Shown here: positions 1 through 64,000 of the stretch, one piece after another
Position numbering within the stretch: the first letter of the stretch is position 1
How the letters are laid out: the number at the start of each line of letters is the position of its first letter
Translations under genes and position numbers: made by a program
Assembly (NCBI GenBank): GCA_026393855.1
Contig: JAPKZJ010000070.1
Span: 1 to 64,000, forward strand
Reading direction: 5' to 3'
DNA from: Candidatus Aminicenantes bacterium
GTDB lineage: Bacteria > Acidobacteriota > Aminicenantia > Aminicenantales > UBA4085
DNA length: 64,000 bases
The notes under the pieces: model-generated
What the model saw: only the letters and a program-made list of their open reading frames with translations
What the model was told of the DNA's origin: nothing
The model's database searches: none

Positions 1-1383
1 GCCGATCTGGAAGCCGCGCGGGATCTCGGTCATGGCGTTGTAGAGGGGCATGAAGCAGGAGGTGTCCTGGTGGCCCCAAGCCAGCCAAACGAGACCGCCG
101 ATCGGGTCCGGCAGGCCGGCCCGGGCCTGGGTGATCGTGACGTACTCGGCCCGGTTGACGCTGATGATGCGGGAGGTGTTGTACTTCTTGCCGTCCAGAG
201 TGAAGCCGTAGGGCAGGAAGTTGGGGTTACCGAAGGGGCCGCCCTGCAGGCCGCGGGCCGGATCGAAGATCGTCCCCTCGCAACGGTCGCGGACGATGGC
301 GATGACGTCCTTGAGGCCGAGCTTCTTGTCGGGCTTGGCCGAGAAGGGCAGGTCCATGTTGGGGGTCTCGGGGCCGAGGCCGAGCGAGGGCGCGACCAGG
401 TTGAAGAACCGCCACAGCCGGACGCGCGAGCCGCCAGAGGCCAGGGCGCTCGTCTCGGTCGGGTCATAGGCCCGCTTCCAATTGAAAGGCTTGCCGCTCT
501 TGGGATCGTACAGCTTCTGCTCGACGGCGAAGGAGATGACGTTGGGCGAGGCCATGAACATGTCCTTGTTAGACAGATCGATCTCGCCGATGCGCGATTC
601 GTTGGGGCAGACCGAAACGTGGTCGTCAGGGACCCGCTGGGCGCACCAGACCGCTCCGGGCTTGCCGCTCGTAGGCGTCCAAAGGGCGCCGGCCGGCATG
701 ATCTCGAACAGCCAGACTTCCTTGGGATCGGCCACGGCCAGCATCTCGCCGGAGTCGGTGAATCCGTAGCCGTATTTTTCGGCCAGCGCACCCATGACCT
801 GGATCGCTTCGCGGGCCGTTCCGCCCCGCTCCATGGCGACGAGCGTCAACATGGTGATGTCGAACTTGGGGGCGGAGGTCGTGTTCTCGATCTTGGCCAC
901 GGCGCCGATCGTCGATTCGCCGATCGAGACCTGCTTGTCGTTCATGTAGCCGAAGTCGCCGTGGATGTAGCCGTAGGTGTGGGCCGGCTGGGGGAGGTCC
1001 AGCCCGGTGTAGCTGTCCCCGACCCGGTCCCACTTGAGGCCCAGGGCGGGGCTCATGGCGTCGAACTGGCCGATGTGGTAGATCTTGCGCACTTCGCCGG
1101 GCTTATGGTCGGCGGCGGGGATGCGGCGGAAGGTCCAGTCGCAGCTGCCGCAGTCGCAGGTGTGGGTGGTCATGACCGAGCCGTCGATCGAGGCCAGGCG
1201 GCCGACCAGGACGACGGTGCAGGCTTCCAACCGCGGATCGACGTCGCCGCAGGTCGGGCAGACGGCGGGGGAGATAGCCGCGGCCGGCTTGGCCTGCTGC
1301 GGTCCGCTGAAGACCGGTCCGCCGGCCAGTGCCAGGACGGCGACGGCCGACACGAGAATGACGAGTCGGGATTTCGGTGTCAT
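1..1383 (-). CDS. C69-family dipeptidase, secreted (3' end beyond window)
   Basis: The frame is open from the ATG at 1383 to the window edge, giving 461 residues with the C-terminus missing. A signal peptide covers about residues 1-27. The family hallmark follows: Cys55 in ACTVVLVGRLASIDGS, where C69 peptidases (Lactobacillus dipeptidase A type) cleave themselves so that Cys becomes the N-terminal nucleophile. It should hydrolyse dipeptides or short peptides outside the cytoplasm. The same motif and layout recur in the gene at 26666-28363, so the two are paralogs. A CPTC pair at residues 42-45 precedes the nucleophile and has no counterpart in the paralog. It has its own promoter and a GGAGG ribosome site. 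Family certain, substrate unknown. Confidence 0.9.
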   Translation of the reverse strand, partial: MTPKSRLVILVSAVAVLALAGGPVFSGPQQAKPAAAISPAVCPTCGDVDPRLEACTVVLVGRLASIDGSVMTTHTCDCGSCDWTFRRIPAADHKPGEVRKIYHIGQFDAMSPALGLKWDRVGDSYTGLDLPQPAHTYGYIHGDFGYMNDKQVSIGESTIGAVAKIENTTSAPKFDITMLTLVAMERGGTAREAIQVMGALAEKYGYGFTDSGEMLAVADPKEVWLFEIMPAGALWTPTSGKPGAVWCAQRVPDDHVSVCPNESRIGEIDLSNKDMFMASPNVISFAVEQKLYDPKSGKPFNWKRAYDPTETSALASGGSRVRLWRFFNLVAPSLGLGPETPNMDLPFSAKPDKKLGLKDVIAIVRDRCEGTIFDPARGLQGGPFGNPNFLPYGFTLDGKKYNTSRIISVNRAEYVTITQARAGLPDPIGGLVWLAWGHQDTSCFMPLYNAMTEIPRGFQIG

Positions 1384-1403
1384 GAGGTCCTCCTTCGCCG
1401 ACT

Positions 1404-1433
1404 ACTATAGCGGAAAGGAGGATCGGGGTTCAA
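1404..1433 (-). promoter_or_regulatory. Promoter of the C69 dipeptidase
   Basis: Reading the minus strand, TTGAAC (1428-1433), 18 bp, then TATAGT (1404-1409). The predicted start is about 14 nt upstream of the ATG at 1383. Confidence 0.55.
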
Positions 1434-1477
1434 ATAGGTCCGCCGCGGTCATGCGGAGGGCGGGGGAGGAGACGCTG

Positions 1478-1503
1478 GCGGGGGAGGCGATCGCCTCCCC
1501 CGC
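1478..1503. repeat. Perfect 26-bp palindrome
   Basis: Arm GCGGGGGAGGCGA (1478-1490) is followed directly by its exact reverse complement (1491-1503). It lies between the end of the M16 unit (1519) and the promoter of the next minus-strand gene. It has no loop and no T-run, so it is either an unusual terminator for the M16 unit or a binding site for a dimeric protein. Confidence 0.75.
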
Positions 1504-1518
1504 GCGGCGGAAAATCGC

Positions 1519-2907
1519 TTAAAAACCGGGGTCGCTGATCTTCTTCTCGGTCCAAGTCCCGAACTTGGCCAGCTGAGCCTTGATCTCGGCGCTCTTCCCG
1601 ACCACGACCAGGACGTAGCCGTCGGACGGCAGCAGCCGGGCCGCGGCGGCCTTGACGGCCGCTTGATCGGACTTCTGGATGCCGGCCAGGTAGCGGTCGT
1701 AGTAGTCGAAGCCCAGGCTGAAGAAAGCCAGGCGGGCGTAAGCCCCGGCCTTGCTGGCGTTGGTCTCGAGGGTCGGCGGGAACTGGCCCTGGATGTAGTT
1801 GCGCGAGCTCTCCACCTCCTCGGCCGAGAAGCCCTCGGTGCGGGCCTTCTTGAGCAAGTCGAAGGCGATCTGAAGCATCTCGCCGATCTTGTCGTTCTTG
1901 GTATAGGAAGAGGCGGTGAAGGTGCCCCCCGAGCTGAACACCGCGAACGAGCTGGAAGCGCCGTAGGTCAGGCCACGCTTGATCCGCAGCTCGGTCGAGA
2001 GCCACGAGGTGAAGCGGCCGCCGAAGAGGGTGTTCATGACGGCGGCGGCGGGTGTTTGGGGATCGCCCAGGGCGTAGCCGGGAGCGCCCAGAATCCAGTA
2101 GGCCTGGTTGGCATCCGGCTTGTCGACGAGTAAGAGCTTGATGCCTTGCGGTTTGGGCAGTGGGGGCAGAGTGACGGCCGGGACCTTGGCCGCCCCCTTC
2201 CACTTGCCGAATGTAGCGTTGAGCAGGGTCGTCAGGGCGGCCTTGTCGATGTCGCCCACGACGGCGGCCACGGCTTTGGCCGGGCCGTAGTAGGATTGGT
2301 GATAGGCCTTGACGTCGGCCGGGGTCATCTTGGCCAGCGACTCCTCGGAGCCGTTGCCCAGGTGGCCCAGGGGGTGGGTTCCATAATAGGCTTTGGTGAA
2401 GTAATAACGGACCGCGGCGCCGGGCGAATCCTTAACCGATTTCAGCCCGTCGCGCCGGGTCTTGACGGCCTTCTGGAACTCGTCCTCCTTGAAGGAGGGG
2501 ATGGCAATACAGTCGGCGGCGATGCGCAGGAGCTTGGCGAAGTGTTCGCTCAAGCTGTCGGCCGAGACCGTGACCATCTCCTCGCTCGAGCCGATGGCCA
2601 GGCGCGCTCCCATGAAGTCGACCGCCTCGGCCACCGCGTCGGCGTCGAGCGATCCGGCGCCCTTCTGCAGGAGCTCCGCCGTGAGGCTGGCGATGCCCTC
2701 CAGGGCGGCCGGCTCCTGGGCCGAACCGGCGCCGCGGAGCATGAGCCGGAAGCTCACGATCGGGGTTTCGGTTGTCCGCAGGAAATAGACGGTGATCCCG
2801 TTCTTGAGGACGAATTTTTCCGGAACGGGCAGCTTGAAAGCGGCCGAGGCGGGCAGGGCCATAGCCAGGGCCAGCAGGATGAGGACGGCGATCGTCCGGG
2901 TCTTCAC
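1519..2907 (-). CDS. M16 peptidase-like protein, non-catalytic partner
   Basis: 462 residues with a signal peptide (about 1-22). The two-domain M16 (insulinase/processing-peptidase) fold is recognisable. Where catalytic members have HxxEH, this protein has SLTAE, so it lacks the zinc site. It keeps the C-domain Arg/Tyr signature in ELRIKRGLTYG. The GTG start overlaps the stop of the catalytic M16 gene upstream by 4 bp (GTGA), so the two are translationally coupled. Bacterial M16B enzymes commonly work as a heterodimer of one zinc subunit and one Arg/Tyr subunit, and this pair fits that pattern. Periplasmic peptide degradation is likely. Confidence 0.9.
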   Translation of the reverse strand: MKTRTIAVLILLALAMALPASAAFKLPVPEKFVLKNGITVYFLRTTETPIVSFRLMLRGAGSAQEPAALEGIASLTAELLQKGAGSLDADAVAEAVDFMGARLAIGSSEEMVTVSADSLSEHFAKLLRIAADCIAIPSFKEDEFQKAVKTRRDGLKSVKDSPGAAVRYYFTKAYYGTHPLGHLGNGSEESLAKMTPADVKAYHQSYYGPAKAVAAVVGDIDKAALTTLLNATFGKWKGAAKVPAVTLPPLPKPQGIKLLLVDKPDANQAYWILGAPGYALGDPQTPAAAVMNTLFGGRFTSWLSTELRIKRGLTYGASSSFAVFSSGGTFTASSYTKNDKIGEMLQIAFDLLKKARTEGFSAEEVESSRNYIQGQFPPTLETNASKAGAYARLAFFSLGFDYYDRYLAGIQKSDQAAVKAAAARLLPSDGYVLVVVGKSAEIKAQLAKFGTWTEKKISDPGF

Positions 2908-4226
2908 TTCTCACCTCCCGTCGGGACGAGCGTCCCGACCGTCTTGTTGTTCTCGTTGAAGACCTTGCGGGCGGCCTCCGCGATCCGCTCTCTCTTGACG
3001 GCACCGAAGTCGTCCATCCGGTTGAAGGCTTTCTCGTAGCTGCCGTAGAGTATCTCGGCCTGGCCTAGGGCGCCGGCCTTGCCGTTGATCGACTGCAGCC
3101 CGAAATAGTATTGGCTGCGAATCATGTTCAGGGACTTCTGGAGCTCGGCCTCGGTGATCCCGTTCGTCTTGATCTTGCCCAGCTCCTCCTCGATGACGGC
3201 CTCGATCCGGGCCAGATCGGCACCGGGCCGCGGCCGGACGTCGATCGTGAAGAGCATCGGATCGATCGTCTCGGACACACCGCCGCCGACGCCGAGGGCG
3301 AGCTGTTCCTCGCGGACCAGCCTCTTGTAGAGCCGGCTGCTGGTGCTGCCGAGGAGGGCGTTCTCCAGGAGGGCCAAGGGTAGATAGTCGGGGTCGGAAG
3401 CCGCGGGCGCGTGCCAAACCGCTTGGAACGAGGGCGCCTGGGCCTCCTTGCGGATCAGAACCCGCTTGGGCCCCATCTGGGGCGGCTCGACGGTGGTCAC
3501 CGCCGGCGGGGGCGTGCCCTTGGGAATCGGCCCGTAGTAGCGATGGATGAGGTCGGAGGCCTTGGCCGGGTCGAAGTCGCCGACCAGGATCAGGATCGCG
3601 TTGTTGGGGGCATAGTACGTGTGGTAATAGCCCAGAATCTCGCCCCGTTTCCAGCCCAGGATGTCGCTCATCCAGCCGATGACGTCCCAATGATAAGGGT
3701 GGGCCATGATGGCCGTGGCTTGGACGTTCTCGCTCAGGATGGACTCGTTGCTGTTCTCGCCGTTGCGGCGCTCCGAGGCGACGACCCCGCGCTCGGACTC
3801 GAGGACTTGCGGGTCGAAGGACGCGTCCTGCATCCGGTCGGCCTCCATGGCCATCATCGATTCCAGGGCGGCGGCCGGGAACCAGTCGGTGTAGCCGGTC
3901 ATGTCGTTGCCGGTGAAAGCGTTGTTGGCGCCGCCGGCGAACTCCATCCGGCGGTCGAACTCTCCCGGGCCGAACTTGGGCGAGCCGTTGAACATCATGT
4001 GCTCGATGAAGTGGGAAACGCCCGTCAGCCCCGGCCGCTCGTTGCGCGAGCCGACCCGGAAGTAGGTGTAAAGGGCGACATTGGGGATGGCGTGGTCCTC
4101 GACCAGGAGGACCTTGAGCCCGTTGTCCAGGCTGAAGACCTTGACGTCCTGCTTGCGGAAGGCGGCCGTCGCGGCCGCCGCCAGGGCGGTCGTCAGCAGG
4201 AGAGCGAAGACGATCTTTCTTTTCAT
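2904..4226 (-). CDS. M16 zinc peptidase, catalytic subunit
   Basis: 440 residues with a signal peptide (about 1-22). The inverted zinc motif HFIEH is at residues 72-76: His72 and His76 are ligands and Glu75 is the catalytic base. The third ligand is probably Glu152 in VVASERR, at the spacing usual for the family. It is the first gene of a two-gene unit and overlaps the non-catalytic partner by 4 bp. A GGAGG site sits 7 nt before the ATG. The expected role is degradation of peptides after export. Confidence 0.93.
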   Translation of the reverse strand: MKRKIVFALLLTTALAAAATAAFRKQDVKVFSLDNGLKVLLVEDHAIPNVALYTYFRVGSRNERPGLTGVSHFIEHMMFNGSPKFGPGEFDRRMEFAGGANNAFTGNDMTGYTDWFPAAALESMMAMEADRMQDASFDPQVLESERGVVASERRNGENSNESILSENVQATAIMAHPYHWDVIGWMSDILGWKRGEILGYYHTYYAPNNAILILVGDFDPAKASDLIHRYYGPIPKGTPPPAVTTVEPPQMGPKRVLIRKEAQAPSFQAVWHAPAASDPDYLPLALLENALLGSTSSRLYKRLVREEQLALGVGGGVSETIDPMLFTIDVRPRPGADLARIEAVIEEELGKIKTNGITEAELQKSLNMIRSQYYFGLQSINGKAGALGQAEILYGSYEKAFNRMDDFGAVKRERIAEAARKVFNENNKTVGTLVPTGGEK

Positions 4227-4249
4227 GAACAGCCTCCGTGCGGATTTCC

Positions 4250-4278
4250 ACTGTAGCAGAGCGGGGGGGAGGGGTCAA
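4250..4278 (-). promoter_or_regulatory. Promoter of the M16 pair
   Basis: Minus strand TTGACC (4273-4278), 17 bp, TACAGT (4250-4255). Predicted leader of about 17 nt containing the GGAGG site. Confidence 0.6.
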
Positions 4279-4333
4279 TCCGATCCCCGACGGGCGCCGG
4301 CCGGGCGCTCTATCTGTTCCTCGGAATATCTTG

Positions 4334-4339
4334 TATAAT
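4334..4339 (+). promoter_or_regulatory. Perfect -10 box before the MCE operon
   Basis: TATAAT lies 21 bp before the ATG at 4361. The -35 region at the normal distance (TATCTG) is poor, so the promoter is only half supported. AAGAGGG at 4347-4353 can serve as the ribosome site. Confidence 0.45.
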
Positions 4340-4360
4340 AAATACGAAGAGGGTTTTGTC

Positions 4361-5110
4361 ATGCATCCGGTCGATCAGATCAAAACGTTCGCGTCCCTTC
4401 TCGCCGACGAGATCTACCACACCTTCTCCTACCTGCGTCGTCGGCGCGGGGTTCTGCCGGGCGAAGTCGTCCATCAGCTGTACGCCATGGGCTACCGGTC
4501 GGCGCCCATCGTCTGCCTGATCACCTTCCTGATCGGCATCACCATCTCCATGACCTCGGCCGCCCAGCTCAAAATGTTCGGGGCCGACATCTACCTGGCC
4601 GACCTGGTCGGGATCGCCATGATCAAGGAGCTGGTCCCGCTGATGGCCGGCATCATGCTGGCCGGCAAGATCGGGGCCTCGATCACGGCCGAGATCGGGA
4701 CCATGAGCCTCATGGACGAGATCGACGCCCTGACCACCATGGGGGTGGCGCCGGTCCGGTTCCTGATGGTGCCCCGACTCATCGCCATTACCCTGGCCGT
4801 GCCCCTCCTGGTCGCCCTGGCCGATTTCGTCGGCATCGCCGGCGGCGCCTTCGTGGCCCGGACGACCCTGGGCATCCCGATCACCGCCTTTCTGCGCGAA
4901 ATCCTGACGGTCGTCACCCTGCGCGATTTTCTGACCGGACTGGGAAAAACGCTCGTCTTCGGCTGGGCCGTGGTCATCGCGGCCGGGTTCAAGGCCTTCA
5001 CCCTCGAGCGCGGGGCCGAGGGCGTGGGCAAGGCGACCACGGAATCGGTCGTCCTGTCCATCGCCCTGATCATCGGGCTGGACTGCGTCTTTGCCTTTGT
5101 TCTGTATTAG
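4361..5110 (+). CDS. mlaE: MlaE/YrbE-type ABC permease of an MCE lipid transporter
   Basis: 249 residues from the ATG at 4361, chosen because the -10 box and an AGAGGG site sit just upstream; a longer in-frame reading starts at 4238 before the promoter. It is an integral membrane protein with about five to six hydrophobic segments and the MlaE core, including the conserved IKELVPLMAGIMLAGKIGAS and EIGTMSLMDEIDAL stretches. In this family the permease forms a homodimer with the MlaF ATPase and moves phospholipid between the inner membrane and the MCE ring. It is first in a four-gene operon. Confidence 0.95.
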   Translation: MHPVDQIKTFASLLADEIYHTFSYLRRRRGVLPGEVVHQLYAMGYRSAPIVCLITFLIGITISMTSAAQLKMFGADIYLADLVGIAMIKELVPLMAGIMLAGKIGASITAEIGTMSLMDEIDALTTMGVAPVRFLMVPRLIAITLAVPLLVALADFVGIAGGAFVARTTLGIPITAFLREILTVVTLRDFLTGLGKTLVFGWAVVIAAGFKAFTLERGAEGVGKATTESVVLSIALIIGLDCVFAFVLY

Positions 5111-5117
5111 GCAGCGC

Positions 5118-5858
5118 ATGGATATCATACAGGTCCGCGATCTCGATGTCGGCTACGGGGCCGAAACCATCGTGCGTGGACTGAGCTTCACCGTCCCCGT
5201 CGGCCGGATCACCGTCATCGTCGGCGAAAGCGGGTCGGGCAAGTCCACTCTACTTAAAACCCTGATCGGGCTGCTGCCGCCGTTGCGGGGCGAGGTCCTC
5301 CTGTCCGGCGAACGGATTGACTTTGGCTCCGACCGGGAACTTCGCCGCTTCTACCGGAGGATCGGTGTCCTGTACCAGAACAGCGCTCTGCTCAACTCGC
5401 TGACCCTTTACGAGAACATCGCCCTGCCCATCCGGATGCATCATCGGGACTGGGCGCGGGAAAAAGAGGCCGAGCGGGTGAACGCCATGCTCAGCCGAGT
5501 CGGGCTGGACGGCCACGGGGCCAAGTACCCCTTCGAGCTGTCGGGCGGGATGCGCAAGCGGGCCGCTCTGGCCCGGGCTATGGTTCTCGAGCCCGACCTG
5601 GTCTTTTGCGATGAGCCTTCGGCCGGACTCGACCCGATCACCTCATCCGGATTGGACGCCCTCCTGAACGATCTCCGCACCGCCCACGGCGTGACCTTCG
5701 TCGTAGTCACCCACGAGCTTCGCTCGATCGCCCGCATCGCCGACCGGATCCTGGTCATCCGCGATGGACGTCTTCATTTCAACGGCGAATATAGCGACGC
5801 GACAGCTTCGCCCGATTCCTATCTTCAGGCCTTTTTCCTGAGAAAGGCGGCGTCATGA
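5118..5858 (+). CDS. mlaF: MlaF-type ABC ATPase of the MCE transporter
   Basis: 246 residues from the ATG at 5118. An upstream in-frame ATG at 5091 would overlap the permease gene and adds no conserved residues. All ABC elements are present: Walker A GESGSGKST (36-44), Q-loop Gln87, signature LSGGMRKR (141-148), Walker B LVFCDE (161-166, catalytic Glu166) and switch His199. It powers the permease encoded 7 bp upstream and overlaps the MCE protein gene by 4 bp (ATGA), as expected in a tightly coupled operon. Confidence 0.95.
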   Translation: MDIIQVRDLDVGYGAETIVRGLSFTVPVGRITVIVGESGSGKSTLLKTLIGLLPPLRGEVLLSGERIDFGSDRELRRFYRRIGVLYQNSALLNSLTLYENIALPIRMHHRDWAREKEAERVNAMLSRVGLDGHGAKYPFELSGGMRKRAALARAMVLEPDLVFCDEPSAGLDPITSSGLDALLNDLRTAHGVTFVVVTHELRSIARIADRILVIRDGRLHFNGEYSDATASPDSYLQAFFLRKAAS

Positions 5859-6799
5859 TCAGCAAAGAGCAGAAGACGAGGCTGACGGTCTTCAGCCTGG
5901 CTTCACTGGCCCTGTTCATCCTCTTCCTGGCCCTTCTTGTCGTCCCCATGCTCAAGTCCCGCGGCCTTCGCTACGTCATCAACTTCACCGGGACGTCGGT
6001 CAACGGATTGGTCTCGAGCTCGCCCGTCAAGTACCAGGGGGTGGAGGTAGGCAAGGTGTCCGACATCAGCGTCCATCCCGACGACCTGGCCTCGATCCGG
6101 GTCCGGCTGGAGCTTTCCCGCGCCTTCCCGGTCAAGAAGGACATGACCGCGACCTTGGCCTTCGGCGGCATCACCGGATCCAAGTTCATCGAGCTGGCTG
6201 GCGGCAGCAACGGCTCCCAGCGGCTGCCGCCCGGAGGCGAGATCCTGACCGCCCGCGGCTTAAGCGAGAGGGCCGAGGACATCGTGACCAATATCGACAC
6301 GGCTGTCCGGCGGATCAACAATTTGCTGGGGCCGGAGAATCAGACCCGGATCTCGGCCTTCCTGGAGAACACCGAAAAAAGCGCGGCCATCATCTCCGGC
6401 GTCCTGGAGGCCAAGCGGGAAAACCTGGCCAACGCCATCACCAACATCGAGAAGGCGGCCAATGACTTCGGCGCCGTGACCGAGAACCTTCGCAAGATCA
6501 CGGGCGATCTGAGCGGCCTGACCTCCAAGCTCGACGCCAACGCGGGGGACGCCCTGGGCAACCTGACCAAGCGATTCTCGGACGAGGAGATGGGCAAGGT
6601 CCTGCGCAACCTGGAGAGCTTCATCGAGGTCGCCTCCTCCAGCCTGAAGAAGATCGAGAACATCATCATCGTCCAGCAAGTCGACTTGAAGTCCACCGTG
6701 GAGAGCATGAGCGCGGCGGTCGACAACCTGTCCAAGCTGTCACGCGATCTGATGGAGGATCCGACCATGTTCCTGCGCAACCGCAAGGGGAAGAAGTGA
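5855..6799 (+). CDS. mlaD: MCE-domain (MlaD-like) substrate-binding protein
   Basis: 314 residues. A single N-terminal membrane anchor (about 10-31) is followed by one MCE/MlaD domain (about 37-118, with SPVKYQGVEVGKVSDI). A long helical, partly coiled-coil tail of about 190 residues follows, rich in Asn, Glu and Leu. E. coli MlaD has no such tail; long helical tails that bridge the periplasm are known from LetB/PqiB-type and Mce1-type proteins. It should sit on the periplasmic face of the permease as a hexameric ring. Start and stop both overlap neighbouring genes. Confidence 0.93.
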   Translation: MISKEQKTRLTVFSLASLALFILFLALLVVPMLKSRGLRYVINFTGTSVNGLVSSSPVKYQGVEVGKVSDISVHPDDLASIRVRLELSRAFPVKKDMTATLAFGGITGSKFIELAGGSNGSQRLPPGGEILTARGLSERAEDIVTNIDTAVRRINNLLGPENQTRISAFLENTEKSAAIISGVLEAKRENLANAITNIEKAANDFGAVTENLRKITGDLSGLTSKLDANAGDALGNLTKRFSDEEMGKVLRNLESFIEVASSSLKKIENIIIVQQVDLKSTVESMSAAVDNLSKLSRDLMEDPTMFLRNRKGKK

Positions 6800-7377
6800 T
6801 GAAAAAAACCGTCCTCCTGATGTTCCTGACCGCGAGCCTCTGGGCTTGCTTCTCGGCCTCGCCCGACAAGACCTACCTTCAGCTTCACCTGGAAGCGGCG
6901 GGCGCCCCGCCACCGGTCTTCGACAAGGCCCTGTTCATCGACCGCATCGTCGTCGACGAGCTTTATGACGACTTCCGGATCATTTACCGGGTCACGCCGT
7001 TCGAGATCAACTATTACGCATACAGCTTTTGGGCCGAGAAGCCCGCCCGGATGGTCCGCGATACCCTGGAGCATTATTTCGCCGAAAAGAAGACTTTCCG
7101 CCGGATCCTGCCGGATGCGACACGGGGCGAGCCCGACTGGATCCTGCGTACGGCCATCCACGCGATCGAAGAGATCGATTCGGTGACGTCCTGGTCGGCC
7201 AGGCTGGCGATGGAACTGGAAATGGTCGAGGCCAAGACGGGGGCCATCCTGGCCACGCGCCGCTTCGATCGCCGCGAGCCGATCGGCCGCAAGGACGTGG
7301 CCGCCGTCCCCCCGGTCCTGTCCCGCATCCTGGTCGAGGAGCTGGACGCCTTCCTGCGCGCGATCGAGGGTCGCTGA
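6799..7377 (+). CDS. ABC-type transport auxiliary lipoprotein of the MCE operon
   Basis: 192 residues from the ATG at 6799, which overlaps the stop of the MCE gene (TGATG); a GTG directly before it is possible. The lipobox LWAC puts lipidated Cys at residue 17. The sequence and place at the end of an MCE operon match the ABC_trans_aux/PqiC group, outer-membrane lipoproteins that dock the MCE assembly. RVTPFEINYYAYSFWAEKP resembles the conserved core of that family. Role inferred mainly from family and context. Confidence 0.85.
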   Translation: MKKTVLLMFLTASLWACFSASPDKTYLQLHLEAAGAPPPVFDKALFIDRIVVDELYDDFRIIYRVTPFEINYYAYSFWAEKPARMVRDTLEHYFAEKKTFRRILPDATRGEPDWILRTAIHAIEEIDSVTSWSARLAMELEMVEAKTGAILATRRFDRREPIGRKDVAAVPPVLSRILVEELDAFLRAIEGR

Positions 7378-7403
7378 CGGCAGGCCGGAATCAGAAGACC
7401 GGA

Positions 7404-8861
7404 TCAGGCTTGGGGGCCGGACGCTTCCGGCACGTTGAGCACGCTCTTGCGACGGCCGTAGAAGACGTAAATGGTCAGCCCGATGATCAGCCAGACCAGG
7501 AACCGCTCCCAGGCCGTCCTGGGAAGGTTGGCCATCAGGTAGCCGCACAGCAGCACTCCCAAGGCCGGCAGGAAGGGAAAGACGGGGGTGCGGAAGGGCC
7601 GGACGATGTCGGGCCGGGTGTAGCGCAGGACGATGACCCCGGAACAGACGATGATGAAGGCGAACAGGGTGCCGATGGAGCATAATTGGGCCACGACTCC
7701 GATCGGCATGAGGGCCGAGGCGACGGCGACGATCAGCCCGGTCAGGATGGTTGTCCGGTGCGGCGTCTTGAAGCGCCGGTGGACTTTCGACAAGCCCGGC
7801 GGAAGAAGGCCGTCGCGGGACATGGCGAAGAGAATGCGCGGCTGGGCCAGGATGAGGACAAGCAGGACGCTGGTGATCCCGGCTAGGGCTCCGACGCTGA
7901 CGATGGCCGAAGCCCAGGGCATCTTGAGCTGGTTGAGGACGAGGGCCACCGGGTCGGGTACGCCCAACTGCTGGTAGGGGACGATCCCGGTCATGATGGC
8001 GGAGACCGCCATATAGAGAACCGTAGCGACGGCCAGCGAGCTCATGATGGCGATGGGCATGTCCCGCTGAGGATTCTTGGCCTCCTCGGCTGCCGTCGAG
8101 ACGGCGTCGAAACCGACAAAGGCCAGGAAGACGATGGCCGCCGCCGTCATCACCCCGCCGAACCCGAAGGGCATGAAGGGGTGCCACAAGCCGGGCTTGA
8201 CGTGCCAGACGGCCAGGACGATGAAGAACACGATTACCGCCAGCTTGATGATGACGATGATCATGTTGATGCGCGAGCTTTCCTTGATGCCCCGGACCAG
8301 GAGGATGGTCAACAGCGCGACGATGAAGATGGCGGGAATGTTGATGACCGCGCCCGTGGCGACGAATTTATGGAGCGCGTCGCTCCATTCGAAGGGCGCG
8401 TTGACCAAGGCCGCGGGCATGGCGATTTTCCAGGGGCGGAGGATGTTATTGACCAGGTTGGTCAGATAGGCCGACCATCCGATCGCCACCAGGCAGGCGG
8501 CGACCATGTACTCGAGGAGGAGATCCCAGCCGATAATCCAGGCGGGGAGCTCGCCCAGCGTCGCGTAGCCGTAGGTGTAGGCCGATCCGGCGACGGGGAT
8601 CATGGCCGCCAGCTCGGCGTAGCAGAGGGCGCTGCAGGCGCAGGCCAGGCCGGCGATGGCGAAGGACAGGATGATGCCGGGGCCGGCGTGTTTAGCCGCT
8701 TCGACGCCCGGCAGGACGAAGACGCCGACGCCGATGATGCAGCCGACGCCGAGCGCGATCAAGTCCCAGACGGTCAACGCCCGGCGGAGCCTGTGGCCCT
8801 CCGTCTCCGTGTCCGACAGGAGCTGGTTCAGGTGTTTCTTGCGGAAAAGGGCGTTGGCCAT
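7404..8861 (-). CDS. APC-superfamily amino-acid permease (cationic amino-acid transporter type)
   Basis: 485 residues with twelve or more hydrophobic segments. The APC signature is clear at the N-terminus (GVGCIIGVGVFVLPG, with the unwound TM1 glycines), followed by CSALCYAELAAMIPVAGSAY. The layout fits the CAT/YfnA group of proton-coupled amino-acid uptake carriers. It suits the peptide-degrading enzymes nearby as an importer of freed amino acids. It ends 26 bp from the MCE operon (convergent). The exact amino acid cannot be told. Confidence 0.92.
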   Translation of the reverse strand: MANALFRKKHLNQLLSDTETEGHRLRRALTVWDLIALGVGCIIGVGVFVLPGVEAAKHAGPGIILSFAIAGLACACSALCYAELAAMIPVAGSAYTYGYATLGELPAWIIGWDLLLEYMVAACLVAIGWSAYLTNLVNNILRPWKIAMPAALVNAPFEWSDALHKFVATGAVINIPAIFIVALLTILLVRGIKESSRINMIIVIIKLAVIVFFIVLAVWHVKPGLWHPFMPFGFGGVMTAAAIVFLAFVGFDAVSTAAEEAKNPQRDMPIAIMSSLAVATVLYMAVSAIMTGIVPYQQLGVPDPVALVLNQLKMPWASAIVSVGALAGITSVLLVLILAQPRILFAMSRDGLLPPGLSKVHRRFKTPHRTTILTGLIVAVASALMPIGVVAQLCSIGTLFAFIIVCSGVIVLRYTRPDIVRPFRTPVFPFLPALGVLLCGYLMANLPRTAWERFLVWLIIGLTIYVFYGRRKSVLNVPEASGPQA

Positions 8862-8893
8862 GGCTACCTCGCGGGTTCGGGTTTGAAGCTAGG

Positions 8894-8923
8894 CTTATAG
8901 CACAGCCGCAAAGCGGCGGTCAA
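8894..8923 (-). promoter_or_regulatory. Promoter of the amino-acid permease
   Basis: Minus strand TTGACC (8918-8923), 18 bp, TATAAG (8894-8899). The -35 box overlaps the stop codon of the CDF gene. Confidence 0.5.
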
Positions 8924-10356
8924 TTCGCGGGGGGCTCGGGCGGTTCTATGTGAATGACCACTCGGCCCAGCCGGGGCAGGCGCCGGCGCAGGGCCAGCTC
9001 AAAGCGCTCGGTGAAATGGTGGGCTTCCTCGAGCCCCGTGGCCGCGTCCACCGTGCAGTGGAAGGCGACCCGGACGCCGTCCGCGGCGGTCCGGATGTCG
9101 AAATCATGGGGGCGGCAGCGCAGGCCCATCCGCGGCGCCAGATCGGCGATGACCGTCCGGACCCGCTCCTCCTCGGCGGCTTCCGCCCCCGCTGCGGTAT
9201 CGGCCCGCGGCCGGACGGGCTCGAGGTGGGTGACGATCCGCTCCAACCCCGGCGAGGCTTCGCGCAGATCGGCCTCGAACTGGCTGGCCTGTTCGTGGGC
9301 GTCCCCGACTCGTTCGGCGTCCCGGATCTCGAGGTGAAGGTCGACCGCCAGGTGCCCCTCCTCCTCGTGGAAGAGGATGTCGTGGGCGTCCATGTGGCGG
9401 CGGGCGGCCAGCGAGCGGACCAGGCCCACCAAGTCCTCGCCCCCCTCCCGGCTGGGGGCGACGTGCACGATGATGTCCGCGCCCGGCTGGCCGAGGGCCC
9501 TGCGGATGGCCGCTTTGGCCTGGTTGGAGATCTCGTGGGCGTGTTCGAAGGCCTCATGCCGGTTGACGAAGACCACCACGTCCACGAAGAGCTCGGGCCC
9601 GGCCCGGCGGATACGGGCCTGTTCCACGTCCAAGACCCCGGGGACGTGGGCGGCCTGGATCACCTCCTCCCGCAGAGTCGCGGGAACCCCGTCGAGAAGG
9701 TCGGTGATGGTCTTCTTGCCCAGCTCGAAGCTGACGAAGACGACGATGGCCGAGACGCCGAGGGCGGCCACGGCGTCGGCCTTGGCCAGCCAGGGCAGAC
9801 CCAAGGCCTTGGATGCGCCGACCAGGGCCAAGCCCAGGATGACCACGGACGACGACCAGACATCGGTCGAGAAGTGGAGAGCGTCGGCTTCCAGGGCTTG
9901 GCTGTGGTGCTTGTCGGCCGCCCGCTTCAACATCCGGGAGCGGGTCAAGTCGATGAGGATCGAGATGGCCATGACTAGAAAGGCCCAGGCCGAAGCCTCG
10001 ACGTGGACCTCCTGGAAGAAGAGCCGCCGGACGGCCTCATAGATGATCCAGACGCAGGTCAGAAGGAGAAGGGCCGTCTCCAGCAGGGCCGAGAGGTTTT
10101 CGACCTTGCCGTGGCCGTAAGGGTGGTTGGAGTCGGCTGGGCGGCTGGAGACCGTGACGGCGATCAGGGTCATGGCCGCGGCGACTAGGTCGAGGCCGGA
10201 GTGGGCGGCCTCCGCCAGGATGCCCAGAGAGCCCGTCAGGAGGCCGACGGCAATCTTCATCCCGGTCAGGAAGACGGCGGCGATGACGGAATTCAGGGCG
10301 GCGGCCCGCTTTTCCCGGTCGGAAGCGGCCAAGGGCGCTCGTGCGGCTTTGCTCAT
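8920..10356 (-). CDS. Cation diffusion facilitator (zinc-type) with a triple C-terminal domain
   Basis: 478 residues from the ATG at 10356; an earlier in-frame ATG at 10374 overlaps the predicted promoter. Six membrane segments carry the two metal sites of zinc-type CDF exporters: His52/Asp56 and His161/Asp165 (two HxxxD motifs). It should export Zn2+ or a similar metal in exchange for protons. The usual single cytoplasmic dimer domain is followed by two more of similar pattern: about 225-300, 308-380 and 396-472, each ending in VHVAP, THLEP or IHIEP. CDF proteins are normally near 300 residues, so the tail is unusual. Confidence 0.93.
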   Translation of the reverse strand: MSKAARAPLAASDREKRAAALNSVIAAVFLTGMKIAVGLLTGSLGILAEAAHSGLDLVAAAMTLIAVTVSSRPADSNHPYGHGKVENLSALLETALLLLTCVWIIYEAVRRLFFQEVHVEASAWAFLVMAISILIDLTRSRMLKRAADKHHSQALEADALHFSTDVWSSSVVILGLALVGASKALGLPWLAKADAVAALGVSAIVVFVSFELGKKTITDLLDGVPATLREEVIQAAHVPGVLDVEQARIRRAGPELFVDVVVFVNRHEAFEHAHEISNQAKAAIRRALGQPGADIIVHVAPSREGGEDLVGLVRSLAARRHMDAHDILFHEEEGHLAVDLHLEIRDAERVGDAHEQASQFEADLREASPGLERIVTHLEPVRPRADTAAGAEAAEEERVRTVIADLAPRMGLRCRPHDFDIRTAADGVRVAFHCTVDAATGLEEAHHFTERFELALRRRLPRLGRVVIHIEPPEPPAN

Positions 10357-10369
10357 GATCGGCCGGAAT

Positions 10370-10398
10370 ATCATAAGGCCGTCGGACTTTGCAGGCAA
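10370..10398 (-). promoter_or_regulatory. Promoter of the CDF gene (near-leaderless)
   Basis: Minus strand TTGCCT (10393-10398), 17 bp, TATGAT (10370-10375). The expected start, about 10363, leaves only some 7 nt before the ATG. Confidence 0.55.
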
Positions 10399-10414
10399 GC
10401 CTCTTTTCGGTGGT

Positions 10415-10443
10415 TTGCATTTCGCCCGCCCGTCCGCTATAGT
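10415..10443 (+). promoter_or_regulatory. Promoter of the dicarboxylate symporter
   Basis: TTGCAT (10415-10420), 17 bp, TATAGT (10438-10443). It lies back to back with the CDF promoter in a 123-bp divergent gap. Confidence 0.6.
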
Positions 10444-10479
10444 GCCCTCCGTCGCAACCCCAATCGAGAGGCGCAGCGC

Positions 10480-11700
10480 ATGGCCGCCAAGAAGAAACGC
10501 CTGACCCTTTATATCTTCATCGGCATGGCCCTCGGCTTGGCCGTTGGGGCCGTCTTCCCCGACATCGGCGTCAAGCTCCGGCCGCTGTCCATGATCTTCA
10601 TCCGGCTCATCAAGTCGATCATCGCTCCGCTCATCTTCTCCACCGTCGTTGTGGGCATCGCCGGGCATAGCGATCTCAAATCCGTCGGCCGGATGGGGCT
10701 GAAGGCCCTGCTCTATTTCGAGATTGTGACCACCATCGCCCTGTTCTTGGGTCTGGGCTTCGTCAACCTGATCCGGCCCGGCGTCGGCGTCCAGCTCGTA
10801 TCCGGCGGCGACCTGGCCGGCATCGCGGCCAAGCCCCAAACCTTTGCTGAAGTCCTGGTCCATATCTTCCCCCAGAGCTTTTTCCAGGCGGCGGCCGAGG
10901 GCGACATTCTTCAGGTCGTCATTTTCAGCCTTATTTTCGCCGCGGGCTTGAGCCTGGCCCACCATAAAAAGAAAGTCCTTTTGGACGTCCTCGACAGCGT
11001 CGCCGAGACGATGTTCAAGTTTACCGGCATCGTCATGCGCTTCGCCCCGATCGGCGTTGGCGCGGCCATTGCCGTGGCCGTCGGGAGCAAGGGCCTGGGC
11101 GTGCTCGTCAACCTCGGGCTCCTGATCCTGACCTTCTATGCTTGCGCAATCACCTTTGTCGTCTTAGTCTTCGGCGCGATCATCCTGATCTTCAAGGTTC
11201 CCCTCCGGCTCTTTATCCGGGCCGTCAAGGAGCCGGCCATGATCGCCTTCTCGACGACGAGCTCGGAAGCGGCCTTGCCCAAGGCGCTTCAGAACATGGA
11301 GGCCATGGGCGTCCCCAGGGAAGTCGTTTCCTTTATCCTGCCGACCGGGTATTCCTTCAACCTTGATGGGACTTCGCTCTATCTTTCCCTGGCCTCGGTC
11401 TTCGTGGCCCAGGCCGCCGGCATCCATCTCGGGTTCGGCCGGCAGCTGATCATGGTCTTCACCCTGATGCTGACCAGCAAGGGGGTGGCCGGCGTGCCGC
11501 GGGCCTCCCTGGTCATCCTAGCCGGCACGCTGGCCTCGTTCGGCCTGCCCCTGGAAGGGGTGGCCATCCTGCTCGGGATCGACGAGCTCGTGGACATGGT
11601 CCGGACGACCGTCAACGTCATCGGCAACTGCCTGGCCTCGGTCGTGGTGGCCAAGTGGGAGAAGAAGTTCGTCGAGACCGAGGCGCCGGTCTTCGACTGA
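10480..11700 (+). CDS. Dicarboxylate/amino acid:cation symporter (DAACS family)
   Basis: 406 residues from the ATG at 10480; an upstream in-frame extension runs through the promoter and is rejected. The protein is hydrophobic throughout and carries family landmarks: the serine-rich loop AFSTTSSEAALPKAL (hairpin 1), the GYSFNLDGTSLY segment (TM7, NMDGT in relatives) and a final VNVIGNCLASVVVAKWE. These match GltP/DctA-type Na+ or H+ symporters of glutamate, aspartate or C4-dicarboxylates. The racemase-like enzyme starts 27 bp later and is probably co-transcribed. Confidence 0.94.
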   Translation: MAAKKKRLTLYIFIGMALGLAVGAVFPDIGVKLRPLSMIFIRLIKSIIAPLIFSTVVVGIAGHSDLKSVGRMGLKALLYFEIVTTIALFLGLGFVNLIRPGVGVQLVSGGDLAGIAAKPQTFAEVLVHIFPQSFFQAAAEGDILQVVIFSLIFAAGLSLAHHKKKVLLDVLDSVAETMFKFTGIVMRFAPIGVGAAIAVAVGSKGLGVLVNLGLLILTFYACAITFVVLVFGAIILIFKVPLRLFIRAVKEPAMIAFSTTSSEAALPKALQNMEAMGVPREVVSFILPTGYSFNLDGTSLYLSLASVFVAQAAGIHLGFGRQLIMVFTLMLTSKGVAGVPRASLVILAGTLASFGLPLEGVAILLGIDELVDMVRTTVNVIGNCLASVVVAKWEKKFVETEAPVFD

Positions 11701-11727
11701 CCCGGTTATTTCCGGCTGGAGGCGATC

Positions 11728-12840
11728 ATGCGCGTCGAACGGATCGAGATCCGGCACACCAAGATGGAGCTGGTGTCGTCCTTCGAGACCTCGATGGGAG
11801 TCGAGCGCCATGAGGAGCACATCATCATCCGGGTGGACGGCGAGGGGCTGACCGGCTGGGGCGAGTGTGCGGTTGCGGACGCGCCCCTATATTCGTCCGA
11901 AACCGTCGGCACGGCTTGGCCGATCTTGCGGGATTTCCTGATCCCGGCCGTTTTGGGCCGGACCTTGGATCGGCCCGCCGCCGCGACCGCTCTCTGGTCC
12001 CGCTTTCGCGGCCATCGCATGGCCAAGGCCGGGCTCGAGGCGGCCCTCTGGGATGCTTTGGCCAAAGCCCGCGGCTTGTCCCTGGCCCGGATGATGGGCG
12101 GCGCGCGCGACCGCGTCCCGGTCGGCGTCAGCGTCGGCCTGCAAGCCGACCCGGAGGCCTTGATCCGCATGGTCGGGGCCTATCTTGAGGAAGGCTACGG
12201 CCGGATCAAGATCAAGATCTCCCCGGGCCGGGATGTCGCGCTGGTCAAGGCCTTGCGGGCCGCGTTCGGCGGCGTCCCGCTCCAAGTCGACGCCAACTCC
12301 GCCTACCGGCTCGAGGACGCCCCGGTCTTCGAGGCCATGGACGGTGAGGGCCTGCTTCTGATCGAACAGCCGCTCGGCTACGAAGACATTTACGACCACG
12401 CCAAGCTGCAGAGCCGGCTGCGCACGCCGATCTGCCTGGACGAGAGCATCCACAGTCTGGATGACGCCCGGGCCGCCATCGAATGGAAGAGCTGCGGCGT
12501 CATCAACATCAAGCCGGGCCGGGTGGGGGGGTTCCTGGAGTCGACGGCCATCCACGATTTCTGTGCCGGACGGGGCATCCCGGTCTGGCATGGGGGCATG
12601 CTGGAATCGGGGATCGGCCGGGCCGGAAACGTGGCCTTGGCCTCGCTGCCGAACTTCACCCTGCCGGGCGACATCTCGGCCAGCCGCCGCTATTACAAGC
12701 AGGATATCGTGGAGCCGGAGTTCGTGCTGGGGCCGGGTTCGACCCTGGCCGTCCCGACCGGGCCGGGCCTCGGGGTCGAGGTCATCCCCGATCGCCTGGC
12801 CCGGGTCACCGAACGGGTTCAGGAATTCCGGGCCGGCTGA
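11728..12840 (+). CDS. Enolase-superfamily enzyme, o-succinylbenzoate synthase / N-succinylamino-acid racemase type
   Basis: 370 residues, the usual length of the MLE/OSBS subgroup. Catalytic residues are complete: Lys161 and Lys163 in the KIKIS strand, metal ligands Asp188 (VDAN), Glu213 (IEQP) and Asp238 (LDES), and Lys262 in IKPGRVGG. The N-terminal capping domain (to about residue 125) is typical. It could be the OSBS of menaquinone synthesis (menC), but no other men gene is visible. Its neighbour is an amino-acid/dicarboxylate symporter, so N-succinylamino-acid racemisation is an equal candidate. A GGAGG site precedes the start. Confidence 0.88.
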   Translation: MRVERIEIRHTKMELVSSFETSMGVERHEEHIIIRVDGEGLTGWGECAVADAPLYSSETVGTAWPILRDFLIPAVLGRTLDRPAAATALWSRFRGHRMAKAGLEAALWDALAKARGLSLARMMGGARDRVPVGVSVGLQADPEALIRMVGAYLEEGYGRIKIKISPGRDVALVKALRAAFGGVPLQVDANSAYRLEDAPVFEAMDGEGLLLIEQPLGYEDIYDHAKLQSRLRTPICLDESIHSLDDARAAIEWKSCGVINIKPGRVGGFLESTAIHDFCAGRGIPVWHGGMLESGIGRAGNVALASLPNFTLPGDISASRRYYKQDIVEPEFVLGPGSTLAVPTGPGLGVEVIPDRLARVTERVQEFRAG

Positions 12841-12861
12841 GTCGGCCCCGCGGCTTGGGCC

Positions 12862-13716
12862 TCAGATATGGATGACGAGGCCGAAGCGCAGCGAGCCGCC
12901 CGTGAGATCGAGCTTGGCCTCCCGCACGCTCAAGTAGCCGGTCGGCGTCGCTTCGGATACCATGACGACCAGGAAGCGCTCGCTACCGACTCCCGGGATT
13001 TCGACCGCGTAGAACGTCCCCGTCGTCTCGAAGGAGTTGGAATTGTCGCTGGAAGAGAACGTGCCGGTCAGTCCGCCGAACTTGGCGTAGCGGCCGGCGA
13101 TCTCCAGCAACAATCCGATCGAAGGGGACAGCCTGAACTCGAATGCGGCCGCGGCCTGGAAACCCAGGCCCGTGCCCTTGACGGTGTTTTCCTGGCGGAT
13201 GGTGTCGGATCCTTCGGTCAGCGTCCAGAGCGTCGAGGCCCGGGCCAGATGCAGCTCCGGCCCGCCGCTGAGAACCACACTCATTTTAGAGGAGACCGGG
13301 ATGGTGTAGAAAAGGCCCAGTCGGATCGGCACCGAGCCATAGGCGGGCTTGACGGTCTCGGGCAGCGTCTCCGAACCTTGTCTGAACTCAATTGAGCTCT
13401 CGCGCGCGGCGTTAATATATCCGGCGCCCAGCCCGATCCCCAGGTTCGGGCTGATCTGAAACACGATGTCGCCGCCGAACTCCAGACCGAAGCGGGCCGG
13501 ACCGAACGCCCCTGTGACCGAGTAGCCGGCCATATCCGCCAACCGGCTCCAATAATCGGACATGCCCTGCTGGCCGTCGTTGACGTCGCCTCCCGAAAGA
13601 AGGGAGGGGGCGCCGTACAAACGGATCGAGAATCGTCCGCCCTGGGCGGCGGCGGGAACGGTCAGGCCGAGGACGGACAGGGCTAGGACGATGATCGCGG
13701 CTTTGAATCGATGCAT
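12862..13716 (-). CDS. Predicted outer-membrane beta-barrel protein
   Basis: 284 residues from the ATG at 13716, which starts a clear signal peptide (MHRFKAAIIV to about residue 24, ending AAAQ). Longer readings would run through the promoter and into the opposite gene. The mature part alternates polar and hydrophobic residues in strand-length runs, with repeated Gly/aromatic pairs (for example GLEFGGDIVFQI and GIGLGAGYI). It ends LRFGLVIHI, as porin-like barrels do. No specific family is recognised. It faces the symporter/racemase genes tail to tail. Confidence 0.75.
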   Translation of the reverse strand: MHRFKAAIIVLALSVLGLTVPAAAQGGRFSIRLYGAPSLLSGGDVNDGQQGMSDYWSRLADMAGYSVTGAFGPARFGLEFGGDIVFQISPNLGIGLGAGYINAARESSIEFRQGSETLPETVKPAYGSVPIRLGLFYTIPVSSKMSVVLSGGPELHLARASTLWTLTEGSDTIRQENTVKGTGLGFQAAAAFEFRLSPSIGLLLEIAGRYAKFGGLTGTFSSSDNSNSFETTGTFYAVEIPGVGSERFLVVMVSEATPTGYLSVREAKLDLTGGSLRFGLVIHI

Positions 13717-13761
13717 GGCCAACGCTCCTTCGGCCGGGAGAGGCCCTCCCAGCCAATTCCT

Positions 13762-13790
13762 ATAGTAATTGTCGGAAATGGTCTTGTCAA
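13762..13790 (-). promoter_or_regulatory. Promoter of the beta-barrel gene
   Basis: Minus strand TTGACA (13785-13790), 17 bp, TACTAT (13762-13767). One of the closest matches to consensus in the window. Confidence 0.65.
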
Positions 13791-13829
13791 GGGCGGGCGG
13801 ACCGGGCCGGTCCGGACCCGGGGGGCGGC

Positions 13830-13858
13830 TTGCATTCCCGCAGCCGAATGAATAGAAT
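13830..13858 (+). promoter_or_regulatory. Promoter of the phosphate transport genes
   Basis: TTGCAT (13830-13835), 17 bp, TAGAAT (13853-13858); the start codon is at 13877. Confidence 0.65.
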
Positions 13859-13876
13859 CCATCCTTCGAGGCTGCC

Positions 13877-14503
13877 ATGAAATTCCTGCTTCCCAAAGAA
13901 CCGGCGTTCTCCGAAAACTTCCAGAAGATGTCGGGCGCCCTGACCGACCTCACGGCCGTCTTCCAGGACTTCACCCGCGAATTCCGCGACTTCGAAGCCT
14001 ACTGGCGGAAGACCAAGTCCATCGAGCACAAGGCCGACGAGATCGCCCACGCGATCATCGGCCTGATCAACAAGAGCTTCATCACCCCGTTCGACCGCGA
14101 AGACATCTACCAGCTGATCCACGAATTCGACGACATCATCGACCTGATCGAGAACACCGTCCACAACATCTACCTGTACGACGTCAGCGTCAAGAAGCCC
14201 TTTGTCGACGAATTCTCCCTGCTCATCGGCCGGGCCACCATCGCCCTCAATAAGCTGGTGGCCGAGATCTTCCACCAGCAGAAGTACACCGAGTCGATGT
14301 GGAAGCTGATCCGGGAGCTGCACGACCTGGAGGACGAGGGCGACCTGGTCTACCAGCGATCCATCCGGGCCCTTTTCCAGGAGGAGAAGGATCCCATCGC
14401 GGTCATCAAGTGGAAGGACATTCTGAATACGCTCGAGCACATCATGGATGTCTACCAGAACATGAGCAACACCGTCGAGGGGATCGTCGTCAAGGGCAGC
14501 TAG
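13877..14503 (+). CDS. DUF47 / PhoU-like partner of a PiT phosphate transporter
   Basis: 208 residues, almost entirely helical and acidic, without signal peptide or membrane segment. Length and motifs (HKADEIAHAI, FDDIIDLIENTVHNI, LHDLEDEGD) fit DUF47, a PhoU-like helical bundle regularly encoded next to PiT carriers and thought to modulate phosphate uptake. The gene ends 2 bp before the transporter gene, so they form one unit. Confidence 0.93.
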   Translation: MKFLLPKEPAFSENFQKMSGALTDLTAVFQDFTREFRDFEAYWRKTKSIEHKADEIAHAIIGLINKSFITPFDREDIYQLIHEFDDIIDLIENTVHNIYLYDVSVKKPFVDEFSLLIGRATIALNKLVAEIFHQQKYTESMWKLIRELHDLEDEGDLVYQRSIRALFQEEKDPIAVIKWKDILNTLEHIMDVYQNMSNTVEGIVVKGS

Positions 14504-14505
14504 AC

Positions 14506-15507
14506 ATGGCCTGGAGCTTCGGGTTCATCGCCTTCATCATCGCCGTTGCCCTGGCCTTCGATTTCACCAACGGCATGCACGATGCGGCCAACTCCGTGGC
14601 CACGATCGTCTCGACCCGCGTGCTCTCCCCGAAGCAGGCCGTCATCTGGGCCGCCTTTTTCAATTTCGTTGCCTTCTTGATCTTCGGGACGGCCGTGGCC
14701 AAGACGATCGGCAAGGGCTTGATCGACATCACCGTGGTCACTCCCGTGGTCATTTTGGCCGGACTCTTGGGCGCGATCGCATGGAACCTCCTGACCTGGT
14801 GGTGGGGCCTGCCCTCCAGCTCCTCCCACTCGCTAATGGGCGGCTATATGGGCGCGGCCGTAGCCAAGGCCGGCTTCGGCGTCGTCATCCTCTCGGGCTG
14901 GATCAAAATCGTCATCTTCATCTTTCTGGCCCCCCTGATCGGCATGATTTTGGGGATCATTCTCGAGATCGCGATGACTTGGTTCTTCCACCGCCAGCCC
15001 CTGGCCGTGGTCAACGTCTGGTCCAAACGGCTGCAGTTCGTCTCGGCTGCCCTCTACAGCTTGGGCCACGGCGGCAACGACGCCCAAAAAACCATGGGCA
15101 TCATCGCCAGTCTGATCTACTCTTCGGGCCACATGAAGGAATTCCATATCCCGCTCTGGATCGTCCTCTCGTGCCATGCCGCCATCGCCATGGGGACGTT
15201 GTCGGGCGGCTGGCGGATCGTCAAGACGATGGGTCAGAAGATCGTCAAGCTGCGGCCGATCGACGGCTTCTGCGCCGAGACGGCCAGCGCGGTTTCGATC
15301 TTCACCGCCACTCACCTGGGCGTCCCCGTTTCGACGACCCACGTCATCACCGGGGCCGTGGCCGGCGTCGGCGCGGCCAAGAACGCGGCGGCCGTCAAGT
15401 GGCAGGTCACGTTCAAAATCGTCTGGGCCTGGGTCCTGACGATCCCGGCCGCTGCCGCGATGGGGGCGATCCTCTTCAAGCTGGCTTCTCTCGTCTTCGG
15501 ACGCTGA
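14506..15507 (+). CDS. pit: PiT-family inorganic phosphate transporter
   Basis: 333 residues from the ATG at 14506, 2 bp after the DUF47 stop. The two PiT signature halves are present: DFTNGMHDAANSVAT near the start and SLGHGGNDAQKTMGI in the second half. GLPSSSSHSLMGG and GVPVSTTHVITGA are the paired serine/threonine-rich substrate loops. It is a polytopic membrane protein using a cation gradient to import phosphate (or metal-phosphate). Start choice follows PiT relatives, which begin close to the first signature. Confidence 0.95.
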   Translation: MAWSFGFIAFIIAVALAFDFTNGMHDAANSVATIVSTRVLSPKQAVIWAAFFNFVAFLIFGTAVAKTIGKGLIDITVVTPVVILAGLLGAIAWNLLTWWWGLPSSSSHSLMGGYMGAAVAKAGFGVVILSGWIKIVIFIFLAPLIGMILGIILEIAMTWFFHRQPLAVVNVWSKRLQFVSAALYSLGHGGNDAQKTMGIIASLIYSSGHMKEFHIPLWIVLSCHAAIAMGTLSGGWRIVKTMGQKIVKLRPIDGFCAETASAVSIFTATHLGVPVSTTHVITGAVAGVGAAKNAAAVKWQVTFKIVWAWVLTIPAAAAMGAILFKLASLVFGR

Positions 15508-15525
15508 TTTTTACCGGAGGTGCCC

Positions 15526-17622
15526 ATGCCCCGTCCTCTCGCCTTTGCCGGGTCCCTGATCGTCGCACTGGCGGCCTGCGTCGGCCTCGCCGCCGCGGCC
15601 GACTCGTTCCGCCCGCCCGCCGTCCCTCTCATCACCCACGACCCGTACTTCAGCATCTGGTCGACGGCCGACCGCCTGACCGACGACTGGCCCAAGCATT
15701 GGACCGGCCGGGCCCACGCCCTGTCCGGCCTCGTTCGCATCGACGGCAAGCCGTATCGGATCATGGGCCCGTACCCGCGGCGCGTGCCTGCTCTGGCCCA
15801 GGCATCGCTGGAGATCTTCCCGACCCGGACCGTCTACACCTTCCGCGACGCCGGCGTCGAGCTGACCGCCTCGTTCCTCTCGCCGCTTCTGGCCGAGGAT
15901 CTCGACGTTCTTTCTCGGCCCGCGAGCTATCTGACCCTGGCGGTCCGGTCGACGGACGGACGCCCTCATGAGGTGGCGGCTTATGTCGACTCCTCGAGCG
16001 AAATCGCGGTCAACGACGCGGGGCAGAGTGTCGTCTGGTCTCGTCTGCGGCTGAACGGCTTGGAGGCGCTGGCGATGGGCACCCGAGACCAGCCCGTCCT
16101 GGCCCGTAAGGGTGACGACGTGCGCATCGATTGGGGCTTCTTCTATCTCGGTGTCCCGGACGGCCAGGGCGCCCGAACCTGCCTCGCCCTGGCCCAGCCG
16201 GCCCGGGACTCGTTCCTGGCCGACGGACGCCTGCCGGCCCGGGACGAGACGGACATGCCGCGCCCGGTCGATGACGGCTATCCCGTGGCCGCCGCCGCCT
16301 TCGATCTGGGGCCCGTCGGCGCCGAGCCGGTCGCCCGCCGGGTCATCCTGGCCTATGACGACCGGTTTTCGATCGAATACTTCTTCCGCAAGCTGCGGCC
16401 GTACTGGCGGCGAGGGGGCTGGGACGCTGCGGATCTGCTGGAGGCCGCCAGCCGCGATTACGCCGGACTGACCGAGCGGTGCCGCCGCTTCGACGCCGAG
16501 GTCATGGCCGATCTCACTGCGGCGGGGGGGGCCAAGTACGCCCTGCTCTCGGCCTTGGCCTATCGTCAATCGCTGGCGGCCCACAAGCTGGCCGCGGACA
16601 TCGACGGCACGCCTCTCTTCTTCCCCAAGGAGAATTTCAGCAACGGCTGCATCTCGACGGTCGACGTCATTTATCCCGAGGCCCCGATGTACCTGCTCTT
16701 CAGCCCGGCCCTGATGCGGGCCTTGCTGACGCCGGTCTTCGAATACGGCCGGCTCGGCGAATGGAAATTTCCGTTCGCCCCGCACGACCTGGGCACCTAT
16801 CCGCTGGCCAACGGCCAGGTCTACGGCGGGGGAGCCAAGACCGAGGAGGATCAGATGCCGGTCGAGGAGAGCGGCAACATGATCCTCATGGCCGCGGCCC
16901 TGGCCCGGGCCGAAGGGACGCCCGCCTATGCCCTCCGCTATTGGGACCAGATTAAGACTTGGGCCGAATACCTGAAGGCCAAGGGGCTCGATCCGGAAAA
17001 CCAGCTCTGCACGGACGACTTCGCCGGCCACCTGGCCCACAATGCCAACCTGTCGCTCAAGGCGATTCTGGCGCTTCGCGCCTATGCCGATTTGTGCGAG
17101 AAGACCGGGAAGAAGACCGAGGCCGCGGCTTACAAGTCGCTGGCCTCCGATTTCGCCGCCCGCTGGGTCAAGATGGCGGACGACGGCGACCACTACCGGC
17201 TGGCCTTCGACAAGCCCGGTACCTGGAGTCAGAAATACAATCTGGTCTGGGACAAGCTCCTCGGCTACAACCTCTTCCCGCCCGAAGTGGCCCGCCGCGA
17301 GCTGGCTTATTACCGCAAGGTCCAGGCGCCCTTCGGTTTGCCGCTCGACAACCGCAAGGAATACACCAAGATCGACTGGCTTCTCTGGACGGCGACCTTG
17401 GCCGGGACGGCCGAAGAATTCGCCGCCTTCATGGATCCTGTCTACGCCTGGATGAACGCCACAACCGACCGGGTGCCTTTGACGGACTGGTACTGGACCA
17501 ACACCGGCCGCAAGGCCGGATTTCAGGCCCGGCCCGTGGTCGGCGGCATCCTGGTGAAGATGTTGGCCGATCCGGCCTTGGCGGCCAAGTGGGCCCGCCG
17601 GTCGGCCCCGACCGGAAAATAA
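15526..17622 (+). CDS. Secreted glutaminase-like protein (GtaA type, DUF5127-DUF4965)
   Basis: 698 residues from the ATG at 15526, which has GGAGG 5 nt before it; a GTG 6 bp upstream overlaps that site. Signal peptide about 1-24 (ends AAA), then PLITHDPYFSIWSTADRLTDDWPKHWTG, the typical N-terminus of the family. A beta-rich first half (DUF5127-like, to about 330) leads to a helical barrel-like second half (about 340-690) with AYRQSLAAHKL, ENFSNGCISTVDVIYPEAPM and DWYWTNTG. Fungal relatives are extracellular glutaminases; many bacterial ones are untested. It starts 18 bp after the phosphate transporter. Confidence 0.85.
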   Translation: MPRPLAFAGSLIVALAACVGLAAAADSFRPPAVPLITHDPYFSIWSTADRLTDDWPKHWTGRAHALSGLVRIDGKPYRIMGPYPRRVPALAQASLEIFPTRTVYTFRDAGVELTASFLSPLLAEDLDVLSRPASYLTLAVRSTDGRPHEVAAYVDSSSEIAVNDAGQSVVWSRLRLNGLEALAMGTRDQPVLARKGDDVRIDWGFFYLGVPDGQGARTCLALAQPARDSFLADGRLPARDETDMPRPVDDGYPVAAAAFDLGPVGAEPVARRVILAYDDRFSIEYFFRKLRPYWRRGGWDAADLLEAASRDYAGLTERCRRFDAEVMADLTAAGGAKYALLSALAYRQSLAAHKLAADIDGTPLFFPKENFSNGCISTVDVIYPEAPMYLLFSPALMRALLTPVFEYGRLGEWKFPFAPHDLGTYPLANGQVYGGGAKTEEDQMPVEESGNMILMAAALARAEGTPAYALRYWDQIKTWAEYLKAKGLDPENQLCTDDFAGHLAHNANLSLKAILALRAYADLCEKTGKKTEAAAYKSLASDFAARWVKMADDGDHYRLAFDKPGTWSQKYNLVWDKLLGYNLFPPEVARRELAYYRKVQAPFGLPLDNRKEYTKIDWLLWTATLAGTAEEFAAFMDPVYAWMNATTDRVPLTDWYWTNTGRKAGFQARPVVGGILVKMLADPALAAKWARRSAPTGK

Positions 17623-17652
17623 TCTCCGCAATCCGAAGAGGAGGATGATCCC

Positions 17653-18915
17653 ATGACTAAAAAAGCTCTCATCATCGTCGCCGCCGCTGTGCTTCTGGCG
17701 GCGTGCGCCAAGCCGGCGGCGGAGAAGCCGAAGGCCGACCAAACACCGTCGGCCGTCCCGGCAGGAGGCATCATGTTCAAGGACGACGTCGATTTTCTCA
17801 AGGCCCACACCAAAGTCGAAGTCCTGACCGACCCGACCGGGATGGCCCAAGTCGCGGTGAATCCCGATCTCCAGGGCCGGGTCATGACCAGCACGGCCGG
17901 CGGCCCGCAGGGCCCGAGCTTCGGCTGGATCAACCGAGCCCCGCTTCTTTCGGGAGAGAACAACCTCCACATGAACGCCTTCGGCGGCGAGGACCGTTTC
18001 TGGCTGGGCCCGGAAGGCGGCCAGTTCTCGATCTTCTTCAAGAAAGGCGAGGCCTTCGACCTCGATCATTGGTTCACCCCCCCGCCCATCAACGAGGGGG
18101 CTTTGCCGGTGGCCGAAAAGAGCGCGGATCGGATCGTGTTCAAGGCCCCGATGCGGCTGACGAACTACTCGGGAACGCAATTCGATCTGGAGGTGGTCCG
18201 GGCGGTCTCTCTCCTGAATAAGGAGCGGCTGGCGGCATTGGGCGTGGACGCTCCGGCCGGTTTGTCATGGGTGGCCTATGAAACCAGCAATGAGATCACC
18301 AATACCGGGACGGCGCCGTGGACCAAAGACACGGGCCTGCTCTCGATCTGGATTCTGGGGATGTTCAACCCCTCGCCGGCGACGACCATCGTGGCCCCGT
18401 TCCGGGCCGGTGCGGAGAGCGAGCTGGGACCGATCGTCAACGACGCCTATTTCGGCAAGGTCCCGGCCGACCGCTTGAAGGTGGACGTCGATAAGAGCGT
18501 CATCTATTTCAAAGGCGACGGCCTCTATCGCAGCAAGATCGGCTTGACGCCGAAACGGGCGGCGGCGTTCATCGGCAGCTACGACGCCGCCGGGAAGGTT
18601 CTGACTCTGGTTAAGGTGACGGTCGATCCGGCCGGCGACTATGTCAATTCGATGTGGGAGATCCAAAAGGAGCCGTTCCGGGGCGACGCCGTCAATTCCT
18701 ACAATGACGGCCCAGCCTCGCCCGGGGCCAAGCCGTTGGGCCCCTTCTACGAGCTGGAGACCTCCTCGCCCGCGGCCGCGCTGGCCCCGGGGGCGAAGCG
18801 CGTCCATCGCCATGTGACTATGCATTTCCAGGGCGACGAGGCGGCGCTGGACGTCATCGCCCGCAAGGCGCTGGGCGTCGGCTTGGCGGACATCAAAGCT
18901 GCATTCGTAAATTAG
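17653..18915 (+). CDS. Lipoprotein of unknown function (DUF6786-like)
   Basis: 420 residues. Lipobox LLAAC places lipidated Cys at residue 18, followed by a flexible Ala/Pro/Lys linker to about 38. The rest is beta-rich with conserved-looking blocks: LHMNAFGGEDRFWLGPEGGQ, YETSNEITNTG, and a C-terminal AALDVIARKALG. The pattern resembles DUF6786 proteins, possibly with a mutarotase-like sugar-binding fold, but I assign this from memory only. The gene follows the glutaminase-like gene by 30 bp and is probably co-transcribed. No enzymatic role can be stated. Confidence 0.75.
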   Translation: MTKKALIIVAAAVLLAACAKPAAEKPKADQTPSAVPAGGIMFKDDVDFLKAHTKVEVLTDPTGMAQVAVNPDLQGRVMTSTAGGPQGPSFGWINRAPLLSGENNLHMNAFGGEDRFWLGPEGGQFSIFFKKGEAFDLDHWFTPPPINEGALPVAEKSADRIVFKAPMRLTNYSGTQFDLEVVRAVSLLNKERLAALGVDAPAGLSWVAYETSNEITNTGTAPWTKDTGLLSIWILGMFNPSPATTIVAPFRAGAESELGPIVNDAYFGKVPADRLKVDVDKSVIYFKGDGLYRSKIGLTPKRAAAFIGSYDAAGKVLTLVKVTVDPAGDYVNSMWEIQKEPFRGDAVNSYNDGPASPGAKPLGPFYELETSSPAAALAPGAKRVHRHVTMHFQGDEAALDVIARKALGVGLADIKAAFVN

Positions 18916-19252
18916 ATTCAGATCCCGTTTCCGAGGGCGGAATAAGCGTCGCGGTATCCGGCCAACGGCGAAATTGCGAGGGCGACGCCTTTTTCCATAA
19001 CTCTCCGAGGGAAGCTAGCGGCCGCCGAGGGCTGTTTGAGCATGCGACAATCTGCCGGAATCGAAACGGAGTGGGTGGTCTCCGGGACCGGGCGATCTCG
19101 CATGCGGAGTTCCGCCCTCGCGGGGACTTTCGAAGCGACGTCCCGACGAGGACTGCGAAGCGCTGAGGCGCCGAGAAGAGTAACGCAAAAAAGGCGTTAA
19201 AAACCCGCGCCGCCGGGCCGATCACCGTGCCGCAGGCCCCGAAAACGGAAGA
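18916..19252. other. 337-bp gap holding a diverged copy of the mosaic repeat
   Basis: No gene, terminator or promoter is convincing here. Two stretches match the repeat copies at 20.6-20.9 kb and 47.7-47.9 kb. One is 19110-19161, from TTCCGCCCTCGCG to CGAGGACTGCGAAGCG, shared with 20835-20889 in the same orientation. The other is around 19025-19050, whose reverse complement includes GCTCAAACAGCCCTCGGCGG, close to GCTCAAACATCCTCGCCGG in the copy near 47.75 kb. Short reading frames inside are not conserved in layout and look non-coding. Confidence 0.6.
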
Positions 19253-20512
19253 TTATAGTTTGGCGATCCGGGCCAGGGATTTCCCGAAGCGGGCGATCTC
19301 GTCCCGGGTGTTGTAGTGGACCGCGCCGACCCGAACCATCCCGCCCGTCTCCTCGACGCCGAGGCGGCGGGTGACTTCCAGGGCGTAATAGTTCCCTTCC
19401 CAGACGAAGATCCCGTCCTTGTCCATCTCTTCGGCGATTCGCCGGGGCGATAGATGGGGCAGGCGGAAGGCGAAGGTGGGCGCCCTTTCCTCGAAGCGAG
19501 CCGGATCGGTCAGGCCGTAGACGGTCGCGCTGGGAGTGTCCTGAAGCGCCTTGAGCAGGGCCAGAGTAAGGTCTTTTTCATGAGCCCGGATCGCGGCCAG
19601 GGCTTGTTTGAAAAGAAGTGCGCGCCCCTGAAAGCGGTCGGCCAGGACGGAGCCGAAGTCTTTGCCGTATTCACGGCCCAGCCACTCGAAATACTCCAAT
19701 GTGCCCAGAAGTCCGGCGATGGCCTCGTGATTCTGAGTCCCCGTCTCGAACTTGGTCGGCAGATCATCCGAGGCGGGCCGGACTTTGTATGCGAAGAGCT
19801 CGTCCAGAAGCCCCCTCCGGCCGTAGAGCACGCCCATGTGGGGGCCGAAGAACTTGTACGGCGAGCAGGCCAGGAAATCGAAGCCCCCGGCCCGGACGTC
19901 GATCGGGCCGTGCGGCGCGTAGTGCACGGCGTCGATGAAGACGAGCGCTCCGGCCCGGTGGGCGATCTCGGTCAGCTTCTCGACCGGGTTGATTGTGCCG
20001 AGGGCGTTGGAGGCGTAGCCGAGGCAGACCAGCGCCGGCTTCTTCTCCATGGCCTTTTCGAATGAGCCCAGGTCCAGCGTTCCGTCCGAAGGATTGAAAT
20101 CGACCCATTTGATGGAAGCGCCGCGGTCCTCGGCCAGCAGGAGCCAGGGCGAGATATTGGCGTCGTGGTCGAGCCGGGTGACGACGATGGCGTCGCCGGG
20201 CCGGATCTGTCTGGCCAGGGATCGGGCCAAGTGGAACGCGAGAGTGGTCATGTTGGCCCCGAAGATGATCTCCTCCGGTCCGGCCGCGTTCAGAAAGTCG
20301 GCCATGGCCGCCCGGGAGCGGGCGATGATCTCGTCCGAGGCGCGGCTGGTGGCGAAGACCCCCTCATGATTGGAGTTGGTCTCGATCAGGTACTCGAGCA
20401 TGCGGTCGAGGGCGTGCTTGGCGACCTGAGTGCCGCCGGGATTGTCGAGATAGACCTCCGGCCGCTGGAGGGCCGGGAACTGGTGGCGGATCTTGTGCGG
20501 GTCGAGTGCCAT
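19253..20512 (-). CDS. Cysteine desulfurase-like class V aminotransferase
   Basis: 419 residues, no signal peptide. The fold-type I PLP enzyme pattern is complete: TRLDHDANISPW (substrate/PLP region), DAVHYAPHGPIDV with the PLP-nitrogen Asp, and the Schiff-base Lys in SPYKFFGPHMG. Similarity runs to the cysteine-desulfurase-like group (TIGR01976 type), separate from true SufS/IscS; the active-site Cys loop of SufS is not evident. It may be a desulfurase, selenocysteine lyase or another class V enzyme. It stands alone with its own promoter and an AAAGGAG site. Confidence 0.88.
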   Translation of the reverse strand: MALDPHKIRHQFPALQRPEVYLDNPGGTQVAKHALDRMLEYLIETNSNHEGVFATSRASDEIIARSRAAMADFLNAAGPEEIIFGANMTTLAFHLARSLARQIRPGDAIVVTRLDHDANISPWLLLAEDRGASIKWVDFNPSDGTLDLGSFEKAMEKKPALVCLGYASNALGTINPVEKLTEIAHRAGALVFIDAVHYAPHGPIDVRAGGFDFLACSPYKFFGPHMGVLYGRRGLLDELFAYKVRPASDDLPTKFETGTQNHEAIAGLLGTLEYFEWLGREYGKDFGSVLADRFQGRALLFKQALAAIRAHEKDLTLALLKALQDTPSATVYGLTDPARFEERAPTFAFRLPHLSPRRIAEEMDKDGIFVWEGNYYALEVTRRLGVEETGGMVRVGAVHYNTRDEIARFGKSLARIAKL

Positions 20513-20540
20513 GAGGGGCTCCTTTCATGCGGCCGGGGAG

Positions 20541-20569
20541 ATGATTGCGCAGCCGCACGCTCCTGTCAA
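20541..20569 (-). promoter_or_regulatory. Promoter of the class V aminotransferase
   Basis: Minus strand TTGACA (20564-20569), 17 bp, AATCAT (20541-20546). Confidence 0.6.
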
Positions 20570-20588
20570 GGAGGGCTCACAGTGCGGA

Positions 20589-20910
20589 GGTTCGCTCTGG
20601 CGGAAATTTTTGCGCCGTGGCATCTCGTTTTTCTCGGCGGCTCGGAACTCGCGTCTCGCATCGATTTTACGGTTTTGGTACGGTCCGCTCAGACATCCTC
20701 GCCGTCCCTCTTCTTTCCGAGCGGGATTCCCTCGACACCTGCCGGAGCCGCATGACGTATCCTCCCCTGTTTAGGGGAGGCAGGAGGGGTAATATCAATA
20801 AAGGAAATTGGAATGCGGCTACGTTTAGGCGAAATTTCCGCCCTCGCGACGACGGGCGAAACGCCGGTCGTAACGAGGACTGCGAAGCGACCGCATCGGC
20901 GCTCACCTCC
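20589..20910 (+). repeat. Mosaic intergenic repeat, copy A
   Basis: Starts GGTTCGCTCTGGCGGAAATT and runs through CTCGGCGGCTCGGAACTCGCG to GCATCGGCGCTCACCTCC. It is strongly similar to the reverse complement of 47671-47862. A block of about 52 bp inside (roughly 20838-20891) is missing from that copy but matches 19110-19161. A hairpin CCTCCCC-TGTTTA-GGGGAGG sits at 20762-20781 in further copy-specific sequence. Confidence 0.75.
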
Positions 20911-20996
20911 ACACCGTTCGCCCCAATGGAAGAGTCTTTCGATAACGATCAAATTGAGTCTAAATGACGAAGATGGAACAGAAGTGAAGTTATGAT

Positions 20997-21025
20997 TTGA
21001 CCGGGACGATCGGCTTGGGAATAAT
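20997..21025 (+). promoter_or_regulatory. Promoter giving a leaderless DUF362 mRNA
   Basis: TTGACC (20997-21002), 17 bp, AATAAT (21020-21025). The ATG at 21032 falls at the predicted start point and there is no ribosome site. Confidence 0.6.
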
Positions 21026-21031
21026 AGCCGC

Positions 21032-22324
21032 ATGACAGCAGCGAAAAGACCCAAGGTCATCATTCGCAATGCGCCGGCTTACGACCCGGCCAAGATCGAG
21101 GCCATCGTCCGCGAGGGGATCGAAGAGCTCGGCCTGACCGGCCGGGTCCGAGGCCGGATCACGATCAAGCCCAACCTGGTCATGGCCCACGCCAAGATCG
21201 CCCCCTCGGCCTACACCAGGCCCGAGCTCATGGCCGGCATCCTGGGCGCTCTGCGCGGTGCCGGCGGGGCCGAGGTGCGGCTCTCGATCGCCGAGAAAAG
21301 CGGGGCCGGCCTCCCCACGCCCCGGATTTTCCGTCGGGCGGGCTACCATCGCCTCCGCCGGCCTTACGGCGTGCGCCTGGTGGCCATCGAGGAGGCTCGC
21401 AAAGTCCGCGCCCCGCTCTATAAAGGCAAGGTCCACGACCACATCCTGACCGCGCCCGAGATCGTCGACCGGGATTTCCTGGTCTACGCGCCCAAGCTCA
21501 AGACGAATTACTTGACCCATGGCTTGACCGCGGCCGTGAAGCTCAACGTCGGCATCTATCGTGACCGGCAGCGGATGAAAGACCACAACTATCTTCTGGA
21601 CGCCAAGATCGTGGATGCCCTGGAGATCGGTTATCCCGACCTCATCGTCACCGACGCCATCGAGGTCGGATTCGGCGGCAACCAGTTCACCGAGCACGGC
21701 CGACATTTGGGCCTTGTTCTGATCTCCGATTCGCCCTTGGCCCACGACGTCGTCTGCGCTCTTTTGCTGAACCTCGAGCCGCGCTCGATCGGCCACCTGG
21801 TCGAGGCCGAGGCCCGCGGATACGGTTCGCTGGATCTAGCCGGGATCGATTTCGGCGGCGATGTGACCCTGGCCGAAGCCCGGGCCCGCACCTTGGGCTG
21901 GGATCCCAACGTCATCCGGGTGGAGAAGGCCCACGGCAACATCCGGGTCTTGAGCGGAGAGCCCTACTGCACGGGCGGCTGCCACGGCGTCTTCCTGGAT
22001 TGGCTCTACATGATCAAGGACCGCAAACCGAAGCTCTGGCCCAAGCTCCCGGCTTGGACCGTCGTCATCGGGGAATATACGGGCGACGTCGAAGCGGACC
22101 GGCTGCTGCTCATCGGGACTTGCACCAAGATCAACGGCCAGGTCCGGGCCCGGAAGGTGCGGCGGGTGCGGGGCTGTCCGCCCAAGCACAAGGTCCTGGT
22201 CCTGTCGCTCCTGCTGAAAGCCCGGATCTGGAACCCCTTAATCCGGCCCGAGCTGGTTTTCGACGGCTACATCTATCAAGCCTTCGCCATCGTGCGCCGC
22301 TTCCTGCGCGGCCGGATGGGATGA
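21032..22324 (+). CDS. DUF362 family protein (cytoplasmic)
   Basis: 430 residues without signal peptide. DUF362 features: TIKPNLVMAH near residue 50, LKTNYLTHGLTAAVKLNVGI in the middle, and SDSPLAHDVVCALLL, the segment equivalent to DPVAxD in relatives. A Cys-containing stretch (CTGGCHG about residue 315; GTCTKINGQ about 365) might bind metal, but no 4Fe-4S ferredoxin motif is seen. Function of the family is unknown. A second, secreted DUF362 protein is encoded at 46469-47416. Convergent with the phosphatase gene, 12 bp apart. Confidence 0.88.
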   Translation: MTAAKRPKVIIRNAPAYDPAKIEAIVREGIEELGLTGRVRGRITIKPNLVMAHAKIAPSAYTRPELMAGILGALRGAGGAEVRLSIAEKSGAGLPTPRIFRRAGYHRLRRPYGVRLVAIEEARKVRAPLYKGKVHDHILTAPEIVDRDFLVYAPKLKTNYLTHGLTAAVKLNVGIYRDRQRMKDHNYLLDAKIVDALEIGYPDLIVTDAIEVGFGGNQFTEHGRHLGLVLISDSPLAHDVVCALLLNLEPRSIGHLVEAEARGYGSLDLAGIDFGGDVTLAEARARTLGWDPNVIRVEKAHGNIRVLSGEPYCTGGCHGVFLDWLYMIKDRKPKLWPKLPAWTVVIGEYTGDVEADRLLLIGTCTKINGQVRARKVRRVRGCPPKHKVLVLSLLLKARIWNPLIRPELVFDGYIYQAFAIVRRFLRGRMG

Positions 22325-22336
22325 GAACGATCCGGA

Positions 22337-22804
22337 CTAGGGCTTGCGGCCCGGAAGCCCTTTTTCCATCTCCCGGTTGAGAAGGAACTGCTCCAAGTAC
22401 GACTCGATCTGATCGGCCGTCCGTTCGTAGGCGTCGATACCCAGCCCGCAGGGGTCGACGACATCCCAGCCGTATAAGCGCTCTTGCGGTATCTGCGGCA
22501 TCCCCGAAAGCCGCAGGAAGACCGAGTTATCCATGGCGATGATGTAGTCGAAATCCTGCGGGCGGCTGTCGAGGACGAAGCGGGGGACATGCGTGGACAG
22601 ATCCAGCCCGGTCAGGCGGCGAATCACCAGCAAGGCCTCGGGGAACATCCGGCCGGGGGAGGGCGAGACTCCGGCGCTCGAGGCCTCGATCGCGGGGGCG
22701 TGCCAGCGGCGGGCGATGGCCATGGCCATCGGGCTGCGGCAGAGATTGGCCAGGCAGACAAACAGGATCTTGACGGGCTTGGCGGCCGGATCGTTGGCGT
22801 TCAT
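22337..22804 (-). CDS. Low-molecular-weight protein-tyrosine-phosphatase family protein
   Basis: 155 residues from the ATG at 22804, just before the conserved first strand KILFVC; the frame stays open upstream but passes through the promoter and a repeat. The phosphate loop CLANLCRS (Cys-x5-Arg-Ser) is near residue 18, and the general-acid loop VVDP is near residue 125. It could act on phosphotyrosine proteins, often linked to polysaccharide export. Arsenate-reductase relatives share the fold, but the typical extra cysteines are not evident. Confidence 0.9.
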   Translation of the reverse strand: MNANDPAAKPVKILFVCLANLCRSPMAMAIARRWHAPAIEASSAGVSPSPGRMFPEALLVIRRLTGLDLSTHVPRFVLDSRPQDFDYIIAMDNSVFLRLSGMPQIPQERLYGWDVVDPCGLGIDAYERTADQIESYLEQFLLNREMEKGLPGRKP

Positions 22805-22809
22805 GAACT

Positions 22810-22828
22810 CCCGGATGTTATATCCGGG
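22810..22828. promoter_or_regulatory. Palindrome between promoter and start of the phosphatase gene
   Basis: CCCGGAT (22810-22816) and ATCCGGG (22822-22828) form a perfect 7-bp inverted repeat around 5 bp. It covers the -10 box and the predicted transcription start, as an operator would. Confidence 0.45.
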
Positions 22829-22845
22829 CGGAGGCCTTTCGTCAA
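22817..22845 (-). promoter_or_regulatory. Promoter of the phosphatase gene (near-leaderless)
   Basis: Minus strand TTGACG (22840-22845), 17 bp, TATAAC (22817-22822). Predicted start about 6 nt before the ATG at 22804. Confidence 0.6.
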
Positions 22846-22858
22846 GAAGGCTCGGATA

Positions 22859-22978
22859 ATGGGGGGCCAAAGACGCTCGCTCCCCCAGCGAGGGAGCTCG
22901 CTCCGGCCGACTCGGTCGCTCCCATCCCTTCGGGGCTGGACCATGCCCGCTCCCTCGTCGATGGCTTTGGCCCCCCAT
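22859..22978. repeat. 120-bp element with perfect 14-bp terminal inverted repeats
   Basis: ATGGGGGGCCAAAG (22859-22872) is exactly complementary to CTTTGGCCCCCCAT (22965-22978). The 92-bp interior has its own partial inverted repeat (GCTCGCTCCC near 22876 against GAGGGAGC near 22890) and no reading frame of note. The size suits a miniature inverted-repeat element, but no target-site duplication is clear. It lies between two promoters. Confidence 0.7.
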
Positions 22979-23036
22979 CACCCTCGCCTAGATTAAGCTC
23001 TGGCGAATATATGCGGAGCAAAACGAGAAAGCTATG

Positions 23037-23065
23037 TTGACCCGAAACCGAACTCGGTCGATAAT
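23037..23065 (+). promoter_or_regulatory. Promoter giving a leaderless lipocalin mRNA
   Basis: TTGACC (23037-23042), 17 bp, GATAAT (23060-23065); ATG at 23072, 7 nt after the -10 box. Confidence 0.6.
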
Positions 23066-23071
23066 GAAGGC

Positions 23072-23611
23072 ATGAAAACAGCGCTTCTTCTCACCACGAT
23101 TCTCCTGGCCGGAGCCGCCGCGGCTCCGCGCCTCTCCGAGGACAAGCCCCTGGCCACGGTGCCTTCCGTCGACTTGCAAAAGTATATGGGCGTCTGGTTC
23201 GAAATCGCATCCTTCCCCCAGAAATTCCAAAAGGGATGCCACTGCACCACGGCCGAGTATTCGATGACCGACAAGGGATACGTCAGGGTCGTCAACACTT
23301 GCCGGAAGGATTCCGCCGCGGGCAAGGTCAAGACGGCCTCGGGCAAAGCCTTCGTCGTCGCGGGAAGCCATAACGCCAAGCTGAAGGTCCAGTTCTTCTG
23401 GCCGTTCCGGGGGGACTACTGGATCATCGACCTGGCGGCCGATTACAGCTATGCCGTGGTCGGGGATCCCAGTCGGAAATATCTTTGGATCCTGGCCCGG
23501 ACGCCGAAGATGGAGGAGCCTCTTTACCGGGAGATCGTGGGCCGGATCGCGGCGAAGGGCTTCGACGTCGCCAAGCTCGTCCTTCAGGACCAGGCCTGCG
23601 CCGGGAAATAA
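23072..23611 (+). CDS. Bacterial lipocalin (Blc-like), periplasmic
   Basis: 179 residues with a signal peptide (about 1-18) but no lipobox, so unlike E. coli Blc it is probably soluble or only processed by signal peptidase I. The lipocalin GxW motif is in YMGVWFEIASFP, followed by the strand pattern of an eight-stranded barrel. DYSYAVVGDPSRKYLWILARTP is the conserved second signature of Blc/apoD proteins. It should bind a lipid or small hydrophobic ligand. Convergent with the M1-like gene. Confidence 0.92.
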   Translation: MKTALLLTTILLAGAAAAPRLSEDKPLATVPSVDLQKYMGVWFEIASFPQKFQKGCHCTTAEYSMTDKGYVRVVNTCRKDSAAGKVKTASGKAFVVAGSHNAKLKVQFFWPFRGDYWIIDLAADYSYAVVGDPSRKYLWILARTPKMEEPLYREIVGRIAAKGFDVAKLVLQDQACAGK

Positions 23612-23659
23612 GGTCCATCTCCCGATTCCGGGAAGCGTGGCCCGGGGTGTCGGCCCGCC

Positions 23660-25636
23660 TCACTTCTCCCAGCGGAAGGGGGCCGTCAGCCGTTCTTCGA
23701 TCCAGGCTTTGTTGATCAGGATCCCGAACTGGTCGTGGCGCATGGTCTGGCCCGTGTCGTAGCGGAGGGCCTCCCGATAATGCCCCAGGGCCTCGTCGCG
23801 CTCGCCCAGCAGATCCTTGAGCATACCCATCCAGGCGCGGGCAGCGAAGCGTTCCAACGTTTCGGGTGTCGTTTCGGCCAGGGTCGAGAAGGATTGGAAA
23901 GCCTCCGGCCAATACCCGCCGTCGAAGAGGACGAGGCCTAGCCGGAACCAGACGTTGCGGTCGGGAATCTTTTGGGCCCGGGCGATCTCATAGAGGCGGA
24001 GGGCTTTTTCGCCGGCGCCGGTGGATGGAAGCTCGAACAGAACGGCGGATTGAAGCTCCTCTGCATCCATTGGAATCGGATCCTGCCGCAAGGCGAAAGC
24101 CCGATCCGGATCGAGGGCGACCGTCTTCAGCGGGGACCGGCTTTCGAAGCGCAGGACGGTCAGATCGGACAGCCGGTCCGTCGTCGCCGTCCGGGCCGTG
24201 CCGTCCTCGAACTCGGCCCGAACGGGCACCGGCATCTGCATCGTCCCCTGTGAAAGAATCCGGATCTCGCTGACGAACCCGGCACCCTCGGGACGGCAGG
24301 TTTGGGCCGTGATCTTGTAGCTCGGGTAGGTATTGGAGCGAACCCAGGCCAGGAAGAACCAGCCCAGGTCGAGCCCGCTCTCCTCTTCGGCCAGGCGGCG
24401 GAAGTCGCGCCAACCCAGGCGGCGGCCGCCGTATTCCCGCAGGGCCCGGGCGTAGACGCGATGGAACGTCTCGCGGCCCAGGACGCCGTCCAGGGCGCTG
24501 ACGACGCTGAATCCCTTGCCCTCGACGACAGTTTTGTTGCGGTCCCAATCGATCAGGGTCTCCTGGGCGGGGGGGATGTCCAAGGTCGTGTCGAGGCGCT
24601 TCTCCATCCCTATCAGGAACTGGGCGAAGAAGCCCGGATGGCGATCGGGCGAAAGGCCTTTGGCCCGGGTGTATTCCCGGTCGGCGAAGATACCCAGGCC
24701 GATCCACAGCCAGGCCGGATCGTCGGCGTCCAGAACGTACTCTCCCCAGTATTGGTGCCCGACCTCGTGCGAGGTGATCCATTGCCAGAAGTCCGCGTTG
24801 CGGGAGGCCATCTTCTCCTGGCCGTGGATGACCACGATCCCCGTGGCGAATGGATAGCCGCCCCAGGGGTCCGAACCGCCCGGGATGACGGTCAGCGATG
24901 GGAAGGGATAGAAGCCGAGCCATTTTTTGTAGAAACGGACGGTGTCGGCGGCCGTGGCCAGGCAGAGGCGGGCGCAATCCGCCCCGGCCTCCGTAAACAG
25001 CGCCCGGATCAGGACGCCGTCGGCCGCGATCTCCTCGGCCTTCATGCCGCGCCCGAGATAGAGCCCGAACGTCGCGGCTGCATCCGTCTTGTACGTCCCG
25101 GTCCCTTGGTCGAGCCGACCGCTGGCCGCCAGGGCGTAACCGGGCGGCGCGGCGACCTTGACCTCGAACGCGTCATGCCCCGCCATTCCGTTCCACCAGA
25201 GCCGCGGATGCCAGCCGGTCAGCTTGTACTCCCGGCCGTCCCCGCGCAACAGGTCGGACGCCGAGAAATCGATCTGCAAGATCAGCTCGGCCTTGGGCGC
25301 GAGAGGCGCCGGCAGGTCGAAAAGCAGGGGAGCCGCCAGCCGCTCCCGTCCGACCGGGTTAAGCGGCTCCAAGCGGCGTCCTCCGACCCGGACCTCGACC
25401 GATCGCGTTTTGGAAACGGTCCAATCTAAGGCGATCCGGGTCATAGGGAGCAAGCCCGGGTTGACGAGACGGACGGTTTCGCTCCCGGAAACGGTCCCGT
25501 TTTCGGGGCTGATCGCCGCTTCGATCTTGTACCGGGACTTGGGGGGATCCGCGGGAACGCGGAGGGCTTCCCCGGCGGCGCCTCCAACGAGGCAAGCGAA
25601 GAATAGGGCGGCCAAGCCCGCGTCGCGAAGAGTCAT
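23660..25636 (-). CDS. M1-like metallopeptidase, divergent or inactive
   Basis: 658 residues from the ATG at 25636 (signal peptide about 1-22); the frame extends to 25747 but past the -10 box. The N-terminal beta domain, a thermolysin-like domain with HEVGH (290-294) and a helical TPR-like tail (from about 540) are recognisable. M1 enzymes need a Glu 18 residues after HExxH and a GxMEN exopeptidase loop. Here the expected position (about 313) is inside WLWIGLG, with no Glu until 321, and the loop reads WGGYPFATG. Either zinc binding is altered or the protein is not an aminopeptidase. Confidence 0.82.
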   Translation of the reverse strand: MTLRDAGLAALFFACLVGGAAGEALRVPADPPKSRYKIEAAISPENGTVSGSETVRLVNPGLLPMTRIALDWTVSKTRSVEVRVGGRRLEPLNPVGRERLAAPLLFDLPAPLAPKAELILQIDFSASDLLRGDGREYKLTGWHPRLWWNGMAGHDAFEVKVAAPPGYALAASGRLDQGTGTYKTDAAATFGLYLGRGMKAEEIAADGVLIRALFTEAGADCARLCLATAADTVRFYKKWLGFYPFPSLTVIPGGSDPWGGYPFATGIVVIHGQEKMASRNADFWQWITSHEVGHQYWGEYVLDADDPAWLWIGLGIFADREYTRAKGLSPDRHPGFFAQFLIGMEKRLDTTLDIPPAQETLIDWDRNKTVVEGKGFSVVSALDGVLGRETFHRVYARALREYGGRRLGWRDFRRLAEEESGLDLGWFFLAWVRSNTYPSYKITAQTCRPEGAGFVSEIRILSQGTMQMPVPVRAEFEDGTARTATTDRLSDLTVLRFESRSPLKTVALDPDRAFALRQDPIPMDAEELQSAVLFELPSTGAGEKALRLYEIARAQKIPDRNVWFRLGLVLFDGGYWPEAFQSFSTLAETTPETLERFAARAWMGMLKDLLGERDEALGHYREALRYDTGQTMRHDQFGILINKAWIEERLTAPFRWEK

Positions 25637-25658
25637 GGCGTCTCTCCTCTGCGAATCC

Positions 25659-25664
25659 ATTATA
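25659..25664 (-). promoter_or_regulatory. -10 box of the M1-like gene
   Basis: Minus strand TATAAT, 22 bp before the ATG. The -35 at 17 bp (GGACGA) is poor. Confidence 0.4.
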
Positions 25665-25785
25665 AAGGAAAAGGGGAGGCATCGTCCCGTCCCGATGACA
25701 ACCGTCCTGCCACGAGGGCGGCCGGGCGCCCCGGCATCCGCCGTCAACAGGCGGCCCGAATCGGCACGATTCTTGCGTGTTTCAG

Positions 25786-25824
25786 TACGTTCGCGGCGCT
25801 CGGACCCCGATTTTCAAATCGGGG
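25786..25824. repeat. Dispersed hairpin repeat, copy 1
   Basis: TACGTTCGCGGCGC (25786-25799), a short spacer, then CCCCGATTT-TC-AAATCGGGG (25805-25824), a perfect 9-bp stem with a 2-nt loop. The same two blocks recur at 41351-41387. Confidence 0.75.
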
Positions 25825-25842
25825 GATTATGCGCCGCTCAGT

Positions 25843-25888
25843 ATGAACCCTGCTAATACCCCGGGCTCGGGGTATCGAGCGGGTTCAT
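25843..25888. repeat. Long two-tier hairpin upstream of the GWxTD gene
   Basis: ATGAACCC (25843-25850) pairs with GGGTTCAT (25881-25888). Inside, ATACCCC (25856-25862) pairs with GGGGTAT (25869-25875). The -35 box of the next gene begins at 25889, so the hairpin could block read-through or bind a regulator. Confidence 0.6.
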
Positions 25889-25917
25889 TTGTCCGAGCTG
25901 ACGACAAATGCTATCAT
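25889..25917 (+). promoter_or_regulatory. Promoter of the GWxTD lipoprotein
   Basis: TTGTCC (25889-25894), 17 bp, TATCAT (25912-25917). Confidence 0.55.
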
Positions 25918-25957
25918 GGACTCGTCAGAGGGAACGCACTCGCGAGGAGCAGGGACT

Positions 25958-26605
25958 ATGAAATCAGCCCGTTGGATTCTTTTATTTACGGCCGCGGCGG
26001 TCTTGAGCGGTTGCGCCATGAACATGCTGCCGTCCAAGGACCCCTGGTACGCCCAGCACTATTTCTTGATGCAGAAGTTCGAGCAGGATGCCTATCGGGC
26101 CATGAGCGAAAACGGTCGCCTGGAGTTCCAGAAGATCTTCTGGGCCGAGCGTGCCCCGGCCGCCCGCGCCGAGTTCGATCGGCGGCTGGCCTATATCGAC
26201 CAGACTTTCCGGCGGGAAAACTCGGCTCAGCCCTGGAACACCGACCGGGCCCGCATCTATCTTCTCAACGGCAGCCCGGCCTCGATCGAGTACAGCCAGA
26301 ACGACGCCTGGGGTATGCAGGGGGCCGGCGGCGGGGCGGCGGGCGGAGCGGCCGGCATCAACAGCCGGACCAACGAGGACATCCAGGCCAACACCCTGGA
26401 AGTCTGGTCTTATCCCTACCAGCAGTACCTCGTCGCCTACGCTTTCAACTTCCAGCCTCCGAACAAATGGAAGGCCGTCTCGATGACCGCCGGTGGGGCG
26501 CGCTACATCGGTGACCTGGAGTCGATGAACCGGATGGGCGTGTGGGGCCCCAAGGATCCCGACGGCTACACCCGCAAGCTTGACGAGCTTCTGGCCATCA
26601 AATAG
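25958..26605 (+). CDS. GWxTD-domain lipoprotein
   Basis: 215 residues from the ATG at 25958, which begins a lipoprotein signal with lipobox LSGC (Cys at about 18); an upstream ATG at 25889 lies on the -35 box. The body resembles the GWxTD domain: FQKIFWAERAP, then ARIYLLNGSPASIEY, and LEVWSYPYQQYLVAYAFNFQ. The name-giving motif itself appears degenerate. A Gly/Ala-rich insert sits at about 125-140. Such proteins are abundant in Acidobacteriota and Aminicenantes and have no known biochemical role. Confidence 0.8.
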   Translation: MKSARWILLFTAAAVLSGCAMNMLPSKDPWYAQHYFLMQKFEQDAYRAMSENGRLEFQKIFWAERAPAARAEFDRRLAYIDQTFRRENSAQPWNTDRARIYLLNGSPASIEYSQNDAWGMQGAGGGAAGGAAGINSRTNEDIQANTLEVWSYPYQQYLVAYAFNFQPPNKWKAVSMTAGGARYIGDLESMNRMGVWGPKDPDGYTRKLDELLAIK

Positions 26606-26610
26606 TTCGG

Positions 26611-26640
26611 TTGACACGCCGTTCGGGTATTCGCAATAAT
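26611..26640 (+). promoter_or_regulatory. Promoter of the second C69 dipeptidase
   Basis: TTGACA (26611-26616), 18 bp, AATAAT (26635-26640). Confidence 0.55.
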
Positions 26641-26641
26641 A

Positions 26642-26663
26642 GGTCCTCTTGACGAGGAGGACC
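26642..26663 (+). promoter_or_regulatory. Leader hairpin covering the ribosome site of the C69 gene
   Basis: GGTCCTC (26642-26648) pairs with GAGGACC (26657-26663); the GGAGG at 26656-26660 lies in the 3' arm and the ATG follows 2 nt later. The predicted transcript would start inside or just before the 5' arm. Confidence 0.4.
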
Positions 26664-26665
26664 GC

Positions 26666-28363
26666 ATGATTCTGACGTCCCGTTCGCACGCCTGGAAACG
26701 CATTCTGTCCGTGGGCCTGCTGCTTCTGGCGGCCGGCCTGATCAGCGCCTCGGCCGCCAAGGCGCCCCAACCGACCTCGCCCTGGGCCAAGCCCTGGCCG
26801 GCGGAGTTCGACGGCTGCACCAGCATCATGGTCGGCCGCCTGGCCTCGGCCGACGGCTCGGTCATGACCGCCCACACCTGCGACGGCAACTACCGCCAGT
26901 GGGTCGCCATCGTGCCCCACGGCAAGTTCCCGGAGGGAGCCAAGAACAAGATCTATTCCGGACTGATGCACACCGAGACCCCGGTCGAGATGCGCAACGT
27001 CAAGCCAACCGGCGAGATTCCTCAGGTGGCCGAGACCTATGCCTTCATGAACACGGCCTACCCGTGCATGAACGAGGCCGGTCTGGCCATCGGCGAGACG
27101 ACCATCGGCGGCCGCCGGGAGCTCTTCAACCCCGAAGGCCAGCTCATGATCGAGGAGATCGAGCGGATCGTCCTGGAGCGCTGCAAGACCGCCCGCGAGG
27201 CCATCAAGCTGGCCGGCGAGCTGATCAAGACCTACGGCTACGGCGACTTCGGCGAGTGCATCACCATCGCCGATGCCAAGGAAGTTTGGCATTGCGAATT
27301 CATGGGCGAGGGCCCGCTGCAGAAGGGCGGCGTCTGGGCCGCCGTCCGCATCCCTGACGACCAGGTCGGCATCTCGGCCAATATCCCGCGCATCAGCGAG
27401 ATCGACCTCAAGAACCCCGATCGCTACATGGCTTCGGAGAACATCTTCAAGGTGGCCCAGGACATGGGTTGGTACGATCCTGCGAAGGGCGAGCCCTTTA
27501 AGTTTTGGAAGGCTTACAGCGGCATGAAACCGTTCATGATCCGCGAGTTCTACGTTCTCAGCACCCTAGCCCCTTCGCTCAACCTGAAGATGGACATGGC
27601 CGAGCTTCCGTTCTCCGTCAAGCCCGAGAAGAAGCTCTCCATCAGCGACGTTCTCAAGTACTACCGGGAAACATACGCCGGAACCGAGTGGGATCCGACC
27701 AAGAACCTGATGGTTCCGCGCCGCCAACAGATGCGCCGGCCCGGCTCTGAACCGGCCCAGCCGACCGCTCCGGCCCCGGCCCCCGAGATGGTCAAAAGCC
27801 CGCTGGCCCAGCCGTTCATCTCCGGCGACCTGGCCCAGCTCGTCAACGCCCTGAAGCCCGGGACGGTTTCCAATAGCCGGGCCATCGCCATCAGCGGCTG
27901 CGCCTACGCCACGGTGCTTCAGTGCCGGGCCAACATGCCGCCCGCGATCGGCACGGTCTGCTGGTTTGCCTTCGACAATCCCGGCTTGAGCGTGCGCATC
28001 CCCATCTATGCCGGGGTCACGGAGCTCCCTCCGAGTTTCGCCATCTGCGGCCAGTGGCGCTACCGGATGGATGCGGCGCCCTGGGTCTTCCGCCGGACCA
28101 ATCGCCTGGCCACCGTCAAGTGGGGCGCGGCCGAGAAGATCATGATGGACAACCTGGCCGCCTTCGAGAAGAAGGCCCTGCTGGAGATGCCTCTGGTCGA
28201 GAAGACCTACCTGGAACTGCTGGCCTCCAAGACGCCCGAAAAGCTCCCCTTCACTCCGGCCCAGTACCTGACCAAGTACACCAACGACTTCGCCTACGCG
28301 GCCATGGGCAAGTCCATCGAGCTGGGCGACCAGTTCATGTTCCTGCTCCGCGGCGGGTTGTAA
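26666..28363 (+). CDS. C69-family dipeptidase, secreted
   Basis: 565 residues with a signal peptide (about 1-31). Cys51 in GCTSIMVGRLASADGSVMTAHT is the presumed autocatalytically exposed nucleophile of C69 enzymes. The chain is complete, unlike the paralog at the left edge. It has an internal Pro/Ala-rich linker (about 355-375) that splits the C69 core from a C-terminal part containing SNSRAIAISGCAYATVLQ. It should hydrolyse dipeptides in the periplasm or outside. It has its own promoter and a strong terminator follows. Confidence 0.92.
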   Translation: MILTSRSHAWKRILSVGLLLLAAGLISASAAKAPQPTSPWAKPWPAEFDGCTSIMVGRLASADGSVMTAHTCDGNYRQWVAIVPHGKFPEGAKNKIYSGLMHTETPVEMRNVKPTGEIPQVAETYAFMNTAYPCMNEAGLAIGETTIGGRRELFNPEGQLMIEEIERIVLERCKTAREAIKLAGELIKTYGYGDFGECITIADAKEVWHCEFMGEGPLQKGGVWAAVRIPDDQVGISANIPRISEIDLKNPDRYMASENIFKVAQDMGWYDPAKGEPFKFWKAYSGMKPFMIREFYVLSTLAPSLNLKMDMAELPFSVKPEKKLSISDVLKYYRETYAGTEWDPTKNLMVPRRQQMRRPGSEPAQPTAPAPAPEMVKSPLAQPFISGDLAQLVNALKPGTVSNSRAIAISGCAYATVLQCRANMPPAIGTVCWFAFDNPGLSVRIPIYAGVTELPPSFAICGQWRYRMDAAPWVFRRTNRLATVKWGAAEKIMMDNLAAFEKKALLEMPLVEKTYLELLASKTPEKLPFTPAQYLTKYTNDFAYAAMGKSIELGDQFMFLLRGGL

Positions 28364-28386
28364 GCCGCGATTCCGTAGACGGACCG

Positions 28387-28440
28387 GCCCTCCGCCTCGC
28401 CTCGGAGCGATCCTCCGGGGCGGGGGGAGGGCTTTTTTTT
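28387..28440 (+). terminator. Rho-independent terminator after the C69 gene
   Basis: GCCCTCC (28387-28393) pairs with GGAGGGC (28426-28432), followed by eight T (28433-28440). The 32-nt interior is GC-rich and can fold further. The T-run reaches the stop codon of the convergent lipoprotein gene. Confidence 0.75.
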
Positions 28441-28810
28441 AGTAGAGGTCGATGCCCCGGACGCTGCCGTTGAAGCGGTCTACGGCGCAGCGGAAGTTCA
28501 TCCGGATGCGGCCGCGGTCGCGAGCCGAACGGTAAAAGGTGATCCGGCCGAAGACCTGGGCTTCAACCCGGCTGAGGGCCCGGATGTCGAGGGAGGACAT
28601 GCCGGGCTGGGCGTCGCGCCCATATCGCCGGATGACGTAGTCGTAGACCGCCTGCCGGGCCATGTTCAGAATCTCGCCTCGCGACAAGCCGCGGTCGTAG
28701 CCGTAGCGGCCATAGGGGCCGACGCAGGCCGACGCGGCCAGGAACAGAACGAGAACAAGGAGAATCCATTTGCCCGCGGGGCGGGTTGCGCTGAAGAGCG
28801 GATTGATCAT
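28439..28810 (-). CDS. Small putative lipoprotein of unknown function
   Basis: 123 residues. A membrane-type signal (about 15-28) ends in ASAC, a plausible lipobox with Cys29. A Gly/Tyr/Arg-rich stretch (GPYGRYGYDRG) follows, then a basic region with helix-forming character (EILNMARQAVYDYVIRRYG) and a probable beta segment. I recognise no family. The real start could be the internal position nearer the hydrophobic stretch, but no other ATG lies before it. It faces the C69 dipeptidase tail to tail. Confidence 0.7.
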   Translation of the reverse strand: MINPLFSATRPAGKWILLVLVLFLAASACVGPYGRYGYDRGLSRGEILNMARQAVYDYVIRRYGRDAQPGMSSLDIRALSRVEAQVFGRITFYRSARDRGRIRMNFRCAVDRFNGSVRGIDLY

Positions 28811-28892
28811 CGGTCAACCTCCTGAACGGATTTTCGAAGCCTCCGCCGGAGACTGAAAGCCCCCTTGCGAAAGGGCCCCTTCCGACGCCTTC

Positions 28893-28921
28893 ATAATGCC
28901 GCGAAGCCGGGCCCTTGTCAA
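28893..28921 (-). promoter_or_regulatory. Promoter of the small lipoprotein
   Basis: Minus strand TTGACA (28916-28921), 17 bp, CATTAT (28893-28898). Its -35 box overlaps that of the divergent promoter on the plus strand. Confidence 0.55.
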
Positions 28922-28943
28922 ATGGCGGCGGGCGTGCTACCTT
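28915..28943 (+). promoter_or_regulatory. Promoter of the aminotransferase-like gene
   Basis: TTGTCA (28915-28920), 17 bp, TACCTT (28938-28943). The two divergent -35 boxes share five bases (28916-28920), so polymerase can occupy only one direction at a time. Confidence 0.45.
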
Positions 28944-29056
28944 CTTTCTTCGGTCTGCGGCCCGCGGGACGCGCGGAGCGGGCCGGACTTGCGACGACGA
29001 ACCCGCTCTGCGGATGCCGGTGGCGGGACCGCCCGGCGTCCGGAAGGAGACCCGCC

Positions 29057-30145
29057 ATGGCCAAGTTCGAAGGCATCCGTTGGGCCGACAAACAGCTGCG
29101 CTTTCTCCTGACGGACAAGTCCGTCCAGATCCTTCCCGGGGACGCGCCGGTGGCCGCCTGCTCGCGCTCGACCAACTATGCCATCTTCCTGGCCTTCGAG
29201 GGCATCCGCTTCTTCTGCCGGAAAAACGCGGCCGGCCGCCTTGAGGTCGTCTTCCTGAACTGGGATAGGAACCTGGAGCGCTTCCGCCGCGGCATGGCCT
29301 TCAACATCGGGGCCGATCAGGAAGCGCTCGTCCCGACCCGGGAGGAGATGGAGGAGGTCTTTGTCCGGCGCTATTTCGCGGATCCGGCCATGCGCCCGTT
29401 CTTCGAGGAAATGGCGGCGATGGGGGCTCAAGGCTACCTTCGTCCGTTCACGATCGACGAAGAGCAGTCGATCGGCGTCACTTATCCCGCCCAGCCCGCC
29501 ATCCGGGTCCTGGCCAGCCGGTATGACCATTACCTGGGCGAGCCGTTCGAGGGGGTCGTCATTCCCCATCTGGTCCGGGCGGTCGCGATCAACGCTATGG
29601 GCTGCCTCAAGCTGGGCGTCAACTATGTCGTCAGCATCAAGGCCATCGAGGCGGCCCGCAAGATCCATCCGGGGGCGGCGGCCGCGCTCTTCCTGGACGA
29701 TCAGACCCATATCCCCATCGAAGACCGGCACATTACGGAGTGGGACACGTCCTGCTGCCTGTTTGCTTTCACCGACGGGACCGTCGTCAAGATTCCCGAA
29801 AGCAATCTCATCCTGCCCTCGATCACCATCCAAGGCATCACCGCGATCCTCCGCCACCGGGGGGTCGCGGTCGAGGAGCGCCATCTGCCCTACGGCGAGC
29901 TTGTCCGCCGGGCCGAGACCGGCCAGCTCGTCGCCGTCTGCAGCGTCGGCACCGCCGGCATCCTCAACCGCTGTGCCGGGCTCGTCCTGGTCGACGGCAA
30001 GGGCGGGCGCCGCAGCCTGCATCGCCCCGATCCCACGCATCCTCTCTACGCCGAGCTGGCCGAAGCCCGGGCGTATTATTGGGACATCTACAAGGGGCTG
30101 GCTGAGCCCCTGCCCGGGATGAATCTGTTCCGGTACGAAATCTAG
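29057..30145 (+). CDS. Class IV (branched-chain-type) aminotransferase-like protein
   Basis: 362 residues from the ATG at 29057, preceded by GGAAGGAGA. The C-terminal two thirds follow branched-chain aminotransferases (IlvE): LKLGVNYVVSIKAIEAARK, whose first Lys is the presumed PLP lysine, then AALFLDD and ITEWDTSCCLFAFTDGTVVKIP, the equivalent of EGAGENLF in IlvE. The usual GGNY, GENLF and GITR signatures are all altered, so the substrate is uncertain and may not be a branched-chain amino acid. D-alanine transaminase and aminodeoxychorismate lyase share this fold. The gene ends in a shared CTAG with the convergent esterase. Confidence 0.78.
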   Translation: MAKFEGIRWADKQLRFLLTDKSVQILPGDAPVAACSRSTNYAIFLAFEGIRFFCRKNAAGRLEVVFLNWDRNLERFRRGMAFNIGADQEALVPTREEMEEVFVRRYFADPAMRPFFEEMAAMGAQGYLRPFTIDEEQSIGVTYPAQPAIRVLASRYDHYLGEPFEGVVIPHLVRAVAINAMGCLKLGVNYVVSIKAIEAARKIHPGAAAALFLDDQTHIPIEDRHITEWDTSCCLFAFTDGTVVKIPESNLILPSITIQGITAILRHRGVAVEERHLPYGELVRRAETGQLVAVCSVGTAGILNRCAGLVLVDGKGGRRSLHRPDPTHPLYAELAEARAYYWDIYKGLAEPLPGMNLFRYEI

Positions 30146-31911
30146 TATTTCCAGCTCGTCAGGTCCGCCCCCAGCGGCGCCGTCTTGCGCATCCGCTCGA
30201 CCGCCTGGGGGATATACATTTGATGATAGCGCAGGCGTGATAAGGCGTTCGGCCGAGTCGGGTCGCCGTTCCAGCAATGCTCGGCCCGGTCGCCGTAGGC
30301 CACGTCGCCCGCGTAATAAGGGTCCTTGGTGCTCTTCAGGAATGATTCCACGAGATACACCGCGTTGTTGAGATAGTAGTTGTCCATATCGCCGACATAG
30401 ATGCGGATCTTGCCCTGGAGCTTGGGGCCGAGCGTCTTCCAGTCGCGTTGGAGAATGGCCCCTAGATCATAGTGCTCCTTCCAATAGGCCGCCACCTGGG
30501 GGTCGATCACTCCGGTCCGCTTGTCCCAGATGGGCTTGGGGTAGCCGTCCGCTCCGACCGGGGAGAAGACCGCCTGCCAGATGTCCCACTGATCGCCCGA
30601 TCGGCCCTTCGAGGCGATGGCCAGCTCACGGTGGTTGGCCTGCTCCAGGGTGGTGGCGACTTCGCCCAGGTAGTTGCGCAGGCCCGGGCGCGGCGTCTTC
30701 TTCCATGGGCCGTCCGGATAGTAGGCGTTTTTCTGGGAATAGATGTCGACGACCGTATAGGCCCGGAAGTCAATCGGGTCGGGGCATGCGGCGACGCAGC
30801 CGTTGAACTCGTCGGGGTAGAAGACCTGGGAGGCCAATGCCTCCCAGCCGCCGGTGGATCCGCCGTAGAGATAGCGGGCCCAGCCCGCGCCCAGGCCGCG
30901 GAAAGTTTTTTCGATATAGGGGATGAGCTCATAGACGATCGCGTCGCCGTAAGGCCCCAGGTTGGCCGAGTTGACGGCATAGGAATCATCATAGTAAGGG
31001 TTGGCGTGCTGAATCTCCATCAAGATGGCCCGGGGGAAGTCCTTGCCCGTCCAGTCCTTGTAGAACTGATAGGCGTACTCCTCCTGGATGCGGTTGTAAC
31101 CCGGCAGGTGAAAGCGGTCGCTGTAGTCGGGCTTCAGGTTCGGATCGGGCGGCTCCTCCCGGAAGCCGTCCACCGTATACGGGAAATGGCCGTGGTAGAC
31201 GATCAGGGGATAGCGTGCGTTTGGATGTTCGTTGAACCCCTCGGGCAGGAGCAGGCAGGCGCCCAGCTCCACCGGGCGGCCCCAGAACGCCGACAGCTTT
31301 TCGCTGCGGATCTTGATGTGCTTGACGTGTTTGGTGTCCCGGGGCGGGGCGATCGGCGGAATTTCCTTGTTCAGAGAAAGGCTGATGGTTCGCGAGGCCA
31401 TCGGGTCGATGGTGATCTTTTCCGGCGCGCTGTAGAGGTTGCCCGGCTTGGCGTTCCAGCGCTGGCCCTCGCCCTTGTCGGGCGGGAGTTTGACGGTGTG
31501 GCCGTCGGAACGAGTATACGTCTCGTAACGGTTGAACAAGGCTTGGACGTAGTATTCCCCGGCCGGGAGGTCGGCCAGGCTGGGCAGGGGATAGCCGAAG
31601 ACCGAGGCGTCGATGACGGCCTCCGTTCCGGGAGCCAGCCCGTCGACGTCGATCCCGAAGACGATCTGGGTCGCGGCTCCGTCGCTGACCTGAAACCGCG
31701 GCTCGGCCGAACCGTCGTTGGAGATGAGAAGCAGGATTCGGCCGTCCAGCGGGGCGGCGCTCCGCTCGGCCGGGAAGGAGACGGCGAATTTCAACAGGAC
31801 GCTGGCCTTGCCGTTAGCGGCCGGCTGGCAGGAGAAGGCGGCGAGCAACAGCACGGCCAGTCCCGTGATCCGAGCGAACTGCGAGCGGAGGCGGCTTAGG
31901 ATGTTCGACAT
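30142..31911 (-). CDS. Esterase-type alpha/beta hydrolase lipoprotein
   Basis: 589 residues from the ATG at 31911, preceded by GGAGGA; the frame extends to 32082 through the promoter. Lipobox AFSC gives lipidated Cys near residue 28. A beta-sandwich N-terminal part (about 30-220) precedes an alpha/beta-hydrolase domain. The nucleophile elbow is GGSTGGW (Gly-x-Ser-x-Gly), and AEHCW near the end may supply the catalytic His. The plan resembles enterochelin-esterase-like (esterase D) proteins with an N-terminal accessory domain. Substrate unknown, possibly an ester on a polysaccharide. Confidence 0.82.
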   Translation of the reverse strand: MSNILSRLRSQFARITGLAVLLLAAFSCQPAANGKASVLLKFAVSFPAERSAAPLDGRILLLISNDGSAEPRFQVSDGAATQIVFGIDVDGLAPGTEAVIDASVFGYPLPSLADLPAGEYYVQALFNRYETYTRSDGHTVKLPPDKGEGQRWNAKPGNLYSAPEKITIDPMASRTISLSLNKEIPPIAPPRDTKHVKHIKIRSEKLSAFWGRPVELGACLLLPEGFNEHPNARYPLIVYHGHFPYTVDGFREEPPDPNLKPDYSDRFHLPGYNRIQEEYAYQFYKDWTGKDFPRAILMEIQHANPYYDDSYAVNSANLGPYGDAIVYELIPYIEKTFRGLGAGWARYLYGGSTGGWEALASQVFYPDEFNGCVAACPDPIDFRAYTVVDIYSQKNAYYPDGPWKKTPRPGLRNYLGEVATTLEQANHRELAIASKGRSGDQWDIWQAVFSPVGADGYPKPIWDKRTGVIDPQVAAYWKEHYDLGAILQRDWKTLGPKLQGKIRIYVGDMDNYYLNNAVYLVESFLKSTKDPYYAGDVAYGDRAEHCWNGDPTRPNALSRLRYHQMYIPQAVERMRKTAPLGADLTSWKY

Positions 31912-31977
31912 GGCATTTCCTCCTTGTATTCGGTAGGCGCGCGGCCGAGCGGGGACTTCTTCTGCCCGGCTTGGCCC

Positions 31978-32007
31978 ATTACAATGCCGACGGGGCCGGC
32001 TTGTCAA
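31978..32007 (-). promoter_or_regulatory. Promoter of the esterase lipoprotein
   Basis: Minus strand TTGACA (32002-32007), 18 bp, TGTAAT (31978-31983). Confidence 0.5.
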
Positions 32008-32080
32008 TTCCTCCGCGCCGTCGTTACGACGGAGCTTCGGTCGGGGGGGCGGGGGCTTTCTGAGGAATTTTTTCGTGGTC

Positions 32081-32174
32081 ATAGCGAGTCCTGCCCAAAG
32101 GGCAGAGAGTGGCTATCTCAACGTTGGCAGGGAACGAGGTTGCCGCGTCATCGCCTTCGGCGAGGACGCGCAAC
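32081..32174. other. Candidate structured RNA or paired stem-loops
   Basis: Stem 1: ATAGC (32081-32085) with GCTAT (32112-32116), enclosing CTGCCC-AAA-GGGCAG (32091-32105). Stem 2: GTTG (32139-32142) with CAAC (32171-32174), enclosing GCGTCATCGCC (32145-32155) against GGCGAGGACGC (32159-32169), 11 positions with one mismatch and a TTC loop. Strand and function cannot be told. Confidence 0.4.
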
Positions 32175-32286
32175 GACAAAAAATCCCGCAAGGTCGCCGG
32201 TCCAATTCGGATTTGGAAGAAACAACTAATTTTGGGTTAGAATGAATCCATACTCTGCTGGAAGCGCACTCTCGGGAGGTGAGCCC

Positions 32287-32694
32287 ATGCCGTTCGGGAA
32301 AGCCGTTCTTCTCTACGCCCTGACCGTTCCGGTTTTCTTCGCCGTTGATATGGTCTGGCTGGGGCTGATCGCGAAGCCTTTCTATGCCAAGCATATCGGT
32401 CACCTGATGGCGGCCAAGGTCCGCTGGACGCCGGCCCTGATCTTCTATTTCCTGTATATTGCCGGCATCATCTTCTTTGCCGTGCTGCCCGCCTTGGAGA
32501 GAGGAGGGCTTGGCCGGGCGGTCCTATCCGGCGCCTTGCTGGGGCTTATCGCCTATGCCACCTACGACCTGACCAACCTGGCGACGCTGCGCGATTGGCC
32601 CGTCCAGGTCACCGTCATCGACCTCGTCTGGGGAATGGTCTTGACCGGATCGGTCGCCGCGGCCGGTTTCGGGATCGCGGGGAAAATTCTCTGA
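32287..32694 (+). CDS. DUF2177 family membrane protein
   Basis: 135 residues from the ATG at 32287, which has GGGAGG at a good distance; an in-frame ATG at 32242 lies ahead of that site. Four membrane segments with VFFAVDMVWLGLIAKPFY in the first, and later AYATYDLTNLATLRDWP, the most characteristic DUF2177 stretch. The family is widespread and uncharacterised. It precedes the cyclophilin gene by 88 bp; a TAGAAT at 32741-32746 may mark a separate promoter for that gene. Confidence 0.9.
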   Translation: MPFGKAVLLYALTVPVFFAVDMVWLGLIAKPFYAKHIGHLMAAKVRWTPALIFYFLYIAGIIFFAVLPALERGGLGRAVLSGALLGLIAYATYDLTNLATLRDWPVQVTVIDLVWGMVLTGSVAAAGFGIAGKIL

Positions 32695-32782
32695 GGGGAT
32701 CTCCCCCCATCCGCGCTGGAACGGAAGCCCGTCCCTCTGATAGAATCCTCCCCATCCGGCCCGGCCGGAAACAGGAGGCGAC

Positions 32783-33373
32783 ATGATTCCGTTCGTCCTC
32801 GCATTATCCCTGGCCCTGGCCGCCCCGCCCGTCCGTCCCGCTGCGCCGGAAGTGAATCCCCGGGTCATCCTTCGAACCGAAATGGGGGATATCACCATCG
32901 AGGTCGCCGTCGATCAGGCTCCCCTCACCGCGGCCAATTTTCTTCGCTACGTGGATGCGGGCCGTTACAATGGAACAGTCTTTCATCGGACTGTGACCCC
33001 GTCCAGTCCCCGCAACAAACCGGTGCCGATCGCGGTTATCCAGGGCGGCCAGGTTGTCGGCGACAAATCCTTTCCGGCCATCGCTCTCGAGCGGACAAGC
33101 GCCACCGGACTCCGGCACGCCGACGGAGCGGTCTCCATGGCCCGCTCGGGGCCGGACACGGCGACATCCAGCTTCTTCATCTGTGTCGGCGACCAGCCCG
33201 AGCTCGATTTCGGCGGCAAGCGCAACGCCGACGGGCAGGGCTTCGCCGTTTTCGGGCGGGTCGTCGCCGGGACGGAAGTCGTGCGCCGGATTCACCAGTC
33301 CCCGGTCGATGAGCGGGAGCTTCTGACGCCGTCGATCCGCATTCTCACGGCGTCCCGCGTCCCGCCCATGTGA
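32783..33373 (+). CDS. Cyclophilin-type peptidyl-prolyl isomerase, exported
   Basis: 196 residues with a short signal peptide (about 1-20). The cyclophilin core reads MGDITIEVAVDQAPLTAANFLRYVD, with the active-site Arg in TVFHRTV, then AVIQGG and SSFFICVGDQPELDF. It should catalyse prolyl cis-trans isomerisation of exported proteins. A peptide insert after the first His-Arg block (TPSSPRNKPVPI) is longer than in PpiA. It heads a run of protein-folding and peptidase genes with gaps of about 30 bp. Confidence 0.93.
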   Translation: MIPFVLALSLALAAPPVRPAAPEVNPRVILRTEMGDITIEVAVDQAPLTAANFLRYVDAGRYNGTVFHRTVTPSSPRNKPVPIAVIQGGQVVGDKSFPAIALERTSATGLRHADGAVSMARSGPDTATSSFFICVGDQPELDFGGKRNADGQGFAVFGRVVAGTEVVRRIHQSPVDERELLTPSIRILTASRVPPM

Positions 33374-33401
33374 CGGCCGCGAAGTCGATCAGGAGATGAA
33401 C

Positions 33402-34751
33402 ATGAAAAAATGCGTTTATGCGACGATCCTGCGGCGGGCCTTGGCCGGGGTCCTGCTTCTCCCCTTTCTGGCGGGCCTGCTGGCCGCCCAGCGGGTCGGC
33501 TTCTCCAAGGAAGAATTCGTCCGTCGGCGCCAAGCCCTCTGCGAGCGGACCAAGGACGGCCTGATCGTCCTCTTCGGCGAGGACAGGCCTCCCGCCGGGG
33601 CTCCTTCCCGGCAGGATAACGACTTCTTTTACCTCTGCGGCGTCGAGGATCTGGGCGCCATCCTGGCCATGAACGCCCGCACGGGGGAGACTAATCTTTT
33701 TCTGCCCCGACAATCGGCGCGCGAGGAGATGGTCAGCGGCGCCAATCTGCTTAAGGACGAGTCGGCCAAGGCCCGACTCGGCCTGGCCAACCTCTATGAT
33801 GTCGGCTACTTCGACGAATACCTGGCCCGTATCCTGCCTGGAGGAAGACCGCTCTGGCTTCGCCTCCAGCCGGGCGACACGGCGGACAACGCCCGCAGCG
33901 AAGTCCTCATCTTTGAAGCCCGCAAGAACCGGACCCATTACAACGCCCAGATGACCCGCGATGATTTCCGCATCGAGCGGTTGCGCGAGCGGTATCCCGC
34001 CGCGGAGCTGAGGGATGTCACGCCGTTCCTGGATGCCCTGCGGGCGGTCAAGAGCCCGGAGGAGATCGCCGTTATGCGCCGCAACGGCAAGCTTTCGGCC
34101 GAGGCCGTGCGGCAGGCCATGCTGGCTTCGCGGCCGGGCGTCTTCGAATATGAAATCGAGGCCGCGGCCCGATACGTGACGCTCAAGGGCGGGGCCAGCG
34201 GGATGGCCTTCGCTCCCATCGTCGGCTCGGGTCCCAACACCTGCGTCTGGCATTACGACCAGAACGGCCGCCAGACCAAGCCCGGCGACCTGGTCCTGAT
34301 GGACTTCGGGGCCGATCTCGACCATATGGCCATGGATATCACTCGGACTTGGCCCGTTTCAGGCGTCTTCAGCCGCGAGCAGCGCGAAGTCTACGAGATC
34401 GTCCTGGCCATCGAACAGGCTTGCATCGAAGCCTACAAGCCCGGCGCTACGACGGCCGACGTCCAAGTCCACGTGGCCGAGGTCCTCAAGCGCAAGGGGT
34501 TGGACGCCCGCGGCGAAAGGGGCGGGTTCGGCCATTTCGTCGGCTTGGGGACGCACGACGTCGGGCCCCGGATCGCCAAGCTCGAGGAAGGCATGATCTT
34601 CGCCATCGAGCCGGCCTTGTATTATCCGGAAAAGGCCATCGGTATCCGGATCGAAGATACGGTGCTCATCACCAAGGACGGCTGCGAAGTCCTGACCCGC
34701 GACGCCCCTAAAGAGATCGCCGACATCGAGAAGCTCCTCGGCCGCCGCTGA
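33402..34751 (+). CDS. Xaa-Pro aminopeptidase (M24B), exported
   Basis: 449 residues from the ATG at 33402; an ATG 6 bp earlier directly abuts AGGAG and is too close to it. Signal peptide about 1-30. An N-terminal creatinase-like domain (about 35-175) is followed by the pita-bread catalytic domain. Metal ligands are visible: Asp in LMDFGAD, Asp in MAMDITRTW, His in GFGHFVGLGTHD, Glu in AIEPALYYP and Glu in RIEDTV. It removes N-terminal residues ahead of proline. Export is unusual compared with cytoplasmic PepP and matches the periplasmic peptide-degrading theme here. Confidence 0.92.
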   Translation: MKKCVYATILRRALAGVLLLPFLAGLLAAQRVGFSKEEFVRRRQALCERTKDGLIVLFGEDRPPAGAPSRQDNDFFYLCGVEDLGAILAMNARTGETNLFLPRQSAREEMVSGANLLKDESAKARLGLANLYDVGYFDEYLARILPGGRPLWLRLQPGDTADNARSEVLIFEARKNRTHYNAQMTRDDFRIERLRERYPAAELRDVTPFLDALRAVKSPEEIAVMRRNGKLSAEAVRQAMLASRPGVFEYEIEAAARYVTLKGGASGMAFAPIVGSGPNTCVWHYDQNGRQTKPGDLVLMDFGADLDHMAMDITRTWPVSGVFSREQREVYEIVLAIEQACIEAYKPGATTADVQVHVAEVLKRKGLDARGERGGFGHFVGLGTHDVGPRIAKLEEGMIFAIEPALYYPEKAIGIRIEDTVLITKDGCEVLTRDAPKEIADIEKLLGRR

Positions 34752-34783
34752 CCGGGGAATCGCGCCGAAAACAGGAGGAAAGC

Positions 34784-35251
34784 ATGAAACGCATCGTTCG
34801 CATGTTCGCCCCGCTCATTCTGGCCGCGGTTTTGGCGGCCCAGACGGCCGCCCCAGCCCAGAAGCCGGACGGCGAGCCGGATCGGATCACCCTCCAGCAC
34901 ATCCTGATTTCGTTCCTGGGAAGCGCCGGGACCGTCCCCGACGTCACCCGGACCCAGGCTGAGGCCAAGGCCCTGGCCGAAATGATCCTCGGCCTGGCCC
35001 GCCAAGGCGGGGATTACGGAGCCCTGGTCAAGCAGTATACCGACGACCGCGCGCCCGGCATCTACAAGATGGCCAATTTCGGCGTCGACCCGATCCAGGG
35101 CCCGCCGAGCAAGAAGGAATACGCCCGGGCCAAGATGGTGGCCGCCTTCGGCGACGTCGGATTCAAGCTCAAGGTCGGGGAGGTCGGGCTGGCGGTCTAC
35201 GACCCGATCAAGTCTAAATATGGCTGGCATGTCATCAAGCGGCTGGAATAA
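34784..35251 (+). CDS. Parvulin-type peptidyl-prolyl isomerase, exported
   Basis: 155 residues with a signal peptide (about 1-25). The rest is a single rotamase domain: ITLQHILISF opens the domain, EAKALAEMILGLARQGGDYGALVKQYTDD is the helix region, and FKLKVGEVGLAVYDPIKSKYGWHVIKRLE is the typical close. No SurA-like chaperone arm is present, so it is a minimal parvulin. It lies between two exported peptidase genes, 32 and 30 bp away. Confidence 0.92.
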   Translation: MKRIVRMFAPLILAAVLAAQTAAPAQKPDGEPDRITLQHILISFLGSAGTVPDVTRTQAEAKALAEMILGLARQGGDYGALVKQYTDDRAPGIYKMANFGVDPIQGPPSKKEYARAKMVAAFGDVGFKLKVGEVGLAVYDPIKSKYGWHVIKRLE

Positions 35252-35281
35252 TCTCCGGCCGAAGGCCAAGGGAACGCACCC

Positions 35282-36958
35282 ATGAGAAACTCGTCGCATC
35301 GCTGTCGCTTCGGATACGGGTTCGCTCTGATCCTCCTCCTGGCCGGCTTGGCCGCGGCCCAGTCCCGGGGGCTCAAGCTCATCCGGGCGGAAGACATGAG
35401 CCGCTGGCTGGAGTTCCTGGCCGCTCCCGAGTTCGAAGGCCGCAACTCGCCCTCGACGCCCTACACCATCGCTGCCCGTTATGTCGCTCTGGAAGCCCGG
35501 CGGATCGGACTCAAACCGCTTCTGCCCGGCGGCGAATGGTTTCAGCCCGTGCCGGTGGAAGTGACGACTGTTTCCGCGGCGAAGTCCCGCCTGCGCGTCG
35601 TCGGCTCGGGCGGCGAACAGACGTTTTTCTTTCCCCAGTCTTTCGTCGCCAATCCCCGCGGGATGAACGAAGGGACGGCGTCCGGCGGGCTTGTCTTGGT
35701 TGAACCATGGCCCGCCCTTCCGGCCGCCGAGCTCGAAAAGGCGTTGAACGCCGTTGGCCTGGATTTCCGGGGCAAGATCGTGGTGACGCTCGCCTCGACC
35801 CCTCCCGCCGCCGCTTCATCCCAGGCCGGCGGCACGGCCGCCATGATCCTGGCGCGATTCCTGCGGAGCAAAGGGGCGGCGGGTATGGTCACCATCATCA
35901 CCCCCGAAAGAGAGAAAAACCTGGCCCAGAAAGGGCTTTGGTTCGATGTCGGCGAGCGGCTACGCTTCCCGGATATCGACACCTCGATCCCCGGCTCCGC
36001 GGCGCCGGCCGTCGCGGCGCCCGGCGCCGGCGCGGCTCCCGCTCCCTTCTATCAGGCCGAAGTCCGTCACGACGCCGGGGCCGCCATCCTGGGCCTTTCC
36101 CGCCCCGAGCTCGAGGCGCTGTTCGACGGCGCCGGCCGGGCCGCCGCCGTCACGGCCAAGGAGATGGCCGGCCGGACGGTCGAGATTGCGATCTACTTCG
36201 ATGTTCGTGCCGCCTCGACGCCGAATGTCGTCGGCTGGATCGAAGGCTCCGATTCGAAGCTCAAGGACGAGTTCGTCGTCCTCAGCTCCCATATCGATCA
36301 CCTCGCCTCCCGGGAAGGAAGGATCTTCCCCGGGGCCGACGACAACGGTTCGGCCACGGTCGGAATGCTGTCCTTAGCCAAAGCCTTGACGGCGGAGCGG
36401 CCGCGCCGTTCGATCGTCTTCCTGTGGAACACCTGCGAGGAGGATGGACTGGTTGGGGCCTATTATTTCGTCCAGCACTGCCCGGTCCCCGTGGACAAAA
36501 TCAGCGCGAATCTGAATATGGACATGCTCTCACGCAACGATCCGGGCATGATCTATCTCATCGGCTCGAACAAGATCTCTTCCGAGCTTGACCGCAGCTT
36601 CCAGGTCCAGAACGAGCGTTCGGTCCGGCTGAGGCTCGACTATACCTTCGAGTCTCCGACCCATCCCGACCGGTTCTTCTTCCGCAGCGATCAGTACCCT
36701 TTTATCCGCTTCGGGATTCCCGGCGTCTGGGTCTTTTGCGGGACGACCCCCGACTATCATCAGGCGACGGATTCGTTCGAGCGGGCCGATTTGGCCAAGG
36801 CCGAGAAGGTCGTCAAGCTGGTCTACCTGGTGGCGCTGGATATCGGCAACAAACCGGCTTTGCTCAAGCTGGATCTCAATCCCGAGATTGCGACCCGGGG
36901 CGCCCACAACATGCGGATCAACTGGCAGCGGCCGGCCGGACCGACCGAGAAGCGCTGA
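35282..36958 (+). CDS. M28 family zinc peptidase with PA domain, exported
   Basis: 558 residues with a signal peptide (about 1-21). A PA-like insert (about 100-260) interrupts the peptidase fold. The two-zinc site of M28 is complete: His in SSHIDH, bridging Asp in GADDNGSA, the catalytic Glu pair in NTCEEDGL, Asp in NLNMDML and His in PDYHQATDSFE. It should act as an aminopeptidase or carboxypeptidase outside the cytoplasm. It is last in the cyclophilin to M28 run and ends 6 bp from the convergent helix-hairpin-helix gene. Confidence 0.93.
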   Translation: MRNSSHRCRFGYGFALILLLAGLAAAQSRGLKLIRAEDMSRWLEFLAAPEFEGRNSPSTPYTIAARYVALEARRIGLKPLLPGGEWFQPVPVEVTTVSAAKSRLRVVGSGGEQTFFFPQSFVANPRGMNEGTASGGLVLVEPWPALPAAELEKALNAVGLDFRGKIVVTLASTPPAAASSQAGGTAAMILARFLRSKGAAGMVTIITPEREKNLAQKGLWFDVGERLRFPDIDTSIPGSAAPAVAAPGAGAAPAPFYQAEVRHDAGAAILGLSRPELEALFDGAGRAAAVTAKEMAGRTVEIAIYFDVRAASTPNVVGWIEGSDSKLKDEFVVLSSHIDHLASREGRIFPGADDNGSATVGMLSLAKALTAERPRRSIVFLWNTCEEDGLVGAYYFVQHCPVPVDKISANLNMDMLSRNDPGMIYLIGSNKISSELDRSFQVQNERSVRLRLDYTFESPTHPDRFFFRSDQYPFIRFGIPGVWVFCGTTPDYHQATDSFERADLAKAEKVVKLVYLVALDIGNKPALLKLDLNPEIATRGAHNMRINWQRPAGPTEKR

Positions 36959-36964
36959 CCGGAA

Positions 36965-37240
36965 TCAGATCCGAGTGCGATCCTTCCAGGCCCACCACTT
37001 GAGCAGCGCCGGCTTGGGGGCCTTGCGGGAGGCGAAATAGACGAGACTGCGGAAGACGTACAATTGGCAGCGGTCGATCCTAACTCCTTTCAGGGCGCAT
37101 AGCCGCTCGTACATCTCCAGCGGGTCCCGGCCTTTAAGCTCGGTCGGGCTTCGGAAGCCCAGCCGCCAAAGGTCCTCGGCCGTTTTAGGGCCGACGTTGG
37201 GGAGGGTCCGGAACCGCTTCAGGACGGACGCCCGCTCCAT
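36965..37240 (-). CDS. Helix-hairpin-helix protein (Cdd1 / 'pathogenicity locus' type)
   Basis: 91 residues from the ATG at 37240, which overlaps the stop of the BNR gene by one base (TGATG); a TTG directly before is possible. FRTLPNVGPKTAEDLWRLGFRSPTELKGRDP is a clear helix-hairpin-helix with the GVGPxTA turn, and the C-terminal YERLCALKGVRIDRCQLYVFRSLVYFA is the Cdd1 family block. Such small proteins are thought to bind DNA, though none is well studied. Coupling to a secreted BNR protein has no obvious meaning. Confidence 0.85.
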   Translation of the reverse strand: MERASVLKRFRTLPNVGPKTAEDLWRLGFRSPTELKGRDPLEMYERLCALKGVRIDRCQLYVFRSLVYFASRKAPKPALLKWWAWKDRTRI

Positions 37241-40200
37241 CAATTCCCCCCGCCGGCCTGGATCGGGTCGAGGCGGACGGCGACCTTGCCGCTATAGGCC
37301 TTGCCGTTGACGGTCAGCTTGACGGCATAAACGCCCGGCTCGGCGGTTTGGCCGCCGCCGGCGCGCCCGGCGTAGCCGCCGCCCATCATGCCGCCGCGCC
37401 CAAGCAGCGGCTGGATCAGTCGTTGGATCTCGGTGACCTTGCGGAAGTTCGCTCCGAAGGCCTCGAGCTGCTTGGCCGCGTCCCTCAAAGTCGTCTTGGC
37501 GGCCTCGCTAAGGTCGGACCGAAGAAGTCCGCCCTCGATCTGTTTTTTGAGAGTGCCTGCCAGGTTCTGGGCCGTCGGCGTAGGCGGGTCGAAGCGCAAG
37601 TCCCAAACCACCCGGTTGACGCCCGCGTCGGCCGCGTCCAGGATGAACGTCGTCTTGAGCGTTCCGGTGGCGTCGGTGATTTCCATGGTCGCCGGAGCCT
37701 GCGGCTTGTCTTTAAGATAGAAGTGGAGGAGAGCCCCGGAGGGCGGGTTTTCGCCCTTGAAGAAGAGGTCACCCCGGCCGTAGCCGCCCCGCTGGATGCT
37801 GAGCCACCGCGTGCCCGGTTTATTGCCTTCGAACAGCGCGGCGTCCTGGGCCAGGACGGCGTCGGTCGCCTGGCGCAGCCCGGTGATGTCGTCCAGGATC
37901 CAAAAGCCGCGGCCGTGGGTGGCGGCGATCAGGTCGTTGTCGCGGGGATGGATCAGCAGGTCGTGGACCGCGACCGTGGGCAGGTTGAGGTTCAGGGACG
38001 ACCAGCTCTGGCCGCCGTTGCGGCTGACGAAGGCTCCGAACTCGGTGCCCAGAAAAAGCAGATTCTTGGCCTTGAGGTCCTCGCGGATGACATAGACGGG
38101 CTGGCCGTCCGGAATGCCCGCGGAAGCCGCCGTCCAGGTCTTGCCGAAGTCGGCGGTTTTGAAAACATAGGGGTGGAAATCGTCCGAACGGTGCCCGTCG
38201 AAGGCGACGAAGCAGGTGCCCTCGTCGAAGTGCGAGGCCTCGACCCGGCTGCACCACAGCCCGGCCGGTACGCCCTTGATGGCCGGTCGGACGTTGGCCC
38301 AGGTGACTCCGCCGTCGCGGGTCATCTGGACGTTGCCGTCGTCCGTGCCCACCCAGATCAGCCCGGGCGTCAGGGGCGATTCGGAGATGGTGATGATCGT
38401 GCCGTATGTTTCGGCCCCGGTCACGTCCGGGGTGATGCCGCCGGTCGGCTTGGCGGGGGCGTATTTGCTCTTGTCGTTGGTCGTCAGGTCGGGGCTGATG
38501 AGCATCCAATGATCGCCCCGATCCACCGATTTGAAGAGGTGATTGCCGCCGAAGAAAACCGTGCGCGGGTTGTGGGGCGAAAGGACGATAGGCGTGCTCC
38601 AGTTGAAGCGGAAGACGCTTGTCCGTCCCTGCCCGGCCGCGGTCTGGGGGGAGCCCGCGGCGCCGGCCGCACCGCCCCGGGCGCCGGCCTGGGGCTTGGC
38701 CGGAGGCTGTGGCGCCTGCGCGCCGCGCTGACCGGCGGCCGGCTGGGCCGGAGCGTCCGGGAAGTACTGCTTGTAGTTGGCGATATTGCCCTGGGAGGGC
38801 CGAATGCTCTTGGCTTCCCGGGTCTCGACGTTGACCCGCTGGACGGAGCCGCCCTGGCTCTCGCCGTAGAGCGTCCGCCAGTCGGTCGGATCGTTCTGGG
38901 TGTGGAATCCGTCGCCGCCCCCGACGTTGAACCAGAAGTCGGTCAGGATGGTCCCTTCCCGGCTCATCGACGGGCCGCCCCAGGTTCCGTTGTCCTGCAG
39001 GCCGCCGTAGACATAGTAGGGATCGCGCATGTCGGCGCTGACGGCGTAGAACTGGCTGACGCAGAGATTGTCATAGAAGAGCCAGGTCTTGCCGTGGTCA
39101 TAGGTGATCGAGGCGCCGCCGTCCTGGCCGACGTAGAAGCGGTTCTTGTTGGCCGGATCAAGCCACATGGCGTGGAAGTCGGGGTGCAGGCCGCCGATCG
39201 TCGACCAGGTCTTGCCGCTGTCGGCCGAGAAATTCAGGCTGGTGTTGAGGAAATAAACCCATTTGTCCTCGACCGGGTTGATGTAGATGTGGCTATAGTA
39301 GAACGGCCGGTTGTTCAGCCGGTTCTGGTAGGACCAGGTGGCGCCGCCGTCCTCGGACCGGTAGATGCCCGTGCCCAGTTTGGTCATGTCGTCGTACTCG
39401 GGGTTGGGCTTGGACTCGGTTCCGGACAGGATCGTCTGCCGGGGCTGGAAGCCGTGCTCCACGACGGCCATCAGGATCTTGGGATTGGACCGCGAGACGG
39501 CCAAGCCGATGCGGCCGACGTCCCCGGCCGGGAGCCCCTTGGTCAGCTTGGTCCAGGTGGCGCCGCCGTCGGTCGTCTTGAAGATGCCGCCGTTCGGCCC
39601 GCCCGAGTCGAACCGCCAAGGTAGGCGCAGCCGCTCCCAGAACGAGACGTAGAGGACGTTGGGATCGACCGGGTCCATGACCAGATCGATGGCGCCGGTC
39701 TTGCCGTCGTTGGGCAGGCCGCCGGCCAGCTTGGTCCAGGTCTTGCCGCCGTCGGCCGTCTTGAACAGCCCCCGGTCGCCCGTGAAGCCCCAGGGGTGGC
39801 CTGAAGCCGCGGCGTAGACGATATCGGGATTCGTCGGGTGGGTCAGGACGCGCCCGATCGTCTGGGTCGTCTCCAGTCCCGTACGGACAAACGTCTTGCC
39901 GCCGTCCGTTGATTTATAGATGCCGTCGCCCCAGGCGATGCTGTTGCGGGCGCATTCCTCGCCGGTGCCGACCCAGATGAGGTCCGGGTTCTTCTGGAAG
40001 ACGGCGACGTCGCCGATCGAGGCGGAGCCGTATTTGTCGAAGATGGGCTCCCAGGTGGTCCCCGCGTTGATCGACTTGAAGACGCCGCCGGAGGCCGAGG
40101 CGACCAGGACGAAGCTGAAGTCGTTGTCCAGGGCTTCGAAGTCGGAGATGCGGCCGACCATGTTGGCCGGGCCGATGGATCGCCACTTCAGGTGCTTGAT

Positions 40201-40311
40201 CAGGCTCGACTCGTTGACGGCCGGAGCGTTCTGAGCCGAAAACGCGCCGCTGAAGGCCAGGACGAGGATGACGGCTGCGACCGCCCGAACGGTGGCTCTT
40301 CGTGTTGTCAT
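37240..40311 (-). CDS. Large secreted BNR/sortilin-type beta-propeller protein
   Basis: 1023 residues with a signal peptide (about 1-26, ending FSAQ). Beta-propeller repeats with Asp-box turns recur over about residues 40-800: SINAGTTWEP, STDGGKTF, TADGGKTW, TTDGGATW, SEDGGATW, SADSGKTW, TRDGGVTW, SRNGGQSW. A Gln/Pro/Ala/Gly-rich linker (about 525-560) divides the propeller. The tail (about 840-1023) is beta-rich and ends with a short strand domain. Annotation pipelines call such proteins glycosyl hydrolases, but no glycosidase site is visible; binding is as likely. Two relatives lie at 61056 and 63483. Confidence 0.88.
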   Translation of the reverse strand: MTTRRATVRAVAAVILVLAFSGAFSAQNAPAVNESSLIKHLKWRSIGPANMVGRISDFEALDNDFSFVLVASASGGVFKSINAGTTWEPIFDKYGSASIGDVAVFQKNPDLIWVGTGEECARNSIAWGDGIYKSTDGGKTFVRTGLETTQTIGRVLTHPTNPDIVYAAASGHPWGFTGDRGLFKTADGGKTWTKLAGGLPNDGKTGAIDLVMDPVDPNVLYVSFWERLRLPWRFDSGGPNGGIFKTTDGGATWTKLTKGLPAGDVGRIGLAVSRSNPKILMAVVEHGFQPRQTILSGTESKPNPEYDDMTKLGTGIYRSEDGGATWSYQNRLNNRPFYYSHIYINPVEDKWVYFLNTSLNFSADSGKTWSTIGGLHPDFHAMWLDPANKNRFYVGQDGGASITYDHGKTWLFYDNLCVSQFYAVSADMRDPYYVYGGLQDNGTWGGPSMSREGTILTDFWFNVGGGDGFHTQNDPTDWRTLYGESQGGSVQRVNVETREAKSIRPSQGNIANYKQYFPDAPAQPAAGQRGAQAPQPPAKPQAGARGGAAGAAGSPQTAAGQGRTSVFRFNWSTPIVLSPHNPRTVFFGGNHLFKSVDRGDHWMLISPDLTTNDKSKYAPAKPTGGITPDVTGAETYGTIITISESPLTPGLIWVGTDDGNVQMTRDGGVTWANVRPAIKGVPAGLWCSRVEASHFDEGTCFVAFDGHRSDDFHPYVFKTADFGKTWTAASAGIPDGQPVYVIREDLKAKNLLFLGTEFGAFVSRNGGQSWSSLNLNLPTVAVHDLLIHPRDNDLIAATHGRGFWILDDITGLRQATDAVLAQDAALFEGNKPGTRWLSIQRGGYGRGDLFFKGENPPSGALLHFYLKDKPQAPATMEITDATGTLKTTFILDAADAGVNRVVWDLRFDPPTPTAQNLAGTLKKQIEGGLLRSDLSEAAKTTLRDAAKQLEAFGANFRKVTEIQRLIQPLLGRGGMMGGGYAGRAGGGQTAEPGVYAVKLTVNGKAYSGKVAVRLDPIQAGGGN

Positions 40312-40413
40312 GGGGAGACCTCCTGGAAGATGCGCCCGGAGCCCATCGATCGGCCTCGCGGGTTTATTCCAGGCGATTATATGTAATTAGGCCAATCGGA
40401 GTCCACCCGCTGA

Positions 40414-41340
40414 CTAGACGCCGGCTTGCCCCGGCGGCCGCACGCCGCGTCCGACCCGGCCCGTCAAGGCGTCGCCCAGCTCTTGGCGCGCCTTTTCGGC
40501 CAAGGCCTGCAAGTCCTTGACGACGTCGGGATGGCTCGCGGCGACGTCCGTCGTCTCGCCGATGTCCGACTCGAGGTCGTAAAGCTCCAGCCCGGTCTTC
40601 CCCTGGGCATAAGGTCCCGGGAATCCATTTTGGCCCGGATCGACGCCCCGATAGGACCGGTAGACGTGGGGGAAATGGAGCTTCCAGCGGCCTTGCCGGA
40701 CCGCCTGCAGCTCGCGGCCGTAATAGAAAAAGAAGTGGTCGCGGGGCACGGCCTTCTCGTCGCCGGCCAGGATCGGCACCAGGCTGACGCCGTCGATCGG
40801 CTGCGGCGGCAACGGGGCGCCGACGATCTCCGCCAGCGTTGGCAGGATGTCGATCGTCGAGGCGATCAGGCTGATGGTGCGTCCAGCGGGGATCCGGCCC
40901 GGCCAACGCATCAAGCAAGGTACCCGGGCTCCTCCCTCCCACATCGTCCCTTTGCCCTCGCGAAGCGGCCCCGCCGACCCCGAGCTGGTCCCGAAGTTCA
41001 GCCAGGGGCCGTTGTCACTGGCAAAAACAACCAGGGTGTTCTCGTCCAACTTGAGGCGGTGGAGCGTCTCGAAGAGGCGTCCGGCCGACCAATCGATCTC
41101 CATCATCACGTCGCCGTAAGGCCCCTGGCGGCTGCGGCCGCGGAATTTGTCGGAGACCCCGAGCGGTGTGTGGGGCATGGAGTGGGCCAGGTAGAGGAAG
41201 AACGGCCGCTCCCGATTGGCCTCGATGAATCTGACCGCCCGCTCGGTGTAGCGCGTCGTCAGCGCGTCCATCTGGGCCAGGCTCCCGATCGTCTCGACCG
41301 TCCGGGCGCCGCTTCGGTGGTCTTGTCCCGGGCGCTCCCA
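40414..41340 (-). pseudogene. Sulfatase gene lacking its 5' third
   Basis: About 305 codons of intact sulfatase C-terminal sequence: RYTERAVRFIEANRERPFFL, HSMPHTPLGV, VFASDNGPW (metal-binding Asp-Asn) and GKGTMWEGGARVP. The N-terminal part, with the formylglycine motif Cys/Ser-x-Pro-x-Arg and the first metal Asp pair, is absent. Homology fades near 41330, just before the hairpin repeat at 41351. The open frame continues upstream only as antisense of other sequence. No start codon or ribosome site suits the remnant. Confidence 0.85.
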
Positions 41341-41350
41341 TTTTACGTGA

Positions 41351-41387
41351 TACGTTCGCGGCGCCAAACCCCGATTTTCAAATCGGG
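41351..41387. repeat. Dispersed hairpin repeat, copy 2, at a truncation junction
   Basis: TACGTTCGCGGCGC (41351-41364), spacer CAAA, then CCCCGATTTTCAAATCGGG (41369-41387). Same blocks and order as 25786-25824. It separates the broken end of the sulfatase from the broken end of the oxidoreductase remnant. Confidence 0.75.
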
Positions 41388-41532
41388 TCACGGCTTCATG
41401 CCTGCCCCGGCCGCCGGCCTGCTCCTGGCCTAGGAGATCCTGGACGGGCGGGCCGCGACAATCAACATCTCGCCCCTCCGGCTGGAACGCTTCCGGACGG
41501 GGGATCTGCTCAGCGAATACAACGTCTTCTGA
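41386..41532 (+). pseudogene. C-terminal remnant of a FAD-dependent oxidoreductase
   Basis: The plus strand reads GHGFMPAPAAGLLLA, a TAG stop (41431-41433), then in the same frame EILDGRAATINISPLRLERF and RTGDLLSEYNVF before a TGA at 41530-41532. This is the usual end of DAO-type FAD oxidoreductases (sarcosine/glycine oxidase group: FAD-binding Gly-His-Gly-x-x-x-x-Pro, closing SPxRxxRF). The rest of the gene is absent and the fragment has an in-frame stop, so it is dead. It begins exactly at the hairpin repeat. Confidence 0.8.
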
Positions 41533-41583
41533 CCTCCGCGCCCGGTCGGCGTTTCTGCTACAATGGCAGCCCGGAGCACACTC

Positions 41584-43197
41584 ATGAAGCTGTTCGGAAA
41601 ACCGGCCGTTGAAGGCGTCATGGCCCGCCAGGATGGAGGCTTCCGTCTGGAGGCTTCCGTGGCGACGATCGCCGGCGGGTTTATGGCTTCCGGCCGGGTT
41701 CGGGGCCGGGGCGACCGGATCGAAGTCTTCCGCGCGCCCGCTCCCCGCCGCTTTCTCCTCAACAACTGGCAGTCTTGGGGGCCCACCCAGGCCCTTGACC
41801 TCGGCGGCCGGCTCGAAGGCGTCGCGGAACGGATGGCGAACTACAGTCGTTGGGTTTTCTCGCCCATCCCCGCAGTCTTCGCCGGGGCCGTGGTCAGTGA
41901 TTATTTCATCGCTTGGGAGGACACGCTCGTCGGGTTTCTCTCTTCCCAAATCGCCCACCCGTATTTCGTCGTCGAGGGCGACGAAATCGCCGGCTATCTG
42001 GAGTATTTCGGCGCCGACCAGCCCGACTGGGTCCGGCTGGAACCCCTGGTCATCCTGCGGGGAGCTCCGATCGAGGACTTGCTCGAGGCCTACGCGCTTT
42101 TAGCGGGTTCGGACGCGGATGTCCGAGTCCCCGCCCCCAACCCGGTCGGGTGGTCCAGCTGGTATCAATATTTCACCAACCTGACCGGCGCCGACGTGGA
42201 CAAGAACCTCCGCTTGGCGGGCCAGGGGTTCCCCTTTGAAGTCTTCCAGATCGACGACGGCTATGAGGCCGACATAGGCGATTGGCGGACCGTCAAGCCC
42301 GGATTTCCCAACCCGGCGGACCTGGCTCGCCGTATTCGCGAGCGAGGTTTCATGGCCGGGATCTGGACCGCGCCGTTCAGCGCTTCGGAGACTTCGGAGA
42401 TTTTCGGCCGGCACCCGGACTGGTTCGTCTCGGAGGACGGACGGCCCAAGCCCTGTTATAGGAATTGGAAAAAAACCATTTACGCCCTGGATACCACCCA
42501 CCCTGACGTCCAGGCCTGGCTGTTCGAGACGTTCGAGGCCTTTAAAAGGATGGGGTATACCTATTTCAAGATCGACTTTCTCTTCGCCGCAGCCATGGCG
42601 GGAGAGCGACGCGAAGCGGCGACTCCCATGCAAGCCTATCGGCGGGGGATGGACGTCATCAACAAGGCGGCGGCCGGCGGCTTCGTCCTGGCCTGCGGCG
42701 CGCCGCTTCTGCCCTCGCTCGGATTCTGCCGGGGCATGCGCGTCGGCGAGGATACGGCCCCGTTCTGGAATCCGCGGATGTCGGGCCTGCAGGGGCCCAA
42801 CGCCTACATCGCCCTGAAAAACCCGATTTTGCGTTGGTTTATGCACCGGCGTTGGTGGCTCAACGACCCCGACTGCCTGCTGCTGCGCGAGATGGACATC
42901 GATCTGACCTTCGACGAGAAGGCCCTCTACGCCCGCGCCGCGGGGCTCCTGGACGCCATGCTCATCGACAGCGACGATCTGGAGCTTGTCGATGCCCGCG
43001 GCCGGGCCCTGCTGGCCGAGGCCGTATCACTGAAAGGCGGCCGGCCCCGCGTTCGCGGCGTGCTGGACGACGATTTCTACCTGATCGAATCGATAGGCGG
43101 CCCGGCAGGAGATAAGCGCTTCGCTGCCAACCTGTCGGAGCGGATGCGGGTGATGGATGGGCGCGAGGTGGGCCCCCGCTCGGGCGCTTTTCTTTAG
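41584..43197 (+). CDS. Alpha-galactosidase, GH36
   Basis: 537 residues from the ATG at 41584, chosen because relatives such as Thermotoga GalA begin at the same point (MxxFGK) and GGAG lies upstream; an ATG at 41563 adds seven residues. No signal peptide, so cytoplasmic. The N-terminal beta domain includes LLNNWQSWGP, then a TIM barrel. Catalytic residues are clear: nucleophile Asp331 in YFKIDF and acid/base Asp390 in RVGEDTAPFW; WSSWYQYF and FQIDDGYEADIGDW are substrate-site stretches. It should release galactose from alpha-galactosides. It overlaps the convergent barrel gene by 4 bp. Confidence 0.94.
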   Translation: MKLFGKPAVEGVMARQDGGFRLEASVATIAGGFMASGRVRGRGDRIEVFRAPAPRRFLLNNWQSWGPTQALDLGGRLEGVAERMANYSRWVFSPIPAVFAGAVVSDYFIAWEDTLVGFLSSQIAHPYFVVEGDEIAGYLEYFGADQPDWVRLEPLVILRGAPIEDLLEAYALLAGSDADVRVPAPNPVGWSSWYQYFTNLTGADVDKNLRLAGQGFPFEVFQIDDGYEADIGDWRTVKPGFPNPADLARRIRERGFMAGIWTAPFSASETSEIFGRHPDWFVSEDGRPKPCYRNWKKTIYALDTTHPDVQAWLFETFEAFKRMGYTYFKIDFLFAAAMAGERREAATPMQAYRRGMDVINKAAAGGFVLACGAPLLPSLGFCRGMRVGEDTAPFWNPRMSGLQGPNAYIALKNPILRWFMHRRWWLNDPDCLLLREMDIDLTFDEKALYARAAGLLDAMLIDSDDLELVDARGRALLAEAVSLKGGRPRVRGVLDDDFYLIESIGGPAGDKRFAANLSERMRVMDGREVGPRSGAFL

Positions 43198-43757
43198 AGT
43201 CCGAAGCCGAGCCCGGCCACGGCCCGGAATCCGCCCAGATCGACCCGGTCGTCGAAGGGGTCGACCCAGAGGACGCCGTACTTGATCTCGGCCGAGAGGA
43301 AAACCCGCTTCATGATCCGGGCGTTCAGCCCGAGGGCCATGGAGAATGAGATGTCGTTGCCTTTGACGTTGTAAGCGGTCAGAAAAGGGCTGTCGATATG
43401 GATCTTGTACATGGAAACGCCGGGGCCGATTTTGAGATAGGGGGTCAGCCGGCCGGTCGGCCATTCCTGCCGGTAGAAAAGCTCGAACCCGGAAACGCTC
43501 AATGAAAAGAGGTCTCCGAATAGGCCGACCCGGGCCTCGCGTTTGTAGGCGGCTTCATAGGACAGGCCGACGCTACCGGTAGGGGAGACGCGGAAGGTGA
43601 TCGTCGGGACGGCCACGACGCCGCTTCCAAACACGCCCCGCAGGTTGGCGTCCTTGAGCGTTCGGACGCCGTAGAGGAGACCGATCTCTCCCCGGAAGCC
43701 CCAGGCGGATGCCGCCAGGACGAAGAGGAGCAGGCCGGCCGGGATGGTTTTCTTCAT
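43194..43757 (-). CDS. Predicted small outer-membrane beta-barrel protein
   Basis: 187 residues from the ATG at 43757, which starts a signal peptide (to about 20, ASAWG). Longer readings run into the upstream gene. Alternating strand patterns, Gly/Tyr-rich turns (LTPYLKIGPGVSMYKI) and a C-terminal FRAVAGLGFGL suggest an eight-stranded OmpA/OmpW-like barrel. No specific family is assigned. It follows the pseudo-papain gene by 11 bp, so it is probably in the same unit. Confidence 0.75.
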   Translation of the reverse strand: MKKTIPAGLLLFVLAASAWGFRGEIGLLYGVRTLKDANLRGVFGSGVVAVPTITFRVSPTGSVGLSYEAAYKREARVGLFGDLFSLSVSGFELFYRQEWPTGRLTPYLKIGPGVSMYKIHIDSPFLTAYNVKGNDISFSMALGLNARIMKRVFLSAEIKYGVLWVDPFDDRVDLGGFRAVAGLGFGL

Positions 43758-43768
43758 CGGCCGGGATG

Positions 43769-45469
43769 TCAGATCGAGAATTCGGCGGGGTCGCTCTCGC
43801 GGCCGTCCGCCAAGACGGCGGTGACGCGGTAGACGAAGGCGTCGTCCTTCTTCACCGCCCGGACGAAAAAGATCAGCTGCGTGGAGATCGTTTCGCCCAA
43901 CAGGGCGAACGCGGCATCCGTGTCCGCCTGGGCTCGGCGGTAAATCCGGTACTTGGACACGGCCGCCGTGTTCTTGGGGTTGGCCAGCCAAGTCAGCTTG
44001 TCGACATACTCCTTGAAAAAGAAGAAGTTGTTGGTCAGCCGCTCGACCTTGAGCTCGGCCGGGGGATAGGCGGCGGGATAGCCCGCATAGGCCTTGAGGC
44101 AAAGGCTGGTCCGGGCGTATTTCGTCCCGTCGGCCGCGGTCAGATCGGTCCAAACCGCGCCGTCGGGGCTGATGAAGCCTTCGCCCGGATTGGCGGTGAA
44201 TGCAGCCGTCATGTCGGCGATCGGATGTTCCAAGGGGATGGGGAACTCGTCGCCGTCTGTCTGAAGCCTGACGACGACGGAGAAGCGCTGATTGAGGAGC
44301 AGCGGAAGGGAGGTCGTCAGCGGGATGGTCATGAAACCGGGAGTTGAGAAGGACCCGGTCTGGCGGAGGGCCAGGCTGCCGCTCCTCGGCCGGCCGGGGA
44401 CGGCATCCTTATAAATCAAAATCTCGTATGTGCCCGCGGCCGTGAAGGCGTAGAAGCCCACGGCGGCCAATGGGTCGGCGGACGAGGCCACGAACTGGGA
44501 GGCGAACCAGCCGGCATCCGCATCGAAGCCCAGCCGCGAGGTGCAGCCGTTGGGATCGTAGGCGTACTGGACGGTGTAGCCGGCCTTGGGCTCGGCCGTG
44601 AACGCGGCGCTGAAATAGCGGCGGGCCAGGAACGCGTCGTAGTAGGAGACGTAGAAATAACCGCCGCTTCCCCAGGCGGAGCCGAGGCTGTTCTTGCACA
44701 GGAAGGCGCCGTTGCCGGGCGCCGGGGGGGAGAACTTCGCTCGATCGAACGAGTCATCCCAGCCGGCGATGGCGACCGCCCTTGTTTCGCCTTCCGTGCC
44801 GGTGTTGAGGTAGGCGGCCTGGGGGGCGTTATAAGCGGCGGCGGTGAAGACCATATCCGCCCAGATCGCGCCGTAATCCATGACGGCCTGCTTGAGGCGG
44901 TCGTTGTCCAAGGCCGCGGTCCGGGGCGGGAAATAGGCCACGTTCTGGACGTGCTTGACGGCGCTGTCGTCGCGGATCGCCGCCGGCCACGGGTCGTCGG
45001 ATTCGCGGATGGGGTCGGTCCAGCGGGCCAAGGCGCCGACCACGGCGTCGAGCGAGACGGTGCCGAGAAGCCCGGCCCGGAGGTGTTGCTCGGAGAAATC
45101 CCAGACTTCGGAAGGCTTGAGAGAAGACTCCAACGAGGCCAGGGCGGCAAAGACGGTCGATCCGCCGAGCACGCCTTCGTTCCGAACGGGCGTCATCTTG
45201 TTCAGGGCCCGCAGGTCATAGTATGCGGGCAAGGCTTCGGCTTGCATAGGGGCGGAAGCCGCCGTCAGGCGGACGGCATCATGCGTCCCGGCGACGATGG
45301 CGCCCGGGAGGAGCGAGCCCTGGAGCCGGAGAAGTCGGGCCACATCCGGGTGGAGCGGCGCTTGAATGGGCGGAACGCCCGCCGGCGCGGTCTGCGCGCC
45401 GGGCCGGGCCGAGCTGATCCCGCCCGCCGTTAAAATTAGGATAACCGCCAAAAAGGCGCATTTTCGCAT
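43769..45469 (-). CDS. Papain-fold (C1-like) protein lacking its catalytic residues, with lectin-like and FN3-like parts
   Basis: 566 residues with a signal peptide (about 1-21). YYDLRALNKMTPVRNEGVLGGS aligns with the active-site region of C1 peptidases, but Ser104 replaces the nucleophile Cys and Glu98 the oxyanion Gln. In ETRAVAIAGWDDS, Arg230 replaces the catalytic His. Only Asn260 (KNSLGSAWGSGGYFYVSY) remains. After the papain fold come a lectin-like beta domain (about 290-460) and an FN3-like C-terminal domain (about 475-566). It is likely a binding protein built on a protease scaffold. No frameshift or stop is present. Confidence 0.88.
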   Translation of the reverse strand: MRKCAFLAVILILTAGGISSARPGAQTAPAGVPPIQAPLHPDVARLLRLQGSLLPGAIVAGTHDAVRLTAASAPMQAEALPAYYDLRALNKMTPVRNEGVLGGSTVFAALASLESSLKPSEVWDFSEQHLRAGLLGTVSLDAVVGALARWTDPIRESDDPWPAAIRDDSAVKHVQNVAYFPPRTAALDNDRLKQAVMDYGAIWADMVFTAAAYNAPQAAYLNTGTEGETRAVAIAGWDDSFDRAKFSPPAPGNGAFLCKNSLGSAWGSGGYFYVSYYDAFLARRYFSAAFTAEPKAGYTVQYAYDPNGCTSRLGFDADAGWFASQFVASSADPLAAVGFYAFTAAGTYEILIYKDAVPGRPRSGSLALRQTGSFSTPGFMTIPLTTSLPLLLNQRFSVVVRLQTDGDEFPIPLEHPIADMTAAFTANPGEGFISPDGAVWTDLTAADGTKYARTSLCLKAYAGYPAAYPPAELKVERLTNNFFFFKEYVDKLTWLANPKNTAAVSKYRIYRRAQADTDAAFALLGETISTQLIFFVRAVKKDDAFVYRVTAVLADGRESDPAEFSI

Positions 45470-45501
45470 GAAACACTCCGCTTTGTCCCCGATGGGCAGG
45501 G

Positions 45502-46467
45502 CTATTGTAACATAAAGAGGAAACGCGTTGAACGCGATGTGGGCTCACAGCGGAACCGGTCGAGGGCGGTTTTGGCGGCACCCGGCCCGGCGCCGGTCAA
45601 CAGGGCGGAGATGTCCCGGCCGTTGGGCCGCCAGGCGACCGTGCGCCCTTTGTCGTCCGTTGCGGTCAGAGTTTCTTCCGCGGATATGGCGATATTCTTG
45701 TATTTTCCCGCCGCTTCGAGCGCTTTCCGGATCTCGGGGATCCGGGCGGCTGCTTCCTTGGCGGACGCAAATCGGAAGAGAAAGGCCCATTCGCCGCCCT
45801 TCTCGGCCGCGGCGGCCTCCGCGAAGCGGAGTACGTCGCCCGTGAAAAACGGGTGGATATTGTAAAGCCCGATCACGCCTTTGATGTATTTCCGATGCGG
45901 GGAGGATGCGAACTCCGCTGGGAGTCGTTCGAAGAGGTCCGGCGGAGTTCCCCGCGAAGGGAGAAGCGATGCCGCGGCCTCGCCTATCGCCCGCACGCCG
46001 GCCAGGCATTCCGGGCTATCATCGAATCCCGTCACCGTGACCTGGTAGGACCCTTTCCAGAAGTTGAGGTAATAATCCTCGAGATCGGCACCTTGGCCGA
46101 TGGGCACGGATTTGCCTCGTCCGCTGGCCTTGAAGGAAAAGGCGCCGAACGCGGCCCGGGGATCGGTCATTTCGAAGATCTCGAGCGTGACGGTTCGGCC
46201 CGCGGCGTTGCGGTAATCCCGGGCGATCACCCGGCGGAATCCGTATTCCTGATAGATCTCGGCTCCGCCGTCGATGTAGACGAACAGCTCTTCGCCCTGA
46301 AAGCGCTGGATATCGCCGTTCGGCGACCAGCCGGGAACCCGGCCCGCGGGCGGGAGAAAGCCGGCCAAATCGCCGGGCCGCTCGGACTGGGTGGAGAGAG
46401 CCGCCGGTGCGAACAAGACAAGTAGGAGCGCGGCCGTCCAGGCCGCCTGCCGGAGCATCCCCGCCAC
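45502..46467 (-). CDS. Secreted protein of unknown function (DUF6599-like)
   Basis: 321 residues. The GTG at 46467 lies 1 bp after the stop of the DUF362 gene; an ATG at 46458 is an equal start. Signal peptide to about 26. The N-terminal block GELFVYIDGGAEIYQEYGFRRV-like (FVYIDGGAEIYQEYGF) and FEMTDPRAAFGAFSF resemble DUF6599. The middle holds a helical region and the end is basic. Nothing is known of the function. It is encoded between the TAT-exported DUF362 protein and the pseudo-papain, all on the same strand. Confidence 0.78.
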   Translation of the reverse strand: MAGMLRQAAWTAALLLVLFAPAALSTQSERPGDLAGFLPPAGRVPGWSPNGDIQRFQGEELFVYIDGGAEIYQEYGFRRVIARDYRNAAGRTVTLEIFEMTDPRAAFGAFSFKASGRGKSVPIGQGADLEDYYLNFWKGSYQVTVTGFDDSPECLAGVRAIGEAAASLLPSRGTPPDLFERLPAEFASSPHRKYIKGVIGLYNIHPFFTGDVLRFAEAAAAEKGGEWAFLFRFASAKEAAARIPEIRKALEAAGKYKNIAISAEETLTATDDKGRTVAWRPNGRDISALLTGAGPGAAKTALDRFRCEPTSRSTRFLFMLQ

Positions 46468-46468
46468 G

Positions 46469-47416
46469 TCAGACCTTGGCCGTCTCGATCCGGACTTTGC
46501 GCAGGTCGATCTCGCCCAGCTTGCGCTCGAAGGCCTTGCGGATGCAGACGACGTCCGCGGGGTTCAGCCCGATGATCTCCTTGGCGCAGTAGGCGTCGAT
46601 TGCCACCCGGTCCACCCCGGCGATGATCTTGCCGGGCTTGGCCAGGTCGCCGGGTCCCATCGGCCCGTTGCTGGTGATGATCTCAGTGGCGTCGACGATG
46701 TTGAGATGGGGCTTGAAAACGGTGTTGAGGTCGACGATGCAAGTCTCCAAATGCTCGATGTCGGCCGGGTCGGTCTTCCAGTTGGTTTTGTGGAAGGTCC
46801 GGTTGCTGGCCCCGGAGTTAAGCCCCATATGATTTTTGAGCGTGCCGGTGAACTTGTTTCCGGCATGATCCTTGGTGATCGGCATGTTGATATAGAGGTC
46901 GTAGCCGTCGAGCTCCTTGGGCACTCGGGCCTCCGTCAAGGCCTGGCCGCCGGGGATCGCAACGGCCTTGAAATTAGCCTCGTCGCGGGGGATGAGCTTG
47001 AGCGTGATCCCCTCTTCCTGGACGACCTGGGCCAGCCCGGCGCCGTCCCAGTGGGCCTGGGTCAGCAGGCTCAAGCAGGCGATCTCGGAGGCCCCGGCCG
47101 CCTTGCAGAGCTTGATGACGGAGCGCAGAATCTCGGGCTTGGTGAACGTGCCGGGATGCTTGCTCTGGACGTTGGGCAGGAGGGCCACCTTGGCCCCCTT
47201 GGGGACGAAAGCTCCCATGCCGCCCAAGATCGAGACGGCTTTGGCCGTCATAGCGGCCGCGTCCGTGCCGGAGACCACGGCCAGACCGATCGGCTGGGCG
47301 TCCGGGCGCCCGGTCCGGGCCCAGCCCTTCGTCGCTTGAGTTCCGATCAGGGCTGCCGCTCCGAGGGTCGCGCTGCGCCCAATGAATTCGCGTCTTTTTA
47401 GGGTATTTCCGGCCAT
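46469..47416 (-). CDS. DUF362 family protein with TAT signal
   Basis: 315 residues. A twin-arginine signal LKRREFIG is followed by a hydrophobic stretch ending near residue 33, so the folded protein is exported by TAT. DUF362 blocks: LLPNVQSKHPGTFTKPEIL, YINMPITKDHAG, TGTLKNHMGL and GVDRVAIDAYCAKEIIGL. TAT export often marks cofactor proteins, but no cofactor motif is visible. First of a probable four-gene minus-strand unit down to 43194. GGAGG lies before the ATG. Confidence 0.88.
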   Translation of the reverse strand: MAGNTLKRREFIGRSATLGAAALIGTQATKGWARTGRPDAQPIGLAVVSGTDAAAMTAKAVSILGGMGAFVPKGAKVALLPNVQSKHPGTFTKPEILRSVIKLCKAAGASEIACLSLLTQAHWDGAGLAQVVQEEGITLKLIPRDEANFKAVAIPGGQALTEARVPKELDGYDLYINMPITKDHAGNKFTGTLKNHMGLNSGASNRTFHKTNWKTDPADIEHLETCIVDLNTVFKPHLNIVDATEIITSNGPMGPGDLAKPGKIIAGVDRVAIDAYCAKEIIGLNPADVVCIRKAFERKLGEIDLRKVRIETAKV

Positions 47417-47484
47417 GGTGTCCTCCGCGGGGATCGTTTGATCGATATAACGCTATCGCAAATCGCCAATAAAATCAATGTTCT

Positions 47485-47579
47485 GGACTCCCTTGGGACT
47501 CCCTTGGAGGGGGGGATCCCTTTGGATGGGGACCCTTTGGTCGGTTCCCCCTCCAACGTCGCCCCGTCTGAGAGACGGG
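47485..47579. repeat. Tandem 11-mer and hairpin cluster
   Basis: GGACTCCCTTG occurs twice in tandem (47485-47495, 47496-47506). TTGGAGGGGG (47504-47513) pairs with CCCCCTCCAA (47547-47556). CCCGTCT (47563-47569) pairs with AGACGGG (47573-47579). Together they would make a strongly folded RNA. Confidence 0.6.
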
Positions 47580-47670
47580 ACTCCTGCCACCCCCTCAAGG
47601 TAGCCTTCTCCGTTTGCCTTTCATCTTACTATCGGGAGAAATTAGTTTTTAAACTCGGGCGAGGGGTTCG

Positions 47671-47862
47671 GGGGTGAGCGCCGATGCGGAAATTTCGCTG
47701 CGTTGTCTCGGCTTTTGAGGGGAGCCGGCCCGGAAAGAGGCCGGCCGGCGAGGATGTTTGAGCGTTCCGGGCGAAATCCGTAAAATCGATCACGGAACGC
47801 GAGTTCCGAGCCGCCGAAAAAGGCGAGCCGAAACGGCGCAAAAATTTCCGCCGGAGCGAACC
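47671..47862 (-). repeat. Mosaic intergenic repeat, copy B
   Basis: The reverse complement begins TTCGCTCCGGCGGAAATTTT, continues with CGGCGGCTCGGAACTCGCG, CGATTTTACGG and GCTCAAACATCCTCGCCGG, and ends GCATCGGCGCTCACCCCC. It matches 20589-20910 apart from indels. Confidence 0.75.
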
Positions 47863-47881
47863 CCTGACCCCGAGCCCTTCT

Positions 47882-47910
47882 TTGACTATGGGCCGCCCAT
47901 GCCTTATATT
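47882..47910 (+). promoter_or_regulatory. Promoter of the hslV operon
   Basis: TTGACT (47882-47887), 17 bp, TATATT (47905-47910); leader about 14 nt with CGAGGA. Confidence 0.65.
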
Positions 47911-47930
47911 GAGTCTTCGAGGAAAAACCG

Positions 47931-48458
47931 ATGATCCGCTCCACCACCATCCTCTGCGTCCGCCACGAAGGCAAGGTCGCCATCGCCGGCGACGGCCAGG
48001 TCACCCTGGACAAGATCGTGCTCAAGCACTCGGCCCGCAAGCTCCGCCGGCTCTACGGCGAAAAAGTCCTGGCCGGCTTCGCCGGCGCCACCTCGGACGC
48101 CTTCGCCCTGTTCACCCGGTTCGAGGCCAAGCTTGAGGAATACAAGGGCAATCTCTCCCGGGCGGCCATCGAGCTGGCCAAAGACTGGCGGATGGACAAG
48201 GCCTTGCGCCAATTGCAGGCCTTGATGATCGTGGCCGACGCCGCGGATTCGTTTCTTATTTCGGGCACCGGCGACGTAGTCCAGCCCGACGACGGGATCC
48301 TGGCCATCGGCTCCGGCGGGCCCTTCGCCCTGGCCGCGGCCCGGGCCCTCGTCAAGCACGCCCATCTGACCGCGGCCGAGATCGCCCGCGAAGCCCTGGC
48401 CATCGCCTCGGAGATCTGCATCTACACCAACGACCGGATCACGGTCGAGGAGCTGTAA
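47931..48458 (+). CDS. hslV: ATP-dependent protease subunit HslV
   Basis: 175 residues. After the propeptide MIRS the chain begins [21 protein letters not shown], the proteasome-type N-terminal threonine nucleophile, with Lys in [32 protein letters not shown] and [16 protein letters not shown] match HslV throughout, and the length is normal. It forms a double hexamer that degrades proteins fed by HslU. Start codon of hslU overlaps its stop (TAATG). Confidence 0.97.
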
Positions 48459-49816
48459 TGGCCGAAGACAAGGATTTCGAAGTCGAGCGCACGCCGCGCG
48501 AGATCGTGGCCGAGCTCGATAAATACATCATCGGGCAGACCGCGGCCAAGAAGGCCGTCTCCATCGCCCTGCGCAACCGCTTCCGGCGCCGCCGCGTCCC
48601 GGGGGCCCTGGCCGAGGAGATCACGCCCAAGAACATCCTGATGATCGGGCCGACCGGCGTCGGCAAGACCGAGATCAGCCGCCGCCTGGCCAAGCTGACC
48701 TCCTCGCCCTTCCTGAAAATCGAAGCCAGCAAGTTCACCGAAGTGGGCTATGTCGGGCGCGACGTGGAATCCATTGTCCGCGACCTGGTCCGCATGTCCG
48801 TGGACTTGGTCCGCCAGGAGAAGGCGGCCGAGACCCTGGACAAGGCCGCGGCCGGAGTGGAGGAAAAGCTTCTCGATCTGCTGGTGCCGCCGCCCCGCCG
48901 CCACGACGCGCCGCCCACCGAGGACGAGTACCAAAGCCTTTTCGAGACCCGCGAGAAGATGCGCAAACAGCTCCGCGACGGCCTGCTCGAGGACCGCGTC
49001 GTGGAGGTTGAGGTCAAGGACAAGCCCTCCGGGCCGATGGATATCTTCGCCAACTCCGGGATGGAGGACATCGGCATCCAGATCCAGGAGATCCTGCCCG
49101 GGTTCGCCGGCAAGAGCAAGAAGCGCAAGGTTAAAGTGCACGAAGCCCGCGAGCTTCTGCTGGACGAAGAGCAGCGCCGCCTCATCGATATGGACCAGGT
49201 CAGCCGCCTGGCCATCGAGCGGGTGGAGCGCTCCGGCATCGTCTTCCTGGACGAGCTCGATAAGATCGCCGGCCGCGAGAGGGGCCAGGGACCCGAGGTC
49301 AGCCGGGAAGGCGTTCAGCGCGATCTGCTGCCGATCGTCGAGGGCACGACCGTCCACACCCGCTACGGCCTGGTCAAGACCGACCATGTCCTGTTCATCG
49401 GGGCGGGGGCTTTCAACGTGGCCAAGCCGTCGGACCTCATTCCGGAGCTCCAAGGCCGCTTCCCGATCCGGGTCGAGCTGCAATCGCTGGTCAAGGCCGA
49501 TTTCGTCCGGATCCTGACCGAGCCGGAGAACGCCCTGATCAAGCAATACGCGGCTTTGATGGCCACCGAGGGCATCCGAGTGGATTTCGCCGCCGACGCC
49601 ATCGACGAAATTGCCCAGATCGCCGAAGACGTCAATCGCGAGGCCGAGGATATCGGCGCCCGGCGGTTGCATACGATCCTGGAAAAGGTCATGGAGGAGA
49701 TCGCCTTCCGGGCTCCCGATCTCGACTCCAAGCACGTGACCATCGACCGGGCCTACGTCCAGGCTCAGCTGCGGGACGTGCTCAAGAGCCAGGATCTCAA
49801 GAAATTCATCCTATGA
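48458..49816 (+). CDS. hslU: HslUV unfoldase ATPase HslU
   Basis: 452 residues. Walker A is GPTGVGKTE (about residue 63), followed by the pore motif region KFTEVGYVGRDVESI; Walker B is IVFLDELDKIA. The intermediate domain (about 110-240) carries typical HslU charged helices. The C-terminus LKKFIL fits the HslU tail that inserts into HslV. It unfolds substrates for HslV in the cytoplasm. Both ends overlap neighbouring genes by a few bases, so the operon is translationally coupled. Confidence 0.97.
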   Translation: MAEDKDFEVERTPREIVAELDKYIIGQTAAKKAVSIALRNRFRRRRVPGALAEEITPKNILMIGPTGVGKTEISRRLAKLTSSPFLKIEASKFTEVGYVGRDVESIVRDLVRMSVDLVRQEKAAETLDKAAAGVEEKLLDLLVPPPRRHDAPPTEDEYQSLFETREKMRKQLRDGLLEDRVVEVEVKDKPSGPMDIFANSGMEDIGIQIQEILPGFAGKSKKRKVKVHEARELLLDEEQRRLIDMDQVSRLAIERVERSGIVFLDELDKIAGRERGQGPEVSREGVQRDLLPIVEGTTVHTRYGLVKTDHVLFIGAGAFNVAKPSDLIPELQGRFPIRVELQSLVKADFVRILTEPENALIKQYAALMATEGIRVDFAADAIDEIAQIAEDVNREAEDIGARRLHTILEKVMEEIAFRAPDLDSKHVTIDRAYVQAQLRDVLKSQDLKKFIL

Positions 49817-50892
49817 TGAGAGGCCCGCGTCCCATCCCCGCCGTGCTGGCCGCCGTCCTCCTTTTGCTCGCCGGCGGGTGCGGCAAGAAGGGGAATCTGC
49901 GGCCTCCTTTGCGCCTCGTGCCGCAAGCGGCGGAAGGCCTGCGGGCTTCGCAGCGGGGGGCCCGGATCGTCCTGGCCTGGACCAACCCCGAATCCTACAA
50001 CGACGGCTCGCCCCTGGGCCCCGTCGGATCCGTCGAGATCTGGGAAGGCGCCGCGGCGGGCGATTTCCCGGACGCCGCCCGTCTGGTCAAATCCCTCGCT
50101 GCCGCCGACCTCGAACCGCTGCGGGCAACACCCGATCCGTCGTCGCGCGCCTACGCGATCTCGTTTCTTCCCTCCGGCGAGTCTCCTGCCGCCGGCCGGC
50201 CGAGGCTGTTCGCCTTGCGGGTCGTCGACGCTCGGCGGAAACGGGCCTCCGCGTTCACTCCGCCTATCGGCGTGAATTATGTTCCCGTCCCCCTGCCTCC
50301 GGCCGACGTGCGGGCGGAAGTGAGGGAGGACCGGATCGTCCTGCGCTGGACGCCGCCGACGGCCAATGCCGACACCTCCACGCCGCCGGCGTTGGGGGGG
50401 TACAACGTCTATCGCGCGGAAGGCGGGGCGCCCTTGCGTCGGCTGACCGAACGCCCCTTGACCGAGCCCCCGTTCGCCGACGCGGATTTCCAGTTCGGCC
50501 GCGCCTATCGCTATGTCGTCCGCGCCGTCGCGGCCGCCGACGCCGCGGCCGAGAGCGAGGACTCGGCGCTTCTCAACCTGACGCCGCGCGACGTCTTCGC
50601 CCCGGCTTTGCCGTCGGGGCTGACGGCGACGGCGGGGGGCTCCGTGATCACCCTGCTTTGGGACCCGGGGCGGGAGGCCGACCTGGCCGGCTATAAAGTC
50701 TGGCGTCGGGACGCCGGCGGCGGCGGATGGACGCTGTTGACGGAGGCGCCCGTCGCCGGAAATGCCTATACCGACGTCTCGGCCGCGAAGGGGATCCGAT
50801 ACGAGTATGCGGTTGCCGCCATCGACGCCTCCGGCAACGAGAGCGCCCGCTGTGCTCCGGTTGCCGAGATCCTCAAGGAGGGGCGGGCATGA
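49813..50892 (+). CDS. Lipoprotein with LptM-like start and fibronectin type III repeats
   Basis: 359 residues; the ATG overlaps the hslU stop (ATGA). Lipobox AGGC gives lipidated Cys at about 23, followed at once by GKKGNLRPP, a charged Gly/Pro motif resembling the CGxKGPLxxP start of LptM-type lipoproteins. Three FN3-like modules follow: about 38-155 (IVLAWTNPESYN), 162-258 (IVLRWTPPTAN, GYNVYRAEGG) and 265-355 (ITLLWDPG, GYKVWRRDAG). It is probably surface or periplasmic, for binding. Its place after hslVU suggests co-expression only. Confidence 0.82.
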   Translation: MMRGPRPIPAVLAAVLLLLAGGCGKKGNLRPPLRLVPQAAEGLRASQRGARIVLAWTNPESYNDGSPLGPVGSVEIWEGAAAGDFPDAARLVKSLAAADLEPLRATPDPSSRAYAISFLPSGESPAAGRPRLFALRVVDARRKRASAFTPPIGVNYVPVPLPPADVRAEVREDRIVLRWTPPTANADTSTPPALGGYNVYRAEGGAPLRRLTERPLTEPPFADADFQFGRAYRYVVRAVAAADAAAESEDSALLNLTPRDVFAPALPSGLTATAGGSVITLLWDPGREADLAGYKVWRRDAGGGGWTLLTEAPVAGNAYTDVSAAKGIRYEYAVAAIDASGNESARCAPVAEILKEGRA

Positions 50893-51662
50893 AGTTCGTC
50901 CGCTACGCGCACCGCGACGAAATCGGGGCCGGGATTCTGGAGGAAGACCGGATCCGACCGGTCCGGGGCTCGATCTTCGATTCCGTCCAGCCCGAAGATC
51001 GAACGATTCCCCTCGGCCAAGCGACTCTTTTGGCGCCCGTCCTGCCTTCGAAGATCGTCGCCGTCGGGCTTAACTACAAAGACCATGCCGCGGAGCGGAA
51101 CAAGCCTCTGCCCGACGAGCCCCTGCTCTTCCTCAAGCCGTCCACCGCGGTTATCGGCCCCCACGACGCGATCATCTATCCCCGCATGTCCCGCCGGGTC
51201 GACTATGAAGGCGAGCTGGCCTTCGTCATCGGCCGCCGGGCCTACGGCTTGACCGAGGCCGATAAGGCCGAGGATTATATCTTCGGCTACACCTGCTGCA
51301 ACGATGTGACCGCCCGCGACCTGCAGGACAAGGACAAGCAGTTCACCCGGGCCAAATCGTTCGACACGTTCGCCGCCCTCGGGCCCTGCCTGGTTACGGG
51401 GCTCGACCCCTCGGCCCTGGCCATCCAGACTTTTCTGAACGGCGATCTCCGCCAATCTTCGAATACGTCGAACCTGATTTTCCCGGTGCCGTTCCTGCTT
51501 TGGTTCATTTCCCAGGTCATGACCCTCCTGCCGGGGGATGTGGTTACGACCGGCACGCCCGCCGGGATCGGACCGATGCACCCGGGCGACCGGGTCGACA
51601 TCCGGATCGAAGGCATCGGAACGCTTTCCAACCAGGTGCTGAAAATCACATCGTCCGCATGA
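50889..51662 (+). CDS. Fumarylacetoacetate hydrolase family protein
   Basis: 257 residues from the ATG at 50889 (ATGA overlap with the FN3 gene); an upstream in-frame extension is only out-of-frame reading of that gene. FAH features: [14 protein letters not shown], the metal site in [15 protein letters not shown] (Glu-x-Glu type), [26 protein letters not shown] and [11 protein letters not shown]. Likely a 2-oxo-acid decarboxylase, acylpyruvase or C-C hydrolase of aromatic breakdown; the exact substrate is open. Cytoplasmic. Confidence 0.92.
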
Positions 51663-51672
51663 GGAGGCCCGC

Positions 51673-52317
51673 ATGAAGTTCTTTCTCGACACCGCCAACC
51701 TGGAGGAAATCCGCGAAGTCGCCGGCTGGGGCGTCCTCGACGGCGTGACGACCAATCCCTCGCTGGTGGCCAAGGAAAACCTCAAGTTCGAGGATCTCGT
51801 CCGCCGGATCTGCGGGCTCTGTTCCGGCCCCGTCAGCGCCGAGGCCGTCTCGGAGAAAGCGCCCGAGATCATCGTCGAAGGCCGCCGGCTGGCGGCTCTG
51901 GCCCCCAACATCGTCGTCAAGATCCCCATCACGGTCGAGGGCTTGAAGGCCATCAAGGTGTTGGCCTCCGAAGGGATCGCCGTCAACACGACGCTCATCT
52001 TCTCGGCGGGCCAGGCGCTGATGGCCGCCAAGGCCGGCGCCCGTTTCGTCAGCCCCTTCATCGGGCGGCTCGACGACGTGTCGCAAGACGGCATGGGCCT
52101 GATCGAGGAGATCGCCGGCATCTTCGAGAACTATAGCTTCGACTGTCAGATCATCGTGGCCAGTGTCCGCCATCCCCGCCATGTCATCGACGCGGCCCTG
52201 ATCGGGGCCGACATCTGCACCATCCCGTTCTCGGTGATGGACAAGCTCGTCCGTCATCCTTTGACCGATCTGGGGGTTGAAAAGTTCCTCAAGGACTGGG
52301 GCCAAGCCTTGAAGTGA
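51673..52317 (+). CDS. tal: Transaldolase (TalC/FSA-type small class)
   Basis: 214 residues, the size of the compact TalC/FSA class. [20 protein letters not shown] is the standard start, [13 protein letters not shown] the conserved loop, and the Schiff-base Lys is in [20 protein letters not shown] carries Phe where fructose-6-phosphate aldolase has Tyr (SPYVNRID), which favours true transaldolase in the pentose phosphate pathway. It is last in the hslVU unit, 10 bp after the FAH gene, with GGAGG before the start. Confidence 0.95.
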
Positions 52318-52514
52318 AGGGCGGGCTTTCGGGATGCGTCCAGGCCCCGCTCGTAGGACGGTATGGGGGCGGGAAGGACCTTGAGCCGGGCGAGAAGATC
52401 TGGCATCGTCGTTCTTCAATCCTTGACTGAAATCCAAGCACGTTCAGACCTCGAGGCCTGCTTCTTCTTGGCCGAAAAGATTTTCTTTAAGAAGTTTCCC
52501 TGCCTCGGCCCGCG

Positions 52515-52543
52515 CTGACTTTTCGCCCGAATCATGATATATT
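52515..52543 (+). promoter_or_regulatory. Promoter of the tamB operon
   Basis: CTGACT (52515-52520), 17 bp, TATATT (52538-52543); predicted start near 52550, ATG at 52573. Confidence 0.55.
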
Positions 52544-52572
52544 TTTATACGGAGAAGTGTGGCCCGATCGAG

Positions 52573-55500
52573 ATGAATAAATTCCGCAGGCTTCGCCGTT
52601 TCGTCGTCTCCCTGACGATCCTGGCGCTGCTCGTCGGGGCGGGGATCGTCGTCAAGAACATCGTCCTGCGGCAAATCCGGGTCCGGATCGAGTCGACGCT
52701 TCACTATGCTAAGCTCCGGCTGACCGTCATTCCTCCCGCCATCATCCTCGAGGATGTCCGGTCCGCCACCGCTTCGCCCTACTTCTCGGCCCAGAAGGTC
52801 GTCCTGCGCTTTTCATACCTCACCCTGTTCAAACGAGACCGCCCCTTGACGGTCTTCATCGATCAGCCCGTTGTGCGGCTTTACGAGGCCGACCCATCGC
52901 GGCCGCCCGCCAAACTCGACCTGCGTTTGCCCTTCTCCATCCAGAGCGGCTACATCCTGAACGGCGATTTTTCTTATTGGAGCCGGGGCGTATCCGTCCG
53001 GGCGACGGGCCTGAAAGCGGCGTTCCGGCAGGTCAAGGACAGCTTCACGCTTGAAGTGCTGGCGCCCGAGGCCACCGTCCGGGCGGAGGCCATGGATCAT
53101 CCCGTCAATGGCCGAATCCAGGGCCTGGTTGAAGGAAGGGGCAACCGGCTCTCCCTTCACCGCTTGACCTTCGACGGCCCCGACATCCTGGTCAAGCTGA
53201 ACGGCCTCTTTTTCAATGCCGACCGGCTGACCTACGATCTTCAGGCCCTGGTTCACGCGCCGGCGGGCCGCCTGGCCGATTTTCTGAATCTTCCGTTTAT
53301 TTGGGACGGTCAGCTCGAGGCCGAAGGCAAGGTGTCCAATACCGCGGGCGCGCTGGCCGTGAGTGCCTCCGTCCGCAGCCCCGCGCTGCGCCTCAACGGA
53401 GATCTCGTCGGCCGCGTCGAGGGGCCTCTGATCATGAGCCCGGGTCCGCGCGGAACCCTGCGTCTTACGCTGCACAAGGAATCCGCTCCGGTCGAAAGTG
53501 TCGACATCGACTTCCGGCCCGGTCTCGTTGAGGGAACCGCCAAAGGCTTTCGGGTCGACCCGATCGTCAAGGATTTCCGGATTCCCTGGCCCGTCCGTTC
53601 CCCGGTCGATGGGACCTTCAGGGTCGAGAGCGGGCTGGTCCGGGTCAAGGCGTCCTTCGTCGACGATCCGGCCGCGCTGCCGGCCTCCGGGCGGTTCGCC
53701 TTCCGCGGCCCGATCGACCTGACCTGGAACGGGCGCCAAAAACGGCTCGATTTCAGCTCGGAAAAGCTCGAGACCGTCTTCGGCACCCTGCGGGCCTCGG
53801 GCCGGGTCGAGATCGGCGGTGAAGTCGGCGTCGTCCTCAACGGGAACGTCTCCGACGTCCGGCAGGCCAGGGCGTTCACTTCGCTGATCCTGCGGGATCC
53901 CCTCCGGTTCCCGGAGATCAGGGGGCGAGGGACGACCGAGGTCAAAATCCTGGGGCCGTTTCGAAGCCCCCAGGTCAAGATCGGCTTCTCGCTGGCCCCG
54001 GCCGGTTTTGCCGCGTTCAACGCCGCCGCCGTCGACGGCTTGCTCGAAGTCGCCGGGGGCGAAGTGACGGGCCTTTTTAAGGTCGATGATCCGGACGCCA
54101 AAGGCGACCTCAGGCTGGCGGTCAAAGGCGGGGAGGTCGTCGTCCGCGCCCAGGTGGAGGATGCCCAGGTCGAGCGGATTCTGACCGCCCTGAATCTGTC
54201 GCTTCCGTTCAAGGGCCGCGCCTCCGGCGACCTGACCATCCGATCCTCGCCGGCGGGGCTGGGGCTGACGGGGAACCTGAAAGCCGATGTTCTGGAGGCG
54301 GCCGGCCTGCGGTTGACCGGTGTCACGACGGGGTTGGGATGGAGTTCGCCGTCATCGGAAATCCGGCTCACGGATCTCGAGGCCGGCTTATTCGGCGGCC
54401 GGGTTTTCGGCCGCCTCCGCATCGGCTTCGCGGACAAGACATACGACGCCGACTTAAAAGCCGAGGGCATGGACCTGGCGGGCTTGACCGAAGGCCTGCG
54501 AGGCACTGTGGGATTCGCCTTGGCCGGCCGGGGTTCGTTGGACGGCGAATTCGCCAAGGGCCCTTTCGCCGTCAAGGGCTTGGGTTTCCGCGCCTTCGGG
54601 CCGGCGGACGCGTCCGGTACAATTGAAGCCGGGTTCCAGGCCGGCCGGCCTATGGTTCGCATGGCCGGGAAGCTCGACCCGGGCGGAAACGAGATCTCGG
54701 CTTCGTTCACCGCCCCCGGGGGCGGCGAAGGATTTGTTCTTTCGGCCCGGGGCCATCTCCTCAACCCCGCCCTGTTCGGGTCCTTGACCGGTGTCCAGGC
54801 CGAGCTCGACTTTCTGGCCGATGTCCGGGGCGGCGGGAAGGGGATTCAGGTGGATGGAGCCGTCGACATCAAGGGGAAGCTCCTGCCGATCCCGGGTTTC
54901 CCCCACGCTCTAACCGATTTTTCCGCGCTCATCCGCGTCCAGAACAACAAAGCCGCCCTGCGGTCTTTCCAAGGCCGGCTGGCCGGCGGCGAAGTCCAGG
55001 GTACGGGCGAAGTGCGTTTCGGCAGCCAGGGCCTGGAAACGGCGGATCTTTCCATCGACGGCCGGAGCCTGACGCTGGTCCTGATCGAGGGGACACGCAT
55101 GCTGGCCGATATCGGCCTCCGCCTGGAGGGGACAAACGGCCGGTTGGCCTTATCGGGCAACGTGGACGTCCGGCAATTGTCCTGGCGCCGAGAGTTCTCG
55201 GACAAGCTCGTCTTCGCCTTTTCGCCGCGCCTCGAGCCGAAGGCGGGACGATCCCTGTTCGACGGACTGGCGCTCGACATCCGCCTGCGGGCCGATGAAA
55301 ACGTGCTCCTCGAGAACGCCATGGGCCGGATCCAGAGCCGTTTCGATCTGACTCTGGCGGGCACCGTCGAGGCTCCCGTCGTGCTGGGCGAGATCGAAGC
55401 CCTGCGCGGCGAAGTCTTTTTCCAAGGTCGGACTTTCCGGATTTTGAAAGGCCGGTTGAGCTTCTTCAACCCCGCCTCGATCGAGCCTTATCTCGATTTC

Positions 55501-55986
55501 CGGGGCGAGACGTTCCTCAAGGATTACCGCGTTACGTTCTCCCTGAGCGGCCGGATGGACCGCCTTCAGCCCGAGTTCGCTTCTTCGCCGCCGCTTCCGC
55601 CCGAGGATGTTCTGGCTCTGCTGGCCTTGGGCGAGTCCTTCAAGCGGACATACTCCTACGAGGCCAGTGCGCAAATGGGAACGGGTTCGCTGCTGTCGTT
55701 CCAGCTGGCCGAGCAGGCCCAAAAGCGGGCCGAGAAGCTCTTCGCCCTGGACAGCCTGCGAATCGATCCCTTCGTTCTGGGGGCGTCCACGGAAATGACC
55801 GCTCGCCTGACGGTGGGCAAGAAGATCTCTCGCAACATCATCCTCTTATACTCGACTAACCTGACCAGCCAGAGGGAAGACCTCATCCGGCTGGAATGGG
55901 ACTTCACTCAAAGCTTCGCTCTCGTCGCCGTCCGCGACGAGCGCGGGCGGCTCAGCCTCGATGTCAAGGTTCGCAAGCGGTTCTAA
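52573..55986 (+). CDS. tamB: TamB / AsmA-like outer-membrane assembly and lipid transport protein
   Basis: 1137 residues from the ATG at 52573, inside the transcript; an ATG at 52534 falls on the -10 box. One N-terminal membrane anchor (about 10-29) is followed by a very long beta-rich body of repeated short strands, as in the bridge-like groove proteins. The C-terminal TamB (DUF490) domain is clear: GEIEALRGEVFFQGRTF, FLKDYRVTFSLSGRMDRLQP, PPLPPEDVLALLALG and a final DVKVRKRF. TamB spans the periplasm and works with an Omp85 protein, here encoded next and overlapping by 26 bp. It may carry phospholipid. Confidence 0.93.
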   Translation: MNKFRRLRRFVVSLTILALLVGAGIVVKNIVLRQIRVRIESTLHYAKLRLTVIPPAIILEDVRSATASPYFSAQKVVLRFSYLTLFKRDRPLTVFIDQPVVRLYEADPSRPPAKLDLRLPFSIQSGYILNGDFSYWSRGVSVRATGLKAAFRQVKDSFTLEVLAPEATVRAEAMDHPVNGRIQGLVEGRGNRLSLHRLTFDGPDILVKLNGLFFNADRLTYDLQALVHAPAGRLADFLNLPFIWDGQLEAEGKVSNTAGALAVSASVRSPALRLNGDLVGRVEGPLIMSPGPRGTLRLTLHKESAPVESVDIDFRPGLVEGTAKGFRVDPIVKDFRIPWPVRSPVDGTFRVESGLVRVKASFVDDPAALPASGRFAFRGPIDLTWNGRQKRLDFSSEKLETVFGTLRASGRVEIGGEVGVVLNGNVSDVRQARAFTSLILRDPLRFPEIRGRGTTEVKILGPFRSPQVKIGFSLAPAGFAAFNAAAVDGLLEVAGGEVTGLFKVDDPDAKGDLRLAVKGGEVVVRAQVEDAQVERILTALNLSLPFKGRASGDLTIRSSPAGLGLTGNLKADVLEAAGLRLTGVTTGLGWSSPSSEIRLTDLEAGLFGGRVFGRLRIGFADKTYDADLKAEGMDLAGLTEGLRGTVGFALAGRGSLDGEFAKGPFAVKGLGFRAFGPADASGTIEAGFQAGRPMVRMAGKLDPGGNEISASFTAPGGGEGFVLSARGHLLNPALFGSLTGVQAELDFLADVRGGGKGIQVDGAVDIKGKLLPIPGFPHALTDFSALIRVQNNKAALRSFQGRLAGGEVQGTGEVRFGSQGLETADLSIDGRSLTLVLIEGTRMLADIGLRLEGTNGRLALSGNVDVRQLSWRREFSDKLVFAFSPRLEPKAGRSLFDGLALDIRLRADENVLLENAMGRIQSRFDLTLAGTVEAPVVLGEIEALRGEVFFQGRTFRILKGRLSFFNPASIEPYLDFRGETFLKDYRVTFSLSGRMDRLQPEFASSPPLPPEDVLALLALGESFKRTYSYEASAQMGTGSLLSFQLAEQAQKRAEKLFALDSLRIDPFVLGASTEMTARLTVGKKISRNIILLYSTNLTSQREDLIRLEWDFTQSFALVAVRDERGRLSLDVKVRKRF

Positions 55987-58702
55987 GGTTGTCCGGGCCG
56001 CGGCCGTCGCCGCCCTGGCCTTGATCTTTGCCCTGATCGGAGCCGCTCCGGCCGGAGCCGGTCAGGCCTCGGCCACCGTGACGTCCGTCTCCGTGTTTGT
56101 GGACGGCCTCCCCGCCGACGCCGATTTCGCGGCCCTGGTCCCGATCGCGCCGGGCCTCGCCTTCTCGGCCAAGTCTTGCGACGCCGCTCTCCGACAGCTT
56201 TACCGGACCGGCCTTTTCGCGGATATCCAGATCCTCCGTCGGGAAGGGACGGACATCCGGCTGACCGTTCTGTTGGAGCGCCGGCTGACCACCCGAGCGG
56301 TGACGTTCCGTGGCGGACACGGGGTGTCCTCCCGACTGCTCAGCGAAAGCCTGTTCGCCATCCGTCCCGACGCCCCTTACACGGAGAACTTGCGGGTCCG
56401 GGCCGAAGCTGAGCTGCGCGAGGCGCTGCGTCGGGAAGGCTATCTGAACGGTGTCGTCATCAGCTCGGCCCGCCGGGTCAAGGACCGCCCGGCCGTGGAC
56501 GTCCTGTTCGAAATCGTCCTGGGCGCGCGCTTCACCGTCAGCGCGATCGGTTTCAAGGGCCGGCCGATCGCCGAACCGTCCACCTTGGCCCGGCTCATCA
56601 AAACCAAGCCGGGGAAGCCGTACAATCCGACGGTAGTGGAGGCGGATCTGGCCCGCTTGAAAACCGCTTACAACGATCTTGGGTATCCGCGGGCCGAAAT
56701 CTCACTCCGGGGACGGGTTTTCCACGAATCCGACAACACCGTATCCCTGAATTTTTTCGTCGTCCCCCAGGAGCGGATCGTCATCGAGGTCAGGGGAGCG
56801 AAAGTCGATCAAGCGCCCCTCCGCGCCATCTGGGAGCAGCCTGTCTTCGAGGATTGGGCCGTCGAACGGGCCGAAGCCCGCATTCTCGCCGACCTTCGAG
56901 CCGACGGCTACCTCTTCGCCGCGATCCGTTCCCGGATGGAGCGCACGCCGGAGGAGATTCGAGTCATCCACGAGGCTGTGCCGGGGGAGAAGGTCCGCCT
57001 TCGGGACGTTGTCATCGAGGGCGCGACCCACTTCGCTCCGGACGATCTGAAGCGGGCCCTGGGAGGAACGCCCAGGCTCCCGCTCGGCGGCGCGGCGGTC
57101 TATGACTTGCCGAGCCGGATTATCGACTATTATAAATCGCAGGGCTTCCCGGAGGCCCGGGCCGAGCTGAGCTTCCGATCGGCGGATCAAGCCACCGACG
57201 CCGTGTTGACCATCGTGGAAGGCCCCCGGCAGACGATCGAGCGCGTCACCGCAACCGGAGCCTTGCTCTTTACGGCGGAGGAGCTCCTGACCCAGGTGAC
57301 GGCCGCCGCCGGCGGCGCCTATGTCTCGCCGTCCGTTCAACGGGACGTCGGCCGCTTGGAGGCCTTTTACGCCAACCGGGGCGTACGCGATACGAAGATC
57401 GTCGCCGCCGTCGAGACGGTGGCCGAAAACAGGCATACGGTGGAGTTCCGCATCGTCGAAGGCCGCCGCCTCCGGGTGGAACGGATCGTGGTGGCCGGTT
57501 CCCCGATCACCCAGCGGCGTCTCATCGACCGCCAGCTCCGGCTGCGGGAGGGCGATTGGGCCGGGGCCGAAGCCATCCAGGAGTCCAAGCGGGAGTTGGA
57601 GCGATTGGGGGTCTTTTCCGAGATCCAGATCGAAGAGGTCCCGACCGGCCCGGAGACGGTCGACTTGGTCATCAACCTCCGCGAGGGCGAACGGAACTTG
57701 GTCAGCCTGGGATTGGGACTGGAGACCAAGAACGAACCGATGCGGCTGGACCTGGCCAAGAATGTCATCGGACCACGAGCCACGGCCGAATACACCCGCG
57801 GCAACGTCTTCGGACGGGCCGCCCAGCTCAGCCTGATCAGCCAGTTCAGCGAGCGGGAAAAGAGGGCCGTCGTCTCCTGGGAGGAGCCGTTCCTGTTCGG
57901 CTGGTCGATGCCGATCACTCTGAACGGCTGGGCGGAGAGCGAGGCCCGGGAAAGCTATGGGTTCGACCGCCGGGGCATCAGCCTGAGCGGGTCCCGGACC
58001 CTGGCCTCGGGCTGGATTTCGCTGACGACCTTGCGCTGGGCCAGCACCACCCTGAATTCCTTGGAGATCGCGGCGAACGAAGTCGACCGCCAGTTCTTTC
58101 CCTACTCGGCCACCTCGGTTTCGGAGACCTTCCTCCTCGACCGGCGCGATGATTCTTTCAACCCGGAGCGGGGGACTTTCCTGAGCGGCGTGCTGGAATG
58201 GGCTTATCCGCTGTTTAAAGTCGAGTCGGATTACGTCAAGACCTTCGTCAAGGGCCAGGTTTACCAACCCCTCTTCGGCCGCTGGAATTTGAGCTTGACG
58301 GGCCGGGCCGGATTGGCCATGGGCCGCATCCCCATCCACGAGAGGTTCTTCGCCGGCGGCAGCAACTCCTTCCGTGGCCGGTCTTTCGACCGCCTGGGAC
58401 CCAAAGACATCGGCTCGGATATGCCGGTCGGCGGCAAGGCGATTGTCCTTTTCAACCTGGAGCTGCGTTTCCCCTTGCTGCCTTCCTTGCCGGCCTTGAC
58501 CGGCGCCGTTTTCTATGACGCCGGCAACGTCTTCGCCCACCGCGGCGATTTCAGCCTAGCCGGCTTGGAGAATGCCGTCGGGGCGGGCTTGCGCTACCGG
58601 ACGCCGCTCGGCCCGATCCGCTTCGATCTCGGTTGGAACCTCAACGCGCCGGCCGGGCAGGCCCGGATGAAAATCTTCATCACCATCGGGGACGTCTTCT
58701 AA
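55961..58702 (+). CDS. Omp85-family protein (BamA/TamA-like) with seven POTRA domains
   Basis: 913 residues; the ATG overlaps the tamB end by 26 bp. A signal peptide ends near residue 33 (GAG). Seven POTRA-like modules of about 75-80 residues follow between about 40 and 590; each ends before a new 'V/I-x-x-I/V-x-F/V-x-G' strand (for example AVTFRGGHG, AIGFKGRPI, DVVIEGATH, RIVVAGSPI). The 16-stranded barrel domain occupies about 590-913, with the lid-lock motif as FRGRSFDRLG and an end ITIGDVF. E. coli BamA has five and TamA three POTRAs. It should insert outer-membrane proteins, or pair with TamB. Confidence 0.92.
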   Translation: MSRFASGSKVVRAAAVAALALIFALIGAAPAGAGQASATVTSVSVFVDGLPADADFAALVPIAPGLAFSAKSCDAALRQLYRTGLFADIQILRREGTDIRLTVLLERRLTTRAVTFRGGHGVSSRLLSESLFAIRPDAPYTENLRVRAEAELREALRREGYLNGVVISSARRVKDRPAVDVLFEIVLGARFTVSAIGFKGRPIAEPSTLARLIKTKPGKPYNPTVVEADLARLKTAYNDLGYPRAEISLRGRVFHESDNTVSLNFFVVPQERIVIEVRGAKVDQAPLRAIWEQPVFEDWAVERAEARILADLRADGYLFAAIRSRMERTPEEIRVIHEAVPGEKVRLRDVVIEGATHFAPDDLKRALGGTPRLPLGGAAVYDLPSRIIDYYKSQGFPEARAELSFRSADQATDAVLTIVEGPRQTIERVTATGALLFTAEELLTQVTAAAGGAYVSPSVQRDVGRLEAFYANRGVRDTKIVAAVETVAENRHTVEFRIVEGRRLRVERIVVAGSPITQRRLIDRQLRLREGDWAGAEAIQESKRELERLGVFSEIQIEEVPTGPETVDLVINLREGERNLVSLGLGLETKNEPMRLDLAKNVIGPRATAEYTRGNVFGRAAQLSLISQFSEREKRAVVSWEEPFLFGWSMPITLNGWAESEARESYGFDRRGISLSGSRTLASGWISLTTLRWASTTLNSLEIAANEVDRQFFPYSATSVSETFLLDRRDDSFNPERGTFLSGVLEWAYPLFKVESDYVKTFVKGQVYQPLFGRWNLSLTGRAGLAMGRIPIHERFFAGGSNSFRGRSFDRLGPKDIGSDMPVGGKAIVLFNLELRFPLLPSLPALTGAVFYDAGNVFAHRGDFSLAGLENAVGAGLRYRTPLGPIRFDLGWNLNAPAGQARMKIFITIGDVF

Positions 58703-58703
58703 A

Positions 58704-59411
58704 ATGCGTCGAAACATCCTTCTTTTGGCGGCCACGGCCGGATTCCTCCTCCAGCCTGTTCCCGCGGCGGCTCAGAATCGGCCCGTGGATTGCGTCGCGG
58801 CCGTGGTCAACGGCGGAATCATCACCCGATTCGACGTCGAGGTGGCGGATGCGTTTGGTTTATTCGAGCGGGTGGCCGTGGCCCCCCGGGTCATCTCCGC
58901 CGATCCGAGCGCTCCGAAAAGCCAGGCCCAGACCGCCGCCCCAGCCGCCCGGCGAGCGGCCCTGTTGAACCTGCTGATCGACCAGAAGCTCGTCGTCGAT
59001 CAGGTCCGCCCTTCCGCCGCGGCGCCCGATCCGGCGGCCGTCGACGCGGAATGGCGGAAGCTCCTGGCCCGGGCCGGCGCGGCCTCAATCCGGAGCAGCC
59101 TGGACCGGTTGGGCATGAACGAGGCCGGCGTCCGTCCGTATATCGAAGAGAAGGTGCTGTTCCGAAAAACCCTCGATGATCGCTTTCTGCGGACGGTCAG
59201 CGTCAGCCTGCGGGAAATCGAATCCTTTTATGCCGAGACTTACGTTCCCGCCCGGAAGGCCGAAGGCCAGCCGGCGCGGCCTTTGGTCGAGGTCCTGGAT
59301 GCCATCGAAGCCGAGATCAAGAAGGCCAAGATCGAAGCCCAGGCCACGGCCTGGATCGACGCGCTGAGGGATCAAGCCGGAGTGGAGATTAGAACCGACT
59401 GTTTAAAATAG
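58704..59411 (+). CDS. SurA-like periplasmic chaperone without isomerase domain
   Basis: 235 residues with a signal peptide (about 1-23, AAAQ). VDCVAAVVNGGIITRFDVEVADAF is the SurA N-terminal hallmark, then RRAALLNLLIDQKLVVDQV and a helical core to about 170. No parvulin domain follows; the chain ends with the crossover helix IEAEIKKAKIEAQATAWIDALRDQA. The gene starts 1 bp after the Omp85 gene, so a role in delivering unfolded outer-membrane proteins to that machine is well supported by context. Confidence 0.88.
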   Translation: MRRNILLLAATAGFLLQPVPAAAQNRPVDCVAAVVNGGIITRFDVEVADAFGLFERVAVAPRVISADPSAPKSQAQTAAPAARRAALLNLLIDQKLVVDQVRPSAAAPDPAAVDAEWRKLLARAGAASIRSSLDRLGMNEAGVRPYIEEKVLFRKTLDDRFLRTVSVSLREIESFYAETYVPARKAEGQPARPLVEVLDAIEAEIKKAKIEAQATAWIDALRDQAGVEIRTDCLK

Positions 59412-59431
59412 AGCAGAAACCGGAGATCGCG

Positions 59432-60352
59432 ATGAAGAAGGCCGCTTTTCTATTTCCCGGACAAGGATCCCAGGCCGTCGGCATGGGTAAGAGCTTCTAC
59501 GACTATGCCGACGAGGCCAAGAAGCTGTTCCGCGCGGCCGACGACGTCCTCGGCTTTTCCCTCTCGCGCCTGTGCTTCGAAGGCCCCGAGGAGGATCTGC
59601 GGCTGACCCGCAACACCCAGCCCGCCCTGCTCGTCGTCAGCGTCATCGCCTACCGTCTTCTCGAGCGCGAGCCGGCCGTCGCGGCGGGCCACAGCCTGGG
59701 CGAGTATTCGGCCTTGGTCGCGGCCGGGGCTCTCGACTTCGAGGATGCCGTCCGGCTCGTCCACAAGCGCGGCACGTACATGCAGGACGCCGTCCCCGTC
59801 GGCGCGGGCGCCATGGCTGCCGTTCTGGGGATGCCGTACGAGGCGCTGGAGACCTGCCTGGCCCATGTGACACAGGGCGCTGTTCAGGTCGCCAACTGGA
59901 ACAGCCCCGACCAGATCGTCATTTCCGGCGACAAGGCCGCCGTCGAGGAGGCTCTCCGGCTGGCCAAGCCGCCCAAGTCGGTGATGCTCCCGGTCAGCGC
60001 CCCGTTCCATTCGCCCCTGATGAAGCCGGCCGAAGACCGCCTGGCCGCGGATCTCGACGCGATCGCCTTCCGCGATCTTCGCTTTCCCGTCGTCAACAAC
60101 GTCGACGCGCGCCGGATCACCGCGGCGGCCGAGGCCCGCGACGGGCTGAAGCGACAGGTCAGCCGGCCGGTTCTCTGGACCAAGGCCATGGAGACCCTGC
60201 GCGAGGAGGGGATCGACGTCTTCGTCGAGACGGGGCCGGGCAAGGTCCTGTCGGGGCTGATGAAGCGGATCGGCCGGGGCTGGCCGCACCCGTTCGTCCT
60301 GGCGAACGTCGAGGATCGGGACTCGCTGGAGACGGCGGCCGCCGCGCTCTGA
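59432..60352 (+). CDS. fabD: Malonyl-CoA:ACP transacylase
   Basis: 306 residues, normal length. FLFPGQGSQAVGMG opens the domain; the nucleophile Ser is in GHSLGEYSALVAAG, the substrate-binding Arg region in RGTYMQDA, and the catalytic His in SAPFHSPLM. It loads malonyl groups onto acyl carrier protein for fatty-acid synthesis. It follows the SurA-like gene by 20 bp with CCGGAG as ribosome site, linking fatty-acid synthesis to the outer-membrane assembly operon. No other fab gene is nearby. Confidence 0.96.
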   Translation: MKKAAFLFPGQGSQAVGMGKSFYDYADEAKKLFRAADDVLGFSLSRLCFEGPEEDLRLTRNTQPALLVVSVIAYRLLEREPAVAAGHSLGEYSALVAAGALDFEDAVRLVHKRGTYMQDAVPVGAGAMAAVLGMPYEALETCLAHVTQGAVQVANWNSPDQIVISGDKAAVEEALRLAKPPKSVMLPVSAPFHSPLMKPAEDRLAADLDAIAFRDLRFPVVNNVDARRITAAAEARDGLKRQVSRPVLWTKAMETLREEGIDVFVETGPGKVLSGLMKRIGRGWPHPFVLANVEDRDSLETAAAAL

Positions 60353-60359
60353 CCCAGAC

Positions 60360-60902
60360 TTAGGGGTTCTCCCGGACCAGGCCGGGGCCGTACTTGACGA
60401 AATACTCCGCGGCCGAATAGACTGCCGCGGCCATGGTCAGCCACAGAAAAACCCGCGGGGCGCCGGCCAGCGAGCCCAGCCACGCGGGCTTCACGAGGAG
60501 CAGCGAGATGGCCGCGGTCTCGAGCCAGACCTTGATCTTGCCCGGCCAGGACGCGGCGATGACGATGCCCTTGGACGCGGCGATGGCCCGGAAGCCCGTC
60601 ACCGCCAACTCCCGGCCGATGATGACGACGGCCATCCAGGCCGGGACATTCCCCGCTTCGACCAGGCAGACGAAGGCGGCCGTGATCAGCAGCTTGTCCG
60701 CGATCGGGTCGAGAAGCTTGCCCAGCTCGGTGATGGCGTTGGTCCGCCGGGCCAGGATGCCGTCCACCGTGTCGGTCAGCATGGCCAGCCAGAAGACGCC
60801 CAGGGCGAACCATTCATGGCCCCGGAAGCCGGCCAGCAGGAAGGCCATGAGGACGGGCACCAGCAGGATGCGGAAGGTCGTCAGGGCGTTGGGCGCGTTC
60901 AT
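60360..60902 (-). CDS. pgsA: CDP-diacylglycerol-glycerol-3-phosphate 3-phosphatidyltransferase
   Basis: 180 residues from the ATG at 60902, where MNAPNALTTFRILLVPVLM matches the PgsA start; the frame stays open upstream without conserved residues. The CDP-alcohol phosphatidyltransferase motif is complete: DTVDGILARRTNAITELGKL followed by LDPIADK (Asp-x2-Asp-Gly-x2-Ala-Arg-x8-Gly-x3-Asp-x3-Asp). Multi-pass inner-membrane enzyme making phosphatidylglycerolphosphate. It converges with fabD, 7 bp apart. Confidence 0.94.
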   Translation of the reverse strand: MNAPNALTTFRILLVPVLMAFLLAGFRGHEWFALGVFWLAMLTDTVDGILARRTNAITELGKLLDPIADKLLITAAFVCLVEAGNVPAWMAVVIIGRELAVTGFRAIAASKGIVIAASWPGKIKVWLETAAISLLLVKPAWLGSLAGAPRVFLWLTMAAAVYSAAEYFVKYGPGLVRENP

Positions 60903-60967
60903 GATCGCTGGCGTAGCGTAGCGCAATTCCCCGGGCCGGTCAAACCGCCCTCCCCGGGCGGGTCCGG

Positions 60968-60996
60968 TTGCCACGGGGCCGCGTCGGGACTAGAAT
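60968..60996 (+). promoter_or_regulatory. Promoter of the tandem BNR genes
   Basis: TTGCCA (60968-60973), 17 bp, TAGAAT (60991-60996); leader of about 50 nt with GGAGG before the ATG at 61056. Confidence 0.6.
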
Positions 60997-61055
60997 GCCT
61001 CGCGGGAGCCCGCCCTCCCCGGGCGTCGAGCTCACTCGGAACGGAGGTTTCCCTC

Positions 61056-63464
61056 ATGCGATCCCCGCATCCCACAGTACCTCGGCTCGTTCTCCTGGCA
61101 GCCGCCGGGCTGGCCGCCTTCGCGGCCCTGCTCCCGGCCCAGCGGCCGGACCAGGCGCCGACTCGAATCGTCGGCACCGATCCGCAGCTCCGCCTGGCCT
61201 GGTACGACCAGTTCGTCCAGATGAAGGCGGTGTCCAAATACAAAGACCTTAAATGGCAGTTCCTCGGCCCGACCAACATCAGCGGCCGCATCACCGACGT
61301 CGCGGTCGTGTCGCCCAAGGGCCAAATTTATACGATCTATGTCGGCGCGGCCTCGGGTGGCGTCTGGAAGACGGATAACGAGGGCACGACCTGGGAACCG
61401 GTGTTCGACCAGGGCCCTTCGGCGGCCGTCGGCACGCTGGCCTTGGATCCCTCCGACCCGAAGACCCTTTATGTCGGGACGGGCGAAGCCAACATCTTCC
61501 GTAGCTCCCAATCGGGGACCGGCGTCTATAAGACCGCCGACGGCGGTAAGACCTGGACCCACCTGGGCCTGGCGGGGACGGGCACCATCGCCCGTATTGT
61601 GGTCCATCCCTCCGACAGGAAGATCATTTACGTAGCCGCATCCGGCAACGAGTGGACCCGGAACCCCGATCGGGGCGTCTACAAGACGGTCGACGGCGGT
61701 ACGACCTGGGAGAAAGTCCTTTTCATCTCCGATGAGGCCGGGGCCATCGATCTGCGGATCGATCCCCAGGACTCGCAAACGCTGTACGCGGCGACGTGGC
61801 AGAGGACGCGCAAGAAATGGAACGATCCCCGCAACGAGCCGACTACGTCCGGCAGCGGAATCTGGAAGACAATCGACGCCGGCCGGACCTGGACGCCGAT
61901 CAACGCCGGCCTGCCCGAGGCCCGCTTCCGCGGCCGCATCGGGCTGGACGTCTGCTTGACCAAGCCCAACGTGGTGTATGCCTTCCTCGATAATTACGAA
62001 AAGGCCCGCGAGCCGAGCGAAGAAGAGAAAGCCGACTCCTACGGCCTGCCGTCGGCCGGGATCATCAAGGGCGCAACGGTCTACCGTTCCGACGACAAGG
62101 GCGGCTCCTGGACCCGGGTGAGCGGCCTGACGCCGGAGCAGAAATCGTTCATGGAAAGCCATTCCAACACCTACGGCTGGGTCTTCGGCCGGATTCGGGT
62201 CGACCCCAACGACGACAACACGGTCTACACCATGGGCCTGCCGTTCTGCGCCTCGAACGACGGCGGCAAGACCTTCCGGACCGTGCCCGGCCCCGGCGGC
62301 GATCATCACGCCCTGTGGATCGATCCCGCCAATTCTTCCTACCTGGTCAAGGCCTTCGACCAGGGTGTAGCCGTGTCCTACGACAAGGGCAAGAATTGGC
62401 GCTATTTCCAGAGCCAGATCCCGGTCTGCCAGTTCTTCGACATCGCCTACGACATGGCCGTCCCGTTCAAGGTCTACGGCTCGATGCAGGACCACGGAAG
62501 CTTCCGGGCCCCGGTCGACCTAGGCCGCGGCCGCGACCGCATCCCGGCCCAGGCCTTCGAGAATGCCCCGGGCGGCGAGGGCTCCAATCACGCCATCGAC
62601 CCCGGCAACCCCAACCTGGTCTATTCGGCGGGCTTCTACGGCACCATCGCCCGGGCCGAATACGGCCTGCCCGGTACGGCGTCCGGCCGCCCCTCCAGCA
62701 AGACGCTCCTGCCGCGGGCCTTCGAGAACGAGCCGCCGCTGCGCGGCCAGTGGCTGGCGCCCTTCATCCTCTCGCCGCACAACTCCTCGATCGTCTACCA
62801 CGGCATGCAATTCCTCTTCCGTTCGCTCGATCGCGGCGACACCTGGGAGAAGATCAGTCCCGACTTGACGGCGCCGATCCCCTCCGAGATGGGCGATATT
62901 CCCTATCACACCCTGTTCGCCCTGTCCGAGTCGCCGCTTCGATCGGGGCTCGTCTATGCCGGGACCGACGACGGCCGGGTCTGGGTGACCCGGGACGGCG
63001 GCAAAGCCTGGTCCGAAATTGGGGCCGGGCTGCCGGCGAAGAAGTGGGTTTCCCGCCTGGTCGCGTCCAAGTACGCCTTGGGCACGGTCTACATGACCCA
63101 GAACGGCAAGCGCGACGACGACATGGCCGCCTACGTCTGGAAGTCGACCGACTACGGCAAAACCTGGGTCTCGATCGCCGCCGGCATTCCCCTCGGCCCG
63201 GTCAACGTCATCCGGGAAGACCCGGTCGACCGCAACGTTCTTTATGTCGGAACGGACGGCGGCGTCTTCGTCACCAACGACGCCGGCAAGACCTGGGCGG
63301 CGCTCGGGGCAGGACTGCCATTCGTCTACGTTCACGACCTGATCGTCCACCCGCGCGACAACATCGTCGTCATCGCGACGCACGGCCGGGGGATGTGGGC
63401 GCTGGATGCCAACCCGGTCAACGGCAAGGACAAGCGTTCGTCGCGATTCTGGGAAGAAGACTAG
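61056..63464 (+). CDS. Secreted BNR/sortilin-type beta-propeller protein
   Basis: 802 residues from the ATG at 61056 with GGAGG upstream; the frame opens further left but through the promoter. Signal peptide about 1-28 (LLPAQ). KDLKWQFLGPTNISGRITDV opens the propeller, as LKWRSIGPANMVGRISD does in the protein at 37240. Asp-box turns recur: KTDNEGTTWEP, KTADGGKTW, KTVDGGTTW, TIDAGRTW, SDDKGGSW, TRDGGKAW, STDYGKTW, TNDAGKTW. It ends after HPRDNIVVIATHGRGMWALDAN, so it lacks the extra C-terminal domain of the 1023-residue relative. Function unknown; binding or glycan cleavage are guesses. Confidence 0.88.
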   Translation: MRSPHPTVPRLVLLAAAGLAAFAALLPAQRPDQAPTRIVGTDPQLRLAWYDQFVQMKAVSKYKDLKWQFLGPTNISGRITDVAVVSPKGQIYTIYVGAASGGVWKTDNEGTTWEPVFDQGPSAAVGTLALDPSDPKTLYVGTGEANIFRSSQSGTGVYKTADGGKTWTHLGLAGTGTIARIVVHPSDRKIIYVAASGNEWTRNPDRGVYKTVDGGTTWEKVLFISDEAGAIDLRIDPQDSQTLYAATWQRTRKKWNDPRNEPTTSGSGIWKTIDAGRTWTPINAGLPEARFRGRIGLDVCLTKPNVVYAFLDNYEKAREPSEEEKADSYGLPSAGIIKGATVYRSDDKGGSWTRVSGLTPEQKSFMESHSNTYGWVFGRIRVDPNDDNTVYTMGLPFCASNDGGKTFRTVPGPGGDHHALWIDPANSSYLVKAFDQGVAVSYDKGKNWRYFQSQIPVCQFFDIAYDMAVPFKVYGSMQDHGSFRAPVDLGRGRDRIPAQAFENAPGGEGSNHAIDPGNPNLVYSAGFYGTIARAEYGLPGTASGRPSSKTLLPRAFENEPPLRGQWLAPFILSPHNSSIVYHGMQFLFRSLDRGDTWEKISPDLTAPIPSEMGDIPYHTLFALSESPLRSGLVYAGTDDGRVWVTRDGGKAWSEIGAGLPAKKWVSRLVASKYALGTVYMTQNGKRDDDMAAYVWKSTDYGKTWVSIAAGIPLGPVNVIREDPVDRNVLYVGTDGGVFVTNDAGKTWAALGAGLPFVYVHDLIVHPRDNIVVIATHGRGMWALDANPVNGKDKRSSRFWEED

Positions 63465-63482
63465 AGCCCATGGGAGGCGCCA

Positions 63483-64000
63483 TGACTTCGAATCGACGCA
63501 ACCGGATTTTTCTTTGTCTGTCCCTCGCCCTGGCCTTGGGCCTGAGCGGATTCTCTGCGGCGCAAAAAGCCGCTCCCGGCCGCCCGGCCCTGAAGACGGT
63601 CCAGAGCACCGATCCCGCCCTGCGCCTGAAATGGGCCGAACAGCATAAGGCCATGAAGGCCGCATCCCCGACCAAGGACCTCAAGTGGCGATTCATCGGC
63701 CCCGACATCATCGGCGGCCGCTGCACCGACATCGCCGTGCCCAAGGGCTCGAAGCACACGATCTACATCGGCTCGGCCACCGGCGGCGTTTGGAAGACCG
63801 TCAACTCGGGCGTCACCTGGGAGCCTCTGACCGATGAGCTTCCGACGCTGTCCGTCGGCGACCTGGCCATTGCGGACTCCGACCCGAATATCGTCTGGCT
63901 GGGGACCGGCGAGGCCAACATCTTCCGGGCTTCGATCGCCGGGACCGGCGTCTACAAGTCCGTCGATGCGGGCAAGACCTGGCGGCACATGGGTCTTCCC
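63483..64000 (+). CDS. BNR/sortilin-type protein, third paralog (3' end beyond window)
   Basis: 172 codons are visible from the ATG at 63483, which has GGGAGG upstream. Signal peptide about 1-27 (FSAAQ). DPALRLKWAEQHKAMKAASPTKDLKWRFIGPDIIGGRCTDIAV follows the same plan as its neighbour (DPQLRLAWYDQFVQMKAVSKYKDLKW...), then Asp-box turns NSGVTWEP and DAGKTW. It begins 18 bp after the preceding gene, so the two arose by tandem duplication and are probably co-transcribed. Confidence 0.87.

Follow-up and report, generated by a model that had tools for sequence, protein, structure and literature searches.

A probable papain-fold pseudopeptidase and its adjoining predicted barrel gene in Aminicenantia

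Can a papain-fold protein with Glu, Ser and Arg in the places of the oxyanion-hole Gln, the nucleophile Cys and the catalytic His still be an enzyme, and if not, why has its gene been kept? The question is raised by a minus-strand gene (43769-45469) in a 64,000-nucleotide stretch of a Candidatus Aminicenantes genome, the whole of which is here called the window. An earlier note on this DNA had described an intact frame of 566 codons with lectin-like and FN3-like parts. This description holds: the frame, on the minus strand, runs stop-free from an ATG start, and both parts are real.

The gene and its active-site positions

From N- to C-terminus the protein consists of a signal peptide, a shrunken pro-segment, a C1 domain, a Lectin_like domain and an FN3-like tail. 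The signal peptide (residues ~1-21; 45407-45469, minus) was recognised by eye from the letters MRK and a hydrophobic stretch; a lipobox is absent. Profile and alignments place the C1 domain, which we read as catalytically dead, at residues 79-290 (44600-45235, minus), and Pfam Peptidase_C1 (PF00112) matches residues 183-275 (E 3e-7, 31.2 bits against a cut-off of 20.7). Pfam Lectin_like (PF18560) covers residues 302-462 (44084-44566, minus; E 4e-35, 121.8 bits against a cut-off of 27), and the tail, which is also found on M6 and S8 peptidases, takes up residues ~466-566 (43772-44074, minus). No NCBIfam family matched the protein, and a search of viral contigs found no relatives. A gene on the opposite strand of 43769-45469 was ruled out by stops in the plus-strand reading, and a phage or mobile-element origin was ruled out by hslVU and the metabolic neighbours, which keep synteny.

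Upstream lie genes for a DUF6599 protein (45502-46467, minus), kept in several genomes of the family, and a DUF362 protein (46469-47416, minus), kept in part of the family; these two and the pseudopeptidase gene possibly form one operon. Elsewhere in the window, a sulfatase-like frame (40417-41958, minus) matches only from profile position 141 onward and its N-terminal part looks different; this gene may be truncated or frameshifted.

An AlphaFold model of the whole protein, built from three alignment rows, namely the window protein, L034 and L035, reached a pLDDT of 36.8, and the active site was located solely from the sequence profile. A 15-row family profile was aligned to PDB 4ci7, the structure of the Clostridioides difficile peptidase Cwp84 (E 4e-48; for Cwp84 against the window protein alone, with no profile, E was 4e-21). 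The active-site residues of Cwp84, namely Gln110, Cys116 (Ala in the mutant that was crystallised as 4ci7) and His262 (PMC4089489), fall on Glu98 (45176-45178, minus), Ser104 (45158-45160, minus), in the column where active C1 members have the catalytic Cys that begins the central helix, and Arg230 (44780-44782, minus). Alignment to papains likewise matches these three residues to the Gln of the oxyanion hole, the Cys nucleophile and the His of the dyad, as the earlier note had proposed. Arg230 lies within ETRAVAIAGW, where active C1 members show His in (G/N)HxVxxVGW. The note had also called all key catalytic residues replaced, which is right for the Gln, Cys and His but not for Asn260 (44690-44692, minus), the Asn of KNSWG. 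This Asn is kept, as the note itself recognised, and the losses extend beyond those that it listed: the motif Trp is Leu262, and both the disulphide Cys and the Gly-Gly substrate wall (CxxC...CxGG) are missing from a shortened stretch at residues 131-146 (45032-45079, minus) where intact relatives read ...HGFDxGPCxGGN....

Could another Cys and His have taken over? Cysteines past the signal peptide are limited to residues 258, 309 and 457; histidines there stand at positions 40, 63, 129, 173 and 415. His40 and His63 lie within the pro-segment, and none of Cys258, Cys309, Cys457, His129, His173 and His415 falls in the dyad columns of the alignment. A substitute dyad elsewhere in the protein, which the earlier note had held up against its own reading, is ruled out at the level of sequence. 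Cys258 (44696-44698, minus) and Cys309 (44543-44545, minus) are new in the clade described below, and a bridge between them may join the C1 and lectin domains. Glu98 and Arg230 occur jointly in the window genus and count as one evolutionary event; they may span the former cleft as a salt bridge that replaces the Cys-/His+ ion pair and locks the cleft shut.

Relatives, order of losses and selection

The gene is present in 3/3 genomes of the window genus (g1) and 4/4 of a sister genus (g3), both in Aminicenantes. Six of these copies have a complete C1 domain, and in all six the frame is intact. In a tree of 44 rows, from which the active-site columns were left out, the six orthologues form one clade (support 100/100, stem 0.56) nested among intact Gln-Cys-His-Asn enzymes. 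At positions 98/104/230/260 the three species of the window genus have E-S-R-N; in the sister genus, L007 has Q-T-Q-N, L009 has Q-C-Q-N and L008 has Q-C-H-N. A survey of Ser/Arg conservation, suggested by the earlier note, therefore finds the pair in 3/3 species of g1 and Thr/Gln, Cys/Gln or Cys/His in g3. The replacements are not due to chance, because both other g1 species carry the same three; because these copies have a common ancestor, Ser/Arg in the three counts as a single event. The CGSC...GPCxGG disulphide, the Gly-Gly substrate wall and the NSWG Trp are gone in 6/6 clade members, and Cys258 and Cys309 have been gained in 6/6.

The losses of the disulphide, the Gly-Gly wall and the NSWG Trp date to the ancestor common with the sister genus. 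The catalytic residues were lost afterwards, differently in each lineage, and purifying selection held the fold meanwhile. The simplest order would be loss of wall, disulphide and Trp first, then at least two losses of Cys and a minimum of two to three of His.

Several other relatives are of note. L008 (1324-2985, plus; sister genus), having kept Gln-Cys-His-Asn and lost the wall and Trp, is either a still-active odd enzyme or an early pseudoenzyme. L038 (629-1954, minus) is a paralogue with an independent Cys to Ser change (CDSSWAF) and its His kept; the same genome encodes the intact L018 as well. The class-level relatives L074, L075, L076, L077, L058 and L059 have lost the papain disulphide and kept Cys, His, Asn and the NSWG Trp; disulphide loss alone therefore does not imply dyad loss. 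Finally, lectin-like C1 proteins have died independently a second time, in another class of the phylum (L146, 73-2763, minus; L147, 640-3330, plus), with Cys replaced by Leu and His by Arg, and with PKD domains. The intact paralogues L139 and L140 sit in the same genomes.

Is the dead domain simply decaying? Codon runs were made with IQ-TREE. For the C1 domain of the three g1 copies, omega was 0.14, 0.07 and 0.06 (rough values, dS being 1.6-4.6), and the comparison with omega = 1 gave 2dlnL values of 77-142; neutral evolution of the domain in this trio is excluded. In each g1 pair the C1 domain has higher identity (60-70%) than the lectin domain (51-62%). Clade-wide, omega is 0.111 for C1 and 0.094 for lectin, the C1/lectin values in two active sets being 0.083/0.133 and 0.078/0.105; the dead clade's C1 domain thus shows some mild relative relaxation, not decay. 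The dead C1 region of L146/L147 has an omega of 0.20 at low divergence (2dlnL 30). Purifying selection at the codon level, for which the earlier note had advised a check, is accordingly found in the dead C1 domain. Homologues with the normal dyad, which the note had feared would reveal a decaying copy, do exist, yet this clade shows no decay.

The FN3 tail and the barrel gene

A partner gene (43194-43757, minus), which begins 11 bases past the pseudopeptidase stop, encodes a 187-aa protein with a signal peptide and a predicted 8-stranded barrel of the OmpA/Ail/OmpX type. Pfam OMP_b-brl matches it below the cut-off of 28.7 (22.8 bits, E 1e-4). Eight strands and a signal helix are present in its AlphaFold model (pLDDT 69.5, pTM 0.63), with which Foldseek retrieved OmpA (9fzc; TM 0.72, E 8e-8) as well as Ail and OmpX, at 13-17% identity.

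The barrel gene lies directly downstream of the C1 gene in 7/7 genomes of the clade, and also beside intact relatives in other families. In a count across Aminicenantia in which FN3 tails of at least 100 bits were classed as strong, 39 of 47 such tails had a barrel next downstream on the same strand; conversely, 43 of 55 barrel hits had an FN3 tail upstream. FN3 and barrel distances for 33 pairs gave a Mantel r of 0.77, the best of 5000 permutations giving 0.27, a link that partly reflects shared descent and species history. Where one genome has two pairs, the FN3 tails closest to each other sort by cargo, and the barrels mostly do likewise. The cargo ahead of the tail is a C1-Lectin_like protein, an M6 peptidase, an S8 subtilisin or, in a few cases, of no known kind. 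The window's own genome encodes an M6 protein with an FN3 tail and a barrel gene of its own (G000:C26, 25578-26464, L002). FN3 tail and barrel gene are, in short, an inherited cognate two-gene unit in Aminicenantia, whose cargo is mostly a peptidase of one of three catalytic types. When 396 genomes sampled evenly across the phylum were searched, tails at E <1e-25 were confined to the window's class.

Two DUF7948/SBBP propellers bear the FN3 tail, but no barrel gene follows them directly on the same strand. In L120 (711-5649, plus) FN3-tailed proteins of 804 and 835 aa stand in tandem; the second is a DUF7948/SBBP propeller, and a barrel gene follows downstream on the opposite strand.

It is conceivable, if rather doubtful at present, that Aminicenantia have in this pair a dedicated surface-display or secretion module, the FN3 tail and its adjoining OmpA-type barrel serving to present cysteine, metallo and serine peptidases, and that one cysteine-peptidase cargo became a dead binder with a locked cleft. 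An open-access literature search, which does not prove absence, found no earlier report of an Aminicenantes secretion or display module, of this pseudopeptidase clade or of bacterial C1A pseudoenzymes.

Interpretation and comparison with known systems

We favour, as a fairly probable explanation of the sequence data, a maintained pseudopeptidase: a secreted C1, Lectin_like and FN3 protein that arose from an active cysteine peptidase and is kept as a non-catalytic binder beside its barrel. The protein would be exported, and its FN3 tail would dock on, or be sorted by, the barrel partner at the outer membrane; the dead C1 and Lectin_like domains would form a binding surface for a glycan or a protein partner, and not a cutting site. 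In all probability an old protease has here been turned into a binding protein of the cell surface. Glycan binding via the Lectin_like domain is possible, its Ca-ligand Glu (E414) being kept. The genus-wide replacements, the purifying selection on the fold and the want of any other Cys or His that could, by sequence, take the site support the earlier note where it spoke of a pseudoenzyme. Its suggestion that peptide is bound is weakened by the deletion of the Gly-Gly wall in every clade member. The note had not seen that FN3 tail and barrel gene go together across the class.

Alternatively, the dead domain might be a regulatory decoy: by capturing the substrates or the inhibitors of some active peptidase in the same cell, it would control that peptidase. 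Candidates are at hand, as the genome encodes both the FN3-tailed M6 protein, which has a barrel gene to itself, and a C1-like protein that retains Cys, His and Asn (G000:C87). However, deletion of the wall argues against substrate-like peptide binding, and no active peptidase gene of such a kind was seen adjacent to the pseudopeptidase gene, the nearby hslVU encoding a cytoplasmic protease. We consider a decoy role unlikely. Nor is it likely, by a slightly lower estimate, that the dead C1 domain binds nothing itself. Its fold is conserved and its cleft is not, and the peptidase domain of Cwp84 is closely packed against the lectin-like one (PMC4089489), but in the window genus conservation of C1 equals or exceeds that of the lectin domain.

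Plain decay of a peptidase gene into a pseudogene is improbable. The long stem branch, the shrunken pro-segment and the mild relaxation of the C1 domain would fit it, but neutrality is rejected, all six complete copies have intact frames and the barrel partner is retained throughout the clade. Very improbable, finally, is the serine variant or other hydrolase with new chemistry that the earlier note had offered, in which Ser104 would be the nucleophile and Arg230, Glu98 and Asn260 new helpers: these four residues are identical in 3/3 g1 species and L038 shows that Cys can change to Ser independently with His kept, but the window protein has neither a His base nor an oxyanion Gln, the Glu now at that position would repel the oxyanion, the same sites differ in the sister genus, and the wall and the Trp flanking His/Asn are absent clade-wide.

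If the protein is indeed a maintained non-catalytic binder, what does it add? To our knowledge papain-fold pseudoenzymes are known mostly from eukaryotes. This bacterial one comes with living intermediates, in which, after a common loss of the wall, Cys and His are kept, His alone is lost or everything is lost, and these allow a direct test of the sequence of steps by which an enzyme becomes a binder. Should the FN3-tail/barrel pair be a display system, it would account for the surface placement of several unrelated peptidases in a large uncultured group. As a caution, a 'C1 peptidase' match in an Aminicenantes genome does not always mean proteolytic capacity.

The partner protein resembles OmpA, Ail and OmpX in having 8 strands and a signal peptide but, unlike them, is coupled to an FN3-tailed secreted protein. 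Type IX secretion employs an Ig/FN3-like C-terminal sorting domain (CTD) on secreted peptidases, with involvement of an outer-membrane barrel. The FN3 tail is similar to the CTD in being a C-terminal Ig/FN3-like domain, whereas the Aminicenantia tail has for its partner a small barrel of 8 strands, encoded beside each cargo.

Silicateins, Plasmodium SERA5 and TINAG are inactive papain homologues of eukaryotes; the Ser variants among them, silicatein and SERA5, retain the His. Like the SMIPP-Cs of the scabies mite, they share with the window protein a retained papain fold and the loss of catalytic residues. Unlike silicatein and SERA5, the window protein has neither His nor Gln, is bacterial and carries fused lectin-like and FN3 domains. 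SMIPP-Cs too are inactive papain homologues (PMC5956821).

The closest solved relative is Cwp84 (PDB 4ci7, 4d59), a C1A peptidase with a lectin-like domain whose pro-segment, C1 and Lectin_like parts follow in the same order as in the window protein. The Ca-ligand Glu448 of Cwp84 corresponds to E414; its Ca-ligand Asn487 is Ser455 in the window protein, and Ser in the intact L011 too. Cwp84 retains Gln110, Cys116 and His262 (PMC4089489), whereas the window protein has all three replaced and the substrate wall deleted, and where Cwp84 bears cell-wall repeats the window protein has the FN3 tail and a barrel gene instead. Intact C1-Lectin_like-FN3 proteins of Aminicenantia (L010, L011/L035, L012-L014) have the same architecture and the same adjoining barrel gene, and differ in having the full Gln-Cys-His-Asn set, the CGSC/GPCxGG disulphide with the wall, and the NSWG Trp.
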